From NCBI GenBank assembly GCA_018982785.1, contig JAHHEN010000001.1:62001-126000 (forward strand): DNA of 64,000 bases, in the 5' to 3' direction. Source of the DNA: Enterococcus innesii. Lineage in GTDB: Bacteria; Bacillota; Bacilli; Lactobacillales; Enterococcaceae. The notes under the pieces are model-generated. The model had not been told where the DNA came from and did no database searches. It worked only from the letters and a program-made list of their open reading frames with translations. Every line of letters begins with the position of its first letter. Within the stretch, counting starts at the first letter, position 1. Both the position numbers and the translations under genes were made by a program. Positions 1 to 64,000 of the stretch are shown here, piece by piece.

Positions 1-616
1 ACAACCATTGAATCTGCTACTTGCCGTTTGATCCAGCATTGCTTCCGAAAGTTATACTTTGGCGATGTGATTGATCGATACCGATACAGACTTTCTTGTG
101 TCCGAATACCTACACCGCAAGCAACGGGCTCAAAGCCATGGTGACTTGCGTACCAATGAGCAAAGTTTCGCAAGAACTTATCAGGATTCATATTTGCACT
201 CTGATAAATCTCCATCAATGATTCATCTAAATCACCAAGTGAAATCGCATCTTTTGGCATTGGCTGTACCCACTTCTCCCGTTCTTGTTCATCCCACATC
301 AGCCATTGTGGCTGAAATACGCTGGTATTGTTGTCCTCGTAAAAGGGTAAGCAAAAATGGTAAGTTTGATTGATACTTGGTAACGCTTTGATTTTTTCCA
401 TGAATACTCGTGTAGCATCATAATTTGCCTCTATATCTAAAATCAGCAGATCGAAGGTTTTCTTTTTTGTCGGGCGACTTGATCGGCCAACTGGATCATA
501 GCACCACTGTCTTTTCCGCCACTGAACGAAAAGTACACATGGGGAAACGTATCAAAAATATATACCAGACGATTCATCGCCGCTTCCAGCACATTTTCCT
601 TACAATATTTCTTCAT
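1..616 (-). pseudogene. PAPS reductase-like DUF3440 protein (IbrA-like), partial and frameshifted
   Basis: The gene reads leftward from an ATG at 616 and runs off the window's left edge. The N-terminal part carries the SGGKDSG pyrophosphate-binding motif of the PP-loop (phosphoadenosine phosphosulfate reductase) superfamily. The reading frame ends at 443 in the sequence as given. One extra base in the T4-C-T6 stretch at 458-468 restores a continuous protein with YDATRVFMEKIKAL, WLMWDEQEREKWVQPMP and GVGIRTQESLYRYRSI. That arrangement is typical of DUF3440 proteins such as IbrA, whose biochemical role is unsettled. The classical partner IbrB (ParB-like) is not seen; the gene upstream is a HEAT-like protein. 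The frameshift is probably a sequencing under-call because many other genes here show the same defect. Confidence 0.75.
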
Positions 617-797
617 AAAAGCTCATGTCCTCATTTTATTTGTCCTTTTTTTGAATAAGTATTACATTCTAGTATAAAGTTTCACTTGGCTTCTTACAAG
701 GACTTAAGGGAGATTTTGCATGCGATACATGCAACTAATTGGTAACTATCATTGCAGCATGCTCCTCATTCCTCCTGACTATTCCCAGTAATCAAGA

Positions 798-826
798 AAA
801 AAAAGTGGGGGAAAACAGCAAGCCCC
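798..826 (-). terminator. Rho-independent terminator
   Basis: A GGGGG/CCCCC stem is followed on the minus strand by a T8 run. It lies just downstream of the 861-1424 gene and separates it from the PAPS-reductase-like gene. Confidence 0.6.
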
Positions 827-860
827 CCCTTCTGAAACAAGTTCAATTGCTTTTCTTGAT

Positions 861-1424
861 TCATTCGGTCAAAAGAGTTTGAAGGACTTTATCAATACGC
901 TTCATTTGTTTTTCATTGAAGTTTGAAAGCCATACTTGATCCGTAAGCAAGCGTTTCTTTTCATGCTGAAGGTCTTTGTGTCGACTGGCTTCCTTGATAT
1001 TTTCAATCATCTTCAAGAAATTGCTAATTTTTTCTTCTTTAGGCAGTAGTACATATTCTTGCTTGATTGCTTCAAACTTGTCTTCATGATCGATCACCAG
1101 AAGTTGCGTGATCAAATCGTGGGCGATCCACCGATGATAGGAGTTTTTATGGGTATGCAACGCCCAGATCCGTTCCCACTCATCATAAATCAACTCAGGG
1201 TTTTTAACGGCTACTTCTTTAATGATCAAATAACTATTAAAATACTCATTGATATGATTTTGACCATCAACGATATTCTCCACTAGCCTCTCTCTTATCT
1301 TTCGATCATCGATCGCCGTTTGCACAAACGGTTGGGGATCAAAGGATGTTGTCTGGAAATGACCTGAGATTTCTAGGTAGTCCATGCTTTCACCTTCTTT
1401 AAAAATTATCAGATTATTTTTCAT
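861..1424 (-). CDS. HEAT-like repeat protein of unknown function
   Basis: This is a 187-residue, charged, helical, soluble protein with no signal peptide. The central stretch (NPELIYDEWERIWALHTHKNSYHRWIAHDLI in short pieces) looks like HEAT/ARM repeats, which build protein-binding or DNA-binding solenoids. An ATG at 1424 with AGAGG upstream and a second ATG at 1385 with AAGGTG upstream are both credible starts; the shorter form would be 174 residues. It is transcribed toward the DUF3440 gene, but a terminator stands between them. I do not recognise the exact family and assign no function. Confidence 0.65.
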   Translation of the reverse strand: MKNNLIIFKEGESMDYLEISGHFQTTSFDPQPFVQTAIDDRKIRERLVENIVDGQNHINEYFNSYLIIKEVAVKNPELIYDEWERIWALHTHKNSYHRWIAHDLITQLLVIDHEDKFEAIKQEYVLLPKEEKISNFLKMIENIKEASRHKDLQHEKKRLLTDQVWLSNFNEKQMKRIDKVLQTLLTE

Positions 1425-1792
1425 GTTTGAACCTCTATATGTATTTTAACAGAATTCAAGTATGAAAAAAGTGGCTTTTGGATTCCCTCTTCTTACATCA
1501 ATCATCAATTCTGCTCATACAGATAGACTAACGTCTTTTCGAATATCATTCTTTTTGGAAAAACAGTTAGGAAGAACCATCTTGATTCTTTATCCACTAA
1601 CACATCTATTGATTTCTTTCATTCGTCTATTGGGCTCTCGCAAGCTTCCTTTTGTATCCTCTTCCGAAAGTGGTCCTCCACAAGAGAACGTGTTGACAAC
1701 TGCTTTTTCGATAAGCACCCTATTTCAATGACATAAAAAAGGAAGTCCCGTCTTCGGAACTTCCTGCATTTCTTTTCTCTTTAAAGACTATT
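1425..1792. other. Intergenic stretch, no supported gene
   Basis: The open frames here have no ribosome site and no family resemblance. The only clear element is the terminator hairpin at 1742-1765. Confidence 0.5.
1742..1765 (-). terminator. Terminator of the small gene at 1793-1954
   Basis: A GGAAGT/ACTTCC stem is followed on the minus strand by T6. It lies about 30 bases past the stop codon of the small leftward ORF. Confidence 0.6.
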
Positions 1793-1954
1793 TCACGCAT
1801 AGTTGCGAGATGCTGGATCACGCGTCCTTTCTCCGAATACCTCGGCTGGTAGGCATTTTGATCCATTGTTCTGGCGGACGCTTTCTGATTTTTTTGGTGC
1901 AAACATCAGTTGAACAGTTCTTTTGACAAAGTTATTTCGGTATACGTTTTCCAT
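1793..1954 (-). CDS. Small basic protein of unknown function (53 aa)
   Basis: The ORF starts at an ATG at 1954 with AAAAGGGCG about ten bases upstream and ends with TGA at 1793. The product begins MENVYRNNFVKRT and ends ERTRDPASRNYA; it is basic, polar and has no membrane segment. A clean terminator directly follows, which argues for a real transcription unit. A different frame overlaps the same bases but reads through that terminator, so it is less likely. I do not recognise a family. Confidence 0.45.
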   Translation of the reverse strand: MENVYRNNFVKRTVQLMFAPKKSESVRQNNGSKCLPAEVFGERTRDPASRNYA

Positions 1955-2309
1955 AACTTGCACGCCCTTTTCAATTGATTTAGGAAGTGGTGACGCCGAT
2001 CCTTCTTCCTATCTTTATTATAAGCCCCAAGCCGTCACAAAACAAACAATTCAGTTGCTGCTCTCGCCCTGTCGTTTAGCTAAAATCTGTGAACACTCCT
2101 TAAATAAAAGGTATATTTTCTTGAATAATGTTCAACAATTCACCGCATATTTATTGAAAAAAATAATGGAAAATTGCAGAAAAAGCTTGAATCTGCTCGA
2201 AACAAACGCCAAAGGACTGTATTTTTGAATGAAAAATCGTTTCACTTTACTTTTTCTTAAATTTTAATTATTATTCTTTTGAAATAAGATTAATGAAGGA
2301 GATAAAAAC
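1955..2309. other. Intergenic stretch with promoter for the 62-aa gene
   Basis: No supported coding region. The right end holds the promoter at 2246-2274. Confidence 0.5.
2246..2274 (+). promoter_or_regulatory. Sigma-A-like promoter
   Basis: TTTACT (-35) and TATTAT (-10) are separated by 17 bases, 36 bases upstream of the ATG at 2310. Confidence 0.5.
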
Positions 2310-2498
2310 ATGGAAAAATACCAAGTGTTCCCTGGTCAAAACTATCAGGCAAATGTTATTGGCTTTACCGGTTTACAAGAAGTTAGTGTGATTCATGTTT
2401 ACGAAAATACTGCAACTGTTCTAATCAAAGAAACAGCTGAAACTGGTGTTGCCAAGCTATGTAATTTTCTTGTTGGTACAACACAATTAGTTAGTTGA
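2310..2498 (+). CDS. Small conserved-looking protein (62 aa)
   Basis: The ATG is preceded by a strong GAAGGAGAT site and a reasonable promoter. The 62-residue product is rich in alternating hydrophobic residues (ANVIGFTG, VSVIHVYENTATVLIKET), suggesting a small beta-barrel or beta-sheet protein. It has no signal peptide or membrane helix. It stands alone, with a candidate small RNA downstream. I do not recognise the family; it is accepted as a gene on its translation signals. Confidence 0.6.
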   Translation: MEKYQVFPGQNYQANVIGFTGLQEVSVIHVYENTATVLIKETAETGVAKLCNFLVGTTQLVS

Positions 2499-2677
2499 TT
2501 CTCTTTTATTAACCAAAACATGGGGAGCCATTTGCCCTCCAACACGTTATAGGAAAACGATCTAAAATTCGCCTTTTGAATGATTGGCTTTTTCCTATTC
2601 ATCAATTACATTAGTATTTTTATTTATCTACTCAATATCTCTCTACTTTATATATAAATAGTGTTAGAATGAACAAA

Positions 2678-2746
2678 AGGAAACGTATCAGGCTTCCCCC
2701 AAGAGAATCTTCCCCAAGTACTCTTGTCTGATACGTTTCCTATTTT
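2678..2746 (+). ncRNA. Candidate small RNA or strong terminator with C-rich loops
   Basis: A perfect 14-bp stem (2678-2691 with 2728-2741) encloses a second 6-bp stem (CAAGAG at 2700-2705, CTCTTG at 2721-2726). The single-stranded parts hold two CTTCCCC-type segments, and the hairpin ends in TATTTTT. A TAGAAT box lies 8 bases upstream but the -35 is poor. C-rich loops can pair with Shine-Dalgarno sequences, as in RsaE-type sRNAs. It may instead simply terminate the 62-aa gene, which ends 180 bases earlier. Confidence 0.4.
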
Positions 2747-2865
2747 TGTGGCGAAAAAGCCACAGACCAATGGTAGCCCTTTACTCTGTGAAAAGCAAGC
2801 ATTCAAAATTGATTTTTTCTTTATTTTTTTATTTTATCTCTACAAATTCCCTTTAAAAAGCAGGC

Positions 2866-2902
2866 AAGAACACACCTCTCGGCAAAAAGATGTGTTCTTT
2901 TT
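2866..2902 (-). terminator. Bidirectional terminator
   Basis: An AAGAACACA/TGTGTTCTT stem is flanked by A and T runs, just downstream of the LacI-type gene. Confidence 0.7.
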
Positions 2903-2912
2903 ATAACGATGA

Positions 2913-3839
2913 TTATTCACGAATGATAAGTTCGTAAGGCAGAATGATCTGCTCTTGTTTTCTTTCTTGAAATAAGCGAAAGGCTTCTTTACCGCACTGA
3001 TCCAGATGAAACTCAACGGAAGGAAAGTGCAGCATTTGACTGATGAGGAGGTTTTCTTGTCCAATCACGATGGGTGCTGTCCCGTGAGGGTATTGATTTA
3101 AGATCATCGCTGCGATCTCGTCCCCATTTGTGATCACCCCATCGATTCCTCGTTCCTTAAAAAAGGCGGCTGCGGGAATCCCATCTTGTGCTTTGATGCA
3201 ATCCCAATAAATATCTGCTTCAGAAAAATTAGGAAACAGCTCCTTGGCTTTTGCGATGGTGTTGACTGAATTGCAGCTGAGGCGTTTGCTGCGCCCTAAC
3301 GTCAACCCCAAGCGTTTTACGCCTTGTTCCTTCAAATAATTGATACTGGCTGTCACAGAGCCGACCAAATCGATCGCAACGAAAGGAACGGCAGTACCGG
3401 TCGAATTTTCACAAAAAACAATCGGTCCTTTTTCCATGTAGGGACAAAACGTCTCGATATGATTTGCCCGAGTGATGACGATCAAGCCATCAAATCCCTT
3501 TGCAGCGAATTCTTCTAGATACTCTAATTCCAATTTCCGATCAAAATTGGTCGGCAATAACGTCACTTTGTATTTTTGGGCAAAGGCTTCTTCCATAATG
3601 CCATTTAAAATCCCATCAAAGAAGGCGTGATTGACAAACGGTACGATGACTCCAATATTATAGGTTTTCCCCGAGCTAAGTTTTTGGGCGATTTTATTCG
3701 GTTTGTAATCCAGTTCTTCCATCACCGCCAAAATCGCTGCTCGCTTTTGCTCATCAACATAAGGATGGCCATTGATCACACGAGAAACTGTCGTGATCGA
3801 AAAACCAGTCATTTTTGCTATATCGCGAATCGTTGCCAT
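2913..3839 (-). CDS. LacI family transcriptional regulator
   Basis: A DNA-binding repressor of about 308 residues. The N terminus (MATIRDIAKMTGFSITTVSRVING) is the LacI helix-turn-helix with hinge KPNKIAQKLSSGKT. The rest is a periplasmic-binding-protein-like sugar-sensing domain (IGVIVPFVNHAFFDGILNG, GVITNGDEIAA). The ATG at 3839 is chosen because AGGA lies about nine bases upstream; an in-frame ATG at 3848 abuts that site. It is a single gene with its own terminator and no adjacent sugar genes, so its target and ligand cannot be read from context. Confidence 0.9.
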   Translation of the reverse strand: MATIRDIAKMTGFSITTVSRVINGHPYVDEQKRAAILAVMEELDYKPNKIAQKLSSGKTYNIGVIVPFVNHAFFDGILNGIMEEAFAQKYKVTLLPTNFDRKLELEYLEEFAAKGFDGLIVITRANHIETFCPYMEKGPIVFCENSTGTAVPFVAIDLVGSVTASINYLKEQGVKRLGLTLGRSKRLSCNSVNTIAKAKELFPNFSEADIYWDCIKAQDGIPAAAFFKERGIDGVITNGDEIAAMILNQYPHGTAPIVIGQENLLISQMLHFPSVEFHLDQCGKEAFRLFQERKQEQIILPYELIIRE

Positions 3840-4010
3840 TTCTTTCATTCCTATCTGATTGTTTTGCTAGTGACCTAAGTCTACCATAGAAAATTAGTTG
3901 TTCCACTTTCGACAAATTTTCTGAAAAGGTCCCTTGGTTGATTGTACGGTATGAAACGAGTTTCATAGCAAGAGACAAACTCCTTTTAAATAAAAATTTA
4001 TTTGAAAACA

Positions 4011-4060
4011 AAAACTGACTGCCTAGCACGCTATAAGAGCTGCTTAAGCAATCAGTTTTT
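4011..4060 (-). terminator. Terminator of the P-type ATPase gene
   Basis: AAAACTGACTGC pairs with GCAATCAGTTTT apart from one mismatch. It is located right after the stop codon of the ATPase. Confidence 0.65.
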
Positions 4061-4068
4061 CCTACCAT

Positions 4069-6431
4069 TTACTGAATCATTTCTTTTGACAAGCTTTTAC
4101 GTTTCTTCGGATATCTTCGCATCAGTAGCTCGATGCCCTTATCCGCAAAGCGTTGCATATAGGCGGAAAAATTCAACAAGGCAATCAAGAGAATGAGGTT
4201 GAGATAGCTGGTATTGCCTAGGTTAAAGAGGTCACGCCCGACGATCAAAGCAGCAAAGTACAAGATCTGAGTGCTGAAAAAAATCATCGTTCGATAGCTG
4301 TTGATCGCTGGATAGACTTTTTCTGGATCAAGCGATAGTTCCAAGCAGTAAAAATAATGCTCATGATCGATAGAGCTTTACTGCTGCTGTTGAACCAATA
4401 GCCAAAGTTGATGATCAGCAAAGTTCCTACCGTAATTGTCAAGGCTGTTGGAAAAGCATTTTTGAAAATCGTCGTCATAAAGTCCCCTTTGATCCGATTG
4501 AAGTCTGGTTCAAAGTTTAAAAAGAAGGTCGGAATGCCAACAAAACAGGCATTGATGATCGTTAATTGGATCGGCTCAAAAGGATAGGTCGTTCCTGATA
4601 ACAACGTCCCCATGGTGATCATGATGGAGAATAAGACTTGCACTAGCACCAATGAACCTGAGCGAGTAATGTTATTGATTACTCGGCGGCCTTCATCCAT
4701 GACCGATGGCAAAGCATCGAATTGATTTTCCAAAAGCACCAAATTTGATACTTGGCGCGCAGCATCGACACCGGAAGCCATCGCGATGGAGCAGTCGGCT
4801 TCTTTCAGCGCCAAAACATCGTTGACGCCATCGCCAGTCATCGCGACAGTATGCCCTTGTTCTTTCAAGAAGAGTACCATTTCTTTCTTTTGTTGCGGCG
4901 TCACTCGACCAAAAATCTGATAGTTGCTGACAGCTTCTTTTAATTCGGCTGCAGTTAATTTTGACACATCGATAAAATCAGTCGCCCCCGGTAGATTGAC
5001 TTTTTTCGCGATTTGACTGACTGTCACTGGATCATCGCCAGAGATGATCTTGCATTGGATTGCCTGTGAACGAAAATACTCCAAGGTCTCTTTGGCATCT
5101 TCCCGAATCGTGTCTGACAGCAAATAAAAGCCCAGCGGTTCAATATCCGTCGGCAGTCCTGCCTCCTCATAGTCTTGCGTACTGTGCGCCAAAACGATCA
5201 CCCGGTAGCCTTCTTCTGCCAGCTGTCTTTCCTGTTTTAAGACAGCTTCATGGTTGGTTCCCAGTAAAATCGACGCAGCTCCGATGAAATAAGTGCCTTG
5301 CCCTTCAAACGTGACGCAACTGAATTTGCGATCTGATGAAAAGGGGACGACTTGCTGCATCTGGTACGTCGTTTTTTCTGGGAAAAAGGTTCGCAGCGCC
5401 ATTGCCGTTGGGTTCTGATCGGGTAGCTGCGCCATTAAGTTGCCGGTGATTTCTGCCAGCGGTGTGTCCGATTGAAAGGAAATCGTCTTTTCCACCTTCA
5501 TCTTGCCTTCGGTGATCGTACCGGTTTTATCTAAGCAAAGCACATCGACCCGTGCTAAGGCATCAATACAGTTCAATTCCTGCACCATCACTTTTTTGCG
5601 CGCCAGATAGACAGCACTGATGGTCAATGTGACACTCGTCAATAAAAACAAACCTTCGGGAAACATCCCCACAGCTGCCGCCACCGTCCGTAAGATGGCG
5701 GTGTTGAAAGTCGCATGAGAGAAATAGAACTGTTTAACGAACAAGAGGGTACATAATGGGACCAAAATCAGACTGATCCAACGAATGATTTTGTTTAAAC
5801 TGCCTTGGATCAAGTATTTTTGTCGTTTGATGGTTTTGGCTTCTTTGTTGATTTTTGCGATATAGTTGTCAGCGCCTACGTGGATCACTTGGCATAACGC
5901 TTCGCCAGCAGTGATAAAACTACCAGAAAACAACTCGTCTGCTGGCTGCTTGTGGATCGTATCCATTTCACCAGTCAGCAAGGATTCATTGACTTCTAAA
6001 GATCCTTGAATGACTTTGGCATCCGTCGGCACTTGATCCCCGCTTTTCAGTCGTAACACATCATCCATTACGAGCTTGTGGATCGGCAAATTCTCCAGCT
6101 TGCCATCCCGATAAACATCGGCTTTGGCAACTTTTAGCAGTGCCAGCTTATCCAGCGTTCGTTTGGAACGAACTTCTTGAAAGAGATTGATGATCACATT
6201 GCTGAAGACAACAAAGACGAACAACCCGTTTTGATAAGAACCCGTCAAACAGACGAGAAAGAATAGGACACAGTTGATCAAATTGAAAAAGGTAAAGATA
6301 TTGGTAAAAAGGATTTTCGGGTACGTATTCGTCGTATCCTTTTTTGTCTTATTGACTTGACCGCGCTGCACCCGCGCCTTGACTTCTCCTGACGTCAAGC
6401 CAATGGTTTGGTTGTTTTTGATGATCCTCAC
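4069..6431 (-). pseudogene. Cation-translocating P-type ATPase (CaxP/Exp7/CtpE-like), frameshifted near the C terminus
   Basis: The restored protein is about 787 residues with the full P-type core: LTGEM actuator loop, MFPEGL in the transport helix, DKTGTITEG phosphorylation site and GDGVNDVLALKEADC hinge. The PEGL motif resembles the Exp7/CaxP and CtpE group, which are linked to calcium transport; the substrate here is inference. The main frame ends at 4284 after WNYRLIQKK. Adding one A in the A5 run (4318-4322) joins it to VYPAINSYRTMIFFS and the last membrane helices. The site reads G AAA AAG, so a programmed -1 shift is conceivable, but an indel is simpler. The start is GTG at 6431 with an AGAAAGG site unusually close. 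A perfect 20-bp palindrome lies 30 bases upstream. Confidence 0.8.
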
Positions 6432-6460
6432 CCTTTCTATTCTTAGTCATTTACTTTTAT

Positions 6461-6480
6461 TTTGCTGAATATTCAGCAAA
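6461..6480. promoter_or_regulatory. Perfect 20-bp palindrome, candidate operator
   Basis: TTTGCTGAATATTCAGCAAA is its own reverse complement and lies 30 bases before the ATPase start codon, where a metal or stress repressor could bind. No regulator is adjacent. Confidence 0.45.
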
Positions 6481-6754
6481 CTTGCATCAGACTTGGGAAT
6501 GGTTTTGTGTTTTTTCTATAAAAACAATTGGCGTCGATTGCGTAAGATGCGCCATCGACTGCCGGCTTTTTTTCTGTAAAAAAACAAGTACTGTTTAAAA
6601 TATAGCATACCCTTTTACGAATTGGCGTTTCATTTTTGTCACCTTCGCGTCACTTTAGGAATTAAAATAACAGTTTATTTTGTTAAATCAACCCACTACA
6701 CATCAAGCGATCACAGGCTTCTCCAGTTATTTCTTACGATGACACAAAACAAAA

Positions 6755-6784
6755 AAACAGCTGATCTTCACAGATCAACTGTTT
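6755..6784 (-). terminator. Bidirectional terminator
   Basis: AAACAGCTGATCT pairs with AGATCAACTGTTT with one mismatch. It follows the methyltransferase stop codon at 6799. Confidence 0.7.
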
Positions 6785-6798
6785 AACAATTCTTTAAG

Positions 6799-7532
6799 TC
6801 AGCTTTTTCTAGCAGCTATTAGCAGCATCATTGGTCGGCGCATTTCGTCTTTCATTCCCGGTACTTCCAGTAATTCTTCTGGTGGTTGTGGCTCGATCAC
6901 CTTTTCTAAAATAAAGCCGTTTTGCAATAAGGTCATTAAATAGGTTGTCAGGGTACGATGGTATTTGGTCACCGTTTCACCTAAAAATCGCGCTTGCCGC
7001 TTGCCTTCATAATAGTAATGATCGACTGGAAAATGCTGGATTTCCCCCTGCCTATCATACTGCCAATCTTGCGATCCTTCCGCCGTATAAACCGGATGCT
7101 CCACCGAAAATACCAGCACACCACCAGATTTCAGCCAGACCGATATACTTTTGATCAATGTTTCGAACGTTGCCACATAGTGAAACGCCAATGAACTTAA
7201 AACAACGTCTATTGAGGCTGGAGGAAGTGTCACTTCTTCCATTGCGACACATTGATACGTTATTTTCGGATCAGGGTGCCTTTTCTTGGCCTCCTCAAGC
7301 ATCCGTTGAGAAATGTCAGTTCCTAGTACTGCTGCCGCTCCATGGTCTACAGCATATTGGCAATGCCATCCATACCCGCAGCCTAAATCAAGTACCTGCT
7401 TTTTTCAAAATCAGGCAACATTTTTTCTAGCGTCTGCCATTCCCCAGCTCCTTGCAGGCCTTTTTGCGAGCGAGTCATTTCACTGTATTTCGTAAAAAAC
7501 GTTTGGTCATCATATTTGTTTTCTTTCATCAT
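6799..7532 (-). pseudogene. Class I SAM-dependent methyltransferase, frameshifted
   Basis: Translation from ATG at 7532 (GGGAGGAATAA just upstream) gives MMKENKYDDQTFF and runs to EKMLPDFEKS before stopping. Adding one base in the T6 run at 7400-7405 joins it to VLDLGCGYGWHCQYA, the glycine-rich SAM-binding motif I, then VLGTDISQRML and VLSSLAFHYV (motif IV region). The restored protein is about 244 residues and resembles YcgJ/UbiE-type small-molecule methyltransferases; the substrate is unknown. It is monocistronic with its own terminator. Confidence 0.75.
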
Positions 7533-7744
7533 TTATTCCTCCCATGTAAATCATTTTTTGCTGGTCTTGATCTACATGGGCTTAGGCAATTTTTTGGGAA
7601 ATAATGCCACCACACATCTGCTTTTTCCTCCTTGCTCTGATTAACGCCATCATAGCACGATTTTCAGTCTCTCACAATTGATAGCAAGCCGCTGGCGCTT
7701 CTTTGCCATTGTTTCTCAATGAACCGTTTTTTTATGTACAGCAA

Positions 7745-7774
7745 AAAATCACACTATGAAAAGGGTGTGATTTT
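7745..7774 (-). terminator. Terminator of the ClbS/DfsB-like gene
   Basis: A perfect 10-bp stem AAAATCACAC/GTGTGATTTT, 30 bases beyond the stop codon at 7804. Confidence 0.75.
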
Positions 7775-7803
7775 CCTGTTCGATTCATTCATTTCTCTGT
7801 TGA

Positions 7804-8316
7804 TCAATGCAGTGCTTCCTTTTTCCATTTTCGGATTTTCGTTCGGAAATTGGTAAACGGTGCTACTGTATTGATATGGATCCATTTATAGACTGGCCAC
7901 TGTGCTTTGGTGGTTGCCCAATCCCGTTGCCCTGCTTCAAACAATTCCTGATCGGATAAGCCCTCGATCCACTGGCAAAGGGCCGTTACTTTTTGGTCTA
8001 AGAGCTCTTGCTGCTGTGCTAAGGTCAAACTGCCGTATGTCTGATAAAAAGATTGATACAATCCGCCAAGGTTGTTCCATTTATATCCTTCAGCAGGTGT
8101 GTGAACGCTCATCCCTTGTTGTTCCTGTGCTTCCCATGACAATAACAAACTGACCCAGCCGATTTGGTAAGACAGGTTTTCTGAAGGCGTCTTATCGACC
8201 CCAGCTGTTCGCTGATTTCGTAACGCTTCGGGAATTTCAACAAATTCTTGGCGAAATTTTTGGTAACGTTCTGTGATCTCTTGGATCAAGTCTGCTTTGC
8301 TTTCGTACTGTCTCAT
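7804..8316 (-). CDS. ClbS/DfsB family four-helix bundle protein (DUF1706)
   Basis: A 170-residue cytoplasmic protein. The N terminus ([16 protein letters not shown]) and the ending [23 protein letters not shown] are hallmarks of the DUF1706/ClbS/DfsB family, a DinB-like four-helix bundle. ClbS is a colibactin self-resistance hydrolase; most members, including this one, are uncharacterised. The ATG has AGGAGGACAG upstream. It sits 28 bases after the GyrI-like gene in the same direction, so they are probably co-transcribed. Confidence 0.85.
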
Positions 8317-8343
8317 TGACTGTCCTCCTATTCAGGAAAATGG

Positions 8344-8760
8344 TTACTCTTTGTCGCTTTCTTCAATGGCGATAAAAATCGTCACTTCGCCGTCTGGTGC
8401 ATACTGTTCAAAATCAAAGGAATACTTGCGCTGTAGCTGCTGGTTTTCTTCCTCTGACCAGATTTGACGCCAAGTAGTCAGAATGCCCTGCGCATCGCGC
8501 CGATCGACCGGATACATTTTCCAAGTATATTTTTCTGTATCAAAGTCTGCTTGCTCCGTTTCTTCGAAACAAAGCGAAACGGCATAGTCTCCTTGATAGT
8601 TTGACTCATACTCGTGGTAAACGCAAGCGATGACCGTTCCTTTTTCTGCGGCTTTCTTGACCGCCTCGCTGTTTTTCTCCCATAAGCCAGTGATTTTTGC
8701 TTGAATCGCCGGATCAGTAAAATTATTGGTTCTTTCCGTTGCCATTATCGAAAATTTCAT
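8344..8760 (-). CDS. GyrI-like / effector-binding domain protein
   Basis: The protein has about 138 residues from the ATG at 8760, which has AAGGAGGAACACTA in front; an in-frame upstream start lacks such a site. The sequence (VIACVYHEYESNYQGDYAVSLCFEE and WRQIWSEEE) matches the stand-alone AraC/GyrI effector-binding (SRPBCC-like) fold found next to drug-sensing regulators. It is divergent from a WYL-domain regulator across a 93-base gap with a small palindrome, so that regulator probably controls it. The bound ligand is unknown. Confidence 0.75.
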   Translation of the reverse strand: MKFSIMATERTNNFTDPAIQAKITGLWEKNSEAVKKAAEKGTVIACVYHEYESNYQGDYAVSLCFEETEQADFDTEKYTWKMYPVDRRDAQGILTTWRQIWSEEENQQLQRKYSFDFEQYAPDGEVTIFIAIEESDKE

Positions 8761-8803
8761 TAGTGTTCCTCCTTCTTTGTCTTTATGATACGATAGAAAC
8801 CTA

Positions 8804-8816
8804 GACACCTTGTGTC
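8804..8816. promoter_or_regulatory. Hyphenated palindrome in divergent promoter region
   Basis: GACAC-CTT-GTGTC lies midway between the divergent GyrI-like and WYL-regulator genes and is a candidate operator for the latter. Confidence 0.35.
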
Positions 8817-8853
8817 AGTGTTTTATCATCTTTTTATAAAAGGAGTAAATCAA

Positions 8854-9761
8854 GTGAGCACGACACGCCTGTTCGGCCTTATCTACCACCTGTTGAATCA
8901 TGAAAAAGCAACGACATCTGAATTAGCCAAACAATTTGAAGTCTCGACTCGCACCATCACCAGAGATATCAATACCCTAAGCAGTATTGGTGTGCCCATC
9001 TATACCGAAACGGGTCGAAATGGCGGCGTTTATCTGTTAAGCAGTTTTGTGTTGGATAAAGTGTTATTATCAGAGGAAGAACGAAAAAACCTACTTTTGG
9101 CGTTGAAAGGGATTCGCCAGCTAACGCCACAGATCAGCGGAGAATCATTGGCAAAACTACAATCCTTGTTCCAGCAAAACGATACAGACTGGCTAGAAGT
9201 TGATTTTTCCACTTGGCATCGGCGAGAAAATGGCAACGACACGTTTGATTTATTAAAAAAGAGTATTTTAACGAACCACGTGATCACCTTTGACTATATC
9301 AGTAAACAGGGACCGCAAAAACGCGTCTGTCAGCCTTACAAACTGCTTTTTCGTTCGCAAGCATGGTATCTGCAAGCCTTCGACCAGCAAAAGAATGCCT
9401 TTCGGACATTTAAAATCAGCCGTATGAGTCAGGTCCACGTCACTGAACAGCATTTTTTCCGGTCACTGCGCCTAATTCTGCCATTGAATTGACTGTTGAC
9501 ACCTATCCCGCTCGTCTATTCTTTCAAGCCGACGTTCTTTATCGGGTATATGATGAGTTCGATCATCAGGATATTACTTTGACGGAGGAAGGCACTGCTG
9601 TGGTTACCGTTGAGTTACCCGAGGAAAGCTGGGTGGTGCCCTATTTGTTCTCTTTTGGAAAAAGCCTGCGTATTTTAAGTCCCCCTCGACTAAAGAATCG
9701 TTACCAAGAAGAAGTTGCTGCGATTTATGCCAATTTGTCTAAGAACGAGGGTGCGAACTGA
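8854..9761 (+). pseudogene. YafY-type HTH/WYL-domain transcriptional regulator, frameshifted
   Basis: The start is a GTG at 8854 with AAAAGGAG ten bases upstream. Residues 1-60 form a winged helix (TTSELAKQFEVSTRTITRDINTLS), followed by the WYL domain (ITFDYISKQGPQKRVCQPYKLLFRSQAWYLQAFD in short pieces). The frame closes at 9492; one extra base in the T6 run at 9453-9458 joins HFF to PVTAPNSAIELTVDT and the C-terminal extension. The restored protein is about 302 residues, normal for the family. WYL regulators sense ligands, sometimes nucleic acids. The divergent GyrI-like gene is the likely target. Confidence 0.8.
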
Positions 9762-9802
9762 TTTTTTAAGAAAAGGATCCCTAGTTGAAAGGAGTGTTTG
9801 AT

Positions 9803-10320
9803 TTGAAAGAAGTGATCGTAGACTATGGCGGGGTTTCGCTAGCCCGCCTTTGCCAGCAGTTGGAAGAACAGCAGATTCACTTAAACGCGTATGGCAACCA
9901 GCTCTTGCGCCATCCCCATCTCTCCCTCAGTGCTGATAAACAGCGTGCTACTTGTGTGATTGTTTCCCTTAAAGAACTGGGACTCACACAAGGTGGCTCG
10001 TTGACGGAGATTTTGCAGCTGCATTTTCTTATGGATTGACCGATTGTACCTTGGAAATGGCCTTGCACTTTCGCCTCGGCTATCGTCAACTGACAAATAG
10101 TACCGGACTGAAATCCCAAGGAAAAGCGCCAGCTGCCGCAATCACGATCGCTTCTATGCCTTTGGAGAAAACCGACGATTTCCCCAAAGGATTCTACATT
10201 CGCCGCATCGATGGTTGTGACTGGTTGCGAGGCTATACTTGCGATGCACGCCACCAATTTTCCCCGGATGACCTATTTTTGTTTAAACGACGAGACCCGT
10301 TGTCAGAGACCTTCATCTGA
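9803..10320 (+). pseudogene. Protein of unknown function, frameshifted
   Basis: The start is taken as TTG at 9803, seven bases after AAAGGAG. The frame ends at 10039. One added T in the T4 run at 10011-10014 continues it as AAFSYGLTDCTLEMALHF into the second part, giving about 172 residues. Visible features include GYRQLTNSTGLKSQGKAP and GFYIRRIDGCDWLRGY. There is no signal peptide or membrane helix. It starts 41 bases after the WYL regulator in the same direction and may be co-transcribed. I do not recognise the family. Confidence 0.55.
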
Positions 10321-10418
10321 AGGGGAAACAAATAGTTACCAATCAAACGTCCCAATTTCCCCTTACTACAATCATTCTGCAGGATAGGGAGGACCCAAAA
10401 GGACGAAAGGAGAAACAG

Positions 10419-10880
10419 ATGAACTTAATCCCAATGAAAGACAGCGACTATGCTGCCTACTTAGCCAACGCTGTTTTCGAATACGCCAATGACAAAGTCC
10501 AAGCAGGCACATGGGCCAAAGACGAGGCCCTCACCCTAGCCAAAGAGAGTTTTGCTTCTTTGCTTCCTCAAGGACCTGCTACCGAGAACAATCACTTGTT
10601 TTCCTTATTACCAGCTGATTTTAGTGAACCGATCGGAGTGATTTGGGTCAACACAGCTGCCCAGAAAGCCTTCATCTATGACTTTATTATCGAGGAAGAC
10701 CAGCGAGGAAAAGGCTATGGTACCAAAGCCTTACAGGCTTTGGAAAAGTGGGCGGTCCAGCAAGGCATCACTGAGATCGGCTTGCACGTTTTTGCCCATA
10801 ATCAATCTGCGTATCAGCTATACAAAAAAATGGGCTATCTGGAAACAGATATTACGATGGTTCGACGCTTAGCTGAATGA
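10419..10880 (+). CDS. GNAT family N-acetyltransferase
   Basis: A 153-residue protein with the acetyl-CoA pyrophosphate loop QRGKGYGTKAL near residue 95 and the usual C-terminal strand (AYQLYKKMGYLETD). The start has AAAGGAGAAACAG. The N terminus (YAAYLANAVFEYANDKVQAGTW) is common to GNATs annotated as acting on small amines or antibiotics, but the substrate cannot be read. It is followed by a strong terminator. Confidence 0.85.
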   Translation: MNLIPMKDSDYAAYLANAVFEYANDKVQAGTWAKDEALTLAKESFASLLPQGPATENNHLFSLLPADFSEPIGVIWVNTAAQKAFIYDFIIEEDQRGKGYGTKALQALEKWAVQQGITEIGLHVFAHNQSAYQLYKKMGYLETDITMVRRLAE

Positions 10881-10943
10881 GTGGTGTTGAATGGGCCCGA
10901 TCATTAGAACAAAAAAATTGATTGATCAGTGCCGGAGCCAAAC

Positions 10944-10978
10944 AAAAAGAAACGACAGAAAATCGTCGTTTCTTTTTT
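10944..10978 (+). terminator. Terminator after the GNAT gene
   Basis: AAAGAAACGAC/GTCGTTTCTTT stem followed by T6; it can serve both the GNAT gene and the convergent methyltransferase. Confidence 0.8.
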
Positions 10979-11000
10979 CTATTTACAGAAAACCACTCTT

Positions 11001-11842
11001 TCAGATAGGGAATGGTTTTTTCAGTAGCATCGCCATTGTCGAGCCTTCTTCGCTATAAGGACTGCCTTTGACATCACCGAATATCTCACAAATATCAAAA
11101 CCGGCAACCCTAGCTTCTTTTATCAATGCATCTTTTGCAAAATAGGTCGTCCATAAATAATAATTTGTGACCTCATCTTCTGATAAAATCGTTGTTTGCT
11201 CCAGCAAGACGTGATCAGGATATTTCCATCGTTGATTCAGCACATGATGGGGCTCCCCCCGCCAAAACCCTTCTGATTCTTTACTTTCCCAGGTCTGCTC
11301 TTCATTAAGCGTTAAAAACTGTGCAATCGTAAATACATCGAACAAAAATTTGCCCCCGGTTTTAGATGCGCCAGCACATTTTTTAGCAGTAGTTTGCGTT
11401 CCTCTGGATTTAAGGCACCATAGTCGCAATAAATCAAGGTAATAAAATCAAATTGCTGAGGTAACGCCATCTCCAAATAATTATCAAATAGATAGGTAAT
11501 ATTTAATTGCTGCTTACTCGCGGAATCTCTCGCATAGGCGATGGACCTTCTGGAGTAATCAACCCCTGTCACTTCATAGCCCAGCGCTGCAAATTTTTCC
11601 GCATAGATCCCTGGCCCACAACCGATATCAAGAAGTTGCGTCTGTTTTTCTGGCGGCACAAGGCGACTGATCCATCGAACGGATTCGTCGATAAAGTCAA
11701 CCTTTCTACTCGCTCCCTCAAAATCAGGATCCAAATGAGCCTTTAACATTTGCTTGGAAATATACGCATCGTCCCAAAACGCCTCTGCCATTTTTTTATA
11801 GAGCGGTGGCCGCTCGATTGCTTTTCTCAATTCTTGGTACAT
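11001..11842 (-). pseudogene. Class I SAM-dependent methyltransferase, frameshifted
   Basis: The start is ATG at 11842 with GAAAGGGGA upstream. Motif I is clear (LLDIGCGPGIYAEKFA), followed by VTGVDYSRRSIAYA and the motif IV region DFITLIYCDYGAL. The frame breaks at HLKPG; one extra base in the C5 run at 11353-11357 gives HLKPGGKFLFDVFTIAQF and continues to the stop at 11001. The restored protein is about 280 residues and resembles Methyltransf_25 enzymes of unknown substrate. Confidence 0.75.
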
Positions 11843-11874
11843 CTTCTTTTCCCCTTTCAAAATAATTGAAAAAC

Positions 11875-11904
11875 AAAAAAGACCGCAGATTTCACTCTGC
11901 GGTC
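11875..11904 (-). terminator. Rho-independent terminator
   Basis: GACCGCAGA/TCTGCGGTC stem with T6 on the minus strand. It lies upstream of the methyltransferase start and would end leftward transcription from the GyrI-like remnant region. Confidence 0.7.
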
Positions 11905-11933
11905 AACCTTCAAACGATGAAGATCAAAAAGCG

Positions 11934-12021
11934 AAGAGTAAAATAAAATCAATGATAGACACTTCAAATAAAACTGCATGCAGTCAATTTTTTGCCTATG
12001 AAATTGATTTTATTTACTCTT
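11934..12021. repeat. Inverted-repeat element with central palindrome
   Basis: AAGAGTAAAATAAAATCAAT (11934-11953) is nearly the reverse complement of 12003-12021. The perfect 12-bp palindrome ACTGCATGCAGT sits between them at 11973-11984. It could be a cruciform, a remnant of a small mobile element or a regulatory structure. Confidence 0.4.
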
Positions 12022-12230
12022 TTCCAGTCCTACCCCTGTTAACGAAGGAATAACAGCAGATAGGCCGGAGCCATCACCTTTTTCTCTTGTTTTTCTGCTT
12101 TTAGTTTAGAAGGAGCCAGTCGATTTGTCAATGGGAATTGACTGTAGACGCTCGATTAAACGATGGTCTTGCCGAAATTCACACCTTACTGGGGAGAAAT
12201 TTTGCAAGAACGCTGAATGTTTACTTCCCT

Positions 12231-12452
12231 TCACCTGCTGATTTTTTCAACAGGAAGCTGGATCTCAGTCAGCCATTCCTCTTCACTTTCTTTATTCCAA
12301 ATACCATCAATATAGCTTTCACGAAAAGGCCCTGTGATTCGATAACCGTTATTTTCAGCAAACTGGATCACTGCAGCATAGGCTTTCGGAAACTCAGTGT
12401 AGGCTCCTTTATGGACCGTGCAAACTGCCTCTGGTACTTCTTCTATCTGCAT
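12231..12452 (-). pseudogene. C-terminal remnant of a MerR/BltR-type regulator (GyrI-like domain)
   Basis: The 73-residue ORF aligns by eye with the last 72 residues of the MerR regulator at 42722-43540: VCTVHKGAY versus ACTMVYGAF, and WLTEIQLPVEK versus YLTEIQIPLIK. Only this end of the effector-binding domain is present. There is no ribosome site before the ATG and no helix-turn-helix upstream, so it looks like a truncated leftover and not a working gene. Confidence 0.6.
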
Positions 12453-12557
12453 TTAAATCACAATTAACTATTTTTAATTTCTAAGCTTGTTTTTTTCTTC
12501 TATCTCCACTATATTTGTGGGTAAACCAGTTATTTCTATGTAGAAAGGACGTTTCCC

Positions 12558-13049
12558 TTGAATTATCCCTTATTAAATGAACAAATGCCGCAAACCATCA
12601 TCCGTGTTTGGCGGTTACGGACAATTACTTCACTGATCATTTTCAGTTTACTTTTCGCTGCTTCTTTTTGGTTTTTATCCATGCAAAACTGGCTGCATTT
12701 CTGGGTGATCGCCCTTTGGTCAAGCGTATTGGCGCTGACTTTGATCAGCCATCTGCTTTCTTTTGTGCTGATGAGCTACCGTTACAAATTCCATCGCTAC
12801 GAGATCCAAGAAAATGATATCGCCATTCAACGTGGCTATCTATTTCGCAGCACCATGTATATTCCGATCCGCCGAATCCAGCATATCGAAACAGACCAAG
12901 GGATCTTTTTGCGAAAATACTCCTTAGTCTCCTTACAGATCCATACGGCTGCCACCAACCACACCATTGAAGGCCTACCAGTGGCGCAAGCCGAACGCTT
13001 GCGAGAAACCATTATGACTTTAGTTGAGGTGGTCAAAGATGATCTATGA
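12558..13049 (+). CDS. ydbS: PH domain-containing membrane protein (YdbS-like)
   Basis: A 163-residue protein starting at TTG 12558 with AAAGGAC nine bases upstream. Two membrane helices (about residues 20-65) precede a bacterial PH domain bPH2/DUF304 (YEIQENDIAIQRGYLFRSTMYIPIRRIQHIE in short pieces). It overlaps the next gene by 11 bases, and the pair matches the ydbS-ydbT arrangement of Firmicutes. Work on Bacillus links this pair to resistance to certain bacteriocins; here the role is inference. Confidence 0.85.
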   Translation: MNYPLLNEQMPQTIIRVWRLRTITSLIIFSLLFAASFWFLSMQNWLHFWVIALWSSVLALTLISHLLSFVLMSYRYKFHRYEIQENDIAIQRGYLFRSTMYIPIRRIQHIETDQGIFLRKYSLVSLQIHTAATNHTIEGLPVAQAERLRETIMTLVEVVKDDL

Positions 13050-14508
13050 AAAACAACGACTGCCGTTGCTGTGTATCGGTCTTTATTGGTTCAAAAATTG
13101 CAAAAATTTTCTGGTACTAGCATTTCTGCTTGTATTCAAATTATTCAACGACGCCCCTTCTTTGCCGATGATTCTGGGCGGCATTCTGCTATTTTTACTG
13201 GTCTGTCTGATTTTTGCGGTACTGTCTTACACCCGCTTTACCTTTCAAATCGATCAAACAAGTGTGCTAGTCAACAAAGGACTCTTTATCCAAAAACAAA
13301 CGATTTTGCCGTTTGAACGCATTCAAACGATTCAAGAGAATCATTACTTTTATTTACGTCCGTTTAAACTAGCTGAAGTGAAGTTGGAAAGCGCCGCAAG
13401 TTCGAGTGGCGAAGCCGAAATTCTTTTCCCAGCGTTGCCGCTGGCTCTCATTGCCTCCATCGAAGCGTCAAAAAAAGCGGCTGCGACACCACAAGAGCCG
13501 ACTGCCCAAGCAGCTAGTGGAGAAGAACCAACCAATAATTACGCTACTGTTTTTTCGGGTGAGGAAACAGCAAATCCGCCGTTAGAAACATTCACTTTGA
13601 AATTCAAGGAGATTTTCTTGTTTTCTATCACTGATTTTTCTGTTTTCACCTTGGTTCTAGTCATCGGCTACAACGTGATCGACAACATTCCCAATCTCTT
13701 TACCTATGCATCGGATTTGCAGCAACTCGGCCTTTTATTTGGTGCTGCGCTTTTGCTGGGGCTGCTGATTTTGTTTTTCTTCCTTGCGATCGCTAGAAAT
13801 CTTTTCCGCTATTATGGCTTTACGGTGGAAACGAACCAGCAACAGCTGCTGATCACACAAGGCTTGTTTTCTAAACGACACCAAACGATTCCCCTCGCTA
13901 GGATCCAAGGGCTAAGTGTCGAACAAAATCTTTATCGCCGAATCTTTCATCTAAGCTCCGTCAAGTTACTGCTGGCTGCTGGCAGTTCTTCAGAAAGCGA
14001 TGATACGGTCTATCTGTTCCCCATTTTGAAAGAGGCGCAGCTGACCGAAACATTGACCCGCTTTTTACCCGAATGGTCGTTTCAACAAACCGCTCTAGTG
14101 AAAAATCCGCGACCCAACTTTTGGTACTTCTGCCGTTGGCCGCTGCTGATCGGACTGCTTGCTGTAGGAATCTCCGCCTTCTTTTTCTGGTGGTTAGCGC
14201 TGATTTTCTTCGTGTTCTTTGGCTCCTTCGTGTTATCAAGCATCTGGCGGGGCAAAATACAAGGCTATCAATTTTTAGACAACCACGTATTATTGTGTCA
14301 AACGATTCGCGGCTTAACAAAGGTGACCGCTTATCTGAAGAAAAATAAAATCCAAGATTTCACCGTCACCACGACGTATTGGCAGCACAAAAAAGGGCTT
14401 GGCAAGTCACAGCTGACCATCAAAACCGAAGATACTCTCACCGAAAGTAAGCTGTTCTACTTTCCATTAACTGAAGCAGAAAAGTTACGGCGCTGGTTTT
14501 TGTCTTAG
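13039..14508 (+). CDS. ydbT: PH domain-containing membrane protein (YdbT-like)
   Basis: The ATG at 13039 has AGGTGG six bases upstream and overlaps the end of ydbS. The roughly 489-residue protein repeats the pattern membrane hairpin then bPH2/DUF304 domain: FQIDQTSVLVNKGLFIQKQTILPFERIQTI near residues 70-100, YGFTVETNQQQLLITQGLFSKRHQTIPLARIQGL near 265-300, and a third, weaker copy near the C terminus. An Ala/Glu-rich linker lies at about residues 140-175. Translation is coupled to ydbS, which suggests a membrane complex. Confidence 0.85.
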   Translation: MIYEKQRLPLLCIGLYWFKNCKNFLVLAFLLVFKLFNDAPSLPMILGGILLFLLVCLIFAVLSYTRFTFQIDQTSVLVNKGLFIQKQTILPFERIQTIQENHYFYLRPFKLAEVKLESAASSSGEAEILFPALPLALIASIEASKKAAATPQEPTAQAASGEEPTNNYATVFSGEETANPPLETFTLKFKEIFLFSITDFSVFTLVLVIGYNVIDNIPNLFTYASDLQQLGLLFGAALLLGLLILFFFLAIARNLFRYYGFTVETNQQQLLITQGLFSKRHQTIPLARIQGLSVEQNLYRRIFHLSSVKLLLAAGSSSESDDTVYLFPILKEAQLTETLTRFLPEWSFQQTALVKNPRPNFWYFCRWPLLIGLLAVGISAFFFWWLALIFFVFFGSFVLSSIWRGKIQGYQFLDNHVLLCQTIRGLTKVTAYLKKNKIQDFTVTTTYWQHKKGLGKSQLTIKTEDTLTESKLFYFPLTEAEKLRRWFLS

Positions 14509-14516
14509 TTCACAAA

Positions 14517-14560
14517 AAAAACGTCAAACAGCAGGACTTACGCGCTGTTTGACGTTTTTT
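14517..14560 (+). terminator. Terminator of ydbS-ydbT
   Basis: AAAACGTCAAACAGC/GCTGTTTGACGTTTTTT, a strong 15-bp stem with a T run right after the stop codon. Confidence 0.85.
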
Positions 14561-14580
14561 CGCAAGACCTGAAAGGAATG

Positions 14581-14622
14581 AAAAGGAAGCATCAACCATT
14601 GATTCGTTGATGCTTCCTTTTT
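14581..14622 (-). terminator. Terminator of the PTS-transketolase operon
   Basis: GGAAGCATCAAC/GTTGATGCTTCC perfect 12-bp stem flanked by A and T runs, immediately after the restored transketolase stop codon. Confidence 0.8.
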
Positions 14623-15584
14623 CTATCCCCTGTCCTTACCCTCGACGATTTGCTGCTTGATTGAAGCAGCATCTAAGCCATATTCTTTTTGCAGGAAGTC
14701 GGGTGTGCCGACTTGGCCAAATCGTTCATTGACACCAATACGTTTTAAGGGGACAGTACTGCCAGTTTCAGCAAGCACTTCGGCGACGGCACTCCTAGTC
14801 CACCGGTGATAGAATGATTTTCGATGGTGATGACTTGCCGTTTCCCCTGAACTTCACGGATGATCATTTCTTTATCGATCGGTTTGATGGTAAACATATC
14901 GATCACTTCACAGCTGATTCCTACTTCTGCTAATTCTTCTGCCACTTGCAGTGTTTCAGAAACCAATTGGCCGCAGGCAATCAACAACAGTTCATCGCCT
15001 GGTCTTAAAATATTGCCTTTTCCTAGTTCAAAGGTCGAGCCTTTTTCATAAATTGTCGGAACCGCTTTCCGATTGCCTCGTACGTAATGAATGCCTGATA
15101 ATTGGCTAAAGGTTTTTATGATCCACGCCATTTGGACTTCATCCGCTGCATCGCAGACGATCGACTGGGGAATCATTCGCATCAAAGCCACATCTTCCCA
15201 TGTCGTATGGGTGCCGCCGTTGTGCCCGACTGCAAACCCTGGATCAGAACCGTAAATATTGATCGTATTGCCGCCATAGCCGCCAGAAATAAACAGCTGA
15301 TCGAATACCCGGCGCGTTGCAAATGGCCCAAAAGTGTGGATAAAAGGTGTATAGCCAGTTAAACACAAGCCAGCAGCGACGCCAACCATATTGGCTTCCG
15401 CGATCCCCATGTTGATAAAGCGTTGGGGATGTTTGTTGGCAATCGCTGTCCAGCCGCTGGCAGAGCCAAGGTCGGCATCCAACGCAACTAGCTGGTTATT
15501 TTCATCCATGAGTTCCACCAATGTGTCAACGACACATGTTCTCAGCTCTTTACCAGCAGCAGTGGTTTTGCTTAATGTAAACAT
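14623..15584 (-). pseudogene. Transketolase C-terminal subunit, frameshifted near the end
   Basis: This gene encodes the pyrimidine-binding plus C-terminal half of a split transketolase (LGSASGWTAIANKHPQRFINMGIAEANMVGVAAG in pieces; E in the GIAEANM motif activates thiamine diphosphate). As given, the frame ends at 14745 after HSITGGLG. One base added near 14792-14796 restores SAVAEVLAETGSTVPLKRIGVNERFGQVGTPDFL and ends at 14623, giving about 320 residues, the family norm. It starts four bases after the N-terminal subunit gene. The pair transfers two-carbon ketol units in pentose metabolism, and here it follows an ascorbate-type PTS. Confidence 0.85.
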
Positions 15585-15587
15585 GCC

Positions 15588-16445
15588 TTAGCGTCCTCCT
15601 TCGATTTTTATCGTCAACTCTTTGATTGCCGCTTCTGCCGCTTGATTGATTTCATCCGTGGTAAACTTCACGGAGTGATTGGCATCTAGTTCTTCAAAGA
15701 AAGGAACGCCTTGCCCTTTTACGCTGTCCAAGACAATGCAAACCGCTTGGTCTTCGATTGCTTTGCAACGCTCGATTGCCTCATCAATGGCTTGCATGTC
15801 TGCCCCTGGAACTTTCTCTGTATAAAAGCCAAAAGCAGTCATCTTCTGCTGGATGTCAAAGGGATCAAGAATGTCTTTGGTTGGCCCATCTAGCTGTTTT
15901 TTATTGTCATCAATAATGACGATACAGTGATTCAGTTTGAAGTGGGCAATGTATTGGAAGGCTTCCCAGCACTGTCCTTCATTTAGTTCGCCATCTCCGA
16001 CGATCAAATAAACAAAATTGTCCTTGCCTGCCAAGCGCAGACCCGTCGCGATCCCGGCAGCCATGGAAGTCCCCTGCCCCAGTGAACCTGTGGTGGCATC
16101 AACCCCCGGCGTTTTCCAGCGATCCGGATGGGAAGGCAGTCTCGTGCCGCCCTCATTGATCGTCCATAACCACGACCGATCAAAATAGCCCGTATTTGCT
16201 AATGCACTATACAGTGCGGCGCCAGCATGTCCTTTTGATAAAACGAGTCGGTCACGATCCGCCCACTGTGGATCTTGTGGATTAACCCGCAGCTGTTTGC
16301 CGTACAAAACGGCCAATAATTCAACAATTGAAAAGGAACCGCCCAGATGGCCTTGCCCCATTTTCTTGATGCTGCAAAGGGTATCTAAACGAATCTTTGC
16401 CGCTAATCTTTCGAGTTCGTGGTATTCTTGTTCACTGATTGCCAC
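15588..16445 (-). CDS. Transketolase N-terminal subunit
   Basis: A 285-residue thiamine-diphosphate-binding half of a split transketolase. Visible are GHLGGSFSIVELLAVLYG, DRLVLSKGHAGAALY, the catalytic-region histidines, TGSLGQGTSMAAGIATG, and the ThDP motif GDGELNEGQCWEA. It has the length expected of the A subunit. It lies between the IIC gene and the C-terminal subunit gene, so the imported sugar probably enters the pentose-phosphate route as a pentulose phosphate; that last step is inference. Confidence 0.92.
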   Translation of the reverse strand: MAISEQEYHELERLAAKIRLDTLCSIKKMGQGHLGGSFSIVELLAVLYGKQLRVNPQDPQWADRDRLVLSKGHAGAALYSALANTGYFDRSWLWTINEGGTRLPSHPDRWKTPGVDATTGSLGQGTSMAAGIATGLRLAGKDNFVYLIVGDGELNEGQCWEAFQYIAHFKLNHCIVIIDDNKKQLDGPTKDILDPFDIQQKMTAFGFYTEKVPGADMQAIDEAIERCKAIEDQAVCIVLDSVKGQGVPFFEELDANHSVKFTTDEINQAAEAAIKELTIKIEGGR

Positions 16446-16467
16446 TATTTATCCCTCCATCCTCTAT

Positions 16468-17832
16468 TTATTCAGAAACAGATTTTGCCCGGCTGTTTTT
16501 CTTGAAAATCGTCAATCCGATCAAGACCGCGACTACCGCAATTATCCCTGAGAAGATGGCGATTTGACCGCCCATATTGGCTAAGTTTCCTAGGAAGATC
16601 CCTGCAACTCCATAGTCGGTATCAGAGAAAGTTGATCCTTGGAACCCAAGATCCCCCATGACTGGCATCAACAAGATCGGCATGAAGCTGATAATGATCC
16701 CATGAATAAAGGACCCAATCACGGCGCCTCGCACACCACCCGTTGCATTGCCGTAAACACCTGCCGTTGCGCCACAGAAGAAATGGGGCACGACACCTGG
16801 AATAATAACGGTTGTTCCTGTGAAGACCATGATGATCAAACTAACGATTCCACCGACAAAGCTGGTTAGAAAACCAATCAGAACAGCATTTGGCGCATAA
16901 GGAAAGACGATAGGGCAATCCAATGCAGGAATCGCATTAGGAACAAGCTTTTCGGAAATCCCTTTAAAGGCTGGTACGATCTCTGCCAAAATCAGACGGA
17001 CACCAGCTAAAATCACAAAGACACCAGCGGCAAACGAACCAGCTTGCTGCAACGAATAAATGATCGAGTTCGTGCCATTGCTAAGATTTTCTGTAATAAA
17101 TTCACTCCCAGCAAAAATTGCTACGATCACGTATACAATAGCCATCGTAATCGTGATACTAACAGTAGAGTCCCGCAAGAAAGACAGGCCTTTCGGAAAA
17201 TTGATATCTTCTGTAGATTTTTCTTTATTGCCGACGTATTTCCCAATCAATCCGCTCAATGCATAGCCGAAGTTCCCCGTATGCCCCAATGCGACGGAAT
17301 CATTTTTGGTAATTTCTCGGGTAAACGGCTGTGCGATCGCTGGGAAAATCGTGTTACAAATCCCTAACGCCAAGCCGCCAAATAAAACTAGATTAAAGGT
17401 GTTCATTCCAGTAACGCTCAAAATTACCGCAATCATGCAAGCCATATACAACGTGGCATGCCCAGTCAAATAAATGTATTTAAAGCGAGTGATACGGGCA
17501 ATCAAAATATTGAAGGCCATGCCGGCTAACATAATAAGTGCGGTATACGTGCCGTAAGTCGTCAAAGCCAGCGCAACGATCGCTTCGTTATTAGGGACGA
17601 CCCCTTGCATGTTAAAGGCTGCTTGGAACATCTCCCCAAATGGCGCCAGAGAGCTTTCGATCACCCCAGCCCCGGCAGTGACCACGAGAAACCCAACAAA
17701 GGTTTTGATGCCCCCTTTGACGATCGTGGCAATGTCTTTTTTCTGCAGCAGATTCCCCAAAACGGCGATCAGCGCAACTAAGATCGCTGGGGTACTCGCG
17801 ATATCAACAAGAATATCTAAAAATTCGTTCAT
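16468..17832 (-). CDS. PTS ascorbate-family IIC transporter (UlaA/SgaT-like)
   Basis: A 454-residue integral membrane protein of the AG superfamily (L-ascorbate-type PTS IIC), with about eleven helices. Typical stretches are GIKTFVGFLVVTAGAGVIE near the start, LTGHATLYMACMIAV, and GVVPHFFCGATAGVYGNATGG. It forms the membrane channel, with the adjacent IIB supplying phosphate. Similar IICs with split transketolase genes may carry sugars other than ascorbate, and no UlaG/UlaD/UlaE-type genes follow here, so the substrate is open. Confidence 0.9.
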   Translation of the reverse strand: MNEFLDILVDIASTPAILVALIAVLGNLLQKKDIATIVKGGIKTFVGFLVVTAGAGVIESSLAPFGEMFQAAFNMQGVVPNNEAIVALALTTYGTYTALIMLAGMAFNILIARITRFKYIYLTGHATLYMACMIAVILSVTGMNTFNLVLFGGLALGICNTIFPAIAQPFTREITKNDSVALGHTGNFGYALSGLIGKYVGNKEKSTEDINFPKGLSFLRDSTVSITITMAIVYVIVAIFAGSEFITENLSNGTNSIIYSLQQAGSFAAGVFVILAGVRLILAEIVPAFKGISEKLVPNAIPALDCPIVFPYAPNAVLIGFLTSFVGGIVSLIIMVFTGTTVIIPGVVPHFFCGATAGVYGNATGGVRGAVIGSFIHGIIISFMPILLMPVMGDLGFQGSTFSDTDYGVAGIFLGNLANMGGQIAIFSGIIAVVAVLIGLTIFKKNSRAKSVSE

Positions 17833-17848
17833 GACTGTCTACTCCTTT

Positions 17849-18130
17849 TTATAGTAATCCTTTTTCCTGACAAACTGCTTGAACCTTTTGCTTCAATTCA
17901 TCGAGATCGATAATACTGGCTAACACCACGATCTCACCTAGATGCTGCGCACTATCGGCTAAATCGCAACCAACGAAGAAAACATCCGCCATATCGGGTG
18001 CGGCACTTCCTAAATCATAATGGGAGACTTCCACACCTGAGACACCCAATTCATTTAATACAGAATTGATATTCATCTCCACCATAAAACTTGATCCTAA
18101 TCCTGATCCACACACTGCTGCAAATTTCAT
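17849..18130 (-). CDS. PTS ascorbate-type IIB component
   Basis: A 93-residue IIB protein with the phosphorylated cysteine in the P-loop AAVCGSGLGSSFMVEMNI near residue 7 and a compact alpha/beta fold (MADVFFVGCDLADS). It would pass phosphate from the IIA domain fused to the upstream regulator to the sugar at IIC. Its start overlaps the regulator's stop by four bases and it precedes IIC by 16 bases, so the genes form one operon. Confidence 0.9.
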   Translation of the reverse strand: MKFAAVCGSGLGSSFMVEMNINSVLNELGVSGVEVSHYDLGSAAPDMADVFFVGCDLADSAQHLGEIVVLASIIDLDELKQKVQAVCQEKGLL

Positions 18131-20166
18131 TTTTCATCTTCTCCTTCTCTGATCACTTCAATTATTTGATCCGCATTGGTTGCGGAAAGTAACGCAGTTA
18201 GTTTTTCATTATTCGACAAAATTTTTGTTAAACTCGCTAGCGCTTTTAGATGGAGCTCATTGTCAACCGCCGCCAAACATATAAACACGTGAATCGTGTG
18301 TTGCGGATCATCATTCAAAAGCACTGGTTCTTTGACTTTTAATAACGACATCCCGATCGCATTGACCCCATCTTCTGGACGCGCATGGGGCAAAGCGATG
18401 CCTTTTCCAATATGGATAAAGGGACCGTGATCCACCACTTTATTGATCATGGCGGTTATATATTGTTCCTCAATCTTATTAGTCTTTTTTAATGGTGCAG
18501 CAGCTTCTCGAATGGCTTCTTGCCAAGTCAGCGGCACCTCGGTAAATTGGATGGTTTCTGCTGTTAATAGATCTGATAACATCGGACGTTGGTCTTCCCT
18601 TCTATTCAATTCTCGATTGATTTTTCTTTGCAAAATTTTTCTCAGCTTTTGCTTACTGATGCCTGCTTTTAAATCAACATAGGGCAAAATCACTTCTAAC
18701 ACATCGTCAATAGAATGCAAGCCAGTTTTTGAAGGAAAGAATGCCGCTTGTACGTTTCTAACCAGTTCATCCTTCTCAATGGGCGTCATAATCGGATTGA
18801 TCACATAACAGGGTCGTTTGGTTTTGATCGGGGCACTAGAAAAAATCAGATCAATCTCTTCATTGAAGCGAACATTTTCATACTCTTCGATCGAACGAGC
18901 CGGCATAAAATGGATCTGGGGAAACAGTTCCTTTAATTCTGATTCCAAAATCAAGGATGAACTGATGCCACTTGGGCAGACGACTAATGCATTCAATTGG
19001 AAGTAATCGCGTTTGGCCTTTTGTTTACTGATTTCTCCACCAAACAAAATCGTAAAATAACCGATTTCTTCATCAGGGATCGTACCGACTAGGACTTCTA
19101 AAGAACCCAGTGCTCGTCTCGTCAGTTCAAACAACTCATTGTATTGCAGCTTGATTTCTTCAATCAGTACATTCTCCAGTGGAAAACCGTAGCGGATTCG
19201 AAAATACGCCGGGACAAGATGATAGAATGTGTTCATCAAAAGGGTGCGATAGTCCACAAACTCGATAGCTGCCAGCCGTTCCATTTCATGAATGATCTTA
19301 CTGGCACATTCCAATAAAAACTCTAATGAAGTATCTTCAATATCTCCTTGCAGAATCGTTTTTAGCAGGATCGTTACATAAAGCGCTTCTGTTTCCCGAT
19401 CTTTGATCGCAGGAAATTCTGCTAAAAACTGCTGACTGACTTGATGGACATGCAGCGACTGGAGCAGCGGTATTTCTGTCTCCGCTAAAGAAACAGCCGT
19501 TTCTGCCATCCGAAAGGATAGATAATTAAGAAAATAAAGCATTTCTTCGAAGCGACTCGGAACGATCACCAGATTGAAGGCAGTCAGTGTTGCGGACAAA
19601 TGATCTCTGATCCGAACATAAATCGTTTTATCCTGCGCATAAATTCCCTCAAATAAAAGCAAATTCCCGTTTTTCGTATTGGATAATGCACTGACTTTTC
19701 GAAAAGCAAGAGCGCGAATCTGATATTCCTCTCCCTCTAGATAAAAGCCATATTTTCGAGAGTACAATAGTTGAATCTTTAAAGCTGCAAGTTCCTCTCT
19801 GATCCCCTTTACATCCTTCAAAATCGTATTTTTACTGACATAGAACAGCTCTTGAAACTGATAGACAGATAAATCTTGCACTCCTGAAAAAGTCAGAAGA
19901 TAAATCATGGACCGTCGCTCTTCTTCCGAAAAAAACAACGTATTCTTCTGGACATTGAAAAGAATTTCCGGCCACTTTCGTTGAATCAGTGAAGGAATCA
20001 AAACTTCTCCCTCATGAATCATGATTCGTTGATTCAACCACTGTTCAGTGATTTGATTGATCTTGGCAATCTCCGCCAAAAATTCCTCATCCCTCCACTT
20101 CGTCAAATCAAGAAACGCCTCAACATTTGGTTCTGAAAACAGATACGTCAATTTGAAATGAATCAT
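18127..20166 (-). CDS. BglG/MtlR-type PRD transcriptional regulator with PTS IIB- and IIA-like domains
   Basis: A protein of about 679 residues from ATG 20166; the upstream GTG is not favoured because AGGTGG sits properly for the ATG. Order: HTH region with WxxxYxxxELFYVSKNTILKDVKGIREEL near residues 90-150, PRD segments (about 190-400), a GatB-like IIB domain with Cys in VVCPSGISSS, and a C-terminal IIA (type 2) domain with the active His in IALPHARPE. No separate IIA gene is present, so this domain may serve both as phosphate donor and sensor. It is the first gene of the PTS-transketolase operon and its likely activator. Confidence 0.88.
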   Translation of the reverse strand: MIHFKLTYLFSEPNVEAFLDLTKWRDEEFLAEIAKINQITEQWLNQRIMIHEGEVLIPSLIQRKWPEILFNVQKNTLFFSEEERRSMIYLLTFSGVQDLSVYQFQELFYVSKNTILKDVKGIREELAALKIQLLYSRKYGFYLEGEEYQIRALAFRKVSALSNTKNGNLLLFEGIYAQDKTIYVRIRDHLSATLTAFNLVIVPSRFEEMLYFLNYLSFRMAETAVSLAETEIPLLQSLHVHQVSQQFLAEFPAIKDRETEALYVTILLKTILQGDIEDTSLEFLLECASKIIHEMERLAAIEFVDYRTLLMNTFYHLVPAYFRIRYGFPLENVLIEEIKLQYNELFELTRRALGSLEVLVGTIPDEEIGYFTILFGGEISKQKAKRDYFQLNALVVCPSGISSSLILESELKELFPQIHFMPARSIEEYENVRFNEEIDLIFSSAPIKTKRPCYVINPIMTPIEKDELVRNVQAAFFPSKTGLHSIDDVLEVILPYVDLKAGISKQKLRKILQRKINRELNRREDQRPMLSDLLTAETIQFTEVPLTWQEAIREAAAPLKKTNKIEEQYITAMINKVVDHGPFIHIGKGIALPHARPEDGVNAIGMSLLKVKEPVLLNDDPQHTIHVFICLAAVDNELHLKALASLTKILSNNEKLTALLSATNADQIIEVIREGEDEK

Positions 20167-20327
20167 ATTTGCTACCCCCACCTAAACTATAGCTTGCACA
20201 AAATGAAATCGCCATCATTTCTCGGTACAACTGAAACTCCGTTTTTTTAAAACGATGGACCGAAGAGGAGATTTCAAGGATTACCATAACATTTTTAACC
20301 AGAAAAGAGGATACGCGATAACCATCA

Positions 20328-20343
20328 TGTGTTTTTTAACACA
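20328..20343. promoter_or_regulatory. Palindrome upstream of the PTS operon
   Basis: TGTGTT-TTTT-AACACA is a perfect 6-4-6 inverted repeat about 160 bases before the regulator start; it is a possible operator or part of the adjacent terminator leader. Confidence 0.3.
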
Positions 20344-20345
20344 AA

Positions 20346-20375
20346 AAAGGCGAATCAGCTTGATGATTCGCCTTT
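20346..20375 (-). terminator. Terminator of the OCD-PhzF operon
   Basis: AAAGGCGAATCA/TGATTCGCCTTT perfect 12-bp stem with T6 on the minus strand. Confidence 0.8.
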
Positions 20376-20445
20376 CAAAAGTGATAAGTAATAGAAACAG
20401 ATGGCAAAAATGGGCTAATCGCTAGGAAAATCCAATCTAGATTGC

Positions 20446-21231
20446 TTATAAAAAACAGGTGCCCTTCGCATAAAGTACACCTTTTCCACCAATGATTACT
20501 CGCTCATCTGCTAAGGTACACTCAAGAAATCCTCCTCGTGCAGAGAGTTGCTGAGCCGTCATTTTGGTCTTATTCAATCGGCTGCTCCAATAGGGAATCA
20601 GGTTCGAATGAGCCGATCCGCAAACAGGATCTTCATCAATCGTCAACTTAGGAAAGAAGGTTCGAGAAACAAAATCGACCGTTTCCCCAGGAGCTGTCAC
20701 GATCACGCCAATCCCTTGCTCAAAGGTTTTTATTAAAGAAAAATTAGGTGTTAACTGTTGAATCTGGGTTTCATTATCCAATACAAAGAAAAGATCTCTT
20801 GCCAAGTAAGCCTCGTTGATTTTGGCACCGATCGCTTCTTCGTATATGGGCAATATCGCCGTTTTCTCTGGAAGAATCGCTGGAAAATCCAGTGATAAAA
20901 TTTCATCATCCTTCGTCACACGCAGCTGTCCGCTATATTTTGTTTGGAAAACGATAGAAGTTCGTTGAGGTTCATAATAATGAAACAGCACAAACGCTGT
21001 TGCCAACGTTGCATGTCCGCAAAGATCAATTTCACGATCTGGCGTAAACCAGCGAAGGCTATAAGAGTCTGCTTCTTTTACGGCGAAGGCCGTTTCCGAT
21101 AAATTGTTTTCGATCGCGATTTTTTGCATCAGCTCTTCTGGTAGCCATTCTGGTAAAATAAAAACGGCCGCTGGATTTCCTTCAAAAACCTTTGTGGCAA
21201 AAGCATCTACTACATAATACTCTAAGTTCAT
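20446..21231 (-). CDS. PhzF family isomerase/epimerase
   Basis: A 261-residue protein of the PhzF/diaminopimelate-epimerase fold. Landmarks are FEGNPAAVFIL, NNLSETAFAV (the family's catalytic Glu), DREIDLCGHATLATAFVLF and DEDPVCGSAHSNLIPYW. PhzF proteins isomerise small amino or aromatic acids; phenazine synthesis is not implied because no other phz genes are present. Its start overlaps the ornithine-cyclodeaminase-like gene by four bases, so the two act together, probably on an amino acid or imine. Confidence 0.9.
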   Translation of the reverse strand: MNLEYYVVDAFATKVFEGNPAAVFILPEWLPEELMQKIAIENNLSETAFAVKEADSYSLRWFTPDREIDLCGHATLATAFVLFHYYEPQRTSIVFQTKYSGQLRVTKDDEILSLDFPAILPEKTAILPIYEEAIGAKINEAYLARDLFFVLDNETQIQQLTPNFSLIKTFEQGIGVIVTAPGETVDFVSRTFFPKLTIDEDPVCGSAHSNLIPYWSSRLNKTKMTAQQLSARGGFLECTLADERVIIGGKGVLYAKGTCFL

Positions 21232-22196
21232 TTTTCTACTCCCTTTCGTTTATTGTATACGTACTCTGCGCAATAGAGATCTTCTACTGCGAGCCCCACC
21301 GCATCAAAAATCGTGTATTCTTGTTCCGTTTCTCGTCCGTGACATTTCTGAGTAACCAATTCCCCTAACGCCCCTTTGATAGCAGAAGGATGAAAGGAGT
21401 GTTCTGCGATTGGAATCAGAAGATCGCCACTTTCTTGCAATACTGCTTGATAATCATCTACATACACACTGGCCGCAGCCACTAGATCACTGGTGAGTTC
21501 ACGTGTTTCTGGGGTAAAGGTTCCGATTGCATTGATATGGGTGCCAGGTGAAACCATTTCTTTATCCAAAAATGCCTGCTTACTAGGTGTTAAGGTACAA
21601 AGAATGTCGGTCTCACGTGTCGCTTCTATTAGATGGTTACAGGCAATAACCTCCAATTGCGGATAAGTTGTTTGGACTGCTTCAACAAAGTTCGCTAGTT
21701 TTCTTTTATCTAGATCATAAACAAATACAGTGTGGATCGGACGAATCGCCAGCATCGCTTGTAGATGGGAGGAAGCTTGATGTCCGGCACCAATTAGTGA
21801 CAATTTGGTCGCTTCTTTCTTTGCTAAATAATTCGTCGCTACTGCTGATACTGCTGCCGTGCGAATCCAAGTAATACTATTTGCATCCATTAACGTAAGT
21901 GGCGCCCCATTTTGGCTATCAAGCAAAAGAATTTGTCCTAAATGAGTCGGCAGCTGTAACGTTCCGTTCTCTGGGAAAAAGGACATGATTTTTGCGCCAT
22001 ACACCCGGTTTGGACCTAAGTAAGCGGGCATTAAAGCAAAGAGATTTCCTTGCTTTTGATCTGGCAACGGCAATACCGCTCTTTGCCATTGAGAAACAGT
22101 TTGCTGCTCAAAATCACGAAAGCAATTTGTCATAGCTGTAATGGCTTCAGGAAATGTCAGTTCACGTAAAATCTCTTGCTCTGTTATAATCTCCAT
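21228..22196 (-). CDS. Ornithine cyclodeaminase / mu-crystallin family protein
   Basis: About 322 residues from ATG 22196, which has AAAAAGGAGGAATTTTT; an in-frame ATG at 22217 lies before that site. The NAD-binding Rossmann motif is LIGAGHQASSHLQAM and the family segment is HINAIGTFTPETRELTSDLV. Members include ornithine cyclodeaminases, alanine dehydrogenases and ketimine reductases. The pairing with PhzF and control by a divergent MocR regulator suggest conversion of an amino acid related to a PLP-bound ligand; this is inference. Confidence 0.88.
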   Translation of the reverse strand: MEIITEQEILRELTFPEAITAMTNCFRDFEQQTVSQWQRAVLPLPDQKQGNLFALMPAYLGPNRVYGAKIMSFFPENGTLQLPTHLGQILLLDSQNGAPLTLMDANSITWIRTAAVSAVATNYLAKKEATKLSLIGAGHQASSHLQAMLAIRPIHTVFVYDLDKRKLANFVEAVQTTYPQLEVIACNHLIEATRETDILCTLTPSKQAFLDKEMVSPGTHINAIGTFTPETRELTSDLVAAASVYVDDYQAVLQESGDLLIPIAEHSFHPSAIKGALGELVTQKCHGRETEQEYTIFDAVGLAVEDLYCAEYVYNKRKGVEK

Positions 22197-22236
22197 AAAA
22201 ATTCCTCCTTTTTTCATTATCCTACCCTCAGCAATT

Positions 22237-22262
22237 CATACAATCAATGATATAATTGTATG
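22237..22262. promoter_or_regulatory. Operator/promoter between OCD-PhzF and MocR genes
   Basis: CATACAAT (22237-22244) and ATTGTATG (22255-22262) form an 8-bp inverted repeat with a 10-base spacer. It overlaps the plus-strand -10 box TATAAT at 22251-22256. This layout fits autoregulation and control of the divergent operon by the MocR protein. Confidence 0.6.
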
Positions 22263-22286
22263 GAATACAATTTAGGAGGTGTTCTT

Positions 22287-23677
22287 ATGCCCATCAATTC
22301 TTATGAAGAGTATGCCCTTAGTTGGCGCCCAGACAAAACGCAGCTTACCCGTCCCTTTTATCGTTCCTTGATCAAGCGCTTAGAAGAAGATATCCTCTCT
22401 GGCAAGCTCGCCAAAAATACCCGCTTACCCTCTCAAAGAGAGTTAGCAGATTTCTTAGATCTTAATTTCACTACGATTGGTCAAGCCTATAGATATGGTG
22501 TCGAGAAAGGAATTCTCTATAGCCAGATTGGCAGCGGCACTTATGTTTCTGCCAATGCATTCGACTCGATCTCTATTTCTACCAGCAATGTGGCTACGCA
22601 CATCATTGATCTGGGACTCGTCAGTTCCTTTGAAGAATGCAATTCCTTGATACTGCCCACGATTCAAAAAGTCGTCAATCATTCAAATATTGTTGGGATC
22701 ATGAATTATCGAGAACCTCAAGGATCCGATTATCAATTGACGACCGCCAGCAACTGGTTAAAGACGCAAGGGGTCATCGCAGACAAAGACACGACTGCGA
22801 TTGTTTCTGGTGTACAAAACGGCTTAGCGATTGCCTTGGCAGCCTTATTTTCTCCGGGAGATCGGATCGCAGTTGATCGTTACACGTACTCAAATTTTAT
22901 TGAATTGGCACACCTCTTCCATTTAGAAATTGTTCCTATTGATTACGATCAGGAAGGAATGCGTCCGGAAGTACTTGCACAAGAATGTCGCAAGAAAAAA
23001 TACACGGACTCTTTGTGATGCCCTCTTGCAACAATCCGATTGGTTTTCAAATCACCGAATCCAGACGAAAAGCGCTCGCAACAATTATCGAAGAAGAATC
23101 CTTGTGGGTGATCGAAGATGATATTCATTCTTTTTTAACGACGTATCAACAAAATAAAGTGATTGCTCCCTTTCAAGCGCTGCTCCCTCAACAAGTCATT
23201 TATCTTGCTGGAATGACTAAATTTATCTGTTCGGGGCTGCGGGTCGCTTATCTTGTTTTTCCAGAAGCGGTCCGAGGAAAAATCGAACAAGCCATTTTCA
23301 CGATCAATGTAAAAACCTCTCCCTTGGAGGCAGAGATCGTTACCGAGGTTTTGAACAGTGAAGTGGCGCAAACCATCCTTCAACAAAAATTTGCTCTTAC
23401 GAAACAAGCAAATGCACTTTTTGATGCGGTCTTTGACTGTCAATCAAAACCAGCAGTCTATCCCTATTATCGTCATTTATCGATTCGCTCAGATGTTTCT
23501 CAATTGGACATCGAACAAGACTATTTGGCAAAAGGCGTGCGCATCTATCATTCCAATCGTTTCACGACCCAAAAGCAAAGTGACCCGTTTATTCGATTGT
23601 CCCTGTCATCGAATCACTTAGAGGTGTTAGAAAAAGGACTGTGCATTGTAAAGGACTCCTTAAAGACCTACCAGTAG
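22287..23677 (+). pseudogene. MocR-family regulator (GntR HTH + aminotransferase domain), frameshifted
   Basis: The start is ATG 22287, since TTAGGAGGTGTTCTT lies between it and an earlier in-frame ATG. Residues about 15-90 are a GntR winged helix (LPSQRELADFLDLNFTTIGQAYRYG). The rest is a fold-type I aminotransferase domain with the PLP lysine in GMTKFICSGLRVAY. The frame stops at 23018; one base added to the A6 run at 22995-23000 gives CRKKKIHGLFVMPSCNNPIGF and continues to 23677, about 463 residues. MocR proteins sense PLP and an amino acid to control neighbouring genes, here the divergent OCD-PhzF operon. Confidence 0.85.
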
Positions 23678-23700
23678 CTGTCTAAAAAATCAGCAATCCG

Positions 23701-23729
23701 TTGAACAGTGCCTATTTATTTGTTATAAT
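23701..23729 (+). promoter_or_regulatory. Strong promoter of the antitoxin RNA
   Basis: TTGAAC and TATAAT are separated by exactly 17 bases; a transcript would start near 23736. Confidence 0.75.
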
Positions 23730-23735
23730 ACTCGT

Positions 23736-23846
23736 GTAAAGAGGAGTTGTTGCCACAACTCCCCTGCAGCGCCATTTAAGACGGCGACAGGTTTTTAAAC
23801 TTAGAAGATAACCGTTTCCCTGTTAAAGTCGACGGTTATTTTTTTT
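23736..23846 (+). ncRNA. Candidate type I antitoxin RNA
   Basis: A transcript of about 110 nt is predicted between the promoter at 23701-23729 and a terminator (ATAACCGT/ACGGTTAT followed by T8). It contains a tight 5' hairpin GGAGTTGT-TGCC-ACAACTCC. Its 3' end runs antisense to the last codons of the small holin-like toxin ORF on the other strand, the same convergent layout as txpA/RatA-type and par-type loci. Confidence 0.6.
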
Positions 23847-23939
23847 GTCATTTTTCACTTCAACTAGGATACCAAAGATCAGCATGGCGGTAAATGTACC
23901 AAAACTGATCATTAGCCCGATTGCTTCCGCTGTGGACAA
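23823..23939 (-). CDS. Putative holin-like type I toxin (Hol_Tox family)
   Basis: A 38-residue ORF starting at TTG 23939, seven to eight bases after AAAGGAG. The product begins MSTAEAIGLMISFGTFTAM, has one hydrophobic helix (about residues 8-26) and a polar, basic tail (VKNDKKNNRRL). This matches the small membrane toxins annotated as putative holin-like toxin. A second ORF in another frame begins with ATG at 23978 after AAAGGTGGTG and overlaps the toxin start, so it could be a translational leader. The convergent RNA is the presumed antitoxin. Confidence 0.65.
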   Translation of the reverse strand: MSTAEAIGLMISFGTFTAMLIFGILVEVKNDKKNNRRL

Positions 23940-24307
23940 AAAGGCTTCTCCTTTCTGAAGAGTTAGTACTTACATTCATAAGCACCACCACCTTTCAAAG
24001 CTAGCCACCGTCACAAACTTTACTGCAGTCAAATGGTACATACTTCCATCAAAGAAACTTCCAAATGACAAGGATTTATCATTATTTTTTTCACGGGGCA
24101 TGGTTCATTTGCTGTGATTCATTCCATAGAATCATCAAAATATACCGCTGTTCTCTCTTCAAGCCTGATCCGCTCTTTCCCGACCTTCTCCAGCCCCTTT
24201 TCTCAGTCCCAACTAAGGGCCTCCCATCAAGAAAAATAGTCAAAAAGTCAATATCGTTCTATTCGCCAAAAAACACTTTTGTTATAGTTACAAAAAGGAG
24301 GTTTCAG
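23940..24307. other. Region upstream of toxin and AraC genes
   Basis: It holds the toxin leader (overlapping ORF from 23978) and presumably the divergent toxin and AraC-gene promoters. A TTGACT box lies on the minus strand near 24027-24032 without a convincing -10. No further gene is supported. Confidence 0.4.
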
Positions 24308-25141
24308 ATGAGAAACGAACGACAAATTATTCAAGATAGCACCCTTGGTGTAGAGGCCTTATTGTTTAACGGTATCCAGCAAGAGTTTCCTAACCATTGG
24401 CATGAATATTACGTGATTGGCTTAATGGAAGCTGGCACGCGCAAATTCACCTGTCAGAATACTTGCTATATCGTTGAAGCGGGCGATTTGATTTTGATTC
24501 CACCAAAAGCTGCCCATAGCTGCCAGCAACTCACGGAAGAGAAACTGGTTTACCGCAACATCCACTTAACACCAGAGAATATGACGGCGCAGGTGCAAAA
24601 AATTTTCAACACTCGATTGACACCCCACTTTTCTGAACCAGTCATTCGTCAAGTAAAAGAAAAAGAGGAATTCCATGCGGTGCACCAACTATTGCTGTCA
24701 GATCAGGGCGATGAATTTGAGAAACAAGAACGCTTTACTTGTCTCCTTCACGACCTGCTTGTTCAGTATGCGGATTTCACCCAAAAACAGACAGAGACGA
24801 CTACAAATAAAGCTGCTGTAGCGAAAGCCTATATTGATCAGCACTATGCCGAAAAATTATCACTGAGTGAATTAAGTGACGTTCTTGGAATGAATCAGTA
24901 CGTCTTGATTCGGCAGTTCACGAAAGCGTATGGCCTGTCCCCTTTTCAATATTTAAGTACTGTGCGCATCAGTGCTGCTAAGAAAAAACTGGAGGCTCAA
25001 GAGGCAATTGCAGAAGTCGCTTTTCTGACCGGTTTTAGCGATCAAAGCCATTTTACCCGTATCTTTAAAAGCTTGATTGGGGTCACCCCGAAAGCTTATC
25101 AAACAATTTATCAAGAAGATGGAGTGAATATGAATGAATAA
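24308..25141 (+). CDS. AraC family transcriptional regulator
   Basis: About 277 residues from ATG 24308, which follows AAAAGGAGGTTTCAG; the longer open frame upstream has no site and reads low-complexity sequence. The N-terminal cupin sensor shows NHWHEYYVIGLMEAG, and the C-terminal pair of helix-turn-helix motifs shows LSLSELSDVLGMNQYVLIRQFTKAYG and AFLTGFSDQSHFTRIFKSLIGVTPKAY (given in pieces). It overlaps the DUF2000 gene by eight bases; this coupling is frequent and suggests that the DUF2000 protein is its target or partner. Confidence 0.9.
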   Translation: MRNERQIIQDSTLGVEALLFNGIQQEFPNHWHEYYVIGLMEAGTRKFTCQNTCYIVEAGDLILIPPKAAHSCQQLTEEKLVYRNIHLTPENMTAQVQKIFNTRLTPHFSEPVIRQVKEKEEFHAVHQLLLSDQGDEFEKQERFTCLLHDLLVQYADFTQKQTETTTNKAAVAKAYIDQHYAEKLSLSELSDVLGMNQYVLIRQFTKAYGLSPFQYLSTVRISAAKKKLEAQEAIAEVAFLTGFSDQSHFTRIFKSLIGVTPKAYQTIYQEDGVNMNE

Positions 25142-25553
25142 CCAAGAAAAATGCGTCATGATTATCGATGAACAATTACCGATTGGATTAGTCGCGAACA
25201 CTGCGGCGATCTTAGGTGTTACTTTGGGAAAACTGTATCCAGAAGGAATCGGAGAAGACATCTATGATTCGACTGGTAACAAACACTTAGGAATCGTCAA
25301 TTTTCCGATTCCTATCTTGAAAACAAACAAAGAACAATTGCAGACCATTCGCGAATCGATTAGCCAACAGTCAGAACAAGATGTCACTATCATTGACTTT
25401 TCCGATGTCGCCCAAATTACTAATTCCTATGAGCAATACCGCCAAACCCTCGAGTCGATTGCTCCAGAAAAGCTGGCTTATTTTGGTATTTGTCTAAAAG
25501 GCAAGAAAAAGCTTATTAATAAAGTTGCTGGTAGTTTGCCGTTGTATCGGTGA
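25134..25553 (+). CDS. DUF2000 domain-containing protein
   Basis: A 139-residue cytoplasmic protein with the DUF2000 pattern: VMIIDEQLPIGLVANTAAIL at the start, GIVNFPIPILK in the middle, and YFGICLKGKKKLINKVAGSLPL at the end. The fold resembles peptidyl-tRNA hydrolase 2, but activity is unproven. It is translationally coupled to the AraC regulator and followed by a large terminator. Confidence 0.85.
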   Translation: MNNQEKCVMIIDEQLPIGLVANTAAILGVTLGKLYPEGIGEDIYDSTGNKHLGIVNFPIPILKTNKEQLQTIRESISQQSEQDVTIIDFSDVAQITNSYEQYRQTLESIAPEKLAYFGICLKGKKKLINKVAGSLPLYR

Positions 25554-25666
25554 AATCGCTAGTGAAAAGGCAGCCGTCTAAAATTTCCTTTTGTTTCTGA
25601 CAGTTCTTCTTTACAAAAGCACTGTTCATCTGATAGCCTAACAATTTTCATTTACAATAATCCATG

Positions 25667-25729
25667 GAGATAGCCTAACTGGTGGAATTTCGTCGACTAA
25701 ATTCTACCGATTAGGTTATCTCTTTTTTT
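25667..25729 (+). terminator. Terminator of the AraC-DUF2000 operon
   Basis: A long, slightly imperfect stem (GAGATAGCCTAAC with TTAGGTTATCTC, plus inner GGTGGAATTT/AAATTCTACC) ending in T7. Confidence 0.8.
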
Positions 25730-25835
25730 ACAAAAAAATGTTAGTAGAAAATCCCTAGATTTTCCACCAACACTAAATATTCTAGACCTATTTTCCTTCG
25801 TTTTCTATTCTTACGAGTAGCCACTGAAAAACATC

Positions 25836-26377
25836 TTATTCTTCGTGATAAATATTCAACCCTACTTCAGTATCTTCCACACAACTGTTCGCTGGTGCTT
25901 TAGCAATAAGATAAAGAAAGTAAAAGTCTCCCACGCAACTAGCGGCATGTACGGAAGCGATCCAAGTAAAAAGAGACACGGTCAACCAACCAAAAAAGTA
26001 AAAAAGAAAAAGACCCACAGAAATGCCAATGAATGGTGCCAATAAAACGATGGCAAATTTTCCTTTTGAATAAAAGGAATGGGGACTCGTGGCATATGCT
26101 ACCCCATTTTTGAACCCAAACTTTACCTTCCCTTTGGGGTCAAAAAGCTTGAAGAAGGCACCGTGGATCAATTCATGAATGATGATGAGAACAATATACG
26201 TACCCATTAAGATCAAAAGTCCGATGAAAAAAGGGGTTCATTAGTTGCTCCGTGACCAGCTACTGTTAAAAATGTAAAAAAGACATAGAAAAAAATCAAG
26301 GCAGGGATTGCTGCGAGATTCAATCTCTTTATTGTTTTTTGATCATCCATCAAATTAATTTGTTTGAGTAATTTCAT
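25836..26377 (-). pseudogene. DUF3267 membrane metallopeptidase-like protein, frameshifted
   Basis: The start is ATG 26377 with AAAAGGAG in front (MKLLKQINLMDDQKTIKRLN). After the first membrane helix the frame closes in ATNEPLFSSDF. One base added to the A6 run at 26227-26232 yields ATNEPLFFIGLLILMGTYIVLIIIHELIHG and continues to 25836, about 180 residues with four helices. HELIHG is an HExxH zinc-site motif, as in DUF3267 proteins. The role is unknown; it pairs with the membrane gene just upstream. Confidence 0.75.
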
Positions 26378-26436
26378 CGCTGTTCTCCTTTTTATTTTCG
26401 ACATATTTCTTAGTACATGATTTCTATGAATTCCCT

Positions 26437-26754
26437 TTACCCAGCCAACAAGAGCAGCAAACACAAAACCAGTGCCGTTAAAACGAATAGGAAATTGATC
26501 GTTTCTGGCGCACCTTCAATTCTTCTCTTTAGTGGTGGAGGACGAAAAGTTGGATTCATGCTTTTCGTTTGGTAGTCCACACTGCTTGATAAAAAGCTGT
26601 CGGAAGGGATCATAAACACCAAAAGAACGCCATAAATAATGGATGCCGGAATCAGGAGTGAGCATTTGGCTAGGTAACCAATCAGCAGACTCGCGATCAA
26701 AGGAATAGCTACGTACAAAGCACTTTGGTACAGTGTTCGCCGAATTGGTTTCAT
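26437..26754 (-). CDS. Small membrane protein of unknown function
   Basis: A 105-residue protein with three hydrophobic helices (about residues 12-28, 31-50 and 85-104) and a polar loop rich in proline (NPTFRPPPLKRR). It lies 59 bases upstream of the DUF3267 gene in the same direction, so they probably form an operon. I do not recognise a named family. Confidence 0.6.
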   Translation of the reverse strand: MKPIRRTLYQSALYVAIPLIASLLIGYLAKCSLLIPASIIYGVLLVFMIPSDSFLSSSVDYQTKSMNPTFRPPPLKRRIEGAPETINFLFVLTALVLCLLLLLAG

Positions 26755-27115
26755 AGGGAAGTCTCCTTAGTAGTCATCATTACACACATCACAAAATAAT
26801 TTTATTTACTTATCAAATAAATATACCATTACTTTCAAAGGGTGTAAACACGCCAGAAAACCATGTCGATGCTGCCAAGTGCGGCTGCCCAATGCTAGGT
26901 GCAAAAAAAAGAAGTGGTTTCTCTCCACTTCTTAAAAAGTACTCTACTTATTTTTTCTCTTCACTTAACCTCTAAAGATAATCGGTAAACCATTTGGTAA
27001 ACCGTTATACTTGCCAAATTGCTCCCTCTCTTCCTTTTGAAAAAGATATGACTCTGGAAAAAGAAACCTATGATCCTTGTCTCTCTATTAAAATTTCTTC
27101 TGAAAAGCAAACGTC
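26755..27115. other. Intergenic stretch
   Basis: It holds the terminator at 26905-26938 and two adjacent copies of GGTAAACC near 26980-27002. No gene is supported. Confidence 0.45.
26905..26938 (-). terminator. Terminator downstream of the GGDEF gene
   Basis: AAGAAGTGG/CCACTTCTT stem with flanking A8 and T-rich tails. Confidence 0.6.
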
Positions 27116-28222
27116 TCAAGAAAAAATAATCGTGCGATTTCTGCCTTTCCTTTTCGCTTCATACAAAGCTTGATCGGCTTGGTAAAAGGTTTCTGAAATG
27201 TCTAAGGCTGGCTCGGCTTTTGAAATTCCTGCTGAAAAATAAAGAGTCAGTTGAGCTGCATCTAAGTTCAACTGTTCTTTCCTTAAAAATGCATGGAACT
27301 CTTCAATGATATTTTTTACTTCACTTAAAGTATGTCCTCTAAACAAGACTAAGAACTCTTCGCCCCCGTATCGATAGACCTCCACTAAAGACGGATCCTC
27401 GATTTTTGGGTCAAGAAAAGTCGTCAGTTTTTCAGCGAAAAACGTCAAGGCTTGGTTACCGATTTGATGTCCATAGTGATCATTGATCTGTTTGAAATGA
27501 TCCAAATCCAACATCCCTACAATTAGTTGATTCTTTTCAATTAATGTTAGCTTAGAGATGTCCTCGTTTAGACTGCGGAAATTTTTTATCTTTGTCAACT
27601 CATCATAATTGCGTTCAATGATTTTTGTGTTGATTTTTTCGAGAAAGTTTTTTTGGTTATGAAGATAATACTTCCACAAAAAGAGAATGATCCCTGAGCC
27701 AATCCCTAGAAATACAACATCGCCAAAGCCAATTTCTCGGCGATAAAAAAGTCCTGAGTCGACCATTGGCGAACCAACAGTCACAAGAATTGAAAATAGA
27801 TAAAAAAAGGTGTGATTTGCTTTACCGAAAAATGTTTTCTTTAATAAGTAGTTCACGATTAAAATGACATAATTTAAACCGATAATAAAGAACATAGCTT
27901 GCCAATCAAATTTATTGATCAATGCAAAAAAAGTTAGCAAAATAACAGGGACCAGCCCAACTAAATAGATTTTTTCTTTGAGGACGCCAAAATAATAAAT
28001 AAAGATCGGAATCGTATATTCATACGCAACATAACCAATACTATTTAAAGAAAATGATATAATAAAGTAGACTTGCGAAATAAACAGAACAATGCCGATC
28101 AGAATTTTAAACGAAAGACGTAAGTTTAATTCTTTAAAATTTTTGATAAACAGATCATACGATATAAGCAAGCTCACGACTAAAATAGCATACATCGCAG
28201 TATAAATCAGATGGATAATCAT
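27116..28222 (-). CDS. Membrane diguanylate cyclase (GGDEF domain)
   Basis: A 368-residue protein. The first about 190 residues form six or seven membrane helices; the rest is a GGDEF domain with DELTKIKNFRSLN, MLDLDHFKQINDHYGHQIGNQAL and the active-site motif YRYGGEEFLVLF. It should make c-di-GMP from GTP. The positions of the inhibitory RxxD site are occupied by PSLV, so product inhibition is unlikely. AAGGAGTCGT precedes the ATG. It is divergent from an EAL phosphodiesterase, which suggests opposing control of one c-di-GMP pool. Confidence 0.92.
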   Translation of the reverse strand: MIIHLIYTAMYAILVVSLLISYDLFIKNFKELNLRLSFKILIGIVLFISQVYFIISFSLNSIGYVAYEYTIPIFIYYFGVLKEKIYLVGLVPVILLTFFALINKFDWQAMFFIIGLNYVILIVNYLLKKTFFGKANHTFFYLFSILVTVGSPMVDSGLFYRREIGFGDVVFLGIGSGIILFLWKYYLHNQKNFLEKINTKIIERNYDELTKIKNFRSLNEDISKLTLIEKNQLIVGMLDLDHFKQINDHYGHQIGNQALTFFAEKLTTFLDPKIEDPSLVEVYRYGGEEFLVLFRGHTLSEVKNIIEEFHAFLRKEQLNLDAAQLTLYFSAGISKAEPALDISETFYQADQALYEAKRKGRNRTIIFS

Positions 28223-28396
28223 ACGACTCCTTCTTTCTTTGCTTATTCTTCTTAAGAATATCTCGCCTATTATTGAAGGTAACGCTTCTTTCTAGCAGAT
28301 CATAGACGAGCATGCGAGCGATTCATGGAAAGGATCAGGAACATTCTCCCTTCATGAAACCAAAATTAAAGCTACTCCAGAAAGGAGCAGAAACCA

Positions 28397-29140
28397 ATGG
28401 CTGAAAAAATTGAACAAGAACTCTTATCGATATTTCCCCAATTATACTTTGATGCCCAGCCTATCTTTCAAATGAAACAAGATAGTCAGAAAGTGATTGG
28501 CTACGAGTTATTATTGCGAAGTACCGAAAGAAATAGGTTTCCCCTTTCTTTCTTCCAGCAAGTGATCAAATATAAAAAACTACACACTCGCTTACTACAA
28601 TGGTATCGAAATGAAATTTTCAGCTTGCTTCATCCCAACGAAAATACAAAAATTAGTCTCAATATCCACCCGCAACAACTTAGTTACCCAGAAACCTTTC
28701 TGATGTTAGCAGACTTAGCCCCTTACCATAATCGTATTTTGATTGAGATCACCGAAGACGATACGGAACCTTCCATCGCCTGTGATCCCAAATCCTTTCT
28801 TATGAACAAAATCAACCAAATAAAACAGATGCACTTTTCTGTCGCATTGGATGATGTAGGGACGGGCATTCATTCCCTGACGAATATTGCGCCAATGCTA
28901 GATAAAATCGACGTGATCAAATTTTCGCCTATCTCATTGCGCGTGCTGCCCCAAAAAGAGATTTTCTTTTTGATCGACTTCTGGCGCAATATCGCCAGTA
29001 ACCGCCAGCTCCAATTTATCGTTGAAGGAGTGGAAACCTCCGATATTCACGAGTATTTGCTTGAAGAAGAGATTTTTCTTCAACAAGGGTTTTACTTGGA
29101 TAAACCTGCCCCCGCGGATCAATTAAAGCGGAAAAATTAG
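28397..29140 (+). CDS. EAL-domain c-di-GMP phosphodiesterase
   Basis: A 247-residue soluble EAL protein. The metal- and substrate-binding motifs are present: GYELLLRST (EAL site as ELL), SLNIHPQQL, LIEITEDD, ALDDVGTG, DVIKFSPISL, FIVEGVET and QGFYLDKPAP. It should therefore cleave c-di-GMP to pGpG. AAAGGAGCAG precedes the ATG. There is no sensor or membrane domain, so regulation is likely transcriptional or through partners. It faces away from the diguanylate cyclase gene across a 174-base gap. Confidence 0.92.
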   Translation: MAEKIEQELLSIFPQLYFDAQPIFQMKQDSQKVIGYELLLRSTERNRFPLSFFQQVIKYKKLHTRLLQWYRNEIFSLLHPNENTKISLNIHPQQLSYPETFLMLADLAPYHNRILIEITEDDTEPSIACDPKSFLMNKINQIKQMHFSVALDDVGTGIHSLTNIAPMLDKIDVIKFSPISLRVLPQKEIFFLIDFWRNIASNRQLQFIVEGVETSDIHEYLLEEEIFLQQGFYLDKPAPADQLKRKN

Positions 29141-29510
29141 TCATCGCGTCGTTTATTTTTCTCACTATATGCGATAAAAAAAACGATTATTAAAAAAATG
29201 AACAGATGCCCTTCAAATATAACACAAATAATTTTATTTGCAGAATTTTTGCTGGTTCGGCATCGTTTTAACGGTGATTTTACATGAGAGGGAGTAGAAA
29301 TCAAAGTAAAGACCTTTTTTAGATAGGTGAATAGACAAAAAGCATTCAAGAAGTCAATTCCTGAATGCTTTTTGTCTAACCACTCTTTTTTCGATACACC
29401 CCTTCTATTTCAATCGCTCACCTTCACTAATTGCAAAAGTATTAATAATAGTCATCACTTCTTACCTACTCGTCTTGCTAGAAGTGATTCCTACCATTCC
29501 CCTCCTTGAT
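29141..29510. other. Intergenic stretch between convergent units
   Basis: It contains the terminator at 29336-29374; no gene is supported. Confidence 0.5.
29336..29374 (+). terminator. Bidirectional terminator
   Basis: CAAAAAGCATTCA/TGAATGCTTTTTG, a 13-bp stem. Confidence 0.75.
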
Positions 29511-29858
29511 TCATCTCACATTGAAAACCAGAGAATGCTTCGCTTTTGTTCCTAGATTGTAACCACACAGTTCTTTCAGATAAAATCGGTAATCATTTTC
29601 AACGATTCGAATGATCTCGTCATCGGAAAAATCGTCAAATCGCATCATTTCTGTGACTAAAACCAGTTTGGCATCGATTCCCAGAATATCTGGGGTGATC
29701 GCCCAAAATGTTTCTGGAGAAATCTCTGCTACCAATTGATCAAGTAACGTTAATTGCTTTTCTACATAAGAGGCTAAGGCACCATTTTCACGATTGGAAT
29801 CCGTAAATTTCTTTTGAAATCCATCAAGATATTCTATCTTTGAAGTAAATACAGTCAT
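29511..29858 (-). CDS. Hypothetical protein (115 aa)
   Basis: A soluble acidic protein with AAAGGAG before the ATG at 29858. Readable parts are VEKQLTLLDQLVAEISPETFWAITPDIL and FDDFSDDEIIRIVENDYRFYLKEL. It is mostly helical with no signal peptide. It lies 125 bases after the next leftward gene (29984-30379), and neither has recognisable relatives in the window. No function is proposed. Confidence 0.6.
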   Translation of the reverse strand: MTVFTSKIEYLDGFQKKFTDSNRENGALASYVEKQLTLLDQLVAEISPETFWAITPDILGIDAKLVLVTEMMRFDDFSDDEIIRIVENDYRFYLKELCGYNLGTKAKHSLVFNVR

Positions 29859-29983
29859 GCTTCTTTGCTCCTTTCTTTGAGGGGAACAAGCCCCCTTATT
29901 TTCTTCCTAAGTCTCATCCTATTCTTTCTCGTTAACTATTCACTACTTTTTCTAGCTACTGAGAAAACACCAAGGTCCAGTAG

Positions 29984-30379
29984 TCAATGAAGAATATCCA
30001 GCAACCCTCTGACCAGCTGCTTGTAATGCTCTTTTTGATCCTTCGCCTCATCTTCTGCCTTGATTGAAAGACTTTGCTCAATTGCTTCTTGAGGCATCAA
30101 CAAATGGGTGTTCAAATTTGAGATGTACGAGACGCATTCTTCCAACAACTGATACTCTTTTTGTAGGACACTAGGTACTTTATACGTACGAAAAATGAAC
30201 AAATAGCGAGCATTCGCTTTTATTTCTTCTATGTGATTATTTTCTAATAAGTAACGCATCTTATCTATTTTTTCCCCTTGGGGATAGGGGCTAGAATCTG
30301 CAGTCAGCAGATGATAGTAGTAGCCAATATATTCACTATTTATGATGGTTCTTTCAAACGCTTCTTTCTCGATCTTCAT
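29984..30379 (-). CDS. Hypothetical helical protein (131 aa)
   Basis: A soluble protein beginning MKIEKEAFERTIINSEYIGYYYH, predicted to be almost all helical (LLEECVSYISNLNTHLLMPQEAIEQSLSIKAEDEAKDQ in pieces). It has no signal sequence. The start has AGGATACAG at a fair distance. I do not recognise a family; its position just past the surface operon does not assign it a role. Confidence 0.6.
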   Translation of the reverse strand: MKIEKEAFERTIINSEYIGYYYHLLTADSSPYPQGEKIDKMRYLLENNHIEEIKANARYLFIFRTYKVPSVLQKEYQLLEECVSYISNLNTHLLMPQEAIEQSLSIKAEDEAKDQKEHYKQLVRGLLDILH

Positions 30380-30490
30380 CTTCTGTATCCTTTCAAAACT
30401 ATCACTGACCTCACTTATACAGCGTTTGTGGTATCACTAAGGACTGCTTACCTTTTTGATTCATTTTTTATCCGCTCTACTCTTTCATTA

Positions 30491-30530
30491 AAAAAGAGAA
30501 ACTGTAAGTTTTCCTCACAGTTTCTCCTTT
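30491..30530 (-). terminator. Terminator of the surface-protein operon
   Basis: GAGAAACTGT/ACAGTTTCTC stem with T5 on the minus strand, 25 bases past the LPXTG gene. Confidence 0.75.
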
Positions 30531-30552
30531 ACGCTTCTAGCGATGACGATAG

Positions 30553-30882
30553 TTAAGGAGCGACGCTTTCACCGTGCTTCTTTTTTCTTGTTGCTGCAAT
30601 GACAAACAGTACTAGGAGTGCATACCCAAGGATAATCAAACTGCTTGTGTTTGAAGAACCTGTTTGCGGTAATTTCCCTTGTCCAATTTGAGAAGCATCT
30701 GCGACGATCGTTTTCTTATTGTCATCGTCTGCTTCTTCCTCTTGCGTCACCGTTTCACCGATTCGACCAGTCACAGAGACTTGCCCTGTCGTCGCCTCGG
30801 CGACGCTGGTTTCCGATAGATCCCAGACAGTCAGAGTCAGTAACACAGCGACGAAAAGGACGATTCGTTTTCGTTTTTTCAT
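30553..30882 (-). CDS. Small LPXTG cell-wall-anchored protein
   Basis: A 109-residue protein with an N-terminal signal helix (RIVLFVAVLLTLTVWDL), a short acidic mature segment (TQEEEADDDNKK), the sortase motif LPQTG, a hydrophobic helix and a basic tail (TRKKKHGES). Only about 45 residues would remain outside the cell, too few for an adhesive domain, so it may act as an anchor or docking peptide for the other proteins of the operon. It is the last gene of the four-gene unit. Confidence 0.85.
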   Translation of the reverse strand: MKKRKRIVLFVAVLLTLTVWDLSETSVAEATTGQVSVTGRIGETVTQEEEADDDNKKTIVADASQIGQGKLPQTGSSNTSSLIILGYALLVLFVIAATRKKKHGESVAP

Positions 30883-30916
30883 ATGATAGATCCCTTCTTT
30901 ACTGGGATTTCAGTTT

Positions 30917-31480
30917 TTAGTCTTCCTCTACATCCGGCGCAAAGCTCAAGACCAATTTGAAGCTTGGATTTGATTCTTCTGATGCATCGGTCGGTGTTGC
31001 TTCACCAGTGAAAGCAAAGCTTCCTACATTCGTACCTTGGTTGCCTTCAAGGGTGAATAATTCAGTTTCCGCTACGGTTGGTGTGCCGTTTTCAAACAAC
31101 TCGATACCATTTACGTTTAACAAGTCTACTTCAGACATATTCAATGGTGTATCGACACCCGCAACAGAAGCAATTACGCCAACTGCTGAGTTATTTGTCA
31201 CAGTGTAGGTAGGTGAAACGATCTCTTTGTGGCTTGATTCTTCTGTGGTGTAGAACAAAGCAGTCGTTGGAATCGTCACATTGATCCATTGGTTCAAATC
31301 TTCGGGATTTGGTCCAGGGGTTGTGTTATCGAATGATCCGATGATCCCGTTTACTTGGACATCTCCTGACGTATCGCCTTCACGTCCATCAATGGTTTGT
31401 GTCGCAAAAGCGGTGGTGCCGCTTGCGATTACTCCTGCGATTGTTGCTGTACTTAGAATGGCTGCTACAAATTTTTTCAT
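30917..31480 (-). CDS. Secreted WxL-operon-like surface protein
   Basis: A 187-residue protein with a clear signal peptide (MKKFVAAILSTATIAGVIA ... AFA) and a beta-rich mature part: WINVTIPTTALFYTTEE, SPTYTVTNNSAVGVIASVAGV and SFKLVLSFAPD. By eye this matches the C-terminal part of the giant adhesin upstream (VTIPTKMVFESLY, YEIRNQSPLAVDTYVN, YRIVLRFVPRD). A classical WxL motif is not visible, so the label is by resemblance. GAGGAAATAAAA precedes the ATG. It probably assembles on the surface with the other operon products. Confidence 0.75.
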   Translation of the reverse strand: MKKFVAAILSTATIAGVIASGTTAFATQTIDGREGDTSGDVQVNGIIGSFDNTTPGPNPEDLNQWINVTIPTTALFYTTEESSHKEIVSPTYTVTNNSAVGVIASVAGVDTPLNMSEVDLLNVNGIELFENGTPTVAETELFTLEGNQGTNVGSFAFTGEATPTDASEESNPSFKLVLSFAPDVEED

Positions 31481-31507
31481 TTTTATTTCCTCACTTTTCT
31501 TTTTTTT

Positions 31508-32026
31508 TTAATTCTTAACGATAATCGTTAATTCAGCTTCAGTGACCCCTTGTTTTTCTTTGCTTTCAGGGTCGTAAATATTGATGGTGGCTTTGGCAGG
31601 ATACTCGCCTTTTGCCAATGGTGTCGCCAAGGCAACATTTTCAACAAATTGATTTGGATGGATCGCACCGGAAGAATAGATGACTTCCCCGCTCGACAGT
31701 AAAGAGATATCCACGGCGATTGGGTACACATTGGTGCCCGGGTTGACGATCTCAATGGATCCCGTGCTTTGACCATCTTCAAAAATGGCTTCTGGATTGA
31801 TTTGCAGGGTAAAATAATTCGCATCTGCAATTTCCTGCGCCCGTTCAGATACTCGCTGATCGGTGGCATCGCCAGACTCCGGCAACAAGTCAGCACTGAT
31901 CAAAGGGACTGCTGCTTTGGATTGGTAAAAGTAGTACCCGAACCCACCGGCAAGTACTGCCAATAGCAACAACCACAAAATCCATTTCCGTCGATCCTTC
32001 GTTTCGGTTTGATTCGTTTGCTCCAA
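31508..32026 (-). CDS. Membrane-anchored extracellular beta-domain protein
   Basis: About 172 residues from TTG 32026, chosen because AAGGAGG ends eight bases before it; an in-frame GTG at 32035 overlaps the ribosome site. A basic stretch (KDRRK) precedes a single helix (WILWLLLLAVLAGGFGYYFY), and the rest lies outside: FTLQINPEAIFEDGQSTGSIEIVNPGTN and a terminal strand AELTIIVKN, consistent with an Ig-like beta-sandwich. It lies 26-27 bases from its neighbours in the surface operon and could hold a partner at the membrane. Confidence 0.75.
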   Translation of the reverse strand: MEQTNQTETKDRRKWILWLLLLAVLAGGFGYYFYQSKAAVPLISADLLPESGDATDQRVSERAQEIADANYFTLQINPEAIFEDGQSTGSIEIVNPGTNVYPIAVDISLLSSGEVIYSSGAIHPNQFVENVALATPLAKGEYPAKATINIYDPESKEKQGVTEAELTIIVKN

Positions 32027-32061
32027 TGGATTCACCTCCTTCCCATTTGGTACGATCTTTT

Positions 32062-35000
32062 TTAGTCTCGTGGGACAAAGCGTAAGACGATGCGATAATT
32101 CGGTACGAGCAAGTCTTCATAATACCCGCCTTGATCGGCTTCTGCATCAATGACCCACTGGGGATAGTCCCCATAGAAATCCCCCGTTAAGGAAATCGGC
32201 ACGCGACTTCTTTCTTCTAAGCGAACCAAGTGTTGTTCCTCCATCGCTTCATAGAGTTGGATCTGTGTTTCATCTGTTTTTAGGTTCAATCGCAACAGCG
32301 GGGTTGAGATATCGTCATAGCTAAGGGTTGGGTCCTCTTCTTCGCTTTCACTTTCGGCATAGTCGAGAGGATCTTCTCCCGCTTCTAATAAGACAATACT
32401 GGCACTATCATCGATCGCCAGTTGATTGACGTAGGTATCCACGGCAAGTGGCGATTGATTGCGGATCTCATACCCTTGGCTTTCAAAATTACGATTCGAT
32501 TCCGCTGTGTTGTACAAGGATTCGAAGACCATTTTGGTCGGGATCGTCACCCGCATATGCTCAAGTTTCGATGTCACATCGATACCGACTATCAGCTGGT
32601 AAGCTTTATTTCCCACCTCAAGAACAGCGAAGTAGCTACCGTCTTCGTCCACTTCTCGTGTAAGATCCGTTTCTACGATGCGAAAGTCATCCGTCATATC
32701 CGCTTCCGTCAATACATTTGCGGCTTGCGCACGACTTTCTTGAAGTATCAAGGCATCTAATTCTTCTTGCGTGCTTAATTCATTAACTTTATAGCGATCT
32801 AAGGTGATATTGTATGCTTCAAAGTTCACCCCTTTGATAACGGTTTGACGAGCAGTCACATCGACATAAGTCTCAATCGAAGGTTTTGATAAGAAAATCG
32901 ACACTTCTGTCTCTGTTTCCAATCGTTCATTTTCTCTTAAAGGAATGCGGAAATAGCGATACAGCTGATTTTCATCTCGATAGTCGCCCCATTCGATTCG
33001 TTCAGAGTTTTTGTCCAATTCAACGAGTTCTCCATCAGTATTTGTATAGGAGATAATTGTGACATCGGTATCCTCGTACATGTAACCAGTAATTTCGGTC
33101 GATTGATCACTCAATGCATCGATTCGTGCAACGAGACCTTCTGGTTCTGAAAAACGAATTTTATTGAAGTTATTCTTAGAAATCACTTGGTAAATATCCG
33201 TTTGTTTTTCCAGACTCTCCAAAGAACCATCTAGTTGCTCACCACTCAGTAATCTGGAACGTGCTTCGCCATTGCCTGTGCCTCCATAAGGGAAGGTATT
33301 CCCGCCATTTCGATTGATTCGCATGATCCCAGAAATGTTGATAAATTCTTCTGTAGGTGCCTCTAAAGAAGCATTTTCCCAAACTGCTAGTTTTTGACTC
33401 GCCACATTGATTCGTAAACCGTTCGCAACCGTATTTTGTGCGGAGCGGATCAAACGCTGCAATTGCGCATTGGCTTGACCAGTTCTTGTCGTAGGGTGAC
33501 TAATTTCAAACAAATTCACATTGTTATATTCAATCGTGCATTGGCTAGTCTGAAATAAAGAACTTCAGATTTATTTCTTATGGTTTCTAACACAACCGTA
33601 GAATCTTCTTCTGCCGAAAACGAATTGCGCACATTGACTAACGGGCGATTGATAAATTCTGCTGATGTCCCCATGCCTGTTCGATTATCAGTAAGGGAAA
33701 ATTCCGCTCGTTTGCCAACGGTAATATTTGCGAACGAATTCGAGTGACTGGATGACCAGTTTCCGCCTCCTTGCGTATTTAACCCTCTCGCAACCCCTTT
33801 AAAGGTCGCGTCATCATTGAGAATGAAATTAGAGGAAGTCGTGACTCTAAAGATTCCTCCAGATTGATCCACGTCAAGGGTAGCTCCTTTGCCAATCCGA
33901 ACAAATGAATTACTAGCAGTCAACCATATAAAGCGGGAATCTGAAGTCGTTCGATCTCTTCTTGATGTCATGGTGGCATTGTCTTGCAATTCCACTCTTT
34001 GCGACACTTGGATTCTAGAGTAGTTTTGACTTGTTGCCGAATTTTGAATCGCCGTTGTTGTTGGCTCTGTCAAATGCACTTCAGCATGTTGCGCAAGCGT
34101 AACTGAACGAACAGTGGTGTTTCCTGTCATTCCCCTCGCTGCGTTGATTCTCGTATAGGAATTTTCGCCGAATAACAGATCCGTCGTTCCGACTCCCTGT
34201 AGAAATCGTCCCCCAGTATCAACTTCGGCTTTACTTCCTTCTTCCATCGTAAATTTCGAATTCGCCAAGGTTAAACGAAAAACGGCTCTTGCAGCTTGTC
34301 GCGTAGTATGATTGACCGTTACTTTCGCTTCACGGCCTAGTTTGATTTCTTCTCTAAACCGGAAAAAATCAACATTTGCATTACTTCGTCCAGAAACGGT
34401 GATTTCAGAGTGATCGCCCACATGCAACCGGCGAATGGTTGAAGAAGCAGCAGATGAGGTACCGCCGGTAAAGCCTTGCGCGGTTTGTAGACTGATCGTA
34501 TTTTCTTCACCAATATAGATATCTGTTGTGCTGCGACCAGTAACAAATGGCCCTACTTGATTGAGTGTGATGGTTGCATTTGCTTCTGACAAAAATTGGG
34601 AAGCCGTCGACGTTGAACCCAATGCAATGAAAGGATTGGCTGCTGAAGACGTACGAGAATAATTGATCGCTGCTTTTTCTCCTAGGAAGAAACGCCTTTG
34701 CACGGAAAAAGCATTGGCTGCTGCGCTCGTTGAATGCTCAGCAATATTGATTTCAGCTCCTTCAAGCAGTTCAAATTGATCCACCATCGTTCCAGCCGTG
34801 AAGCCATGACCTAACACACCAGTAAGTTTCGTATATTTTCCTAATGTTACATGAGCCAAACTTGCGTTGACGAAAGCCCCACGCTGGTTCACAGCTATTT
34901 CTGAATAATCACCAATGGCGATTTTCCCGTTGCTTGATGCTAAGCCGATGACGACATTCGATGTACTTGCTGAAGAGGTCGTTCGCGTTCTCGGTACGTC

Positions 35001-36633
35001 AATTGTTGTATGACTTCCGATTTGACCGAGGATGTTGCGAAAAAGGTTCGATACGCTTGACCAACCGTAGCATTAGCAGGTTCACTGATGGATATTTCCA
35101 CCTGATCACCGATCGAAATACTGTCGACTGCTACGTTGCCATTAAACCCGTTACTATGCTGATTGTTCATTTTCACGTGGTCTTGGATCGCGATCGTGGA
35201 ACTAGCCACACCAGTAAACAGCGGTCCCTGCTGAGAGATTTTGGTTTGTGTGTGCTCCCCAAATCGATGACGGAATTTGCACTTCGAAGCTGAATAAATG
35301 CTCCAGTGGTTGTGCCCGTACGCGTTCCCTCAATGATGGTAGGTTGGTCTGCGGTACTATTTTCAACGATGAAGCTGCGTCCGACATTGATGGCGGGTGT
35401 CGTGCTGACTGTTCCGTACTCAGATAGTTTTAACTGACTACCCGCTTGTAACCGTACCTCCCCTAACGTACTGGTGGAGTTTCCGGAAAGCCCTTGTCCG
35501 GTGCCAACATCTAGTGTTGCTCCTGTTGCTAAAGTCAACCGACTATCTTGATTGGCATTTGGCAGGGAAACCATGGCGCCAGATTGGCGAATCGTCGTCA
35601 CGCTTTCTTGCCCAAATACAAGTGTGGCTGCTGCTCCAGTCAAATGAAAGACGGTCCCAGTATTAGCATTTGCCGCCCGTGTGACGGAAAATACTGCTTG
35701 TTCCGCAATCACTCCTTGATTTAGTTCAAAAATCGGAGTGGTATTTGTGGACCGATGTTCGATCATAAATTCCCCTTCGACGGTCAAGCGATTTGCAGTA
35801 AATAGTGTCGGAATCGATGCTGCTGCGGTCGTTAACCGATTACTGCCTTTGAAATGTAGGTGCGCTTGATTGTTATTCACCAATCGTCCAGTAGACGTTG
35901 TTAGCTCTAGTTGGGTATTTTCAAAAACGATCGTGGATTGCCCAGTTGTTTGAGCCAAACCTTGGGCCGAAGAAATCCCTTGCAGCTGAAGGCCTTGCCA
36001 AGTTAGTTGCACTGGATTGACAAATTGCATCAAATCATCCGCTGTTGCTTGAGAAATGACTGCTTGTTGCCCAGTAAACGTAACATTTGTCCGCTGAATC
36101 TCGCTGATTGGTGCAGTCAAAGTGAAAGTGCCAGAAAGAGTGAGAAGGATGGCTTGGTCATTGGCGATTTGTCCATAGTCATACAAAGTATCTTGACTAT
36201 CCGTATAGGATTCTCCTAATAAAATCGCCCGCAGTTGCTCCTCACCTTCAACTGAAAGTGCCAGGATTTCGGCTTCTGTGTCCAAGGCTTCGACTTGTGG
36301 TTCTTCCTTATCTTCCTCATCATCTACCAGATCTGCCTCGTTCGTGCTTTCTTCTGGCAATGGTTCATCTACTAGCTCTTGGTCTTCTTGACTAGCTGGG
36401 GACGAATCTTCGGGAAATTCAGAGGGCGCTGAGGGTTCTTCACTGCTTTGTTCCGTTATTGTCGGAAAATCAGCTAACTCATCCGAGCTACTCGTTGACT
36501 CAAGGTCAGATGACGCGCTCGCTTCTGTAAGCGAAACAGTATCTGCCTCAACTACTTGTTGGAATGTCATTATCGTATTGATTCCAGAAGTACTTATTAG
36601 TAGTACAGCAGAAAACAACGTAATTAATTTCAT
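32062..36633 (-). pseudogene. Giant secreted adhesin with pectate-lyase-like (beta-helix) domain, three frameshifts
   Basis: The restored protein is about 1,525 residues. It has a signal sequence (MKLITLFSAVLLISTSG), an acidic Ser/Glu-rich linker (residues about 35-120), then a long stretch of Thr/Ser/Asn-rich short strands (TTPIFELNQGVIAEQ, FHLTGAAATLVFGQ, AEFSLTDNRTGMG) typical of the pectate-lyase-like adhesive domain. The C-terminal region (about 200 residues) resembles the secreted protein at 30917-31480. Frames break at the C4 run 35257-35260, the A5 run 35040-35044, and near 33526-33530; adding one base at each joins continuous protein. GGAGGACATG precedes the ATG at 36633. There is no LPXTG motif, so attachment probably relies on its operon partners. 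Confidence 0.8.
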
Positions 36634-36714
36634 CATGTCCTCCTTTCTTCAAGTATCATTCAGTAATATAAAATCTTTATAACTAGGCTACTCGCCCCCT
36701 TTTCCCATAGAATC

Positions 36715-36857
36715 GTCCCATAAATCTTCGTTTTTGAGAATCGAAAAAAAAGACATTTGAAATTATCAAATGTCTTTAAAAAGTTGTTAAGTTAGGGTTT
36801 TATCAAATAACAACTACATAAGAAATCTATTCTCTTAAAAACGAAGATTTATGAGAC
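36715..36857. repeat. 143-bp nested inverted-repeat element
   Basis: Outer arms CATAAATCTTCGTTTTT (36719-36735) and AAAAACGAAGATTTATG are perfect over 17 bp and extend to GTC/GAC with one mismatch. Inside are AAAGACATTTGA/TCAAATGTCTTT (36749-36777) and AGTTGTTA/TAACAACT (36782-36815). It could be a MITE-like insertion or a structured leader RNA upstream of the adhesin operon. Confidence 0.5.
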
Positions 36858-36931
36858 AGAATAGCTGTAAGTGTTTCACACGTGTGCCTTACTAACACCT
36901 AGAATACCGTGGTCTCAAAACAAAAGAAAAT

Positions 36932-36969
36932 CATTATTTTCATCAACGCCTGAAATAGATGAAAATAAC
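36932..36969 (-). terminator. Possible terminator of the Mga-like gene
   Basis: TTATTTTCATC/GATGAAAATAA stem about 40 bases past the stop codon at 37011, followed by a T-rich stretch on the minus strand. Confidence 0.5.
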
Positions 36970-37010
36970 AATGGTTGTCCTTTCTAAGGCTTCCTATCAT
37001 TAGCTTTGTA

Positions 37011-38486
37011 CTAAAACAGAGGTGATTGGGCTGAGCTTAATTTTCTTTCCAAATAGTCCCAATCTTGCTCATCTGGAAGTGGTTTTAGTAAGAAGTACTC
37101 TGTTTCGATATGATAGTCAGAGAGGTAGCGTGGATAATTTGTGACAACCATATCGATATGGGGCTCATTTAAGGCTTCTTTGGTCAAGTATTGTAGTGGA
37201 ATAAAGGTCAAAGAATGCCGATTTCCAAATTGACGGAGCGCGCGTATCTGGATATGCTGACAAACAAAATGATCCCCTTCTAAAAGAAAATAGACTGTTT
37301 TTTTGGAAGCGTAAAAATCGAAAATCAATTCACTATATAGCGTGAGACTCACACATACATCCTCAAGATAACTTATGTTTAGAGCGAGCTTGTCACGATG
37401 TTTTTCAAGAAAATCCAAATTTTTCTGGTAAAGCTCACAATTCGAGCGCATGATTGCTTCTTTGATATCACTCATTTCTTTGTTCAAGACAGGGGTGATT
37501 TGGTGGTTGAGCTTTCTTGATAGGAAAAAGGACCGTAAGAAGGTTTGGATAGTTGCTTGCTTTTCTTGCGGTACGTTTCGTCCCCTCAAAAAGAGTGCTG
37601 TCATGTCCGCGATTTCTGATCCTCGATTGAAATGCTGATAAAATTTCTGTTCTTGTTCCTCTTGATTGAACGTTCGCTTACAAAGCGTTACTAGATAGAT
37701 CCAAGCAAATTCTTCTTTTGACAATTGCAATTCGTAAATTCTTTCAATGTCTTCTTTTAAGGTACAAAGCGCAGAAAAACCACTACTCTTATAAGCAAGT
37801 TCCGCTAACTCTTCTGGAAGATCGATCGAACAACCGAGACTGGCACGCTTGATGGCGATGTAAAACGTATAGTTAAAAGCCGCAGGCGTTACCCCCGAAC
37901 CTAAATCATAATCGCCTGTTTGTCCTTGCAATTTCTCAAGGATCAACTCGTGTAACTCAGGATCTGGAATCATCGTAAAGATCGTTTCAGCACCTTCATA
38001 ATAAAAATCTTTGAAAAACTTCCGCAGATTTGCTTCGCGTCCTTCAATTGTTAAAGGATTGGACGTCCATTGCAAACCATAACTTTTTAATATGGGGTTA
38101 CGTTGGTTAAGCAAACGGCGGAACGTACTTTCCGAGAAATGATAATGATGGGCCAATTCATCAACTTTGGCCAGCTTTCCATGGAAAATATTGCCAATGA
38201 TCTCAAATAAGCATTCGTTTTTTAGTAGATTCTGTTTTCGTTTCTTGTAAATTTCGGATTGTTTTTCCTCGAAAATAAAGCCGCTATTTCCCGAAAGCAA
38301 GGAAATACTCTCAGCAAAATATTCTTTGATATATTTAATGTCACTGGCAATCGTTCGCTGAGTCACTTGGTTTTGCTCTGCTAAATCGCCAATAGTGAAA
38401 ATACGATCACGCTCTATCGTACTCAAAATTCGAAATAAGCGACTCGTCGTTCGATTACTAATAAAAGCCATCTGTAAATCTCGCAT
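37011..38486 (-). CDS. Mga-like helix-turn-helix transcriptional regulator
   Basis: About 491 residues from ATG 38486, which follows AAGGAGAAAAAGT; the longer open frame lacks a site. Two N-terminal helix-turn-helix regions are visible (FTIGDLAEQNQVTQRTIASDIKYIKEYF and AHHYHFSESTFRRLLNQRNP in pieces), then PRD-like helical domains, then an EIIB-like C-terminal domain (YFLLEGDHFVCQHIQIRAL, IDMVVTNYP). Mga-type proteins activate surface-protein and virulence genes in streptococci and enterococci. It sits directly upstream of the adhesin operon in the same direction, so that operon is the likely target. Confidence 0.85.
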   Translation of the reverse strand: MRDLQMAFISNRTTSRLFRILSTIERDRIFTIGDLAEQNQVTQRTIASDIKYIKEYFAESISLLSGNSGFIFEEKQSEIYKKRKQNLLKNECLFEIIGNIFHGKLAKVDELAHHYHFSESTFRRLLNQRNPILKSYGLQWTSNPLTIEGREANLRKFFKDFYYEGAETIFTMIPDPELHELILEKLQGQTGDYDLGSGVTPAAFNYTFYIAIKRASLGCSIDLPEELAELAYKSSGFSALCTLKEDIERIYELQLSKEEFAWIYLVTLCKRTFNQEEQEQKFYQHFNRGSEIADMTALFLRGRNVPQEKQATIQTFLRSFFLSRKLNHQITPVLNKEMSDIKEAIMRSNCELYQKNLDFLEKHRDKLALNISYLEDVCVSLTLYSELIFDFYASKKTVYFLLEGDHFVCQHIQIRALRQFGNRHSLTFIPLQYLTKEALNEPHIDMVVTNYPRYLSDYHIETEYFLLKPLPDEQDWDYLERKLSSAQSPLF

Positions 38487-38805
38487 ACTTTTTCTCCTTG
38501 TTTGGTGTTTTCTTTTCTTTACTATTACACAAACAAGACAAAAAACGAAATAAATATGCTCTTTTTTATCTTTTTTATACAAAAAACGCACTTAAATTGA
38601 TTTAAATTGCAAATTTAATTTCAACTATAGCTTTTGCTTCTTCTGGCATGAAAGCAGCACTCTATATTATTGCTATGTACTGTCCTCTGCAATAAAATGG
38701 TCGGTGGGCTTTGACCACAGTTACTCGCTCAGAGAGCAAATAATTTTTAATTCCATCAAAAAAACCACACCTTTCTCTCTAAGAGTCAAGTGTGGTTGAT
38801 AGGTT
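38487..38805. other. Intergenic stretch between Mga-like and UvrA-like genes
   Basis: It contains the Mga-gene promoter region and the UvrA terminator at 38762-38797; no gene is supported. Confidence 0.5.
38762..38797 (-). terminator. Terminator of the UvrA-like gene
   Basis: AACCACAC/GTGTGGTT stem followed by T7 on the minus strand, a few bases past the stop codon. Confidence 0.75.
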
Positions 38806-41049
38806 TTATTTTTCAAACAGATACTGCGCAGTAATCGATGATTGACAATTAATCAGTTGTTCTGGGGTTCCTTCGTACAAGATTTCACCACCACGTATCC
38901 CACCATCAACACCGACATCGATCAGCCAATCCGCTGCTTTCATGACCTCAAGGTTGTGTTCGATCACGATCACCGTGTTGCCTTTTTCTACTAGTCGTTC
39001 AATGATCGCCAAGATGCTCTTGATGTCTGCCATGTGCAATCCGGTCGTTGGTTCATCCATAATGTAGATATTGCCTTTTTTGCTTAATTCTTTTGCTAAC
39101 TTCAGTCGTTGGCATTCACCACCAGACAAGGTATTCAATGGCTGTCCAAGGGTCATGTATCCTAGACCTACAGCCAAAATCTGTTTTAGTTTTCTTTGAA
39201 TCGCTTTTTCCTCAAAGAATTCCACCGCTTCTGTGATGCTCATGGCAAGGACTTCATCGATCGACTTGCCTTTCAAGCGATACTGGTAGACTTCTTCTTT
39301 AAACCGTTTGCCGCCACATGCCTGACACAAAACCTCGACGGAATCCATAAAGGACAGCTCCATCTTGATGGTCCCGTGGCCCTTACACGTTTCACAAGCA
39401 CCTTCGGAATTGTAGGAAAAAAGACCTGCTGAAACCTTGTTTTCTTGCGAAAACAACTTGCGAATGTCATTCATGATTCCTGAATAGGTTGCAGGATTAG
39501 AGCGAATATTCCCCGCCACCGCTGATTGATCGATCGTAATGGCTTCAGGGTATTCTTTGGCAAAAACACCATTTACCAAACTGCTCTTTCCAGAACCAGC
39601 GACACCGGTCACCACCGTAAATACCCCTAATGGCACCCGCAGTGCTGTATTTTTCAAGTTATGCAGCGTCGATTTTTTCGTTTCGATAAACTGTTGGCTT
39701 CTGCGAGGGGCTTCTTTGAAATCCACCATCTGTCCAAAGGCTTTGCCAGTCAGTGTATCTGAGCGCAGCAAACCTTCAAAGGTTCCTTCGTAAGTAATAT
39801 AGCCGCCATTTTTTCCAGCTTTAGGACCAACATCGATAATGTGATCGGCTGCTTTAATGACATCCGGATCATGCTCCACTACGATGACGGTGTTCCCTTT
39901 GTCCCGTAGTTTGACTAACAATTCATTCAATCGATGGACATCCCTTGGATGCAGCCCAATACTCGGTTCATCAAAAATGTAGATCACATCGTTCAAGCTA
40001 GAAGACAAGTGTTTGACCATTTTTACCCGCTGACTTTCCCCACCAGAAAGCGTCGTTGTTTCACGGTCTAAGGAAACATAATCCAACCCGATATTGATTA
40101 GATCAATGATTCTCGCTTGGATGTTTTGAAGCAGCGGTTGGACACTCTCCTCCGAGATTTCTTGAAGAACCGTCAATAGTTCATCCACTTGCATCGCCAA
40201 AACGTCCGCAATCGAATAGCCCGCGATTTTACACGCGAGTACTTGTGGATTGAATCGTTTTCCCTGACAGTCAGGACACTTCTGCTCATTCATGAAAGAA
40301 GCGATTTTCTTCTGGGTAGTAGCGGAGCTTTCATTGCCGCCCTTGATATTGGAGCGATTAAAACGAGCGACTAAGCCTTCATACGTGGAACTCATGCCTT
40401 CCATATACAAGGAATCGATTTTTTCTCCTTGGGCATACAAAAAGCGGTTCATTTCTTCTTCACTATATTCTTTTAACGGCTTGTCATTGTCAAAAAAGCC
40501 CGTATTGGTGAAAGACTTCAGCAACCAAGAGCCGACTTTATAGCCAGGAAGCAGGATCGCCCCTTCGTTTAAGGACTTTTCAAAATCCAGTGCCTTTTCT
40601 AAATCTAAGCCGACGATGCGCCCAATCCCTTCGCAAGTGGGACACATCCCATGAGGGTCATTGAAGGAGAAATTCCATGCAGGACCTAAATACGGTTGAC
40701 CAAGACGAGAAAAAAGCAAGCGGATCAAAGGATTGATATCCGTGATCGTCCCTAATGTGGAGCGGGAATTGCCGCCTAAACGGCTTTGATCAACTACTAC
40801 CGCCATCGAAAGATTGTCGATAGCATCCGCATCGGGCTGGCTGTATTTTGGCAAAAAGTTGCGGACAAATTTCGAAAAGTTCTCATTCAGCTGTCGACCA
40901 GCTTCTTGTGCGATCGTGTCAAAGACGATCGATGACTTGCCAGAACCAGAGACGCCCGTGAAAATCGTGATTTTTCTTTTGGGGATCTTCAAGTCAAAGC
41001 CCTTCAAATTGTTCTGCCTGGCGTTGTGGATCGTAATGTATTCCTGCAT
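38806..41049 (-). CDS. Short UvrA paralogue (UvrA2/DrrC-like ABC ATPase)
   Basis: A 747-residue double ABC ATPase, against about 940 for canonical UvrA. Both nucleotide sites are complete: Walker A GVSGSGKSS and GVAGSGKSS, signatures LSGGESQRVKM and LSGGECQRLKL, and Walker B IFDEPSIGLHP and IMDEPTTGLHM. Zinc-finger cysteines are present (CPTCEG, CPDCQGKRF, CETCKGHG, CQACGG). The missing length lies in the N-terminal half, where UvrA binds UvrB. Such paralogues occur with drug resistance (DrrC) or UV tolerance in some species. It is a single gene with its own terminator. Confidence 0.88.
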   Translation of the reverse strand: MQEYITIHNARQNNLKGFDLKIPKRKITIFTGVSGSGKSSIVFDTIAQEAGRQLNENFSKFVRNFLPKYSQPDADAIDNLSMAVVVDQSRLGGNSRSTLGTITDINPLIRLLFSRLGQPYLGPAWNFSFNDPHGMCPTCEGIGRIVGLDLEKALDFEKSLNEGAILLPGYKVGSWLLKSFTNTGFFDNDKPLKEYSEEEMNRFLYAQGEKIDSLYMEGMSSTYEGLVARFNRSNIKGGNESSATTQKKIASFMNEQKCPDCQGKRFNPQVLACKIAGYSIADVLAMQVDELLTVLQEISEESVQPLLQNIQARIIDLINIGLDYVSLDRETTTLSGGESQRVKMVKHLSSSLNDVIYIFDEPSIGLHPRDVHRLNELLVKLRDKGNTVIVVEHDPDVIKAADHIIDVGPKAGKNGGYITYEGTFEGLLRSDTLTGKAFGQMVDFKEAPRRSQQFIETKKSTLHNLKNTALRVPLGVFTVVTGVAGSGKSSLVNGVFAKEYPEAITIDQSAVAGNIRSNPATYSGIMNDIRKLFSQENKVSAGLFSYNSEGACETCKGHGTIKMELSFMDSVEVLCQACGGKRFKEEVYQYRLKGKSIDEVLAMSITEAVEFFEEKAIQRKLKQILAVGLGYMTLGQPLNTLSGGECQRLKLAKELSKKGNIYIMDEPTTGLHMADIKSILAIIERLVEKGNTVIVIEHNLEVMKAADWLIDVGVDGGIRGGEILYEGTPEQLINCQSSITAQYLFEK

Positions 41050-41410
41050 GCTATACCCTCCCAGATTCTATTGAATTTTTACAGTGAGCGACCATTATAG
41101 CACAAACATTCTCGCTGTTTCTCGGAATTTTGCAAAAAAACTATGTTTATTTTATGTTTTGTTCTCAATGTTGGAATAGCAAGGATAGAGGGCTTATGCG
41201 ATTTTTCGATAACTATTGCATAGGAAGGAATTTAGCGTGCGAACGAAGTTAGAAGATAGAGCGAAGAAGGAGTATTTTGAATGACCTTAAATTGCTAAAA
41301 GGTAAAAAACAGTCCATTTTCCCTTGCTTGCAAAGTGAAATGGACTGTTTTTATGAAATAACCTTTAATCGTTTGAAGCCGAATGTTAGAGATCGGCCAG
41401 ATCAGCCAGA
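41050..41410. other. Intergenic stretch
   Basis: It holds the terminator at 41305-41352 and a short tandem of CCAGATCAG. A weak ORF from TTG 41277 reads through the terminator and is not accepted. Confidence 0.5.
41305..41352 (-). terminator. Bidirectional terminator
   Basis: AAAAACAGTCCATTT/AAATGGACTGTTTTT, a perfect 15-bp stem, about 60 bases past the GNAT stop codon. Confidence 0.8.
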
Positions 41411-41992
41411 TCAGCTCAATACAGTTGACGGAAACGTTTTGATCAATGTCACCGTTTCTTCTGCCCCATAATCCCCTTCGGCATATAAAGCAAGATACTC
41501 TTCCAACAAATAGTCAGCAAGGTCTTGGGTAGATTGCGTAAAACCAGCCTTTTCGTAAGATCTGACTGCAGGGATATTTTTTCTCGACGGCCGCATCATC
41601 AATTTTTGAATGCCGAATGTTTCATGTAAATGATCACCGAGGGTGACGATCGCATCGGTACCAAATCCTTTGCCGCAATGAGCTTCCCGATTCAACCAGA
41701 TATCCAGTTCTGCTATGCCGTCTTTTAGATGAAACGAGGAGTAACTAATAAAGCCAATCGGTTCACCAGCATGTAGAATCAAAAAGCCTCTGCCATTTTG
41801 CGGTTGAGCACCAGTAAAATAATACTCTTGATAGTCCTCAAAAAACTCTGTTTCGGTGGCGATCGGTGCATTAGGATAAGAAGGTGGTCCGGAATGATAT
41901 TTTGTGGTTTCAGAGTGAAAACACCATTGATAGACCGCTTCTTTATCTTTGATTTCCGCAGGGGTTAAAGTGACTTTGTTGCCTGTTAGCAT
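41411..41992 (-). CDS. GNAT family N-acetyltransferase
   Basis: A 193-residue RimJ/RimL-like acetyltransferase. Key parts are GFISYSSFHLKDGIAELDIWL, the acetyl-CoA loop HCGKGFGTDAIVTL and the C-terminal RPSRKNIPAVRSYEKAGF. The acceptor may be a protein N terminus or a small amine; no resistance gene of known sequence is matched. It is a single gene with a terminator. Confidence 0.88.
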   Translation of the reverse strand: MLTGNKVTLTPAEIKDKEAVYQWCFHSETTKYHSGPPSYPNAPIATETEFFEDYQEYYFTGAQPQNGRGFLILHAGEPIGFISYSSFHLKDGIAELDIWLNREAHCGKGFGTDAIVTLGDHLHETFGIQKLMMRPSRKNIPAVRSYEKAGFTQSTQDLADYLLEEYLALYAEGDYGAEETVTLIKTFPSTVLS

Positions 41993-42158
41993 GTGGTGTA
42001 CTCCTTTCGCTCTTCCTAATGTTTACCTCAATTATAGCGGATGATGTCCCTTAAAAACAAACCGCGTTTTTTCTTTACTTGAATCGAACATCGACATTGC
42101 TTAAATTTTCATTGTTGCGCCAACAATCTTCCGATTGATTCCTCTATTTTTTCATCCT

Positions 42159-42635
42159 CTAAAAATTAAATTCATTTTCCCAATTAAAATCAGCAGATTC
42201 TTCTAAACTGTTCGGCCAATGATGGCACCAGGAAGGAACTCTGGGCACTTCTACTCGATCCAAACTTGGTGTGTACGGTTTGATATCTATTAGTGGCGTT
42301 TGGTCGTTTGCATCAATATAAGGAATAGAAAGAATTCCTTTCTCAACATCGACTGATAATACTTGAACAACACTTAATGCAATTGGATTTGGTCGAATGG
42401 GTGATCTCGTAGCAAATATCCCCATTTTTTCAGGCGCATGTTTATAGGGTTGCTCAGCATCCAAAATCATTCGATACTTTGCATCCGCAAAATCACTGAA
42501 CCACCATACTAATTGAAGGTGACTAAATCCTTCAATCCCTGCTAAAGCTGGAATATATTCTTTCTTAAGCTTGAGCAAGCATCCTTCCTCATTGTTTTGA
42601 ATGATCCCAATCGGTTGTAGTTTATATTCTGTCAT
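42159..42635 (-). CDS. TrmO/TsaA-like tRNA methyltransferase family protein
   Basis: About 158 residues from ATG 42635 (TGGAGGAAAGAAA in front). The family motif FATRSPIRPNPIALSVVQVL and the ending YTPSLDRV are those of the TrmO (TsaA/YaeB) SAM-dependent enzymes that methylate t6A37 in tRNA. Whether this copy acts on tRNA is not certain. It is preceded by a promoter with 19-base spacing and a dyad, typical of MerR control, and lies directly downstream of a MerR gene. Confidence 0.8.
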   Translation of the reverse strand: MTEYKLQPIGIIQNNEEGCLLKLKKEYIPALAGIEGFSHLQLVWWFSDFADAKYRMILDAEQPYKHAPEKMGIFATRSPIRPNPIALSVVQVLSVDVEKGILSIPYIDANDQTPLIDIKPYTPSLDRVEVPRVPSWCHHWPNSLEESADFNWENEFNF

Positions 42636-42666
42636 TTTCTTTCCTCCATTTCCTCTTGGTGCTCTC

Positions 42667-42697
42667 AGAATAGTGCCTGACACAGTGTGAGAGTCAA
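42667..42697 (-). promoter_or_regulatory. MerR-type promoter with 19-bp spacer
   Basis: On the minus strand TTGACT and TATTCT are 19 bases apart, with the dyad ACAC-T-GTGT in the spacer. This spacing is the signature of MerR-activated promoters. It would drive the TrmO-like gene. Confidence 0.7.
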
Positions 42698-42721
42698 GAA
42701 AAAATAGAAAAAATCTGCTAC

Positions 42722-43540
42722 TCAACGTTTTATGAGCGGTATTTGTATTTCAGTCAAATAATTACGTTCTTCCTGCTCATTCCAAGGACCGCGATGCACG
42801 ATTTGCCTGTCTGGTCCGTCCATTTGGTAATAAGGATGTTCTTGTAGCCACTCAGCCAAGGACAAATAGACGTTGGCTATGTTGGAGAATGCACCGTACA
42901 CCATCGTGCACGCCATAATTGGCACTGCCTCCGTTTCGTAGATGGAAAATACTTTGGAATCTACTTGCAGGCCTGCTTTCACTTGCACACACAATTCAAC
43001 ATCGACATTTTTTTCTTTAAACTCTTGGTCGTGATAAATCGAAAATGATTGTCCGAAATTCTTTATTTTCTGATTTTCCATAAAAGTGGCTAGTTCTCTC
43101 CACAGTTCCTCTTCAGAAAAATAATTTGGTATGACTTTGCGAAGGGAGAGCACATGATAACTCGGGACTGCTTTCATTGTAACCTGATAATGGCGCTCTG
43201 TTCGTTTCTTCGTCAATTCTAATTTAGCCACTTCTAGTTTGATTAGTTTTTGTTTTTCCGCCTCAATAGTCGACTTAATCTCATCTCGTTTTCTTTCTAA
43301 TTGTTCTGCAAGGAAGTCCTGCTCTTGGTTTTTCAGTAACACCGCAATTTCTGCTACACTAAAGCCGCTATCACGCAAATAGAGTATTTTATTGAGTTCA
43401 GGCAATTGAGCAGCCGAATACAGTCGATAACCAGTAAACGTATCAATCCTATCGGGCTTTAATAGGCCCATCTCATCATAGTAACGTAACATTCTGATAC
43501 TCACTTGAGAGAGCTTTGAAAATTCACCTATCTTAAACAT
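42722..43540 (-). CDS. MerR family regulator with GyrI-like effector domain (BltR type)
   Basis: About 272 residues from ATG 43540 (GGAGGTGCAT in front). The N terminus is a MerR winged helix (FKIGEFSKLSQVSIRMLRYYDEMGLLKP), followed by a coiled-coil dimerisation helix (about residues 80-125) and a C-terminal effector-binding domain ending YLTEIQIPLIK. Members of this type sense hydrophobic drugs or metabolites. The 19-base promoter immediately downstream suggests that it controls the TrmO-like gene. Confidence 0.9.
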   Translation of the reverse strand: MFKIGEFSKLSQVSIRMLRYYDEMGLLKPDRIDTFTGYRLYSAAQLPELNKILYLRDSGFSVAEIAVLLKNQEQDFLAEQLERKRDEIKSTIEAEKQKLIKLEVAKLELTKKRTERHYQVTMKAVPSYHVLSLRKVIPNYFSEEELWRELATFMENQKIKNFGQSFSIYHDQEFKEKNVDVELCVQVKAGLQVDSKVFSIYETEAVPIMACTMVYGAFSNIANVYLSLAEWLQEHPYYQMDGPDRQIVHRGPWNEQEERNYLTEIQIPLIKR

Positions 43541-43606
43541 ATGCACCTCCGATAGATTTATTATAAAAACACTTTAACCACACTTCAATGCTACTCACTA
43601 TAAAAA

Positions 43607-43641
43607 ACCGAAACAAAGAGTTCACTCTCTGTTTCGGTCTT
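43607..43641 (-). terminator. Terminator of the PTS IIC / DUF7916 operon
   Basis: ACCGAAACAAAGAG pairs with CTCTCTGTTTCGGT with a small bulge; it is about 80 bases past the stop codon at 43719. Confidence 0.65.
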
Positions 43642-43718
43642 GCTTCATTATTCAATATTCAACGAAAAATTCTTCTAACAATTCTTGCCTTTCATAGGCA
43701 TATGCCGATTTGTTCCAC

Positions 43719-44618
43719 CTATCGGTTCACTGAGACGGCCATTCGGTGATAGGTATGGCGCTTACCTCTGATGGTGATCGATAGTTGCAAGATGTTCTCG
43801 GGATCAGCGGTTCCAGAAAAACCAGCATCTCCGATATGGTGAAGGTCGCAGCCGGCACGTTTGCTAGTCAATGCCAAGGCACGGATCGTGCCTGTATCTG
43901 CACCTTCCTGTGTAGTGCCAATGGTGCCCATGACCAACTTCCCTTTTTGGTGGATAAAGGCCACTAGATCACTCATGTGTTGTTCACTCAGACCAGGAAT
44001 CGTGCCCGCAATGGGTACAAGAATAACATCGGCCCCAGCTTGAATGAACGCAGAGGCAATTTCTTCATCTAACACGGGTTCATTGACACCAGCTCCGTGC
44101 ATTTTTCCAGCAATAATGATCCCAGAGAAAACGGCTCTTGCTTGTTTGATTGCCGCTGTGATCTCTTTATTTGAAACGCCAGTGGAAGGATTTCCTGTCA
44201 GACAGATAAAATCAAATCCAAGTGCTTCTGCACGAGCCATGTTTTTCTTTATTGCCAAACGCCCTGTAGCGATAGTTGTCAACTGTTCCATCTGCTCCGC
44301 ACAATCGTCGACAGGCTCAAGATTGACCCCAACAGGCCGCCCCGTCAAGCATTGCAAAAAGCGAATGGGGTCATCCGTTGTCGGTAATCCTTTGATAGCG
44401 CCGTTTTCGCAATCAAATAGGTTCAGCAAAATCAAATCCGCCCCAAATGCAGCAACGAATTCAGCATTGGTGATTCCTCTAGACATCGGATCGATTTGGA
44501 CATCATTTTCTGCTACGATCGTCCGTCCCGCACTTCCTCGGATACTTTCCAATAGCTGGTCTTTATCAAATGATTTAAAATCAGCTGCCGTGCAATTCAA
44601 TAATCGTTTTGTCTTCAT
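43719..44618 (-). CDS. DUF7916-like TIM-barrel protein
   Basis: About 299 residues from ATG 44618 (GTGGGG nearby). The sequence shows repeated beta-strand/loop motifs of a TIM barrel: ADLILLNLFDCENGAIKGLP, PVGVNLEPVDD, FDFICLTGNPSTGVSN, GIIIAGKMHGAG and ADVILVPIAGTIPGL. Relatives are often labelled haloacid dehalogenase-like, but no HAD motif is visible. It follows the PTS IIC gene by two bases, so it probably handles the imported sugar phosphate or a derived product. Confidence 0.7.
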   Translation of the reverse strand: MKTKRLLNCTAADFKSFDKDQLLESIRGSAGRTIVAENDVQIDPMSRGITNAEFVAAFGADLILLNLFDCENGAIKGLPTTDDPIRFLQCLTGRPVGVNLEPVDDCAEQMEQLTTIATGRLAIKKNMARAEALGFDFICLTGNPSTGVSNKEITAAIKQARAVFSGIIIAGKMHGAGVNEPVLDEEIASAFIQAGADVILVPIAGTIPGLSEQHMSDLVAFIHQKGKLVMGTIGTTQEGADTGTIRALALTSKRAGCDLHHIGDAGFSGTADPENILQLSITIRGKRHTYHRMAVSVNR

Positions 44619-44619
44619 T

Positions 44620-45900
44620 TTACGCCCCACTTTCTGAACCGAGTTCACTGGCTAATGTCCGATTATCCAGCATTTTGAAGAATGGATAATAGATGGCGAT
44701 AGAAACCGTCAGATTCACCAGTTGTAAGATTGCCCCCGAAATATGTCCGCCTGTGGCTAGATAACCGCCGATGATTGGCGGCATCGACCAGGGCACCAAA
44801 ACGACGGCAGGTCGGACGATCCCCATGGCAACTGTCGTATAAGAAATAATATAGCAAACGACCGGTGTCAGAATATATGGGAACAAAATCAATGGATTCA
44901 TGACAACGGGCAACCCAAACATGATGGGTTCATTGACATTAAAAACCGTTGATGGAAATCCGAGTTTCCCCAACTCTTTTAAATACTTGCTTTTACTTCT
45001 GACTAAGAGCAAGATCGCCAAGCCCAAAATCACGCCACTCCCGCCAATCCAGACAAAGGTATTCATAAAGGTATAATTGATGATATGCGGAATCGTTTCG
45101 CCGTTTTGAAAAGCGATTCGATTTTCATCGATCATTTGAATCCATGTCGGCTGCAGGACGCTCAAGACCAAGTCCCAACCGTGGATGCCCACTGACCAAA
45201 ACAATGACGTAAACATAATGGCAAACAGACCGCCTATAAAGCCTCCTCCAATGATCGACAATGGTTGTCCCACAAGACTGTACAGCAGATCATGAACATT
45301 CGTGTTGCCGAATGATTCCACTAATAAACGAATCACCCAGAAAAGCGAGAGGCAAAAAAATGAGGGGATCAATGCAATAAAGGAGCGACTGACCGCCGGG
45401 GGAACGTTTTCTGGCATGCGAATCACGATATTCTTTTGTACGAATAGTCGGAAGATCTCCGCCGTGATCAGGCTGGTGATGATTGCTACGATCAGCCCGC
45501 GGCTACCAAGATAAGACATTTGAATGCCGCCATCTTCAATCGGAGTGACTAAAAGAAAAACCGAAGCTGCCAATACACCGGCAGATAAACCGCTGACGCG
45601 GTAAGTGGTTGCTAAACTATACGCAATAGCAAAGGAATTGAACAGCGCCATCACACCAAAGGTCACTTGTACGACAAAGTCTAATTTGCTGCGCCATTCC
45701 CCGCCAAAAATACTAGTAACAAACAGGTTAAAGCCTTCCCATGGAACGTTAGATAAAATAACAAAAATGGAACCGATAATAATCAAAGGCATCGTGGTGA
45801 CAAGTCCATCACGGATGGCAACTAGATGCTTTTCACCGCCAATTTTCATTCCCCATGGCAGCATTTTTTCTTCCATAAATTTCTTTAACGAATCCTTCAT
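44620..45900 (-). CDS. PTS lactose/cellobiose-family IIC transporter
   Basis: A 426-residue membrane protein of the cellobiose/lactose PTS IIC family with about ten helices: VAIRDGLVTTMPLIIIGSIFVILS near the start, SIGIHGWD-like SVGIHGWDLVLSVLQ, and FNVNEPIMFGLPVVMNP, the conserved substrate-binding region. No IIA or IIB gene is adjacent, so it must borrow them. It leads a two-gene operon with the TIM-barrel protein. Confidence 0.9.
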   Translation of the reverse strand: MKDSLKKFMEEKMLPWGMKIGGEKHLVAIRDGLVTTMPLIIIGSIFVILSNVPWEGFNLFVTSIFGGEWRSKLDFVVQVTFGVMALFNSFAIAYSLATTYRVSGLSAGVLAASVFLLVTPIEDGGIQMSYLGSRGLIVAIITSLITAEIFRLFVQKNIVIRMPENVPPAVSRSFIALIPSFFCLSLFWVIRLLVESFGNTNVHDLLYSLVGQPLSIIGGGFIGGLFAIMFTSLFWSVGIHGWDLVLSVLQPTWIQMIDENRIAFQNGETIPHIINYTFMNTFVWIGGSGVILGLAILLLVRSKSKYLKELGKLGFPSTVFNVNEPIMFGLPVVMNPLILFPYILTPVVCYIISYTTVAMGIVRPAVVLVPWSMPPIIGGYLATGGHISGAILQLVNLTVSIAIYYPFFKMLDNRTLASELGSESGA

Positions 45901-46165
45901 AAGCTTCCTCCTTAACCTTAAAAGAACGCTGACAGATTGCTTTCAGGTATCTTTTCGAAGTGTGAATAGAAACCAAGGCTTGCCACCTTCAAGAACCTAG
46001 GATTGAAGTGCTGATCGCCAGAACGCTATTTCTATGAACACAGTAAGAACGCATGGCATTGGATTTCTCAACTATGACTGCCTATTTTCCATGCAACTGT
46101 TCTCAACTGATTTTCACATCTTTTATTTGCCGCAAACAATCCTGCGCATGAACCGTTTCAAACGA

Positions 46166-46201
46166 CAAAAAAGGCATTGGACAAGATTGTCCAATGCCTT
46201 T
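46166..46201 (-). terminator. Strong terminator hairpin
   Basis: AAAGGCATTGGACA/TGTCCAATGCCTTT, a perfect 14-bp stem with a 4-base loop and T6 on the minus strand; no intact gene precedes it. Confidence 0.7.
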
Positions 46202-46428
46202 GGCATAGCAAAATAAGCGTCCAGCATCCCACGGTTTTTGCCCAAAATCCTGCCTGAATCTACTAGAAATCGACAAGGAAATCGGGTACAATAAACACGT
46301 TGATGCCTTTGGCGATCAACTATGGCAACTTGATTGGTCAACTGTCTATAGTGAGTGACTGATCAGGGCCTCGTAAGTCTGCGCCAACAGAATTACGGGG
46401 TGCCTATTTTTTTGGTTTCTATTCGCTT

Positions 46429-46444
46429 ACATTCTATAGAATGT
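46429..46444. promoter_or_regulatory. Perfect 16-bp palindrome
   Basis: ACATTCTATAGAATGT is self-complementary and lies in the gene-free stretch; it is a possible regulator site. Confidence 0.3.
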
Positions 46445-46565
46445 TTTCCAGAAAAGCAAGCGAACATGACAACAAAATTGCAAATAATGATCATAAAATA
46501 TAAAAAAAAACGTTGCAATTCATTGGATTTAAACAGAAAATATTGATTAGATTGCGTATTTATCA

Positions 46566-46606
46566 AAAAAGGAGGACCGAATCATCCATGATTCAGTCCT
46601 CCTTTT
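46566..46606 (-). terminator. Terminator of the ZIP-like gene
   Basis: AAAAGGAGGAC-GAATCA pairs with TGATTC-GTCCTCCTTTT with one mismatch. Confidence 0.75.
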
Positions 46607-46610
46607 CGCG

Positions 46611-47354
46611 CTAGACAAATACAAACAAAATTCCAGAACAGATCGTGCCTACCAATAGCCCACGAATACTGCCTTCCCCTTCATTGGGTAACTCAAATTT
46701 GATGATATTCACCAGCAAAGCGCCGGTGATCAAGGCTTCAATGATGACTACCAAATAGTAGGGCAATGAGACAAAGAGGGAGAACGCCGCTCCCGCGAAA
46801 ATACTGAAGGAAAGCACAAAGCGCCCATATTTGTTATAAAGGGCACCATGATGGTGATAGAGCAGCCAATCGTTCATAAGAAAATGCAAACCAAAGGCAA
46901 TAAAGTAGGTCAAAATGTAAAAACGCTCTGATAGCGTATTGGCAATCACGATATAGCCGATCATAATATTGTAGATCACATGAAAAGCGATATCCGACCA
47001 AAAAAAGGCGTTTTTGGCACTGGTGATGTCTTTCTTTTCTAACACCATAAACGTCCGCTCATCGATTTTGTAGATCACGTAACTGAAGACTAAGCCAAAC
47101 AGAACGATGCCATAGACCCCATGACTATAAAAAATCCCCGAATCCCAGCCAAATTCATCGATCAACACCGTTTGAAAATACGCCAAATGGGGCAATAGAT
47201 GAACGATCGCATAGGAGATCCCTACACCAGCGGCAAAGGAGCTCATGTATTGCACGTTTAGTTTTCTGGATGAGATAACATTTGATGATAGATGGATGAA
47301 GATAAACCCTAAAGTGATCATGCAATTCACAAAATTGTTTGTTAAATACGTCAT
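46611..47354 (-). CDS. ZIP-like polytopic membrane protein
   Basis: A 247-residue protein with about eight helices. Segments resemble the ZIP metal-transporter fold: MSSFAAGVGISYAIVHLLPHL in the first helices, GLHFLMNDWLLYHHHGALYNKYGR in the middle, and a C-terminal ITGALLVNIIKFELPNEGEGS. Histidines in HLLPHL and YHHHG could bind metal. The assignment rests on pattern only and transport is not proven. It is a single gene with its own terminator. Confidence 0.6.
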   Translation of the reverse strand: MTYLTNNFVNCMITLGFIFIHLSSNVISSRKLNVQYMSSFAAGVGISYAIVHLLPHLAYFQTVLIDEFGWDSGIFYSHGVYGIVLFGLVFSYVIYKIDERTFMVLEKKDITSAKNAFFWSDIAFHVIYNIMIGYIVIANTLSERFYILTYFIAFGLHFLMNDWLLYHHHGALYNKYGRFVLSFSIFAGAAFSLFVSLPYYLVVIIEALITGALLVNIIKFELPNEGEGSIRGLLVGTICSGILFVFV

Positions 47355-47655
47355 TGTTTTCTCCTTCTTACATTCCGTTTACAGCATCGTTTAATCGCAA
47401 TTTTCAATAACAAAGTCTTTTTAATTAGTTATTTTTGGTTATTTTCATGAAATATTCTTGTTTACTATACAGTAAGAGGGCTTGGGGGCAATAGGTTTTT
47501 TAGGTTTTTGGGGAGAAATCTTTATGATAGAAAACGCCCTTCATTGTTGCCGATTTTTTACCGATGATCTTGCCTTCATTTTCGGATAGGATACTGTTGT
47601 TTTTGCTCGAGCAGACACTAAGCCTAACTTCATTTTTATAAAAAATTGGGCTTAT

Positions 47656-47710
47656 TTGAAGATAACTTCAACTTTCCGAAAAATTGTAACCAATTTGAAG
47701 TTCTCTTCAA
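47656..47710. repeat. Two copies of a TTGAAG-N4-CTTCAA palindrome
   Basis: Copies at 47656-47671 and 47695-47710 share the extended context TTTGAAG....CTTCAACTTTC and are 39 bases apart start to start. They look like a double operator. Confidence 0.45.
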
Positions 47711-47792
47711 CTTTCTCAATTATGACAGATTTTTGACGTTCGTAACCAATCGCTGATGAATTCAGAAAGCCGTTGTTGTTCCTATTCCATCA

Positions 47793-47833
47793 AAAAAAGA
47801 AGCAAGAACTTGCAACGTCCTTGCTTCTTTTTT
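47793..47833 (-). terminator. Terminator of the GIY-YIG/MazG cassette
   Basis: AAAAAAGAAGCAAG/CTTGCTTCTTTTTT, a 14-bp stem directly after the MazG stop codon. Confidence 0.8.
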
Positions 47834-47834
47834 G

Positions 47835-48170
47835 TTAGAATTCATTATACTTCTTTTTCGAATCTTTACTTTCTTTCACCGGATACTTCATGTTGTTTTT
47901 TTCCAGCTTTTCTTTGATGATCTCATCAATATCAAGACCCAAATTGTCTGCCAGCATATAAGAATAAATCAGAACATCGGCAATTTCTTCTTTTAGATGT
48001 TCAAAATCTTGAGTGGCTTCTTTAGGTGTTTTCCATTGAAAAATCTCCAACAATTCGGCGGCTTCGATGGAGATAGAAATAGCTAGATCTTTTTCATTAT
48101 GAAATTGTCGCCAATTGCGATCATCTCGAAATTTATTGATCCGTTCCATTGAAGAAGGTTGGTTTTGCAT
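47835..48170 (-). CDS. MazG-like nucleotide pyrophosphohydrolase
   Basis: A 111-residue all-alpha NTP pyrophosphatase. The metal-binding pattern is visible as SIEAAELLEIFQW followed by LKEEIADVLIYSYMLAD (ExxE then ExxD). Such enzymes cleave NTPs or dNTPs to NMP plus PPi, cleansing modified nucleotides or lowering alarmone or nucleotide pools. Its start lies inside the end of the helicase gene (38-base overlap), with AAAGGAG eleven bases ahead, so translation is coupled. This suggests that the pyrophosphatase works with the nuclease-helicase. Confidence 0.88.
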   Translation of the reverse strand: MQNQPSSMERINKFRDDRNWRQFHNEKDLAISISIEAAELLEIFQWKTPKEATQDFEHLKEEIADVLIYSYMLADNLGLDIDEIIKEKLEKNNMKYPVKESKDSKKKYNEF

Positions 48171-49827
48171 GGTAGGACTGGCTCCTTTCGTTTTGTAGGG
48201 TTAAGAGTTTTTGGCGGAGATTGGGATTGATTGCATAGATGTAAAGCCCTTTAATTGCTCGTTTCATTAATACATTCAATGAATTAAGGATGATCGTTTC
48301 TTTGGCTTTCTTCGTCAATTCTTGGTTCATATCGTCACGTCCCGTAAACGCCCCTTTGTCCTCATATTTATCGATATCGATGACAAGCTGGTCGGTCTCT
48401 GGATCGTAATCAACGGAAGGGCCAATGACAACTCCTACATTGTTTAAATCAAAGCCTTGGACGGTGTAGATTGAACCGACTTCACTGATTGTATCTGGTC
48501 GCTCCGCCCATGTTCGCTTCGTATCGGTCGTATTCCATGGCAGGTTGATCCCACCAGGATCTACAAGATATGAAGCTCCGTCTTTCTTATGAACATAATC
48601 GAATGTTGAGATGATCCGTGACAGACCTTCCTTTTTATCGAGAGAAAAGATTTTATTCTTCAACGCATCATGGGTTTCCATAATCTGAAGCTCAAAAGAT
48701 GCTGTTGATTCTGGAATCGGTGTTACACGTTTTTCTACGATATCATCGATCCATTGAATTATTTGTGGACTACTTTTCATTCTTAATTGATCTTTTAGCT
48801 TAAAGCGAGAAGCATTGTACCTTTTCTGAAACTGATCCAGTTTTTCCTGATCCCAGTAACTTTTGATTTTCAATACTTGCTTCGGATCAAAAATACAAAT
48901 CGTGATTTTTGCTCGCTTGATAATCTCTTCTAGTTGGTTTTCATAGTGAAAACTGTTATAACTGTCTTTCTTCGTTAAAAGCAAATGGGCTTCATCCACA
49001 ATAACGATGTCTGGGTGCAACTTCTGATTATCTGTTTTATTAATAAAAGAAGTTGGCTTTAACATATGATTCTTTTTCAAATTTGGCAGACTTTCTGCCA
49101 TTGTATGGTAGGTTTTTAACATCTCTGAATGGTTGACCAGCAAATAGTTATCGGTGCCTTTTAATACAGACTCTGACTTTGTATAGTCTTGAAGGGTGTT
49201 ATAGAGAGATGCCAATAGGACGCTCTTTCCCGTTCCAGCTTCTCCTTCAATCATTAAGACTTTTTGTGTTTCATCCTGGTGAATCGCTTGTTTACAGTAC
49301 TCAATAATTTCAAGTTTTATATCTAACTGTTCTGGCGTCAATTCTTTAAAAGGGGATAATTTATATACATCTTTGTTACGAATCGTATCGATTGAGTGCT
49401 TCGCCAATTGACGTCTTTGCAATTCTTCCCATAACTCTTGGAAGACCACTTCATCATAATACTCTTTTTCATAATACTGATGCATCTGCACCTGTCTTGT
49501 TTGACTGACGTTTTGTAACTGAAACTGCTCATCCCCAATGAAGTGATTGATCAAATTGGTTTCGATATTGTAGGTCGCTGATTGATTGAATTTTTCATGT
49601 CCAATCAGCAAGACTTCTTTAATTTCTCTGCGCTTAGAGTTATTCAAGTGCTGCTTCAATCGTTTGTTCACTTGAACCGTTTGACCAATGTACGCAACAG
49701 GCCTTTTCTTTTCATTTCGGTTGTAGAGTATGTAAACGACTGGGTACTGATCGATATAAGCCGTCGTTATGCTAGATAGCTCACCTTTCTTGAAATGATG
49801 ATCTTCTATGATTAGTTGGTTGGTCAT
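48133..49827 (-). CDS. GIY-YIG nuclease fused to DUF2075 superfamily 1 helicase (Nhi-like)
   Basis: A 564-residue fusion. Residues about 29-95 are a GIY-YIG nuclease with key residues in place: VVYILYN, AYIGQT, the arginine of NKRLKQH and the glutamate of YNIETNLI. Residues about 185-540 are a DUF2075 P-loop helicase-like domain: Walker A GEAGTGKS (195-202), Walker B DIVIVDEAHLL (273-283), RMKSSPQIIQWI, GSIYTVQGFDLNNVGVVIGP (451-470) and LNVLMKRAIKGLYIYA. DUF2075 nuclease-helicases include the staphylococcal anti-phage protein Nhi, which has a different nuclease; a defence role here is inference. GGAGACTCTAAAAT precedes the ATG, and MazG follows in the operon. Confidence 0.88.
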   Translation of the reverse strand: MTNQLIIEDHHFKKGELSSITTAYIDQYPVVYILYNRNEKKRPVAYIGQTVQVNKRLKQHLNNSKRREIKEVLLIGHEKFNQSATYNIETNLINHFIGDEQFQLQNVSQTRQVQMHQYYEKEYYDEVVFQELWEELQRRQLAKHSIDTIRNKDVYKLSPFKELTPEQLDIKLEIIEYCKQAIHQDETQKVLMIEGEAGTGKSVLLASLYNTLQDYTKSESVLKGTDNYLLVNHSEMLKTYHTMAESLPNLKKNHMLKPTSFINKTDNQKLHPDIVIVDEAHLLLTKKDSYNSFHYENQLEEIIKRAKITICIFDPKQVLKIKSYWDQEKLDQFQKRYNASRFKLKDQLRMKSSPQIIQWIDDIVEKRVTPIPESTASFELQIMETHDALKNKIFSLDKKEGLSRIISTFDYVHKKDGASYLVDPGGINLPWNTTDTKRTWAERPDTISEVGSIYTVQGFDLNNVGVVIGPSVDYDPETDQLVIDIDKYEDKGAFTGRDDMNQELTKKAKETIILNSLNVLMKRAIKGLYIYAINPNLRQKLLTLQNERSQSYHAKPTFFNGTDQ

Positions 49828-50255
49828 ATTTTAGAGTCTCCGTTTAGTGTCTATTCCATTAAGGTTATTTATTTTAGTATATCATTGCATATTTTGCTCT
49901 TAAAGCATTAAAGACAAAATTGGTAATTTTTTGTTTTAGCAAAATAACCATTATCTAAAAAAATCGCTATTGATTAATCTACTAATTTCGCCCAACGTGC
50001 ATACTTTGCTAATGATTTAATAGACTAACTTATTATCCTGAAACTCTTTTCAAACGAATCCTCTCTAAGACGTTCTAAAATAAATAGCTGAAAATCCCCT
50101 TTGATAATTCATCAAATATCCTCTGTTTAGGATATTTATAAATTGTTTAGTAAATCAAAAAAATATTTTTCAACATCAAAATAAATAAATATTTTATAAT
50201 TTTAATTTGACTAAATCATTCAATATGCGATAATCATTTACGAAAGGATGATTTG
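49828..50255. other. AT-rich intergenic stretch between divergent units
   Basis: It carries a minus-strand TATACT box near 49880-49890 for the helicase operon, a hairpin AAATATCCT/AGGATATTT at about 50107-50131, and the plus-strand promoter at 50207-50234. No gene is supported. Confidence 0.5.
50207..50234 (+). promoter_or_regulatory. Promoter of the 50256 gene
   Basis: TTGACT and GATAAT with 16 bases between them, 22 bases before the start codon. Confidence 0.5.
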
Positions 50256-50543
50256 ATGAACCATACAGTTACCAGCCTAAGATATCTACGGATCGCTCAA
50301 ATTTCTTTGTTAACATACTATATTTATTTAGCCGTCCATGACAATATTTTCGAAGCAATTCCATTACTGTTAATCAGTGGTATTTTAGATCTCGTATACC
50401 CGCCAGACTACGCAAACCAGTCATTTTGGTTCCCTTATAAAAAGAAAACAATATTTTTAAAAAGCAACAATTTGTTTCTGGAAAGAGCTCTAGAAATCTT
50501 AACCACAATTGTTCTTGGTATTTTCCTATCTCTTGTTTTTTAA
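50256..50543 (+). CDS. Small membrane protein of unknown function (95 aa)
   Basis: The ATG at 50256 follows AAAGGATG by five bases. The protein has hydrophobic segments at about residues 12-28, 33-48 and 78-95 (LTTIVLGIFLSLVF) and a polar aromatic loop (YANQSFWFPYKKK). It is the first of three small plus-strand genes in an AT-rich stretch divergent from the helicase cassette. I do not recognise a family. Confidence 0.6.
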   Translation: MNHTVTSLRYLRIAQISLLTYYIYLAVHDNIFEAIPLLLISGILDLVYPPDYANQSFWFPYKKKTIFLKSNNLFLERALEILTTIVLGIFLSLVF

Positions 50544-50710
50544 AGGAACAACTTGTGATTGTTGGTTCCCTTCTACCCAACAACTGAATTATTTTTCTAT
50601 TGCTCACTATTTTATCCATTTGTCTATTAAAATGGATTTATTAAATGAATAACGAATCCTTGACTGTTGAGATGACGCTAGTATTTAATCGAATGGAAAG
50701 GTGATTTTTT

Positions 50711-51019
50711 ATGAAAAGAATTTGTTTTGTCTTAGTTTTGAGCAATGGATTATCTTACACACCATTAACTCCAGGTGTTCTTTATCAAAGAGACACAAGC
50801 CTCAAAGACTATTTTTCACCGTTTTACGACGTTTCAATCAATTATCTGAGAGATAAAGATACTGTTGATTACTTGGTCCTTCCTGAGCCATTCGCTCCTT
50901 TTGATAATGAAAATAACCTCCCCATCATAAAAGTTCCTTCTAAATTTTTTCTGACTAAAGACTTTGAAAAAATTAAGGCGTACATTGATGACTACTTTAA
51001 AGAAAACGATGCTAAGTAA
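50711..51019 (+). CDS. Hypothetical protein (102 aa)
   Basis: The ATG follows GGAAAGGTG. The alternating pattern (RICFVLVLSNG, DYLVLPEPFAPF, NLPIIKVPSKFFLTKDFEKIKAYIDDYF) suggests a small alpha/beta domain somewhat like PTS IIB-type folds, but no phosphorylated cysteine position is evident. There is no signal peptide. It is located between two small membrane genes in the AT-rich island; the function is unknown. Confidence 0.55.
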   Translation: MKRICFVLVLSNGLSYTPLTPGVLYQRDTSLKDYFSPFYDVSINYLRDKDTVDYLVLPEPFAPFDNENNLPIIKVPSKFFLTKDFEKIKAYIDDYFKENDAK

Positions 51020-51296
51020 TACTATCCTCGATCGTTTTGCGCCCTTACTGATTGATACCGTTATCAATCAGTTTTTTCGTCGGATTGTCAACTTATTTTG
51101 GGACGAGAAAACAGTCCGAATATTCTAAATTTATTCTTTTGCGATAAAATTATTCCAATATAAATAATAAGGTAATATTTATTTGGTAGCTCTCAATTAT
51201 TCTTATACTTAGCTGAGGGCATCACTTGCTTGACCAAAAAATTCAATGATCGAATACGGGCTAACGGTTTTAATTTATCTTAAAGGGGTTTTAGTT

Positions 51297-51506
51297 TTGA
51301 CAGACGAAAGATGGTTCCAAATAAGAAAAAGACGAAAAATAGAATTATATGTTTGTCTTTTAGTCGTTTTCCCAATGGTCTATGGGCTATGGTTCAACAT
51401 AGTTTTTCTTGTACAATATACTGCACTACTTTTTTGTATCGCAGTTTTAACAGCAATTTATGAACTCGGAAAACTATTAATTGATAAAACTCTAAGAAAA
51501 AGGTAG
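51297..51506 (+). CDS. Small two-helix membrane protein (69 aa)
   Basis: A TTG at 51297 placed eight bases after AAAGGGG is preferred over the farther upstream ATG, which lacks a ribosome site. The protein begins MTDERWFQIRKRRK and has two hydrophobic helices (about residues 16-34 and 37-55) with a basic tail (IDKTLRKR). It ends in a strong terminator. The size and form would suit a small effector or immunity protein, but nothing proves that. Confidence 0.5.
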   Translation: MTDERWFQIRKRRKIELYVCLLVVFPMVYGLWFNIVFLVQYTALLFCIAVLTAIYELGKLLIDKTLRKR

Positions 51507-51552
51507 TAATGTTCAATCTATATTTTGTAGGTTGGACATTACTACCTTTTTC
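51497..51552 (+). terminator. Terminator of the small-gene island
   Basis: AAAAAGGTAGTAATGT/ACATTACTACCTTTTT, a perfect 16-bp stem at the stop codon of the 51297 gene. Confidence 0.85.
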
Positions 51553-51590
51553 TTGAAGGAATTTAATAACAATAAGCCTAAAGAAGATAC

Positions 51591-51622
51591 AAAAAGGAGC
51601 ACTCCTTAGAGTACTCCTTTTT
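51591..51622 (-). terminator. Terminator of the suf operon
   Basis: AAAAAGGAGCACTC pairs with GAGTACTCCTTTTT with one mismatch, about 70 bases past the sufB stop codon. Confidence 0.75.
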
Positions 51623-51692
51623 CATTATTTTATGGAAAACAGTAACATACTAATCAAGTCAATGAAGCTTTGAATGTAATAGTGTACCCCTA

Positions 51693-53084
51693 TTACCCCA
51701 CAGACCCTTCCATCTCATAACTAATCAACCGGTTCAATTCGACTGCGTATTCCATCGGTAATTCTTTGGTGAATGGTTCGACGAATCCCATGACGATCAT
51801 TTCGGTTGCTTCGCTTTCGGAGAGGCCGCGACTCATTAGGTAGTACAGTTGTTCTTCTGAGATTTTGGAGACTTTGGCTTCGTGTTCTAGGGACACTTGG
51901 CTGTTGTGGATCTCATTGAATGGGATGGTATCGGATTTCGATAGGTCATCCATGATGATAGTGTCACACTCGATATGGGAGATAGAGCCTGCGCTCTTCT
52001 TGCCGAAGGTGACTTGTCCACGGTAGTTTACTGCACCGCCGTCTTTAGAAATTGATTTTGAGACGATGGAGCTGGAGGTATTTGGTGCGTTATGGATCAT
52101 TTTTGCACCAGTATCTTGGATTTGGTTGGCACCTGCAAAGGCAATTGAAAGCATCGTGCCTCGTGCGCCTTTGCCATCAAGATACACACTTGGGTATTTC
52201 ATGGTTGTTTTGGCACCTAAGTTGCCATCGATCCATTCAACGGTAGCACCTTCTAAGGCTTTGGCCCGTTTGGTTACTAGGTTATAGACGTTGTCTGACC
52301 AGTTTTGAATGGTGGTGTAGCGGCAGTAAGCGTCTTTTAGGGTAAAAATTTCAACGATGGCTGCGTGCAAACTATTGCTTGAATAGGTTGGGGCGGTACA
52401 GCCTTCAACATAATGGACGCTGGCTCCTTCGTCAACGATGATCAATGTTCGTTCGAACTGACCGGTATTTTCGGCATTGATCCGGAAATAGGTCTGTAAT
52501 GGCACATCGACACGAACGCCTTTTGGTACATAGATAAAGGTACCACCTGACCAAACGGCTGAGTTTAAAGCAGCAAGCTTGTTATCTGTTGGTGGGACTA
52601 ATTTTGAGAAGTATTGTTTGAACAGCTCAGGGTATTCCTTCAAGGCTGAATCGGTATCGGTAAAGACGATGCCAAGTTTTTCAAACTCTTCTTTCATGTT
52701 GTGGTAAACGACTTCTGATTCATATTGGGCAGAAGCGCCGGCCAGGTATGCCCGCTCGGCTTCTGGAATACCAATGCGTTCAAAGGTCTCTTTGATTTTT
52801 TCTGGTACGTCATCCCAATCACGGGCAGGACGATCACTTGGTTTTTGGTAATATTTGATGGCATCAAAATCGATGTCAGACAGATCCGGGCCCCAGTTTT
52901 GCATTGGCATCTTGTTGAAGGCTTCAAGAGACTTCAAGCGGAACTCAAGCATCCATTCTGGCTCTTGCTTGACCCGTGAGATTTCACGGACGATGTCTTC
53001 GGTCAATCCTTCGCCGGTACTAAAAACAGGCTGCACGTCATCGTGGAAGCCAAATTTATATTCTTCTAATTCGGGTACACCCAT
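51693..53084 (-). CDS. sufB: Fe-S cluster assembly protein SufB
   Basis: About 463 residues from ATG 53084, which has AAAAGGAGTGAGAACC; an in-frame GTG at 53093 lies within that site. The sequence is classic Suf[45 protein letters not shown] (read in pieces), YVEGCTAP with the conserved cysteine, [14 protein letters not shown] and [20 protein letters not shown]. SufB is the scaffold of the SufBCD complex, where the cluster is built from SufU/SufS sulfur. It is the last gene of the operon. Confidence 0.97.
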
Positions 53085-53113
53085 GGTTCTCACTCCTTTT
53101 GTAGTGCGGTTGT

Positions 53114-56130
<3,017 letters not shown>

Positions 56131-56143
56131 TTACCTTGCCTCC

Positions 56144-56917
56144 TTACGCTTCTTCTTCTTTGTAGTCGATCCCTAACTCTTTACTGATCCCAGCATAGCC
56201 TTCTGCTTCTAGGCGTTTGGCTAAGTCTGCCGAACCGGTCATCACGACACGGCCTTCCATCATGATATGAACCACGTCTGGTGTGATGTAGTTTAACAGA
56301 CGTTGGTAATGGGTGATGATCAAAGCGCCAAAGCCTTCGCCGCGCATTTCATTGACGCCTTTTGCTACGACTTTCAAGGCATCAATATCTAGACCAGAGT
56401 CGATCTCATCCAAAATCGCAAAGGTTGGCTCTAGCATCAACAATTGTAAGATTTCATTTCGTTTCTTTTCTCCACCAGAGAAGCCTTCATTCAAATAGCG
56501 TTCCGCCATTTCTTCTGGCATATTCAATAAATCCATTTTTTCATCTAATTTTTTCAAGAAATCCATGACAGAGATTTTGTCGTCTTCGTCACGTTTGGCA
56601 TTGATCGCTGCCCGCATGAATTCTGCATTGGTGATGCCTGGAATTTCACTTGGGTATTGCATCGCCAAGAACAGACCTAAACGAGCTCGCTCATCCACTT
56701 CCATTTCCAAGACGTTTTCGCCGTCGAACAAAATTTCCCCTTCTGTCACTTCATAATTCGGGTTGCCCATGATGGCAGCGGACAAGGTTGATTTCCCTGT
56801 ACCGTTTGGTCCCATGATGGCATGGATCTCTCCAGTTTTTAACACTAAGTCAACGCCTTTTAAGATCTTTTTATCTTCGATTTGGACGTGTAGATTTTTG
56901 ATTTCTAAAACTGACAT
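56144..56917 (-). CDS. sufC: Fe-S assembly ATPase SufC
   Basis: A 257-residue ABC-type ATPase powering SufBCD. It has Walker A GPNGTGKST, the Q-loop AMQYPSEIPG, signature FSGGEKKRNE and Walker B FAILDEIDSGLDIDALK. GGAGGGAAAGAA precedes the ATG. It is the first gene of sufCDSUB, the usual Firmicutes order. Confidence 0.97.
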   Translation of the reverse strand: MSVLEIKNLHVQIEDKKILKGVDLVLKTGEIHAIMGPNGTGKSTLSAAIMGNPNYEVTEGEILFDGENVLEMEVDERARLGLFLAMQYPSEIPGITNAEFMRAAINAKRDEDDKISVMDFLKKLDEKMDLLNMPEEMAERYLNEGFSGGEKKRNEILQLLMLEPTFAILDEIDSGLDIDALKVVAKGVNEMRGEGFGALIITHYQRLLNYITPDVVHIMMEGRVVMTGSADLAKRLEAEGYAGISKELGIDYKEEEA

Positions 56918-56949
56918 TTCTTTCCCTCCAGTATCTTTTCTTTCTCACT

Positions 56950-56978
56950 ATTTTAGACTAATTGAGAATGAACTTCAA
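56950..56978 (-). promoter_or_regulatory. Promoter of the suf operon
   Basis: On the minus strand TTGAAG and TAAAAT are 17 bases apart, about 33 bases upstream of the sufC start codon. Confidence 0.6.
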
Positions 56979-57143
56979 ACGCTATTCCCGACTTTTTTAA
57001 AATATTTCTAATCTGTACATTGGAATTATTATAAAGTATTACATAGAGATAGTACATGGTTATTGTCTGTAATGCTAGAAATTTTTTTGATTTGTTGTAA
57101 AAAAGAAAAAAGAATACGACATTGGCTGCCGTATCCCCTACCT

Positions 57144-57686
57144 TCACTTCTGCTGTGCCCATTCTTCTCGCAAGATGCCATACTTGATGGAATCATAATA
57201 GGTGCCTTCCCAGAAACGGACTTTGCGGATCTGGGCTTCTTTGGTCATCCCTAGCTTTTCTCCTAGTTTCATCATGCGGTGATTACCGGACCACGTGGTA
57301 TAACCGACACGCTGGATATGAGGCTGTGATTCAAACAACTCATTGATCCACTGACGAATTGCTTGGCTGCCAATCCCTTGATTCCAAAGGGAAGCATCAT
57401 AGATGGCTATCCCGAATTCCAACCACTGCTGCAAGGTATTGTCTTCCCAATAAGCGGTCGCGATCCCCACGATTCTTCCTTGATAGCTAATCGCTTTACG
57501 TAACGGGTTGTCGATACAGCTAGCGCCAAACCCCGTTCGAAATTCTTCCCACGTCAACACGGGGTCTTGAAAATACGGTCCGTCCCATTTTTTCCATTCT
57601 AAATCTGCCTTAGGTCCATAGCTGATCGACCAAAGTTCAGCAAGCATTTCTTCGGTAATCGGTTGAAGTGTGACTGTTTCTGCCAT
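57144..57686 (-). CDS. GNAT family N-acetyltransferase
   Basis: About 180 residues from ATG 57686, preceded by GGAGGGCTTGAAG. RimJ/RimL-like features: IAIYDASLWNQGIGSQAIRQWI (acetyl-CoA loop), RVGYTTWSGNHRMMKLGEKLGM and the ending VRFWEGTYYDSIKYGIL. This subtype is common in enterococci as a single gene; the acceptor is unknown. Confidence 0.9.
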   Translation of the reverse strand: MAETVTLQPITEEMLAELWSISYGPKADLEWKKWDGPYFQDPVLTWEEFRTGFGASCIDNPLRKAISYQGRIVGIATAYWEDNTLQQWLEFGIAIYDASLWNQGIGSQAIRQWINELFESQPHIQRVGYTTWSGNHRMMKLGEKLGMTKEAQIRKVRFWEGTYYDSIKYGILREEWAQQK

Positions 57687-57711
57687 CTTCAAGCCCTCCT
57701 TTCTCCTAAAA

Positions 57712-57742
57712 AAAGTCGTCTCCTTTATTCGTAGACGACTTT
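57712..57742 (-). terminator. Terminator of the uronide operon
   Basis: AAAGTCGTCT/AGACGACTTT stem just past the YesL stop codon, with a T7 tail on the minus strand. Confidence 0.7.
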
Positions 57743-57746
57743 CTTT

Positions 57747-58403
57747 CTATTTTATCTGAAATTTCCGTAAGTTTAAATAAAGGAGTCCGAAAAAAAGGAC
57801 TGGAAAAAGAGTAAAGCCAAATTGCGGCTTCAAAATCAAGGCGACAAAAACGGCAACAAACAAACAGGTTGCTAACAAACTAACAGGCCATTTTTTCAGG
57901 GTGAAGAAAAGTGCGGTACGCAGGACATCTTTCTTAGCAGCTTTTGGATTACGCACTTGGAAGTACCACGCGTTGATACTAAGAGCTATGGAAAGCACCC
58001 CTAACAAAAGAAAGAAAGGAACGAGCCATTTGCCACTTTCAAATTGAATCGCAAACAGAATATCCACGATCGCAATGACACTCCCCAGCCAGCCGATGAG
58101 CCAATAGAGAAATCCTCGCACGGCAAAGGTTCGTAAAAAGCAGCAGAAATCTTTTACTGGATCAATGTCTTTGTGTTCTGCAAAGCGATCGATCGCAGCC
58201 AGGAGGCTGATCATACTTGGACCAATCAGCAAGAGTGCCAATGCAAACCAAAGGAGGTTTCTAGGATCGACTGCCAAGAACATTGCCGTGAGGGTGTAGG
58301 GTGTATTCACGACCCAAAAACTGATATTCAGGGCAAAGCCAGTATATAGCCAGCGGAAGATCCGCATGTAAAGATTGTTTTCAAAGGTAGGTTTGGTAAA
58401 CAT
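57747..58403 (-). CDS. YesL family membrane protein (DUF624)
   Basis: A 218-residue protein with five or six membrane helices and the DUF624 N-terminal pattern (MRIFRWLYTGFALNISFWVVNTP). YesL-type proteins are regularly found with oligosaccharide ABC importers of the YesOPQ kind and their function is not established. It is the last gene of the operon, 12 bases after the permease. Confidence 0.85.
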   Translation of the reverse strand: MFTKPTFENNLYMRIFRWLYTGFALNISFWVVNTPYTLTAMFLAVDPRNLLWFALALLLIGPSMISLLAAIDRFAEHKDIDPVKDFCCFLRTFAVRGFLYWLIGWLGSVIAIVDILFAIQFESGKWLVPFFLLLGVLSIALSINAWYFQVRNPKAAKKDVLRTALFFTLKKWPVSLLATCLFVAVFVALILKPQFGFTLFPVLFFGLLYLNLRKFQIK

Positions 58404-58414
58404 GATTGATCACC

Positions 58415-59287
58415 TCAATTTTTCATTCCCGAAGTAGCGATTCCTTCTACGAAGTATTTTTGCATTGCTAAAAAGACGATCGCTACTGGCAAAATGGAGA
58501 CCACAGATGCTGCCATGATCAGGGCGTACTCGGCATCATATAAGCCGACAAACATTTTCAACCCTAACTGAATGGTTTTGTTTTCGGTTGAGGAGAGGTA
58601 GATAAATGGTCCCATATAATCATTCCATGTATTGACGAAGGTGATGATGGTCAGACTCGCTAAAGCGGGCTTCGTCAGTGGTAGAATGATTTTTCGATAG
58701 ATCCCCCACTCACTCAAACCATCGATCCGCGCACTTTCACACAGTGAATCAGGAATACTACTATAGTATTGTTTCAACAAAAAGACGCCAAAGGCACTGA
58801 AGGCTTGTAAGAGGACCAAAGACCAAAGCGTGTCTGTCAGCCCGAACTGGCGCATCATGATGAACTGAGGAATCATATAGGATTGCCAAGGAATCGCAAT
58901 CGTACCGATGTATGTCAGAAACAACAGGTCGCGTCCTTTGAAATGCATCTTCGAAAACCCATAGGCCGCAAAGCTAGAAGTAAACAGTTGGATCAAGGTA
59001 ATGATGATGCTCAAAAATGCTGTGTTCTTGAAAAAAGTCAGCAAAGGTATGCGATCCCAGATCACCGTATAGTTTTCTGGGTGCCAACTTTTTGGAATCC
59101 ATTGGATCGGTACGCTAAAAACATCGTTATTGGTCTTAAAAGAAGCAGAGATCATCCAAAGAAACGGGATCAGTGTTACTAAGGCGAGAAATGTTAATAA
59201 GAGAATCAAGGAGACACTGCCGACCGACAGCTTGGCTTTTTGTTTTGGTTTCGCTTGAGTGCTTTTTTTACTAAGTGTATTTTCCAT
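58415..59287 (-). CDS. Carbohydrate ABC transporter permease (YesQ-type)
   Basis: A 290-residue MalG/YesQ-type permease with six helices and the EAA loop ESARIDGLSEWGIYRKIILPL that contacts the ATPase. The start is ATG with GTAAGGAGGAGTACAG. No ATPase gene is present, so it probably uses a shared MsmX-type ATPase encoded elsewhere. It pairs with the permease gene 13 bases upstream. Confidence 0.93.
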   Translation of the reverse strand: MENTLSKKSTQAKPKQKAKLSVGSVSLILLLTFLALVTLIPFLWMISASFKTNNDVFSVPIQWIPKSWHPENYTVIWDRIPLLTFFKNTAFLSIIITLIQLFTSSFAAYGFSKMHFKGRDLLFLTYIGTIAIPWQSYMIPQFIMMRQFGLTDTLWSLVLLQAFSAFGVFLLKQYYSSIPDSLCESARIDGLSEWGIYRKIILPLTKPALASLTIITFVNTWNDYMGPFIYLSSTENKTIQLGLKMFVGLYDAEYALIMAASVVSILPVAIVFLAMQKYFVEGIATSGMKN

Positions 59288-59299
59288 CTGTACTCCTCC

Positions 59300-60202
59300 T
59301 TACACCTGTTCTTGTCTTTGGTTCCACTTAAACTGGATCACGGTGATGCCCAAAACGATCACGAACAAGACCATGGCGATCGCGGATGCGTAACCAAAAT
59401 TAAATTTCACAAATGCTTCGTTGTAAATTTGATACACCAAGACATTGGTGGCTCGACCGGGTCCGCCGGCAGTCATGACTTGGACTAAATCGAAGATCTT
59501 GAAACAGTTGATAACCAGCATGATCGAAACAAAGAAGGTCGTTGGTCGTAAGGACGGCAACGTCACGTTGCGAAACTGCTGCCACTTGTTGGCCCCATCG
59601 ATCGAAGCCGCTTCATACAATTCCTTTGGCACACTTTGTAACCCTGCCAAGTATAAGATCATGTAATACCCCATGCCACGCCAGACGCTGACTATGATGA
59701 TCGCCGTCAAAGCCCAATCAGAGCTGGAGGTCCAACCAGGAGGATTTTCAATAAAAAATTTCAAAAACTGATTGATTGGTCCCATCGTTGGGTGAAACAA
59801 CATGTTCCACACGACAGCGATTGCAACTAACGAGGTGACATAAGGAAAGAAGAAGGCAGTACGGAAAAACTTCATTCCACGTACTTTTTTATTCAATAAA
59901 ATCGCTAAGCCTAAGGAACATACTAACGTCAATGGAACGACGCCAATCGTATAGAGAAAGGTGTTCTTTAACGAGATCCAAAAGGTGTCGTCCCCTAGCA
60001 TTTTGCTGAAATTTTTCATTCCCACAAATTCAGGCGAACTAAAGGAATCCCATTCCATGAAAGCCAGAATCAATGAGAACACAACTGGCACTAAGGTAAA
60101 TAAGAAAAAGCCGATAAAGTTCGGTGCAATAAAAGACAGCGCGGTTAGCGTATTTTTGCGTTTCAACTTATTGGCTGCTTTTGATTTTGAGGTTATTTCC
60201 AT
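59300..60202 (-). CDS. Sugar ABC transporter permease (YesP-type)
   Basis: A 300-residue MalF/YesP-type permease: six helices, EAA loop EAASIDGANKWQQFRNVTLPSL, and MFHPTMGPINQFLKFF before it. AGGAGACAAAT precedes the ATG. It acts as the first of two permease subunits of an oligosaccharide importer with the binding protein encoded upstream. Confidence 0.93.
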   Translation of the reverse strand: MEITSKSKAANKLKRKNTLTALSFIAPNFIGFFLFTLVPVVFSLILAFMEWDSFSSPEFVGMKNFSKMLGDDTFWISLKNTFLYTIGVVPLTLVCSLGLAILLNKKVRGMKFFRTAFFFPYVTSLVAIAVVWNMLFHPTMGPINQFLKFFIENPPGWTSSSDWALTAIIIVSVWRGMGYYMILYLAGLQSVPKELYEAASIDGANKWQQFRNVTLPSLRPTTFFVSIMLVINCFKIFDLVQVMTAGGPGRATNVLVYQIYNEAFVKFNFGYASAIAMVLFVIVLGITVIQFKWNQRQEQV

Positions 60203-60287
60203 ATTTGTCTCCTGCTGCTTGCCAGCAGGCCCCTTTCATTAATAAAGAGAAGGAACTTTTTTGCCCAAGTCCCTTCTCTCGTTAGGA

Positions 60288-61559
60288 CTATTCTGTTTCA
60301 GATTTCACCCTTTTTTCCATATTCGCAATGCCTTCTTTTGGTGTTTCATCCCCTACAAGAATCAAGTCATGTTCTTCTTGCAAGATTTTGTCGATCGCTG
60401 GTCCATTTTCATCGACAGGAAACTCGATCGCGACGGTTTCTGGATTGAAGGCTTTTTTCGATACTTCATCGGCGGGCATGCCTTCACGGGAGAAGTAAAG
60501 TTCATCAATGGCGTCAGTCTTATACGAAGGAACGACACCGACTTCTGCTAATACTTTGGCGCCTTCTTCACCAGAACAAAAGTCTAAGAATTTTTGTGCA
60601 GCTTCTTGATGTTTTGAATTTTTATTGATGGCAAAAGCAGTCGGAGAACCAAATGTCGTTACTTCCCCTTTTTCATTTTGCGGCATTTCCGCAATGCCCC
60701 ACTCGACATCTGTCTTGCCATCGTCGATATTGGTCATCAATGCACCCATATACCAAGTTCCCATGTACATCATGGCTGCTTTTTCATTTTCAAATTGTGA
60801 TTGGTACGTAACTTTCGTTGATTTTGCTGTCCCAAAGTCCATTTGCGCCTTTTCGTCTTGCATCCGCAATGCACGATCATAATATTCTTCTAAATAGTCG
60901 TATTGAGGATCGATCAAGTTTGCGCCATTTTGGGCAGCTGCAATCGCTTGGGTAGTGGAACGCCACGTGTGTTGATACGCACCATAAATTTGTTCGTCTG
61001 GTTTTGTTAGCTGCTTGGCAAGCTCCTCATATTCGTCCCAGGTGATGTTTGATGGGTAGTCTAAGCCTGCCTCATCGAACATTTTTTTGTTATAATACAA
61101 GACCCAAAAATCCGTCCGATACGGTTGTGCATAGGTTTTGCCTTCTACGTCATACATGTCATAGCTTTCTTGCGCTGGGGCAATATCCAATGATCCGATA
61201 TGGTCGGTGAGATCGACCAATTGGTCCCGCAACGCATAATTAGAGTAAGAAAGTAAATTTTTCATGGTCAAAATATCTGTCGTATCTCCTGAAGAGAGCA
61301 TCGTCGTCAGTTTGGTATCATAATCATCTGAAGCAATATCGACAGGTTCAACGGTAATGCCCGGATTCGCTTCTTCAAAGGCACGGAATAGTTTTTCGAA
61401 TTCAGGTGTCGTATCGTAATTCCAAGTGGTTACGGTCAATTTGATGTCGCCATCTTCGGCAGCAGCAGAATCATCTGTCGCTCCGCCTCCGCAGGCTGCC
61501 AAAGCTGCGATCGTCCCAAACATCGTTGCTGCTAATAAACCTTTTTTCAAAAAGTGCAT
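60288..61559 (-). CDS. Extracellular solute-binding lipoprotein (YesO-type)
   Basis: A protein of about 423 residues from ATG 61559 (GGAGGAATGAAA in front). The lipobox is LAACGGG near residue 23. The mature part is a family-1 sugar-binding protein (TVTTWNYDTTPEFEKLFRAF, WDEYEELAKQL, FGSPTAFAINKNSKHQEAAQKFLDF). It is anchored on the outer face and delivers sugar, here most likely an unsaturated uronic-acid oligosaccharide given the GH88 enzyme next to it. Confidence 0.92.
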   Translation of the reverse strand: MHFLKKGLLAATMFGTIAALAACGGGATDDSAAAEDGDIKLTVTTWNYDTTPEFEKLFRAFEEANPGITVEPVDIASDDYDTKLTTMLSSGDTTDILTMKNLLSYSNYALRDQLVDLTDHIGSLDIAPAQESYDMYDVEGKTYAQPYRTDFWVLYYNKKMFDEAGLDYPSNITWDEYEELAKQLTKPDEQIYGAYQHTWRSTTQAIAAAQNGANLIDPQYDYLEEYYDRALRMQDEKAQMDFGTAKSTKVTYQSQFENEKAAMMYMGTWYMGALMTNIDDGKTDVEWGIAEMPQNEKGEVTTFGSPTAFAINKNSKHQEAAQKFLDFCSGEEGAKVLAEVGVVPSYKTDAIDELYFSREGMPADEVSKKAFNPETVAIEFPVDENGPAIDKILQEEHDLILVGDETPKEGIANMEKRVKSETE

Positions 61560-61604
61560 TTTCATTCCTCCATTATCTTTTTTTAATAGGGTTGCCCCCT
61601 AAAA

Positions 61605-62755
61605 CTACCAATAGGAATACCAACTTTGTGACACCCGCATCAGCGCTTCCATGTAATAATAATCGCCCCAGATCATGCATTCATCGACCCCTTTGAGGGA
61701 ATTCTTGTCATAAACTCCATGCATCAATAGTCCGTTTGATTCGGGATGGTCGATCGTTGTATAGTTTTGAGCTAACGATGCCAAGATCGCCAAGGCATTT
61801 TCCTGATAGGCGGCTTGGTTTGGCTGCGTGATCGGTAAATGTTTCGCCAGTTCTAGCAAGCCACAGACTGCGATGGCGGCGGCCGAACTATCCCTTTCTT
61901 CCTGACTACCATCGTTAAACACTAAATCCCAATAACTGACCTTGTCCGCCGGTAATTCAGCAATAAAGTAATCCGCAAGGTCTTGAGCAGTCTTCAAGAA
62001 ACTGGTATCACCGGTGTAAAGGTAACTCAGCGTAAATCCGTAGATGCCCCACGCTTGCCCTCTTGCCCAGCAGGAATCATCGGCATAGCCTTGTTGGGTA
62101 TTGCCGCCGATCGCCGCTCCAGTTTCAACGTCGAAGTAATAGGTGTGGTACGTCGTGGCGTTGTCTCGCACGATGTATTTCTGGGTCTGCTTGGCATGAG
62201 CATAGGCTGCTTGTTTGTAGGATTCATCCCCGTCATTTGGGAAGCAAAATACAATAGCGGCAAATTCATCAAGCAATCAATAATGATGCGCCCCCGTTGT
62301 TGCGGATCATCGAGATTGCCCCACGCTTGAATGATCTGGGCTTTGGGTGAGTAACGGACCATCAATAGATCGGCGGCGGCAATCGCGAGTTTTTTTGAAG
62401 ATTCCCGTCCGTTCACTCGATAGTCGGCGATCGCAGTCAAACTATACAAAAACCCGATATCATGGGTTTCTAGTCCAATTCTTTGATCCAATCGTTCTTG
62501 GAAAGAGTGCAGCTGTTTTTCGATGGTTTCATCAAATTCTGTTGATCCCGTCAGTTCTTTACTCAAAAACAACATGCCAGTCCAAAAACTCGCCGTCCAA
62601 TCATGGTTGGCTTCTGGTCGATAGACAAGCTGTTCACTCGCTGCCGGTGGGACTAACGTGTCAAAGGTCTTAGTATTCTTTCTTACTTGATTAACGGTGA
62701 AGTCGATTTGCTCGGCTACCCATTGTGATAGCTGTACGTCATAGCTGGTTTCCAT
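61605..62755 (-). pseudogene. GH88 unsaturated glucuronyl hydrolase, frameshifted
   Basis: The restored protein is about 383 residues. The first part carries ETHDIGFLYSLTAIADYRV, with the family's catalytic-region aspartate. It breaks after YFASQMTG; one base added to the C4 run at 62228-62231 gives MTGDESYKQAAYAHAKQT and continues with GYADDSCWARGQAWGIYGFTLSY and YWDLVFNDGSQEERDSSAAAIA (in pieces). GH88 enzymes hydrate and release the unsaturated uronic acid produced by polysaccharide lyases acting on glycosaminoglycans and similar polymers. No signal peptide is present, so it acts in the cytoplasm after import. AGGAGGAAAAA precedes the ATG at 62755. Confidence 0.9.
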
Positions 62756-64000
62756 TTTTTCCTCCTATTCGATCAACCTGGATCGTTTGACCGGATTGAT
62801 TGATCGTAATGTTGTCTGTTGTCACTTCGACGGTCACTGCTTGTTCTTGTTCTTGTGGAAGCAAGCCGGTGACGAGGGAAACGAATAGGTGCTTTCCCGC
62901 TTGTCGTTGAGCAGTTAGATACGGTAGCCACGTTGCAGGATACAAGAGGTTCGTATTTGGCTCCGTTCGTAAGACATCGCTCGTTTCATAGCCAGCGATC
63001 GCCTCGATTTTCGAATAGCCGATCGATGTTCGTACCGCAGCGCTGCGTGCGGTTTTTTCAGTGATGGCAGTAGGCTCTTTCGGTGATGAAAATCCACCTT
63101 CATAGAAAGAAAGGGCGCGCTGAGAATTGATCTCGTGAATGCGAAGGTGACTGCCTATCAGTGGAATGATCGTTGTTTTTATCTGCACGTCTTCCCACGG
63201 ATCCCATTCATGAATGATCCGATCAGGTAAAAGTTGATACTGGCGATCCAATCCTTTGGTGCGAAAGTAATGGTCATCTTCTGACAAAGCCAACGTATTG
63301 TCATAATTTCCTTCATAAAACCAATAATTGCTTTTGGGCACGCTATTGCCAAACGTCGTTGAGTAGACAAATTTGCTATATTTGCTGCTGGCATGACTTT
63401 GATAGTTGATAAATTGCCCTGCAGGAAACATCAAGGCATGCGTCAAGTCTTGATTGTGTTGATAAAAGTTCTTACTGATGGGATGAGCCATTGTTCTTTC
63501 AGTGATCGCTAATGGCGTGGAGGTGGCTTGCCAATAGGGATGCTCCTTTGGTACCGCTAACAAAAGAAAGGTCTTTAACGCCCAATAAGGCGAACCTGGT
63601 GCATTGTAGCCTTCGGCAAAGATCAGATTCTGGTACGAATAGCCGACCGTCAGTATCCCTTCGGAAGTAAAAATGTCTTGCTGCATCCACTGATGCAGGT
63701 GACGACTGATCACCCCCTTGATCTCTCCCCATGGCAATGCTTCAACATCCGCAAAAACCAATGCGCTGAAAAAAGAAACTTGCGCAAAGCGATACGTCAA
63801 ACTTCGACCAAAAGGAACGGCAGCTCCACCTGCTGCAAACCAATGCTTGAAGGTTCCAGCAAAATCGGTGGCTCGTTGTTTGAACTTCGTTGCCCTTTCA
63901 AGATCCTCAGGGACAAATCGACAGTACAGAAGACTATAGTAGTGGATCGCAAAAGATACATAGTAATCGATTTGAGTGGCTACTCCGTCACAGTACCATC
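62739..64000 (-). CDS. DUF2264 domain-containing protein, N terminus outside the window
   Basis: The frame stays open to the window's right edge (HWFAAGGAAVPFGRSLTYRFAQ continues upstream of position 63800), so the TTG near 63800 is not the start. At least 420 residues are present. Features are the conserved YGRSLTYRFA-like segment, TERTMAHPISKNFYQHNQDL, KYSKFVYSTTFGNSVP and a beta-rich tail. DUF2264 proteins are linked to glucuronidase-like glycoside hydrolysis. The gene overlaps the GH88 gene by 17 bases, so both act on the imported uronide. Confidence 0.85.
   Translation of the reverse strand, partial: WYCDGVATQIDYYVSFAIHYYSLLYCRFVPEDLERATKFKQRATDFAGTFKHWFAAGGAAVPFGRSLTYRFAQVSFFSALVFADVEALPWGEIKGVISRHLHQWMQQDIFTSEGILTVGYSYQNLIFAEGYNAPGSPYWALKTFLLLAVPKEHPYWQATSTPLAITERTMAHPISKNFYQHNQDLTHALMFPAGQFINYQSHASSKYSKFVYSTTFGNSVPKSNYWFYEGNYDNTLALSEDDHYFRTKGLDRQYQLLPDRIIHEWDPWEDVQIKTTIIPLIGSHLRIHEINSQRALSFYEGGFSSPKEPTAITEKTARSAAVRTSIGYSKIEAIAGYETSDVLRTEPNTNLLYPATWLPYLTAQRQAGKHLFVSLVTGLLPQEQEQAVTVEVTTDNITINQSGQTIQVDRIGGKNGNQL

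Follow-up and report, generated by a model that had tools for sequence, protein, structure and literature searches.

A predicted GIY-YIG nuclease-helicase and an overlapping MazG-like pyrophosphatase as a candidate defence module in Enterococcus innesii

A 64,000-nucleotide stretch of the Enterococcus innesii genome (contig JAHHEN010000001.1, positions 62,001 to 126,000; the window) carries two overlapping genes on its minus strand, one for a predicted nuclease-helicase and one for a MazG-like protein. The locus raises the question of why a nucleotide pyrophosphatase should accompany a protein predicted to cut nucleic acid, and of whether the two belong to one defence module as a preliminary description of the sequence had proposed.

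The gene pair and its products

The features of the locus are as follows.
47835..48170, minus strand: MazG-like gene (PF12643, Pfam E 1.3e-25), predicted DCTPP1-like pyrophosphatase of 111 aa
48133..48170, minus strand: overlap of the two reading frames, exactly 38 bases
48133..49827, minus strand: nuclease-helicase gene, GIY-YIG plus SLFN-g3 (PF09848), 564 aa, assigned from Pfam and conserved catalytic and Walker residues
48182..48188, minus strand: Shine-Dalgarno-like AAAGGAG of the MazG gene, within the helicase gene and upstream of the ATG at 48170
48232..49263, minus strand: SLFN-g3 helicase domain, residues 189-532 (PF09848, E 2.8e-94), with Walker A G195-K201 and Walker B D278-E279
49561-49563, minus strand: predicted catalytic glutamate E89, from conservation, just past the GIY-YIG Pfam stretch
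49588..49743, minus strand: GIY-YIG Pfam stretch, residues 29-80 (E 8.2e-06, 26.5 bits), with conserved Y32, Y46, G48, R56 and H60
49876..49903, minus strand: promoter-like site TTAAGA-16-TATACT with TG preceding the second hexamer, some 50 bases upstream of where the helicase gene starts

The GIY-YIG stretch of the larger protein (PF01541) scores above the Pfam cut-off of 22.6 bits, and its helicase domain belongs to the Pfam 'Schlafen group 3' family (SLFN-g3), formerly named DUF2075. Roles in GIY-YIG catalysis are assigned to two tyrosines, an arginine and a glutamate. Across 98 different full-length sequences, counting the window's own, little or no variation was seen at residues Y32, Y46, G48, R56, H60 and E89 of the GIY-YIG domain and G195, G198, G200, K201, D278 and E279 of the helicase domain, and all were invariant in an alignment of 60 rows. 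The domain score and the conserved Tyr/Tyr/Arg/Glu mark the protein as a putative GIY-YIG nuclease, and the PF09848 match with both Walker motifs marks it as an SLFN-g3 helicase with predicted unwinding activity; the initial assignment of a single protein joining a GIY-YIG nuclease with apparently complete catalytic residues to a DUF2075 domain was borne out. The GIY-YIG end, residues 27-122, also matched the PADLOC candidate family PDC-S14 (E 9.1e-10). Sequence comparison found no convincing solved-structure relative of the helicase.

For the smaller protein, the metal-binding pattern E36, E39, E62 and D65 was kept in all 74 paired and all 25 lone MazG rows, and W20, W46 and Y69 were unchanged in the 74 paired rows. 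The window MazG has the ExxE ... ExxD metal site of MazG-like, DCTPP1-type all-alpha NTP pyrophosphatases. Of the solved structures that it matches best, the named enzyme is DCTPP1/RS21-C6 (E 4e-15; 2a3q, 6sqw). The match extends over most of the MazG length, with the same catalytic pattern by alignment, although the window protein is shorter and is encoded beside a nuclease-helicase, and dCTP is its predicted substrate.

The two genes are best explained as an operon-like module, with the 38-base overlap exactly as first described. Promoter-like sites are about as frequent in the region as chance would give (11 against 10.1). The pair has a GC content of 34-40% and the sequence just upstream 28-32%, against 42% for the window, in agreement with the AT-rich island noted at the outset. 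Of the three small genes described there as orphans, two have DNA relatives elsewhere in congeners. The pair itself is flanked by genes of suf and PTS type and by a weak ZIP-like gene, and there is no defence gene among these neighbours.

Pairing of helicase and MazG among relatives

The loci compared were the best matches returned together with chosen regions, not a random sample, and some locus sets took in lone MazG genes and helicases already known to be without MazG. After broken or nuclease-less frames had been dropped, 138 of 160 matched frames counted as full-length GIY-YIG relatives; these were grouped at 80% identity, any one paired copy making its group paired. A MazG-like gene lay within 1.5 kb in 42 of the 61 groups, a count that stands apart from one further GIY-YIG locus with MazG (L195). 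One outcome named beforehand as adverse to the module, that the two genes are rarely neighbours, was thus not seen. MazG was downstream on the same strand in 36 of the paired groups, upstream on the same strand in five and upstream on the opposite strand in one, and stop-to-stop frames overlapped in 34.

The pairing persists when the nuclease changes. Where the nuclease of a relative is PD-(D/E)XK-like instead, MazG was nearby in 10 of 16 groups and 13 of 23 copies, a count that leaves out L218 (a 205-aa frame) and L196 (a 407-aa frame below the helicase-profile cut-off); it would become 13 of 25 copies with L194 and L197, both PD-like by eye, below the same cut-off and without MazG. Tight pairs were also found on plasmids of Bacillota and of a haloarchaeon, with 59 bp between the helicase and MazG genes in Priestia aryabhattai and 5 bp in Halalkalicoccus jeotgali. 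MazG is not strictly needed, since 19 of the 61 GIY-YIG groups and 6 of the 16 PD-type groups have none nearby. None of 10 nuclease-less SLFN-g3 proteins of about 400-480 aa had MazG within about 1.5 kb, and a search of 158 MazG and 199 helicase frames gave no fusion of the two. Given that genomes of the family hold one to four matches to the window's MazG family, we estimate that MazG would fall within 1.5 kb by chance in well under 1% of cases; the observed adjacency is far above this.

The MazG proteins probably did not descend as a unit with their helicases. On a tree of 113 MazG rows and about 120 columns the GIY-paired label requires 18 changes, at least 10 of them forced by starred branches, and the PD-paired label requires seven, at least five of them forced (12 PD-type rows are labelled for the 13 paired copies, L207 being missing, and the lone row L198 duplicates L095). 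The window MazG falls together with lone MazG genes from within its genus, to which it is 79-81% identical; apart from these and its E. casseliflavus counterpart, it is at most 72% identical to any other row. The variable gene order and strand, together with the many label changes on the tree, make it probable that the pairing arose repeatedly, and a single ancestral cassette inherited whole was rejected on the same label changes. Direct co-evolution may still play a part, since distances between helicases correlate with those between their MazG partners (Mantel r 0.47 over 71 pairs, a value that none of 999 permutations reached).

Distribution, neighbourhood and known systems

The nuclease-helicase is patchily distributed and mobile. 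It is present in two of six genomes of the genus, and any helicase match, partial and nuclease-less ones included, was found in 38 of the family's 105 genomes and in 135 of 395 and 80 of 398 genomes of the other sets. Its surroundings differ between genera and partly within them, so that the accessory role first suggested for it is upheld. Several congeneric sets share flanks (L149-L151, L152/L155, L164/L165), and the mobility is thus not equally recent everywhere. A phage-borne gene was considered and rejected: one locus in viral_contigs (one scan with two peptide patterns) and four phage records were found, and the nuclease-helicase looks chiefly cellular.

The surroundings of relatives were compared with PADLOC families. 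The neighbour set (147 of the 231 adjacent proteins of 59 of the 72 contexts, 13 nuclease-less, plasmid or near-duplicate loci having been excluded beforehand and the last loci of the list being missing) matched 194 families, against 78 for a control of 147 of the 199 proteins of 20 arbitrary loci; these figures count families matched, neither proteins nor loci. Among the 25 families listed for the neighbours were Cas9, Csn2, DndF, GajB, DRT and type I, II and IV restriction. The neighbourhood of the relatives, unlike that of the window pair itself, is richer in known defence genes than the control, and a core locus never near defence genes, the other outcome named beforehand as adverse, was not seen. 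Annotated plasmid loci of relatives hold Cas6/Cas10, HsdM/HsdS, DUF262 and DUF3578, and HamA, GmrSD and DUF3427-helicase/NUDIX genes also occur beside relatives, as do many ordinary metabolic genes. Lone MazG genes were rejected as a neutral control because 134 of their neighbours matched 169 PADLOC families, the 25 listed all being type I restriction; the 20 arbitrary loci were used instead. MazG may thus simply be at home in defence regions of many kinds.

Among known systems, Nhi (SERP2475) is a single-gene staphylococcal defence that, like the window protein, joins nuclease and helicase in one polypeptide (PMC12904381, PMC11811056), and it is described on B. anthracis plasmids (PMC11811056). 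The window gene differs in being overlapped by a MazG gene; a single-gene system does not describe this locus or the 42 groups with MazG near, although the other 19 groups would fit. The kinship to Nhi put forward in the preliminary description could not be confirmed in a comparison by match and record names: a PADLOC search of the window protein gave no match named Nhi, and neither Staphylococcus nor B. anthracis appeared among the 33 plasmid records listed with the window protein (E 1e-5) or the 33 listed with the PD-(D/E)XK type (E 1e-20).

Hachiman likewise combines a nuclease (HamA) with a helicase (HamB) acting on DNA (PMC12278908), but as two separate proteins, whereas the predicted activities of the window protein are fused and its nuclease is GIY-YIG. 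At one relative (L169) the next gene downstream is HamA, and in one set of 51 proteins two match HamA, so that Hachiman and this helicase can be neighbours without being the same system. A further parallel in composition is the pair of PLD-helicase-DUF3427 and NUDIX genes, which also has a nuclease-type domain, a helicase and a nucleotide-pyrophosphatase-type gene, all three of other families than here. Binding to modified DNA has been predicted for DUF3427 (PMC7159879), and a DUF3427 helicase is present in 8 of the 72 contexts of the SLFN-g3 nuclease-helicase. L183 carries the genes for helicase, MazG, NUDIX and DUF3427 helicase one after another, and at L111 NUDIX and PLD-helicase-DUF3427 genes directly precede a 70%-identical helicase without MazG, an arrangement read as a partner swap of NUDIX for MazG. 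Roles in prokaryotic defence have been reported for Schlafen RNases (PMC12839542); the window protein shares with Schlafens the group 3 helicase domain but has no Pfam match to the Schlafen RNase, the N terminus of this family being GIY-YIG or PD-(D/E)XK-like. The open-licence PMC literature gave no paper joining DUF2075 with GIY-YIG, or with phage and defense, and an earlier mention may exist elsewhere.

Proposed mechanism and its rivals

The pair is a good candidate antiviral system. With moderate confidence it is interpreted as a nuclease-helicase defence module, anti-phage or anti-plasmid, with a dCTP-type pyrophosphatase as helper. The SLFN-g3 motor would load onto nucleic acid and move along it while the GIY-YIG domain cuts, and the DCTPP1-type MazG would split dCTP or modified dCTPs to monophosphate and pyrophosphate. 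The nuclease-helicase would attack invading DNA (possibly replication intermediates, or DNA whose bases are unusual). The pyrophosphatase would act on the nucleotide pool, where it may starve the synthesis of the invader or, alternatively, remove modified dCTPs so that host DNA escapes becoming a target. The defence role is deduced from genomic context; DNA as the substrate, foreign nucleic acid as the target, any effect on phage and the pool-level action of MazG are presumed, and the nucleotide step is the least certain part.

The roles could be reversed, with the helicase sensing invading DNA, MazG depleting dCTP until replication stops and the GIY-YIG domain only processing the trigger. Defences that deplete dNTPs are known, the MazG is DCTPP1-like with intact metal-binding residues, and the pairing outlasts a change of nuclease. 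However, 91 of the 105 family genomes have a MazG-like gene above the cut-off against 38 with any helicase match, so that many MazG proteins are encoded without a helicase partner and the enzyme shows no obvious toxicity, and 19 of 61 GIY-YIG groups lack MazG while 60 of 60 aligned rows keep the nuclease residues. An effector role for MazG is accordingly held to be unlikely. It is quite improbable that the pair serves house-keeping DNA repair, the helicase-nuclease handling damaged forks, MazG cleaning damaged dNTPs and the defence neighbourhood being a gathering place of mobile genes. The patchy occurrence (four of six congeners and most of the family without any helicase match), flanks that vary between genera and within g13, the plasmid copies and the excess of PADLOC families over arbitrary loci argue against repair, even though house-cleaning is a known function of DCTPP1-like enzymes, most genomes of the family have MazG-like genes and some congeneric sets keep both locus and flanks.

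The overlapping frames, which permit coupled translation, and the helicase-MazG distance correlation would fit a MazG that binds and restrains the nuclease-helicase in the manner of an antitoxin, to be released by nucleotide changes in infection. Against this, the paired label switches repeatedly on the MazG tree, the window MazG, its E. casseliflavus counterpart apart, is closest to lone copies of its genus, gene order and strand vary, many helicases have no MazG, and NUDIX, a fold unrelated to that of MazG, is encoded near some of them. The specific regulator raised as an option in the preliminary description has lost ground with the frequent change of lineage, position and strand, and is judged very unlikely. 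That the two genes are accidental neighbours with no functional link is scarcely credible: mobile genes cluster generally and restriction systems are found near lone MazG genes too, but the GIY-YIG and PD-type group counts speak against accidental adjacency, most pairs overlap or are no more than 60 bases apart, and such pairs are known from an archaeon as well as from bacteria.

The defence module with a pyrophosphatase helper may be one case of a widespread, previously undescribed class of prokaryotic immunity, in bacteria and on an archaeal plasmid, though this wider proposal is tentative and rather doubtful. A Schlafen-type helicase would be combined with interchangeable nucleases (GIY-YIG or PD-(D/E)XK) and interchangeable pyrophosphatases (DCTPP1-like MazG, sometimes NUDIX); the pyrophosphatase would keep host DNA 'clean' by clearing modified dCTPs, the nuclease-helicase would destroy DNA with the modified bases used by phages, and MazG would have been recruited repeatedly, at least once from the host's genus, for its chemistry rather than for a binding surface.

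MazG and similar nucleotide-modifying domains are among those predicted, not validated, in defence by DefensePredictor (PMC13092281), in whose main text GIY-YIG, DUF2075, helicase and Schlafen do not occur. The module described here ties such a domain to a defined nuclease-helicase through an apparently repeated pairing. Its two genes would offer a direct way to test what brings nucleotide pyrophosphatases together with DNA-cutting immune proteins, and the module bears on how Schlafen-type helicases work.

The gene pair and its conserved residues

The preliminary description reported a GIY-YIG nuclease fused to a DUF2075 helicase-like domain and an overlapping MazG-like gene. Reading frames and Pfam domains confirm both the fusion and the overlap.

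48133-49827, minus strand: nuclease-helicase of 564 aa, N-terminal GIY-YIG and SLFN-g3 helicase domain (PF09848, formerly DUF2075); reading frame and Pfam
47835-48170, minus strand: MazG-like protein of 111 aa, after the helicase gene; reading frame and Pfam

The two frames share 38 bases, and the Shine-Dalgarno-like site of the MazG gene is located within the helicase gene. A promoter-like site is present ∼50 bases 5' of the helicase start, though such sites occur in this region at chance frequency. The host genome is 3.69 Mb, and the closest named match is from Enterococcus casseliflavus NBRC 100478 (98% identity). A search of the PADLOC defence-gene models with the nuclease-helicase matched its GIY-YIG end, residues 27-122, to candidate family PDC-S14 (E 9.1e-10) but matched no family named Nhi, the single-gene staphylococcal defence.

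The GIY-YIG residues Y32, Y46, G48, R56, H60 and E89 and the helicase residues G195, G198, G200, K201, D278 and E279 are invariant or nearly so in 98 different full-length sequences, and invariant in a 60-row alignment. Conservation bears out the catalytic residues described as apparently complete. In MazG, the E36xxE39 ... E62xxD65 motif and W20, W46 and Y69 are identical throughout 74 paired and 25 lone rows (lone meaning no helicase beside the gene). The top solved-structure match was 4qgp, whose chain is labelled only 'pyrophosphatase' (E 6e-21); next came DCTPP1/RS21-C6 (E 4e-15), whose dCTP pocket is presumably lined by the aromatics corresponding to W20, W46 and Y69.

The gene after MazG (46611-47354) is ZIP transporter-like with a Pfam score below cut-off, and a relative of it also comes after the pair in NBRC 100478. 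The surroundings had been described as an AT-rich island with orphan small genes. The small reading frames at 50711-51019 and 51246-51506 do lie in a stretch of 28-32% GC and match no family, but they have DNA relatives elsewhere in congeners.

Pairing of helicase and MazG in other genomes

At 80% identity, 138 full-length GIY-YIG copies fell into 61 groups, a group being counted as paired if any of its copies had a MazG-like gene no more than 1.5 kb away. The genes proved to be frequent neighbours, with 42 of the 61 groups paired. MazG was downstream on the same strand in 36 of these, upstream on the same strand in five and upstream on the opposite strand in one; the stop-to-stop frames overlapped in 34 and the gap was at most 60 bases in eight. 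The 19 groups lacking a nearby MazG include five plasmid records. SLFN-g3 proteins of ∼400-480 aa without GIY-YIG are common (L022, L024, L025, L058-L064; also in other Lactobacillales), several genomes having one as an extra copy, and none of ten had MazG within about 1.5 kb.

More distant SLFN-g3 relatives have another domain in place of GIY-YIG. It contains (K/R)-[IVL]-D ... ELK (23/23 by script), as is typical of PD-(D/E)XK nucleases. The assignment is by motif, since Pfam found no N-terminal family in the four scanned and, in another relative (L194), matched NERD only weakly. The pairing persists despite this change of nuclease: a MazG-like gene, usually upstream, lies at most 1.5 kb from 13 of 23 copies (10 of 16 groups). 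PD-type helicase and MazG are 59 bases apart on a Priestia aryabhattai plasmid and 5 bases apart on a plasmid of the archaeon Halalkalicoccus jeotgali. A looser pair (spacing about 0.55 kb) is found in a Halomonas record without annotation, and helicase frames that are seemingly broken have MazG within about 0.6 kb in Marivirga and 1.2 kb in Nocardiopsis eucommiae. On plasmid records L224, L226 and L227 MazG is 3-8 kb from the helicase; on L225 it was not found.

An HNH endonuclease may be a further partner of these helicases. The one next to a GIY-YIG-type helicase on an E. raffinosus plasmid (L188:9020-9895) shares 46% identity, across 263 aa, with one (L194:11449-12273) whose neighbours are a PD-(D/E)XK-like helicase and a NUDIX gene. 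On the Nocardiopsis flavescens plasmid (L227:8965-10325) a MazG-like gene overlaps an HNH gene by 4 bases, another MazG-nuclease pairing, with a DUF2075 gene at about 3.4 kb.

The MazG tree (113 rows) is limited by its few columns (119). For MazG beside GIY-YIG-type helicases it needs 18 label changes, of which starred branches force at least 10; it needs seven for PD-paired (at least five forced) and 11 for lone genes (at least six forced), counts which do not separate gain from loss. The pairing has probably been assembled more than once. The window's MazG clusters (100/99) with lone copies from its own genus, with which it shares 79-81% identity; it is 99% identical to its E. casseliflavus counterpart and at most 72% to all remaining rows. 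After the 98% copy, the closest helicase is from another genus (genome G038, 70%) and has no adjoining MazG. A Mantel test on 71 pairs nonetheless gave a moderate correlation of helicase with MazG distances (r 0.47, 0/999 permutations as high).

Flanks and defence genes

The flanks of the pair vary between genera and inside the coded genus g13, but are shared within several congeneric sets (L149-L151, L152/L155, L164/L165). The pair is 97% identical between the two E. casseliflavus-type genomes. NBRC 100478 (L128, L002) has, directly upstream of the helicase, a block of 21 kb that the window lacks, placed between the helicase start and the small-gene region. The site is insertion-prone. The block carries an HTH gene and a PF13166 ATPase gene, presumably PrrC-type; sugar-transport-like genes were seen in it by eye only.

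A PLD-helicase-DUF3427 protein recurs near the helicase (8 of 72 contexts), at times together with a NUDIX gene, and at locus L183 four genes follow one another: helicase, MazG, NUDIX and DUF3427 helicase. Two other clusters of repeated neighbours are larger (18 and 10 contexts). Other near neighbours of relatives are DUF2357-PDDEXK, a Dcm-type methylase, GmrSD, HamA (the Hachiman nuclease), Cas9 and Csn2; those on plasmids are Cas6/Cas10, HsdS/HsdM, a restriction endonuclease, DUF262 and DUF3578, which we take to be a McrB-type DNA-reading domain. DUF3578 directly precedes MazG in Priestia and GIY-YIG relatives in two Paenibacillus plasmids. Many neighbours are metabolic.

At a PADLOC cut-off of E 1e-10, 147 proteins adjoining relatives matched 194 families, and 147 control proteins, drawn from 20 arbitrary loci in the same genomes, matched 78. 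These family counts are inflated by many models per protein and so give a direction, not a rate. Leading the control matches were mad3, mad8 and PD-T4-6, models presumably of generic ATPases and kinases, but RT and Cas1 were each matched once among those listed. Proximity to known defence genes, which the preliminary description proposed to check, holds for relatives; the pair's own neighbours in the window include no defence genes. The 134 neighbours of lone MazG genes matched 169 families, the 25 matches listed all being type I restriction. In some genomes lone MazG-like genes are near hsd-type genes with no helicase adjoining (L093, L094, L103, L110; PADLOC counts cover three members).

Interpretation

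Full-text searches of open-licence literature turned up no paper that joins DUF2075 with GIY-YIG, and none that joins it with phage and defense. In the DefensePredictor work (PMC13092281), MazG is one of the domains predicted, but not validated, to act in defence. There is a hint, and only that, of modified DNA as a theme of the module, since DUF3578 and DUF3427, the latter predicted to bind modified DNA (PMC7159879), lie near or beside relatives.

MazG might serve as a binding partner tailored to the helicase or through its chemistry on the nucleotide pool. NUDIX proteins have an unrelated fold and similar chemistry. Given that the order, strand and lineage of MazG vary and that NUDIX lies beside some relatives, chemistry on the nucleotide pool is favoured. 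The results support a mobile two-gene module in which nuclease-helicase and nucleotide pyrophosphatase are functionally linked and, by association, a role for this module in defence.
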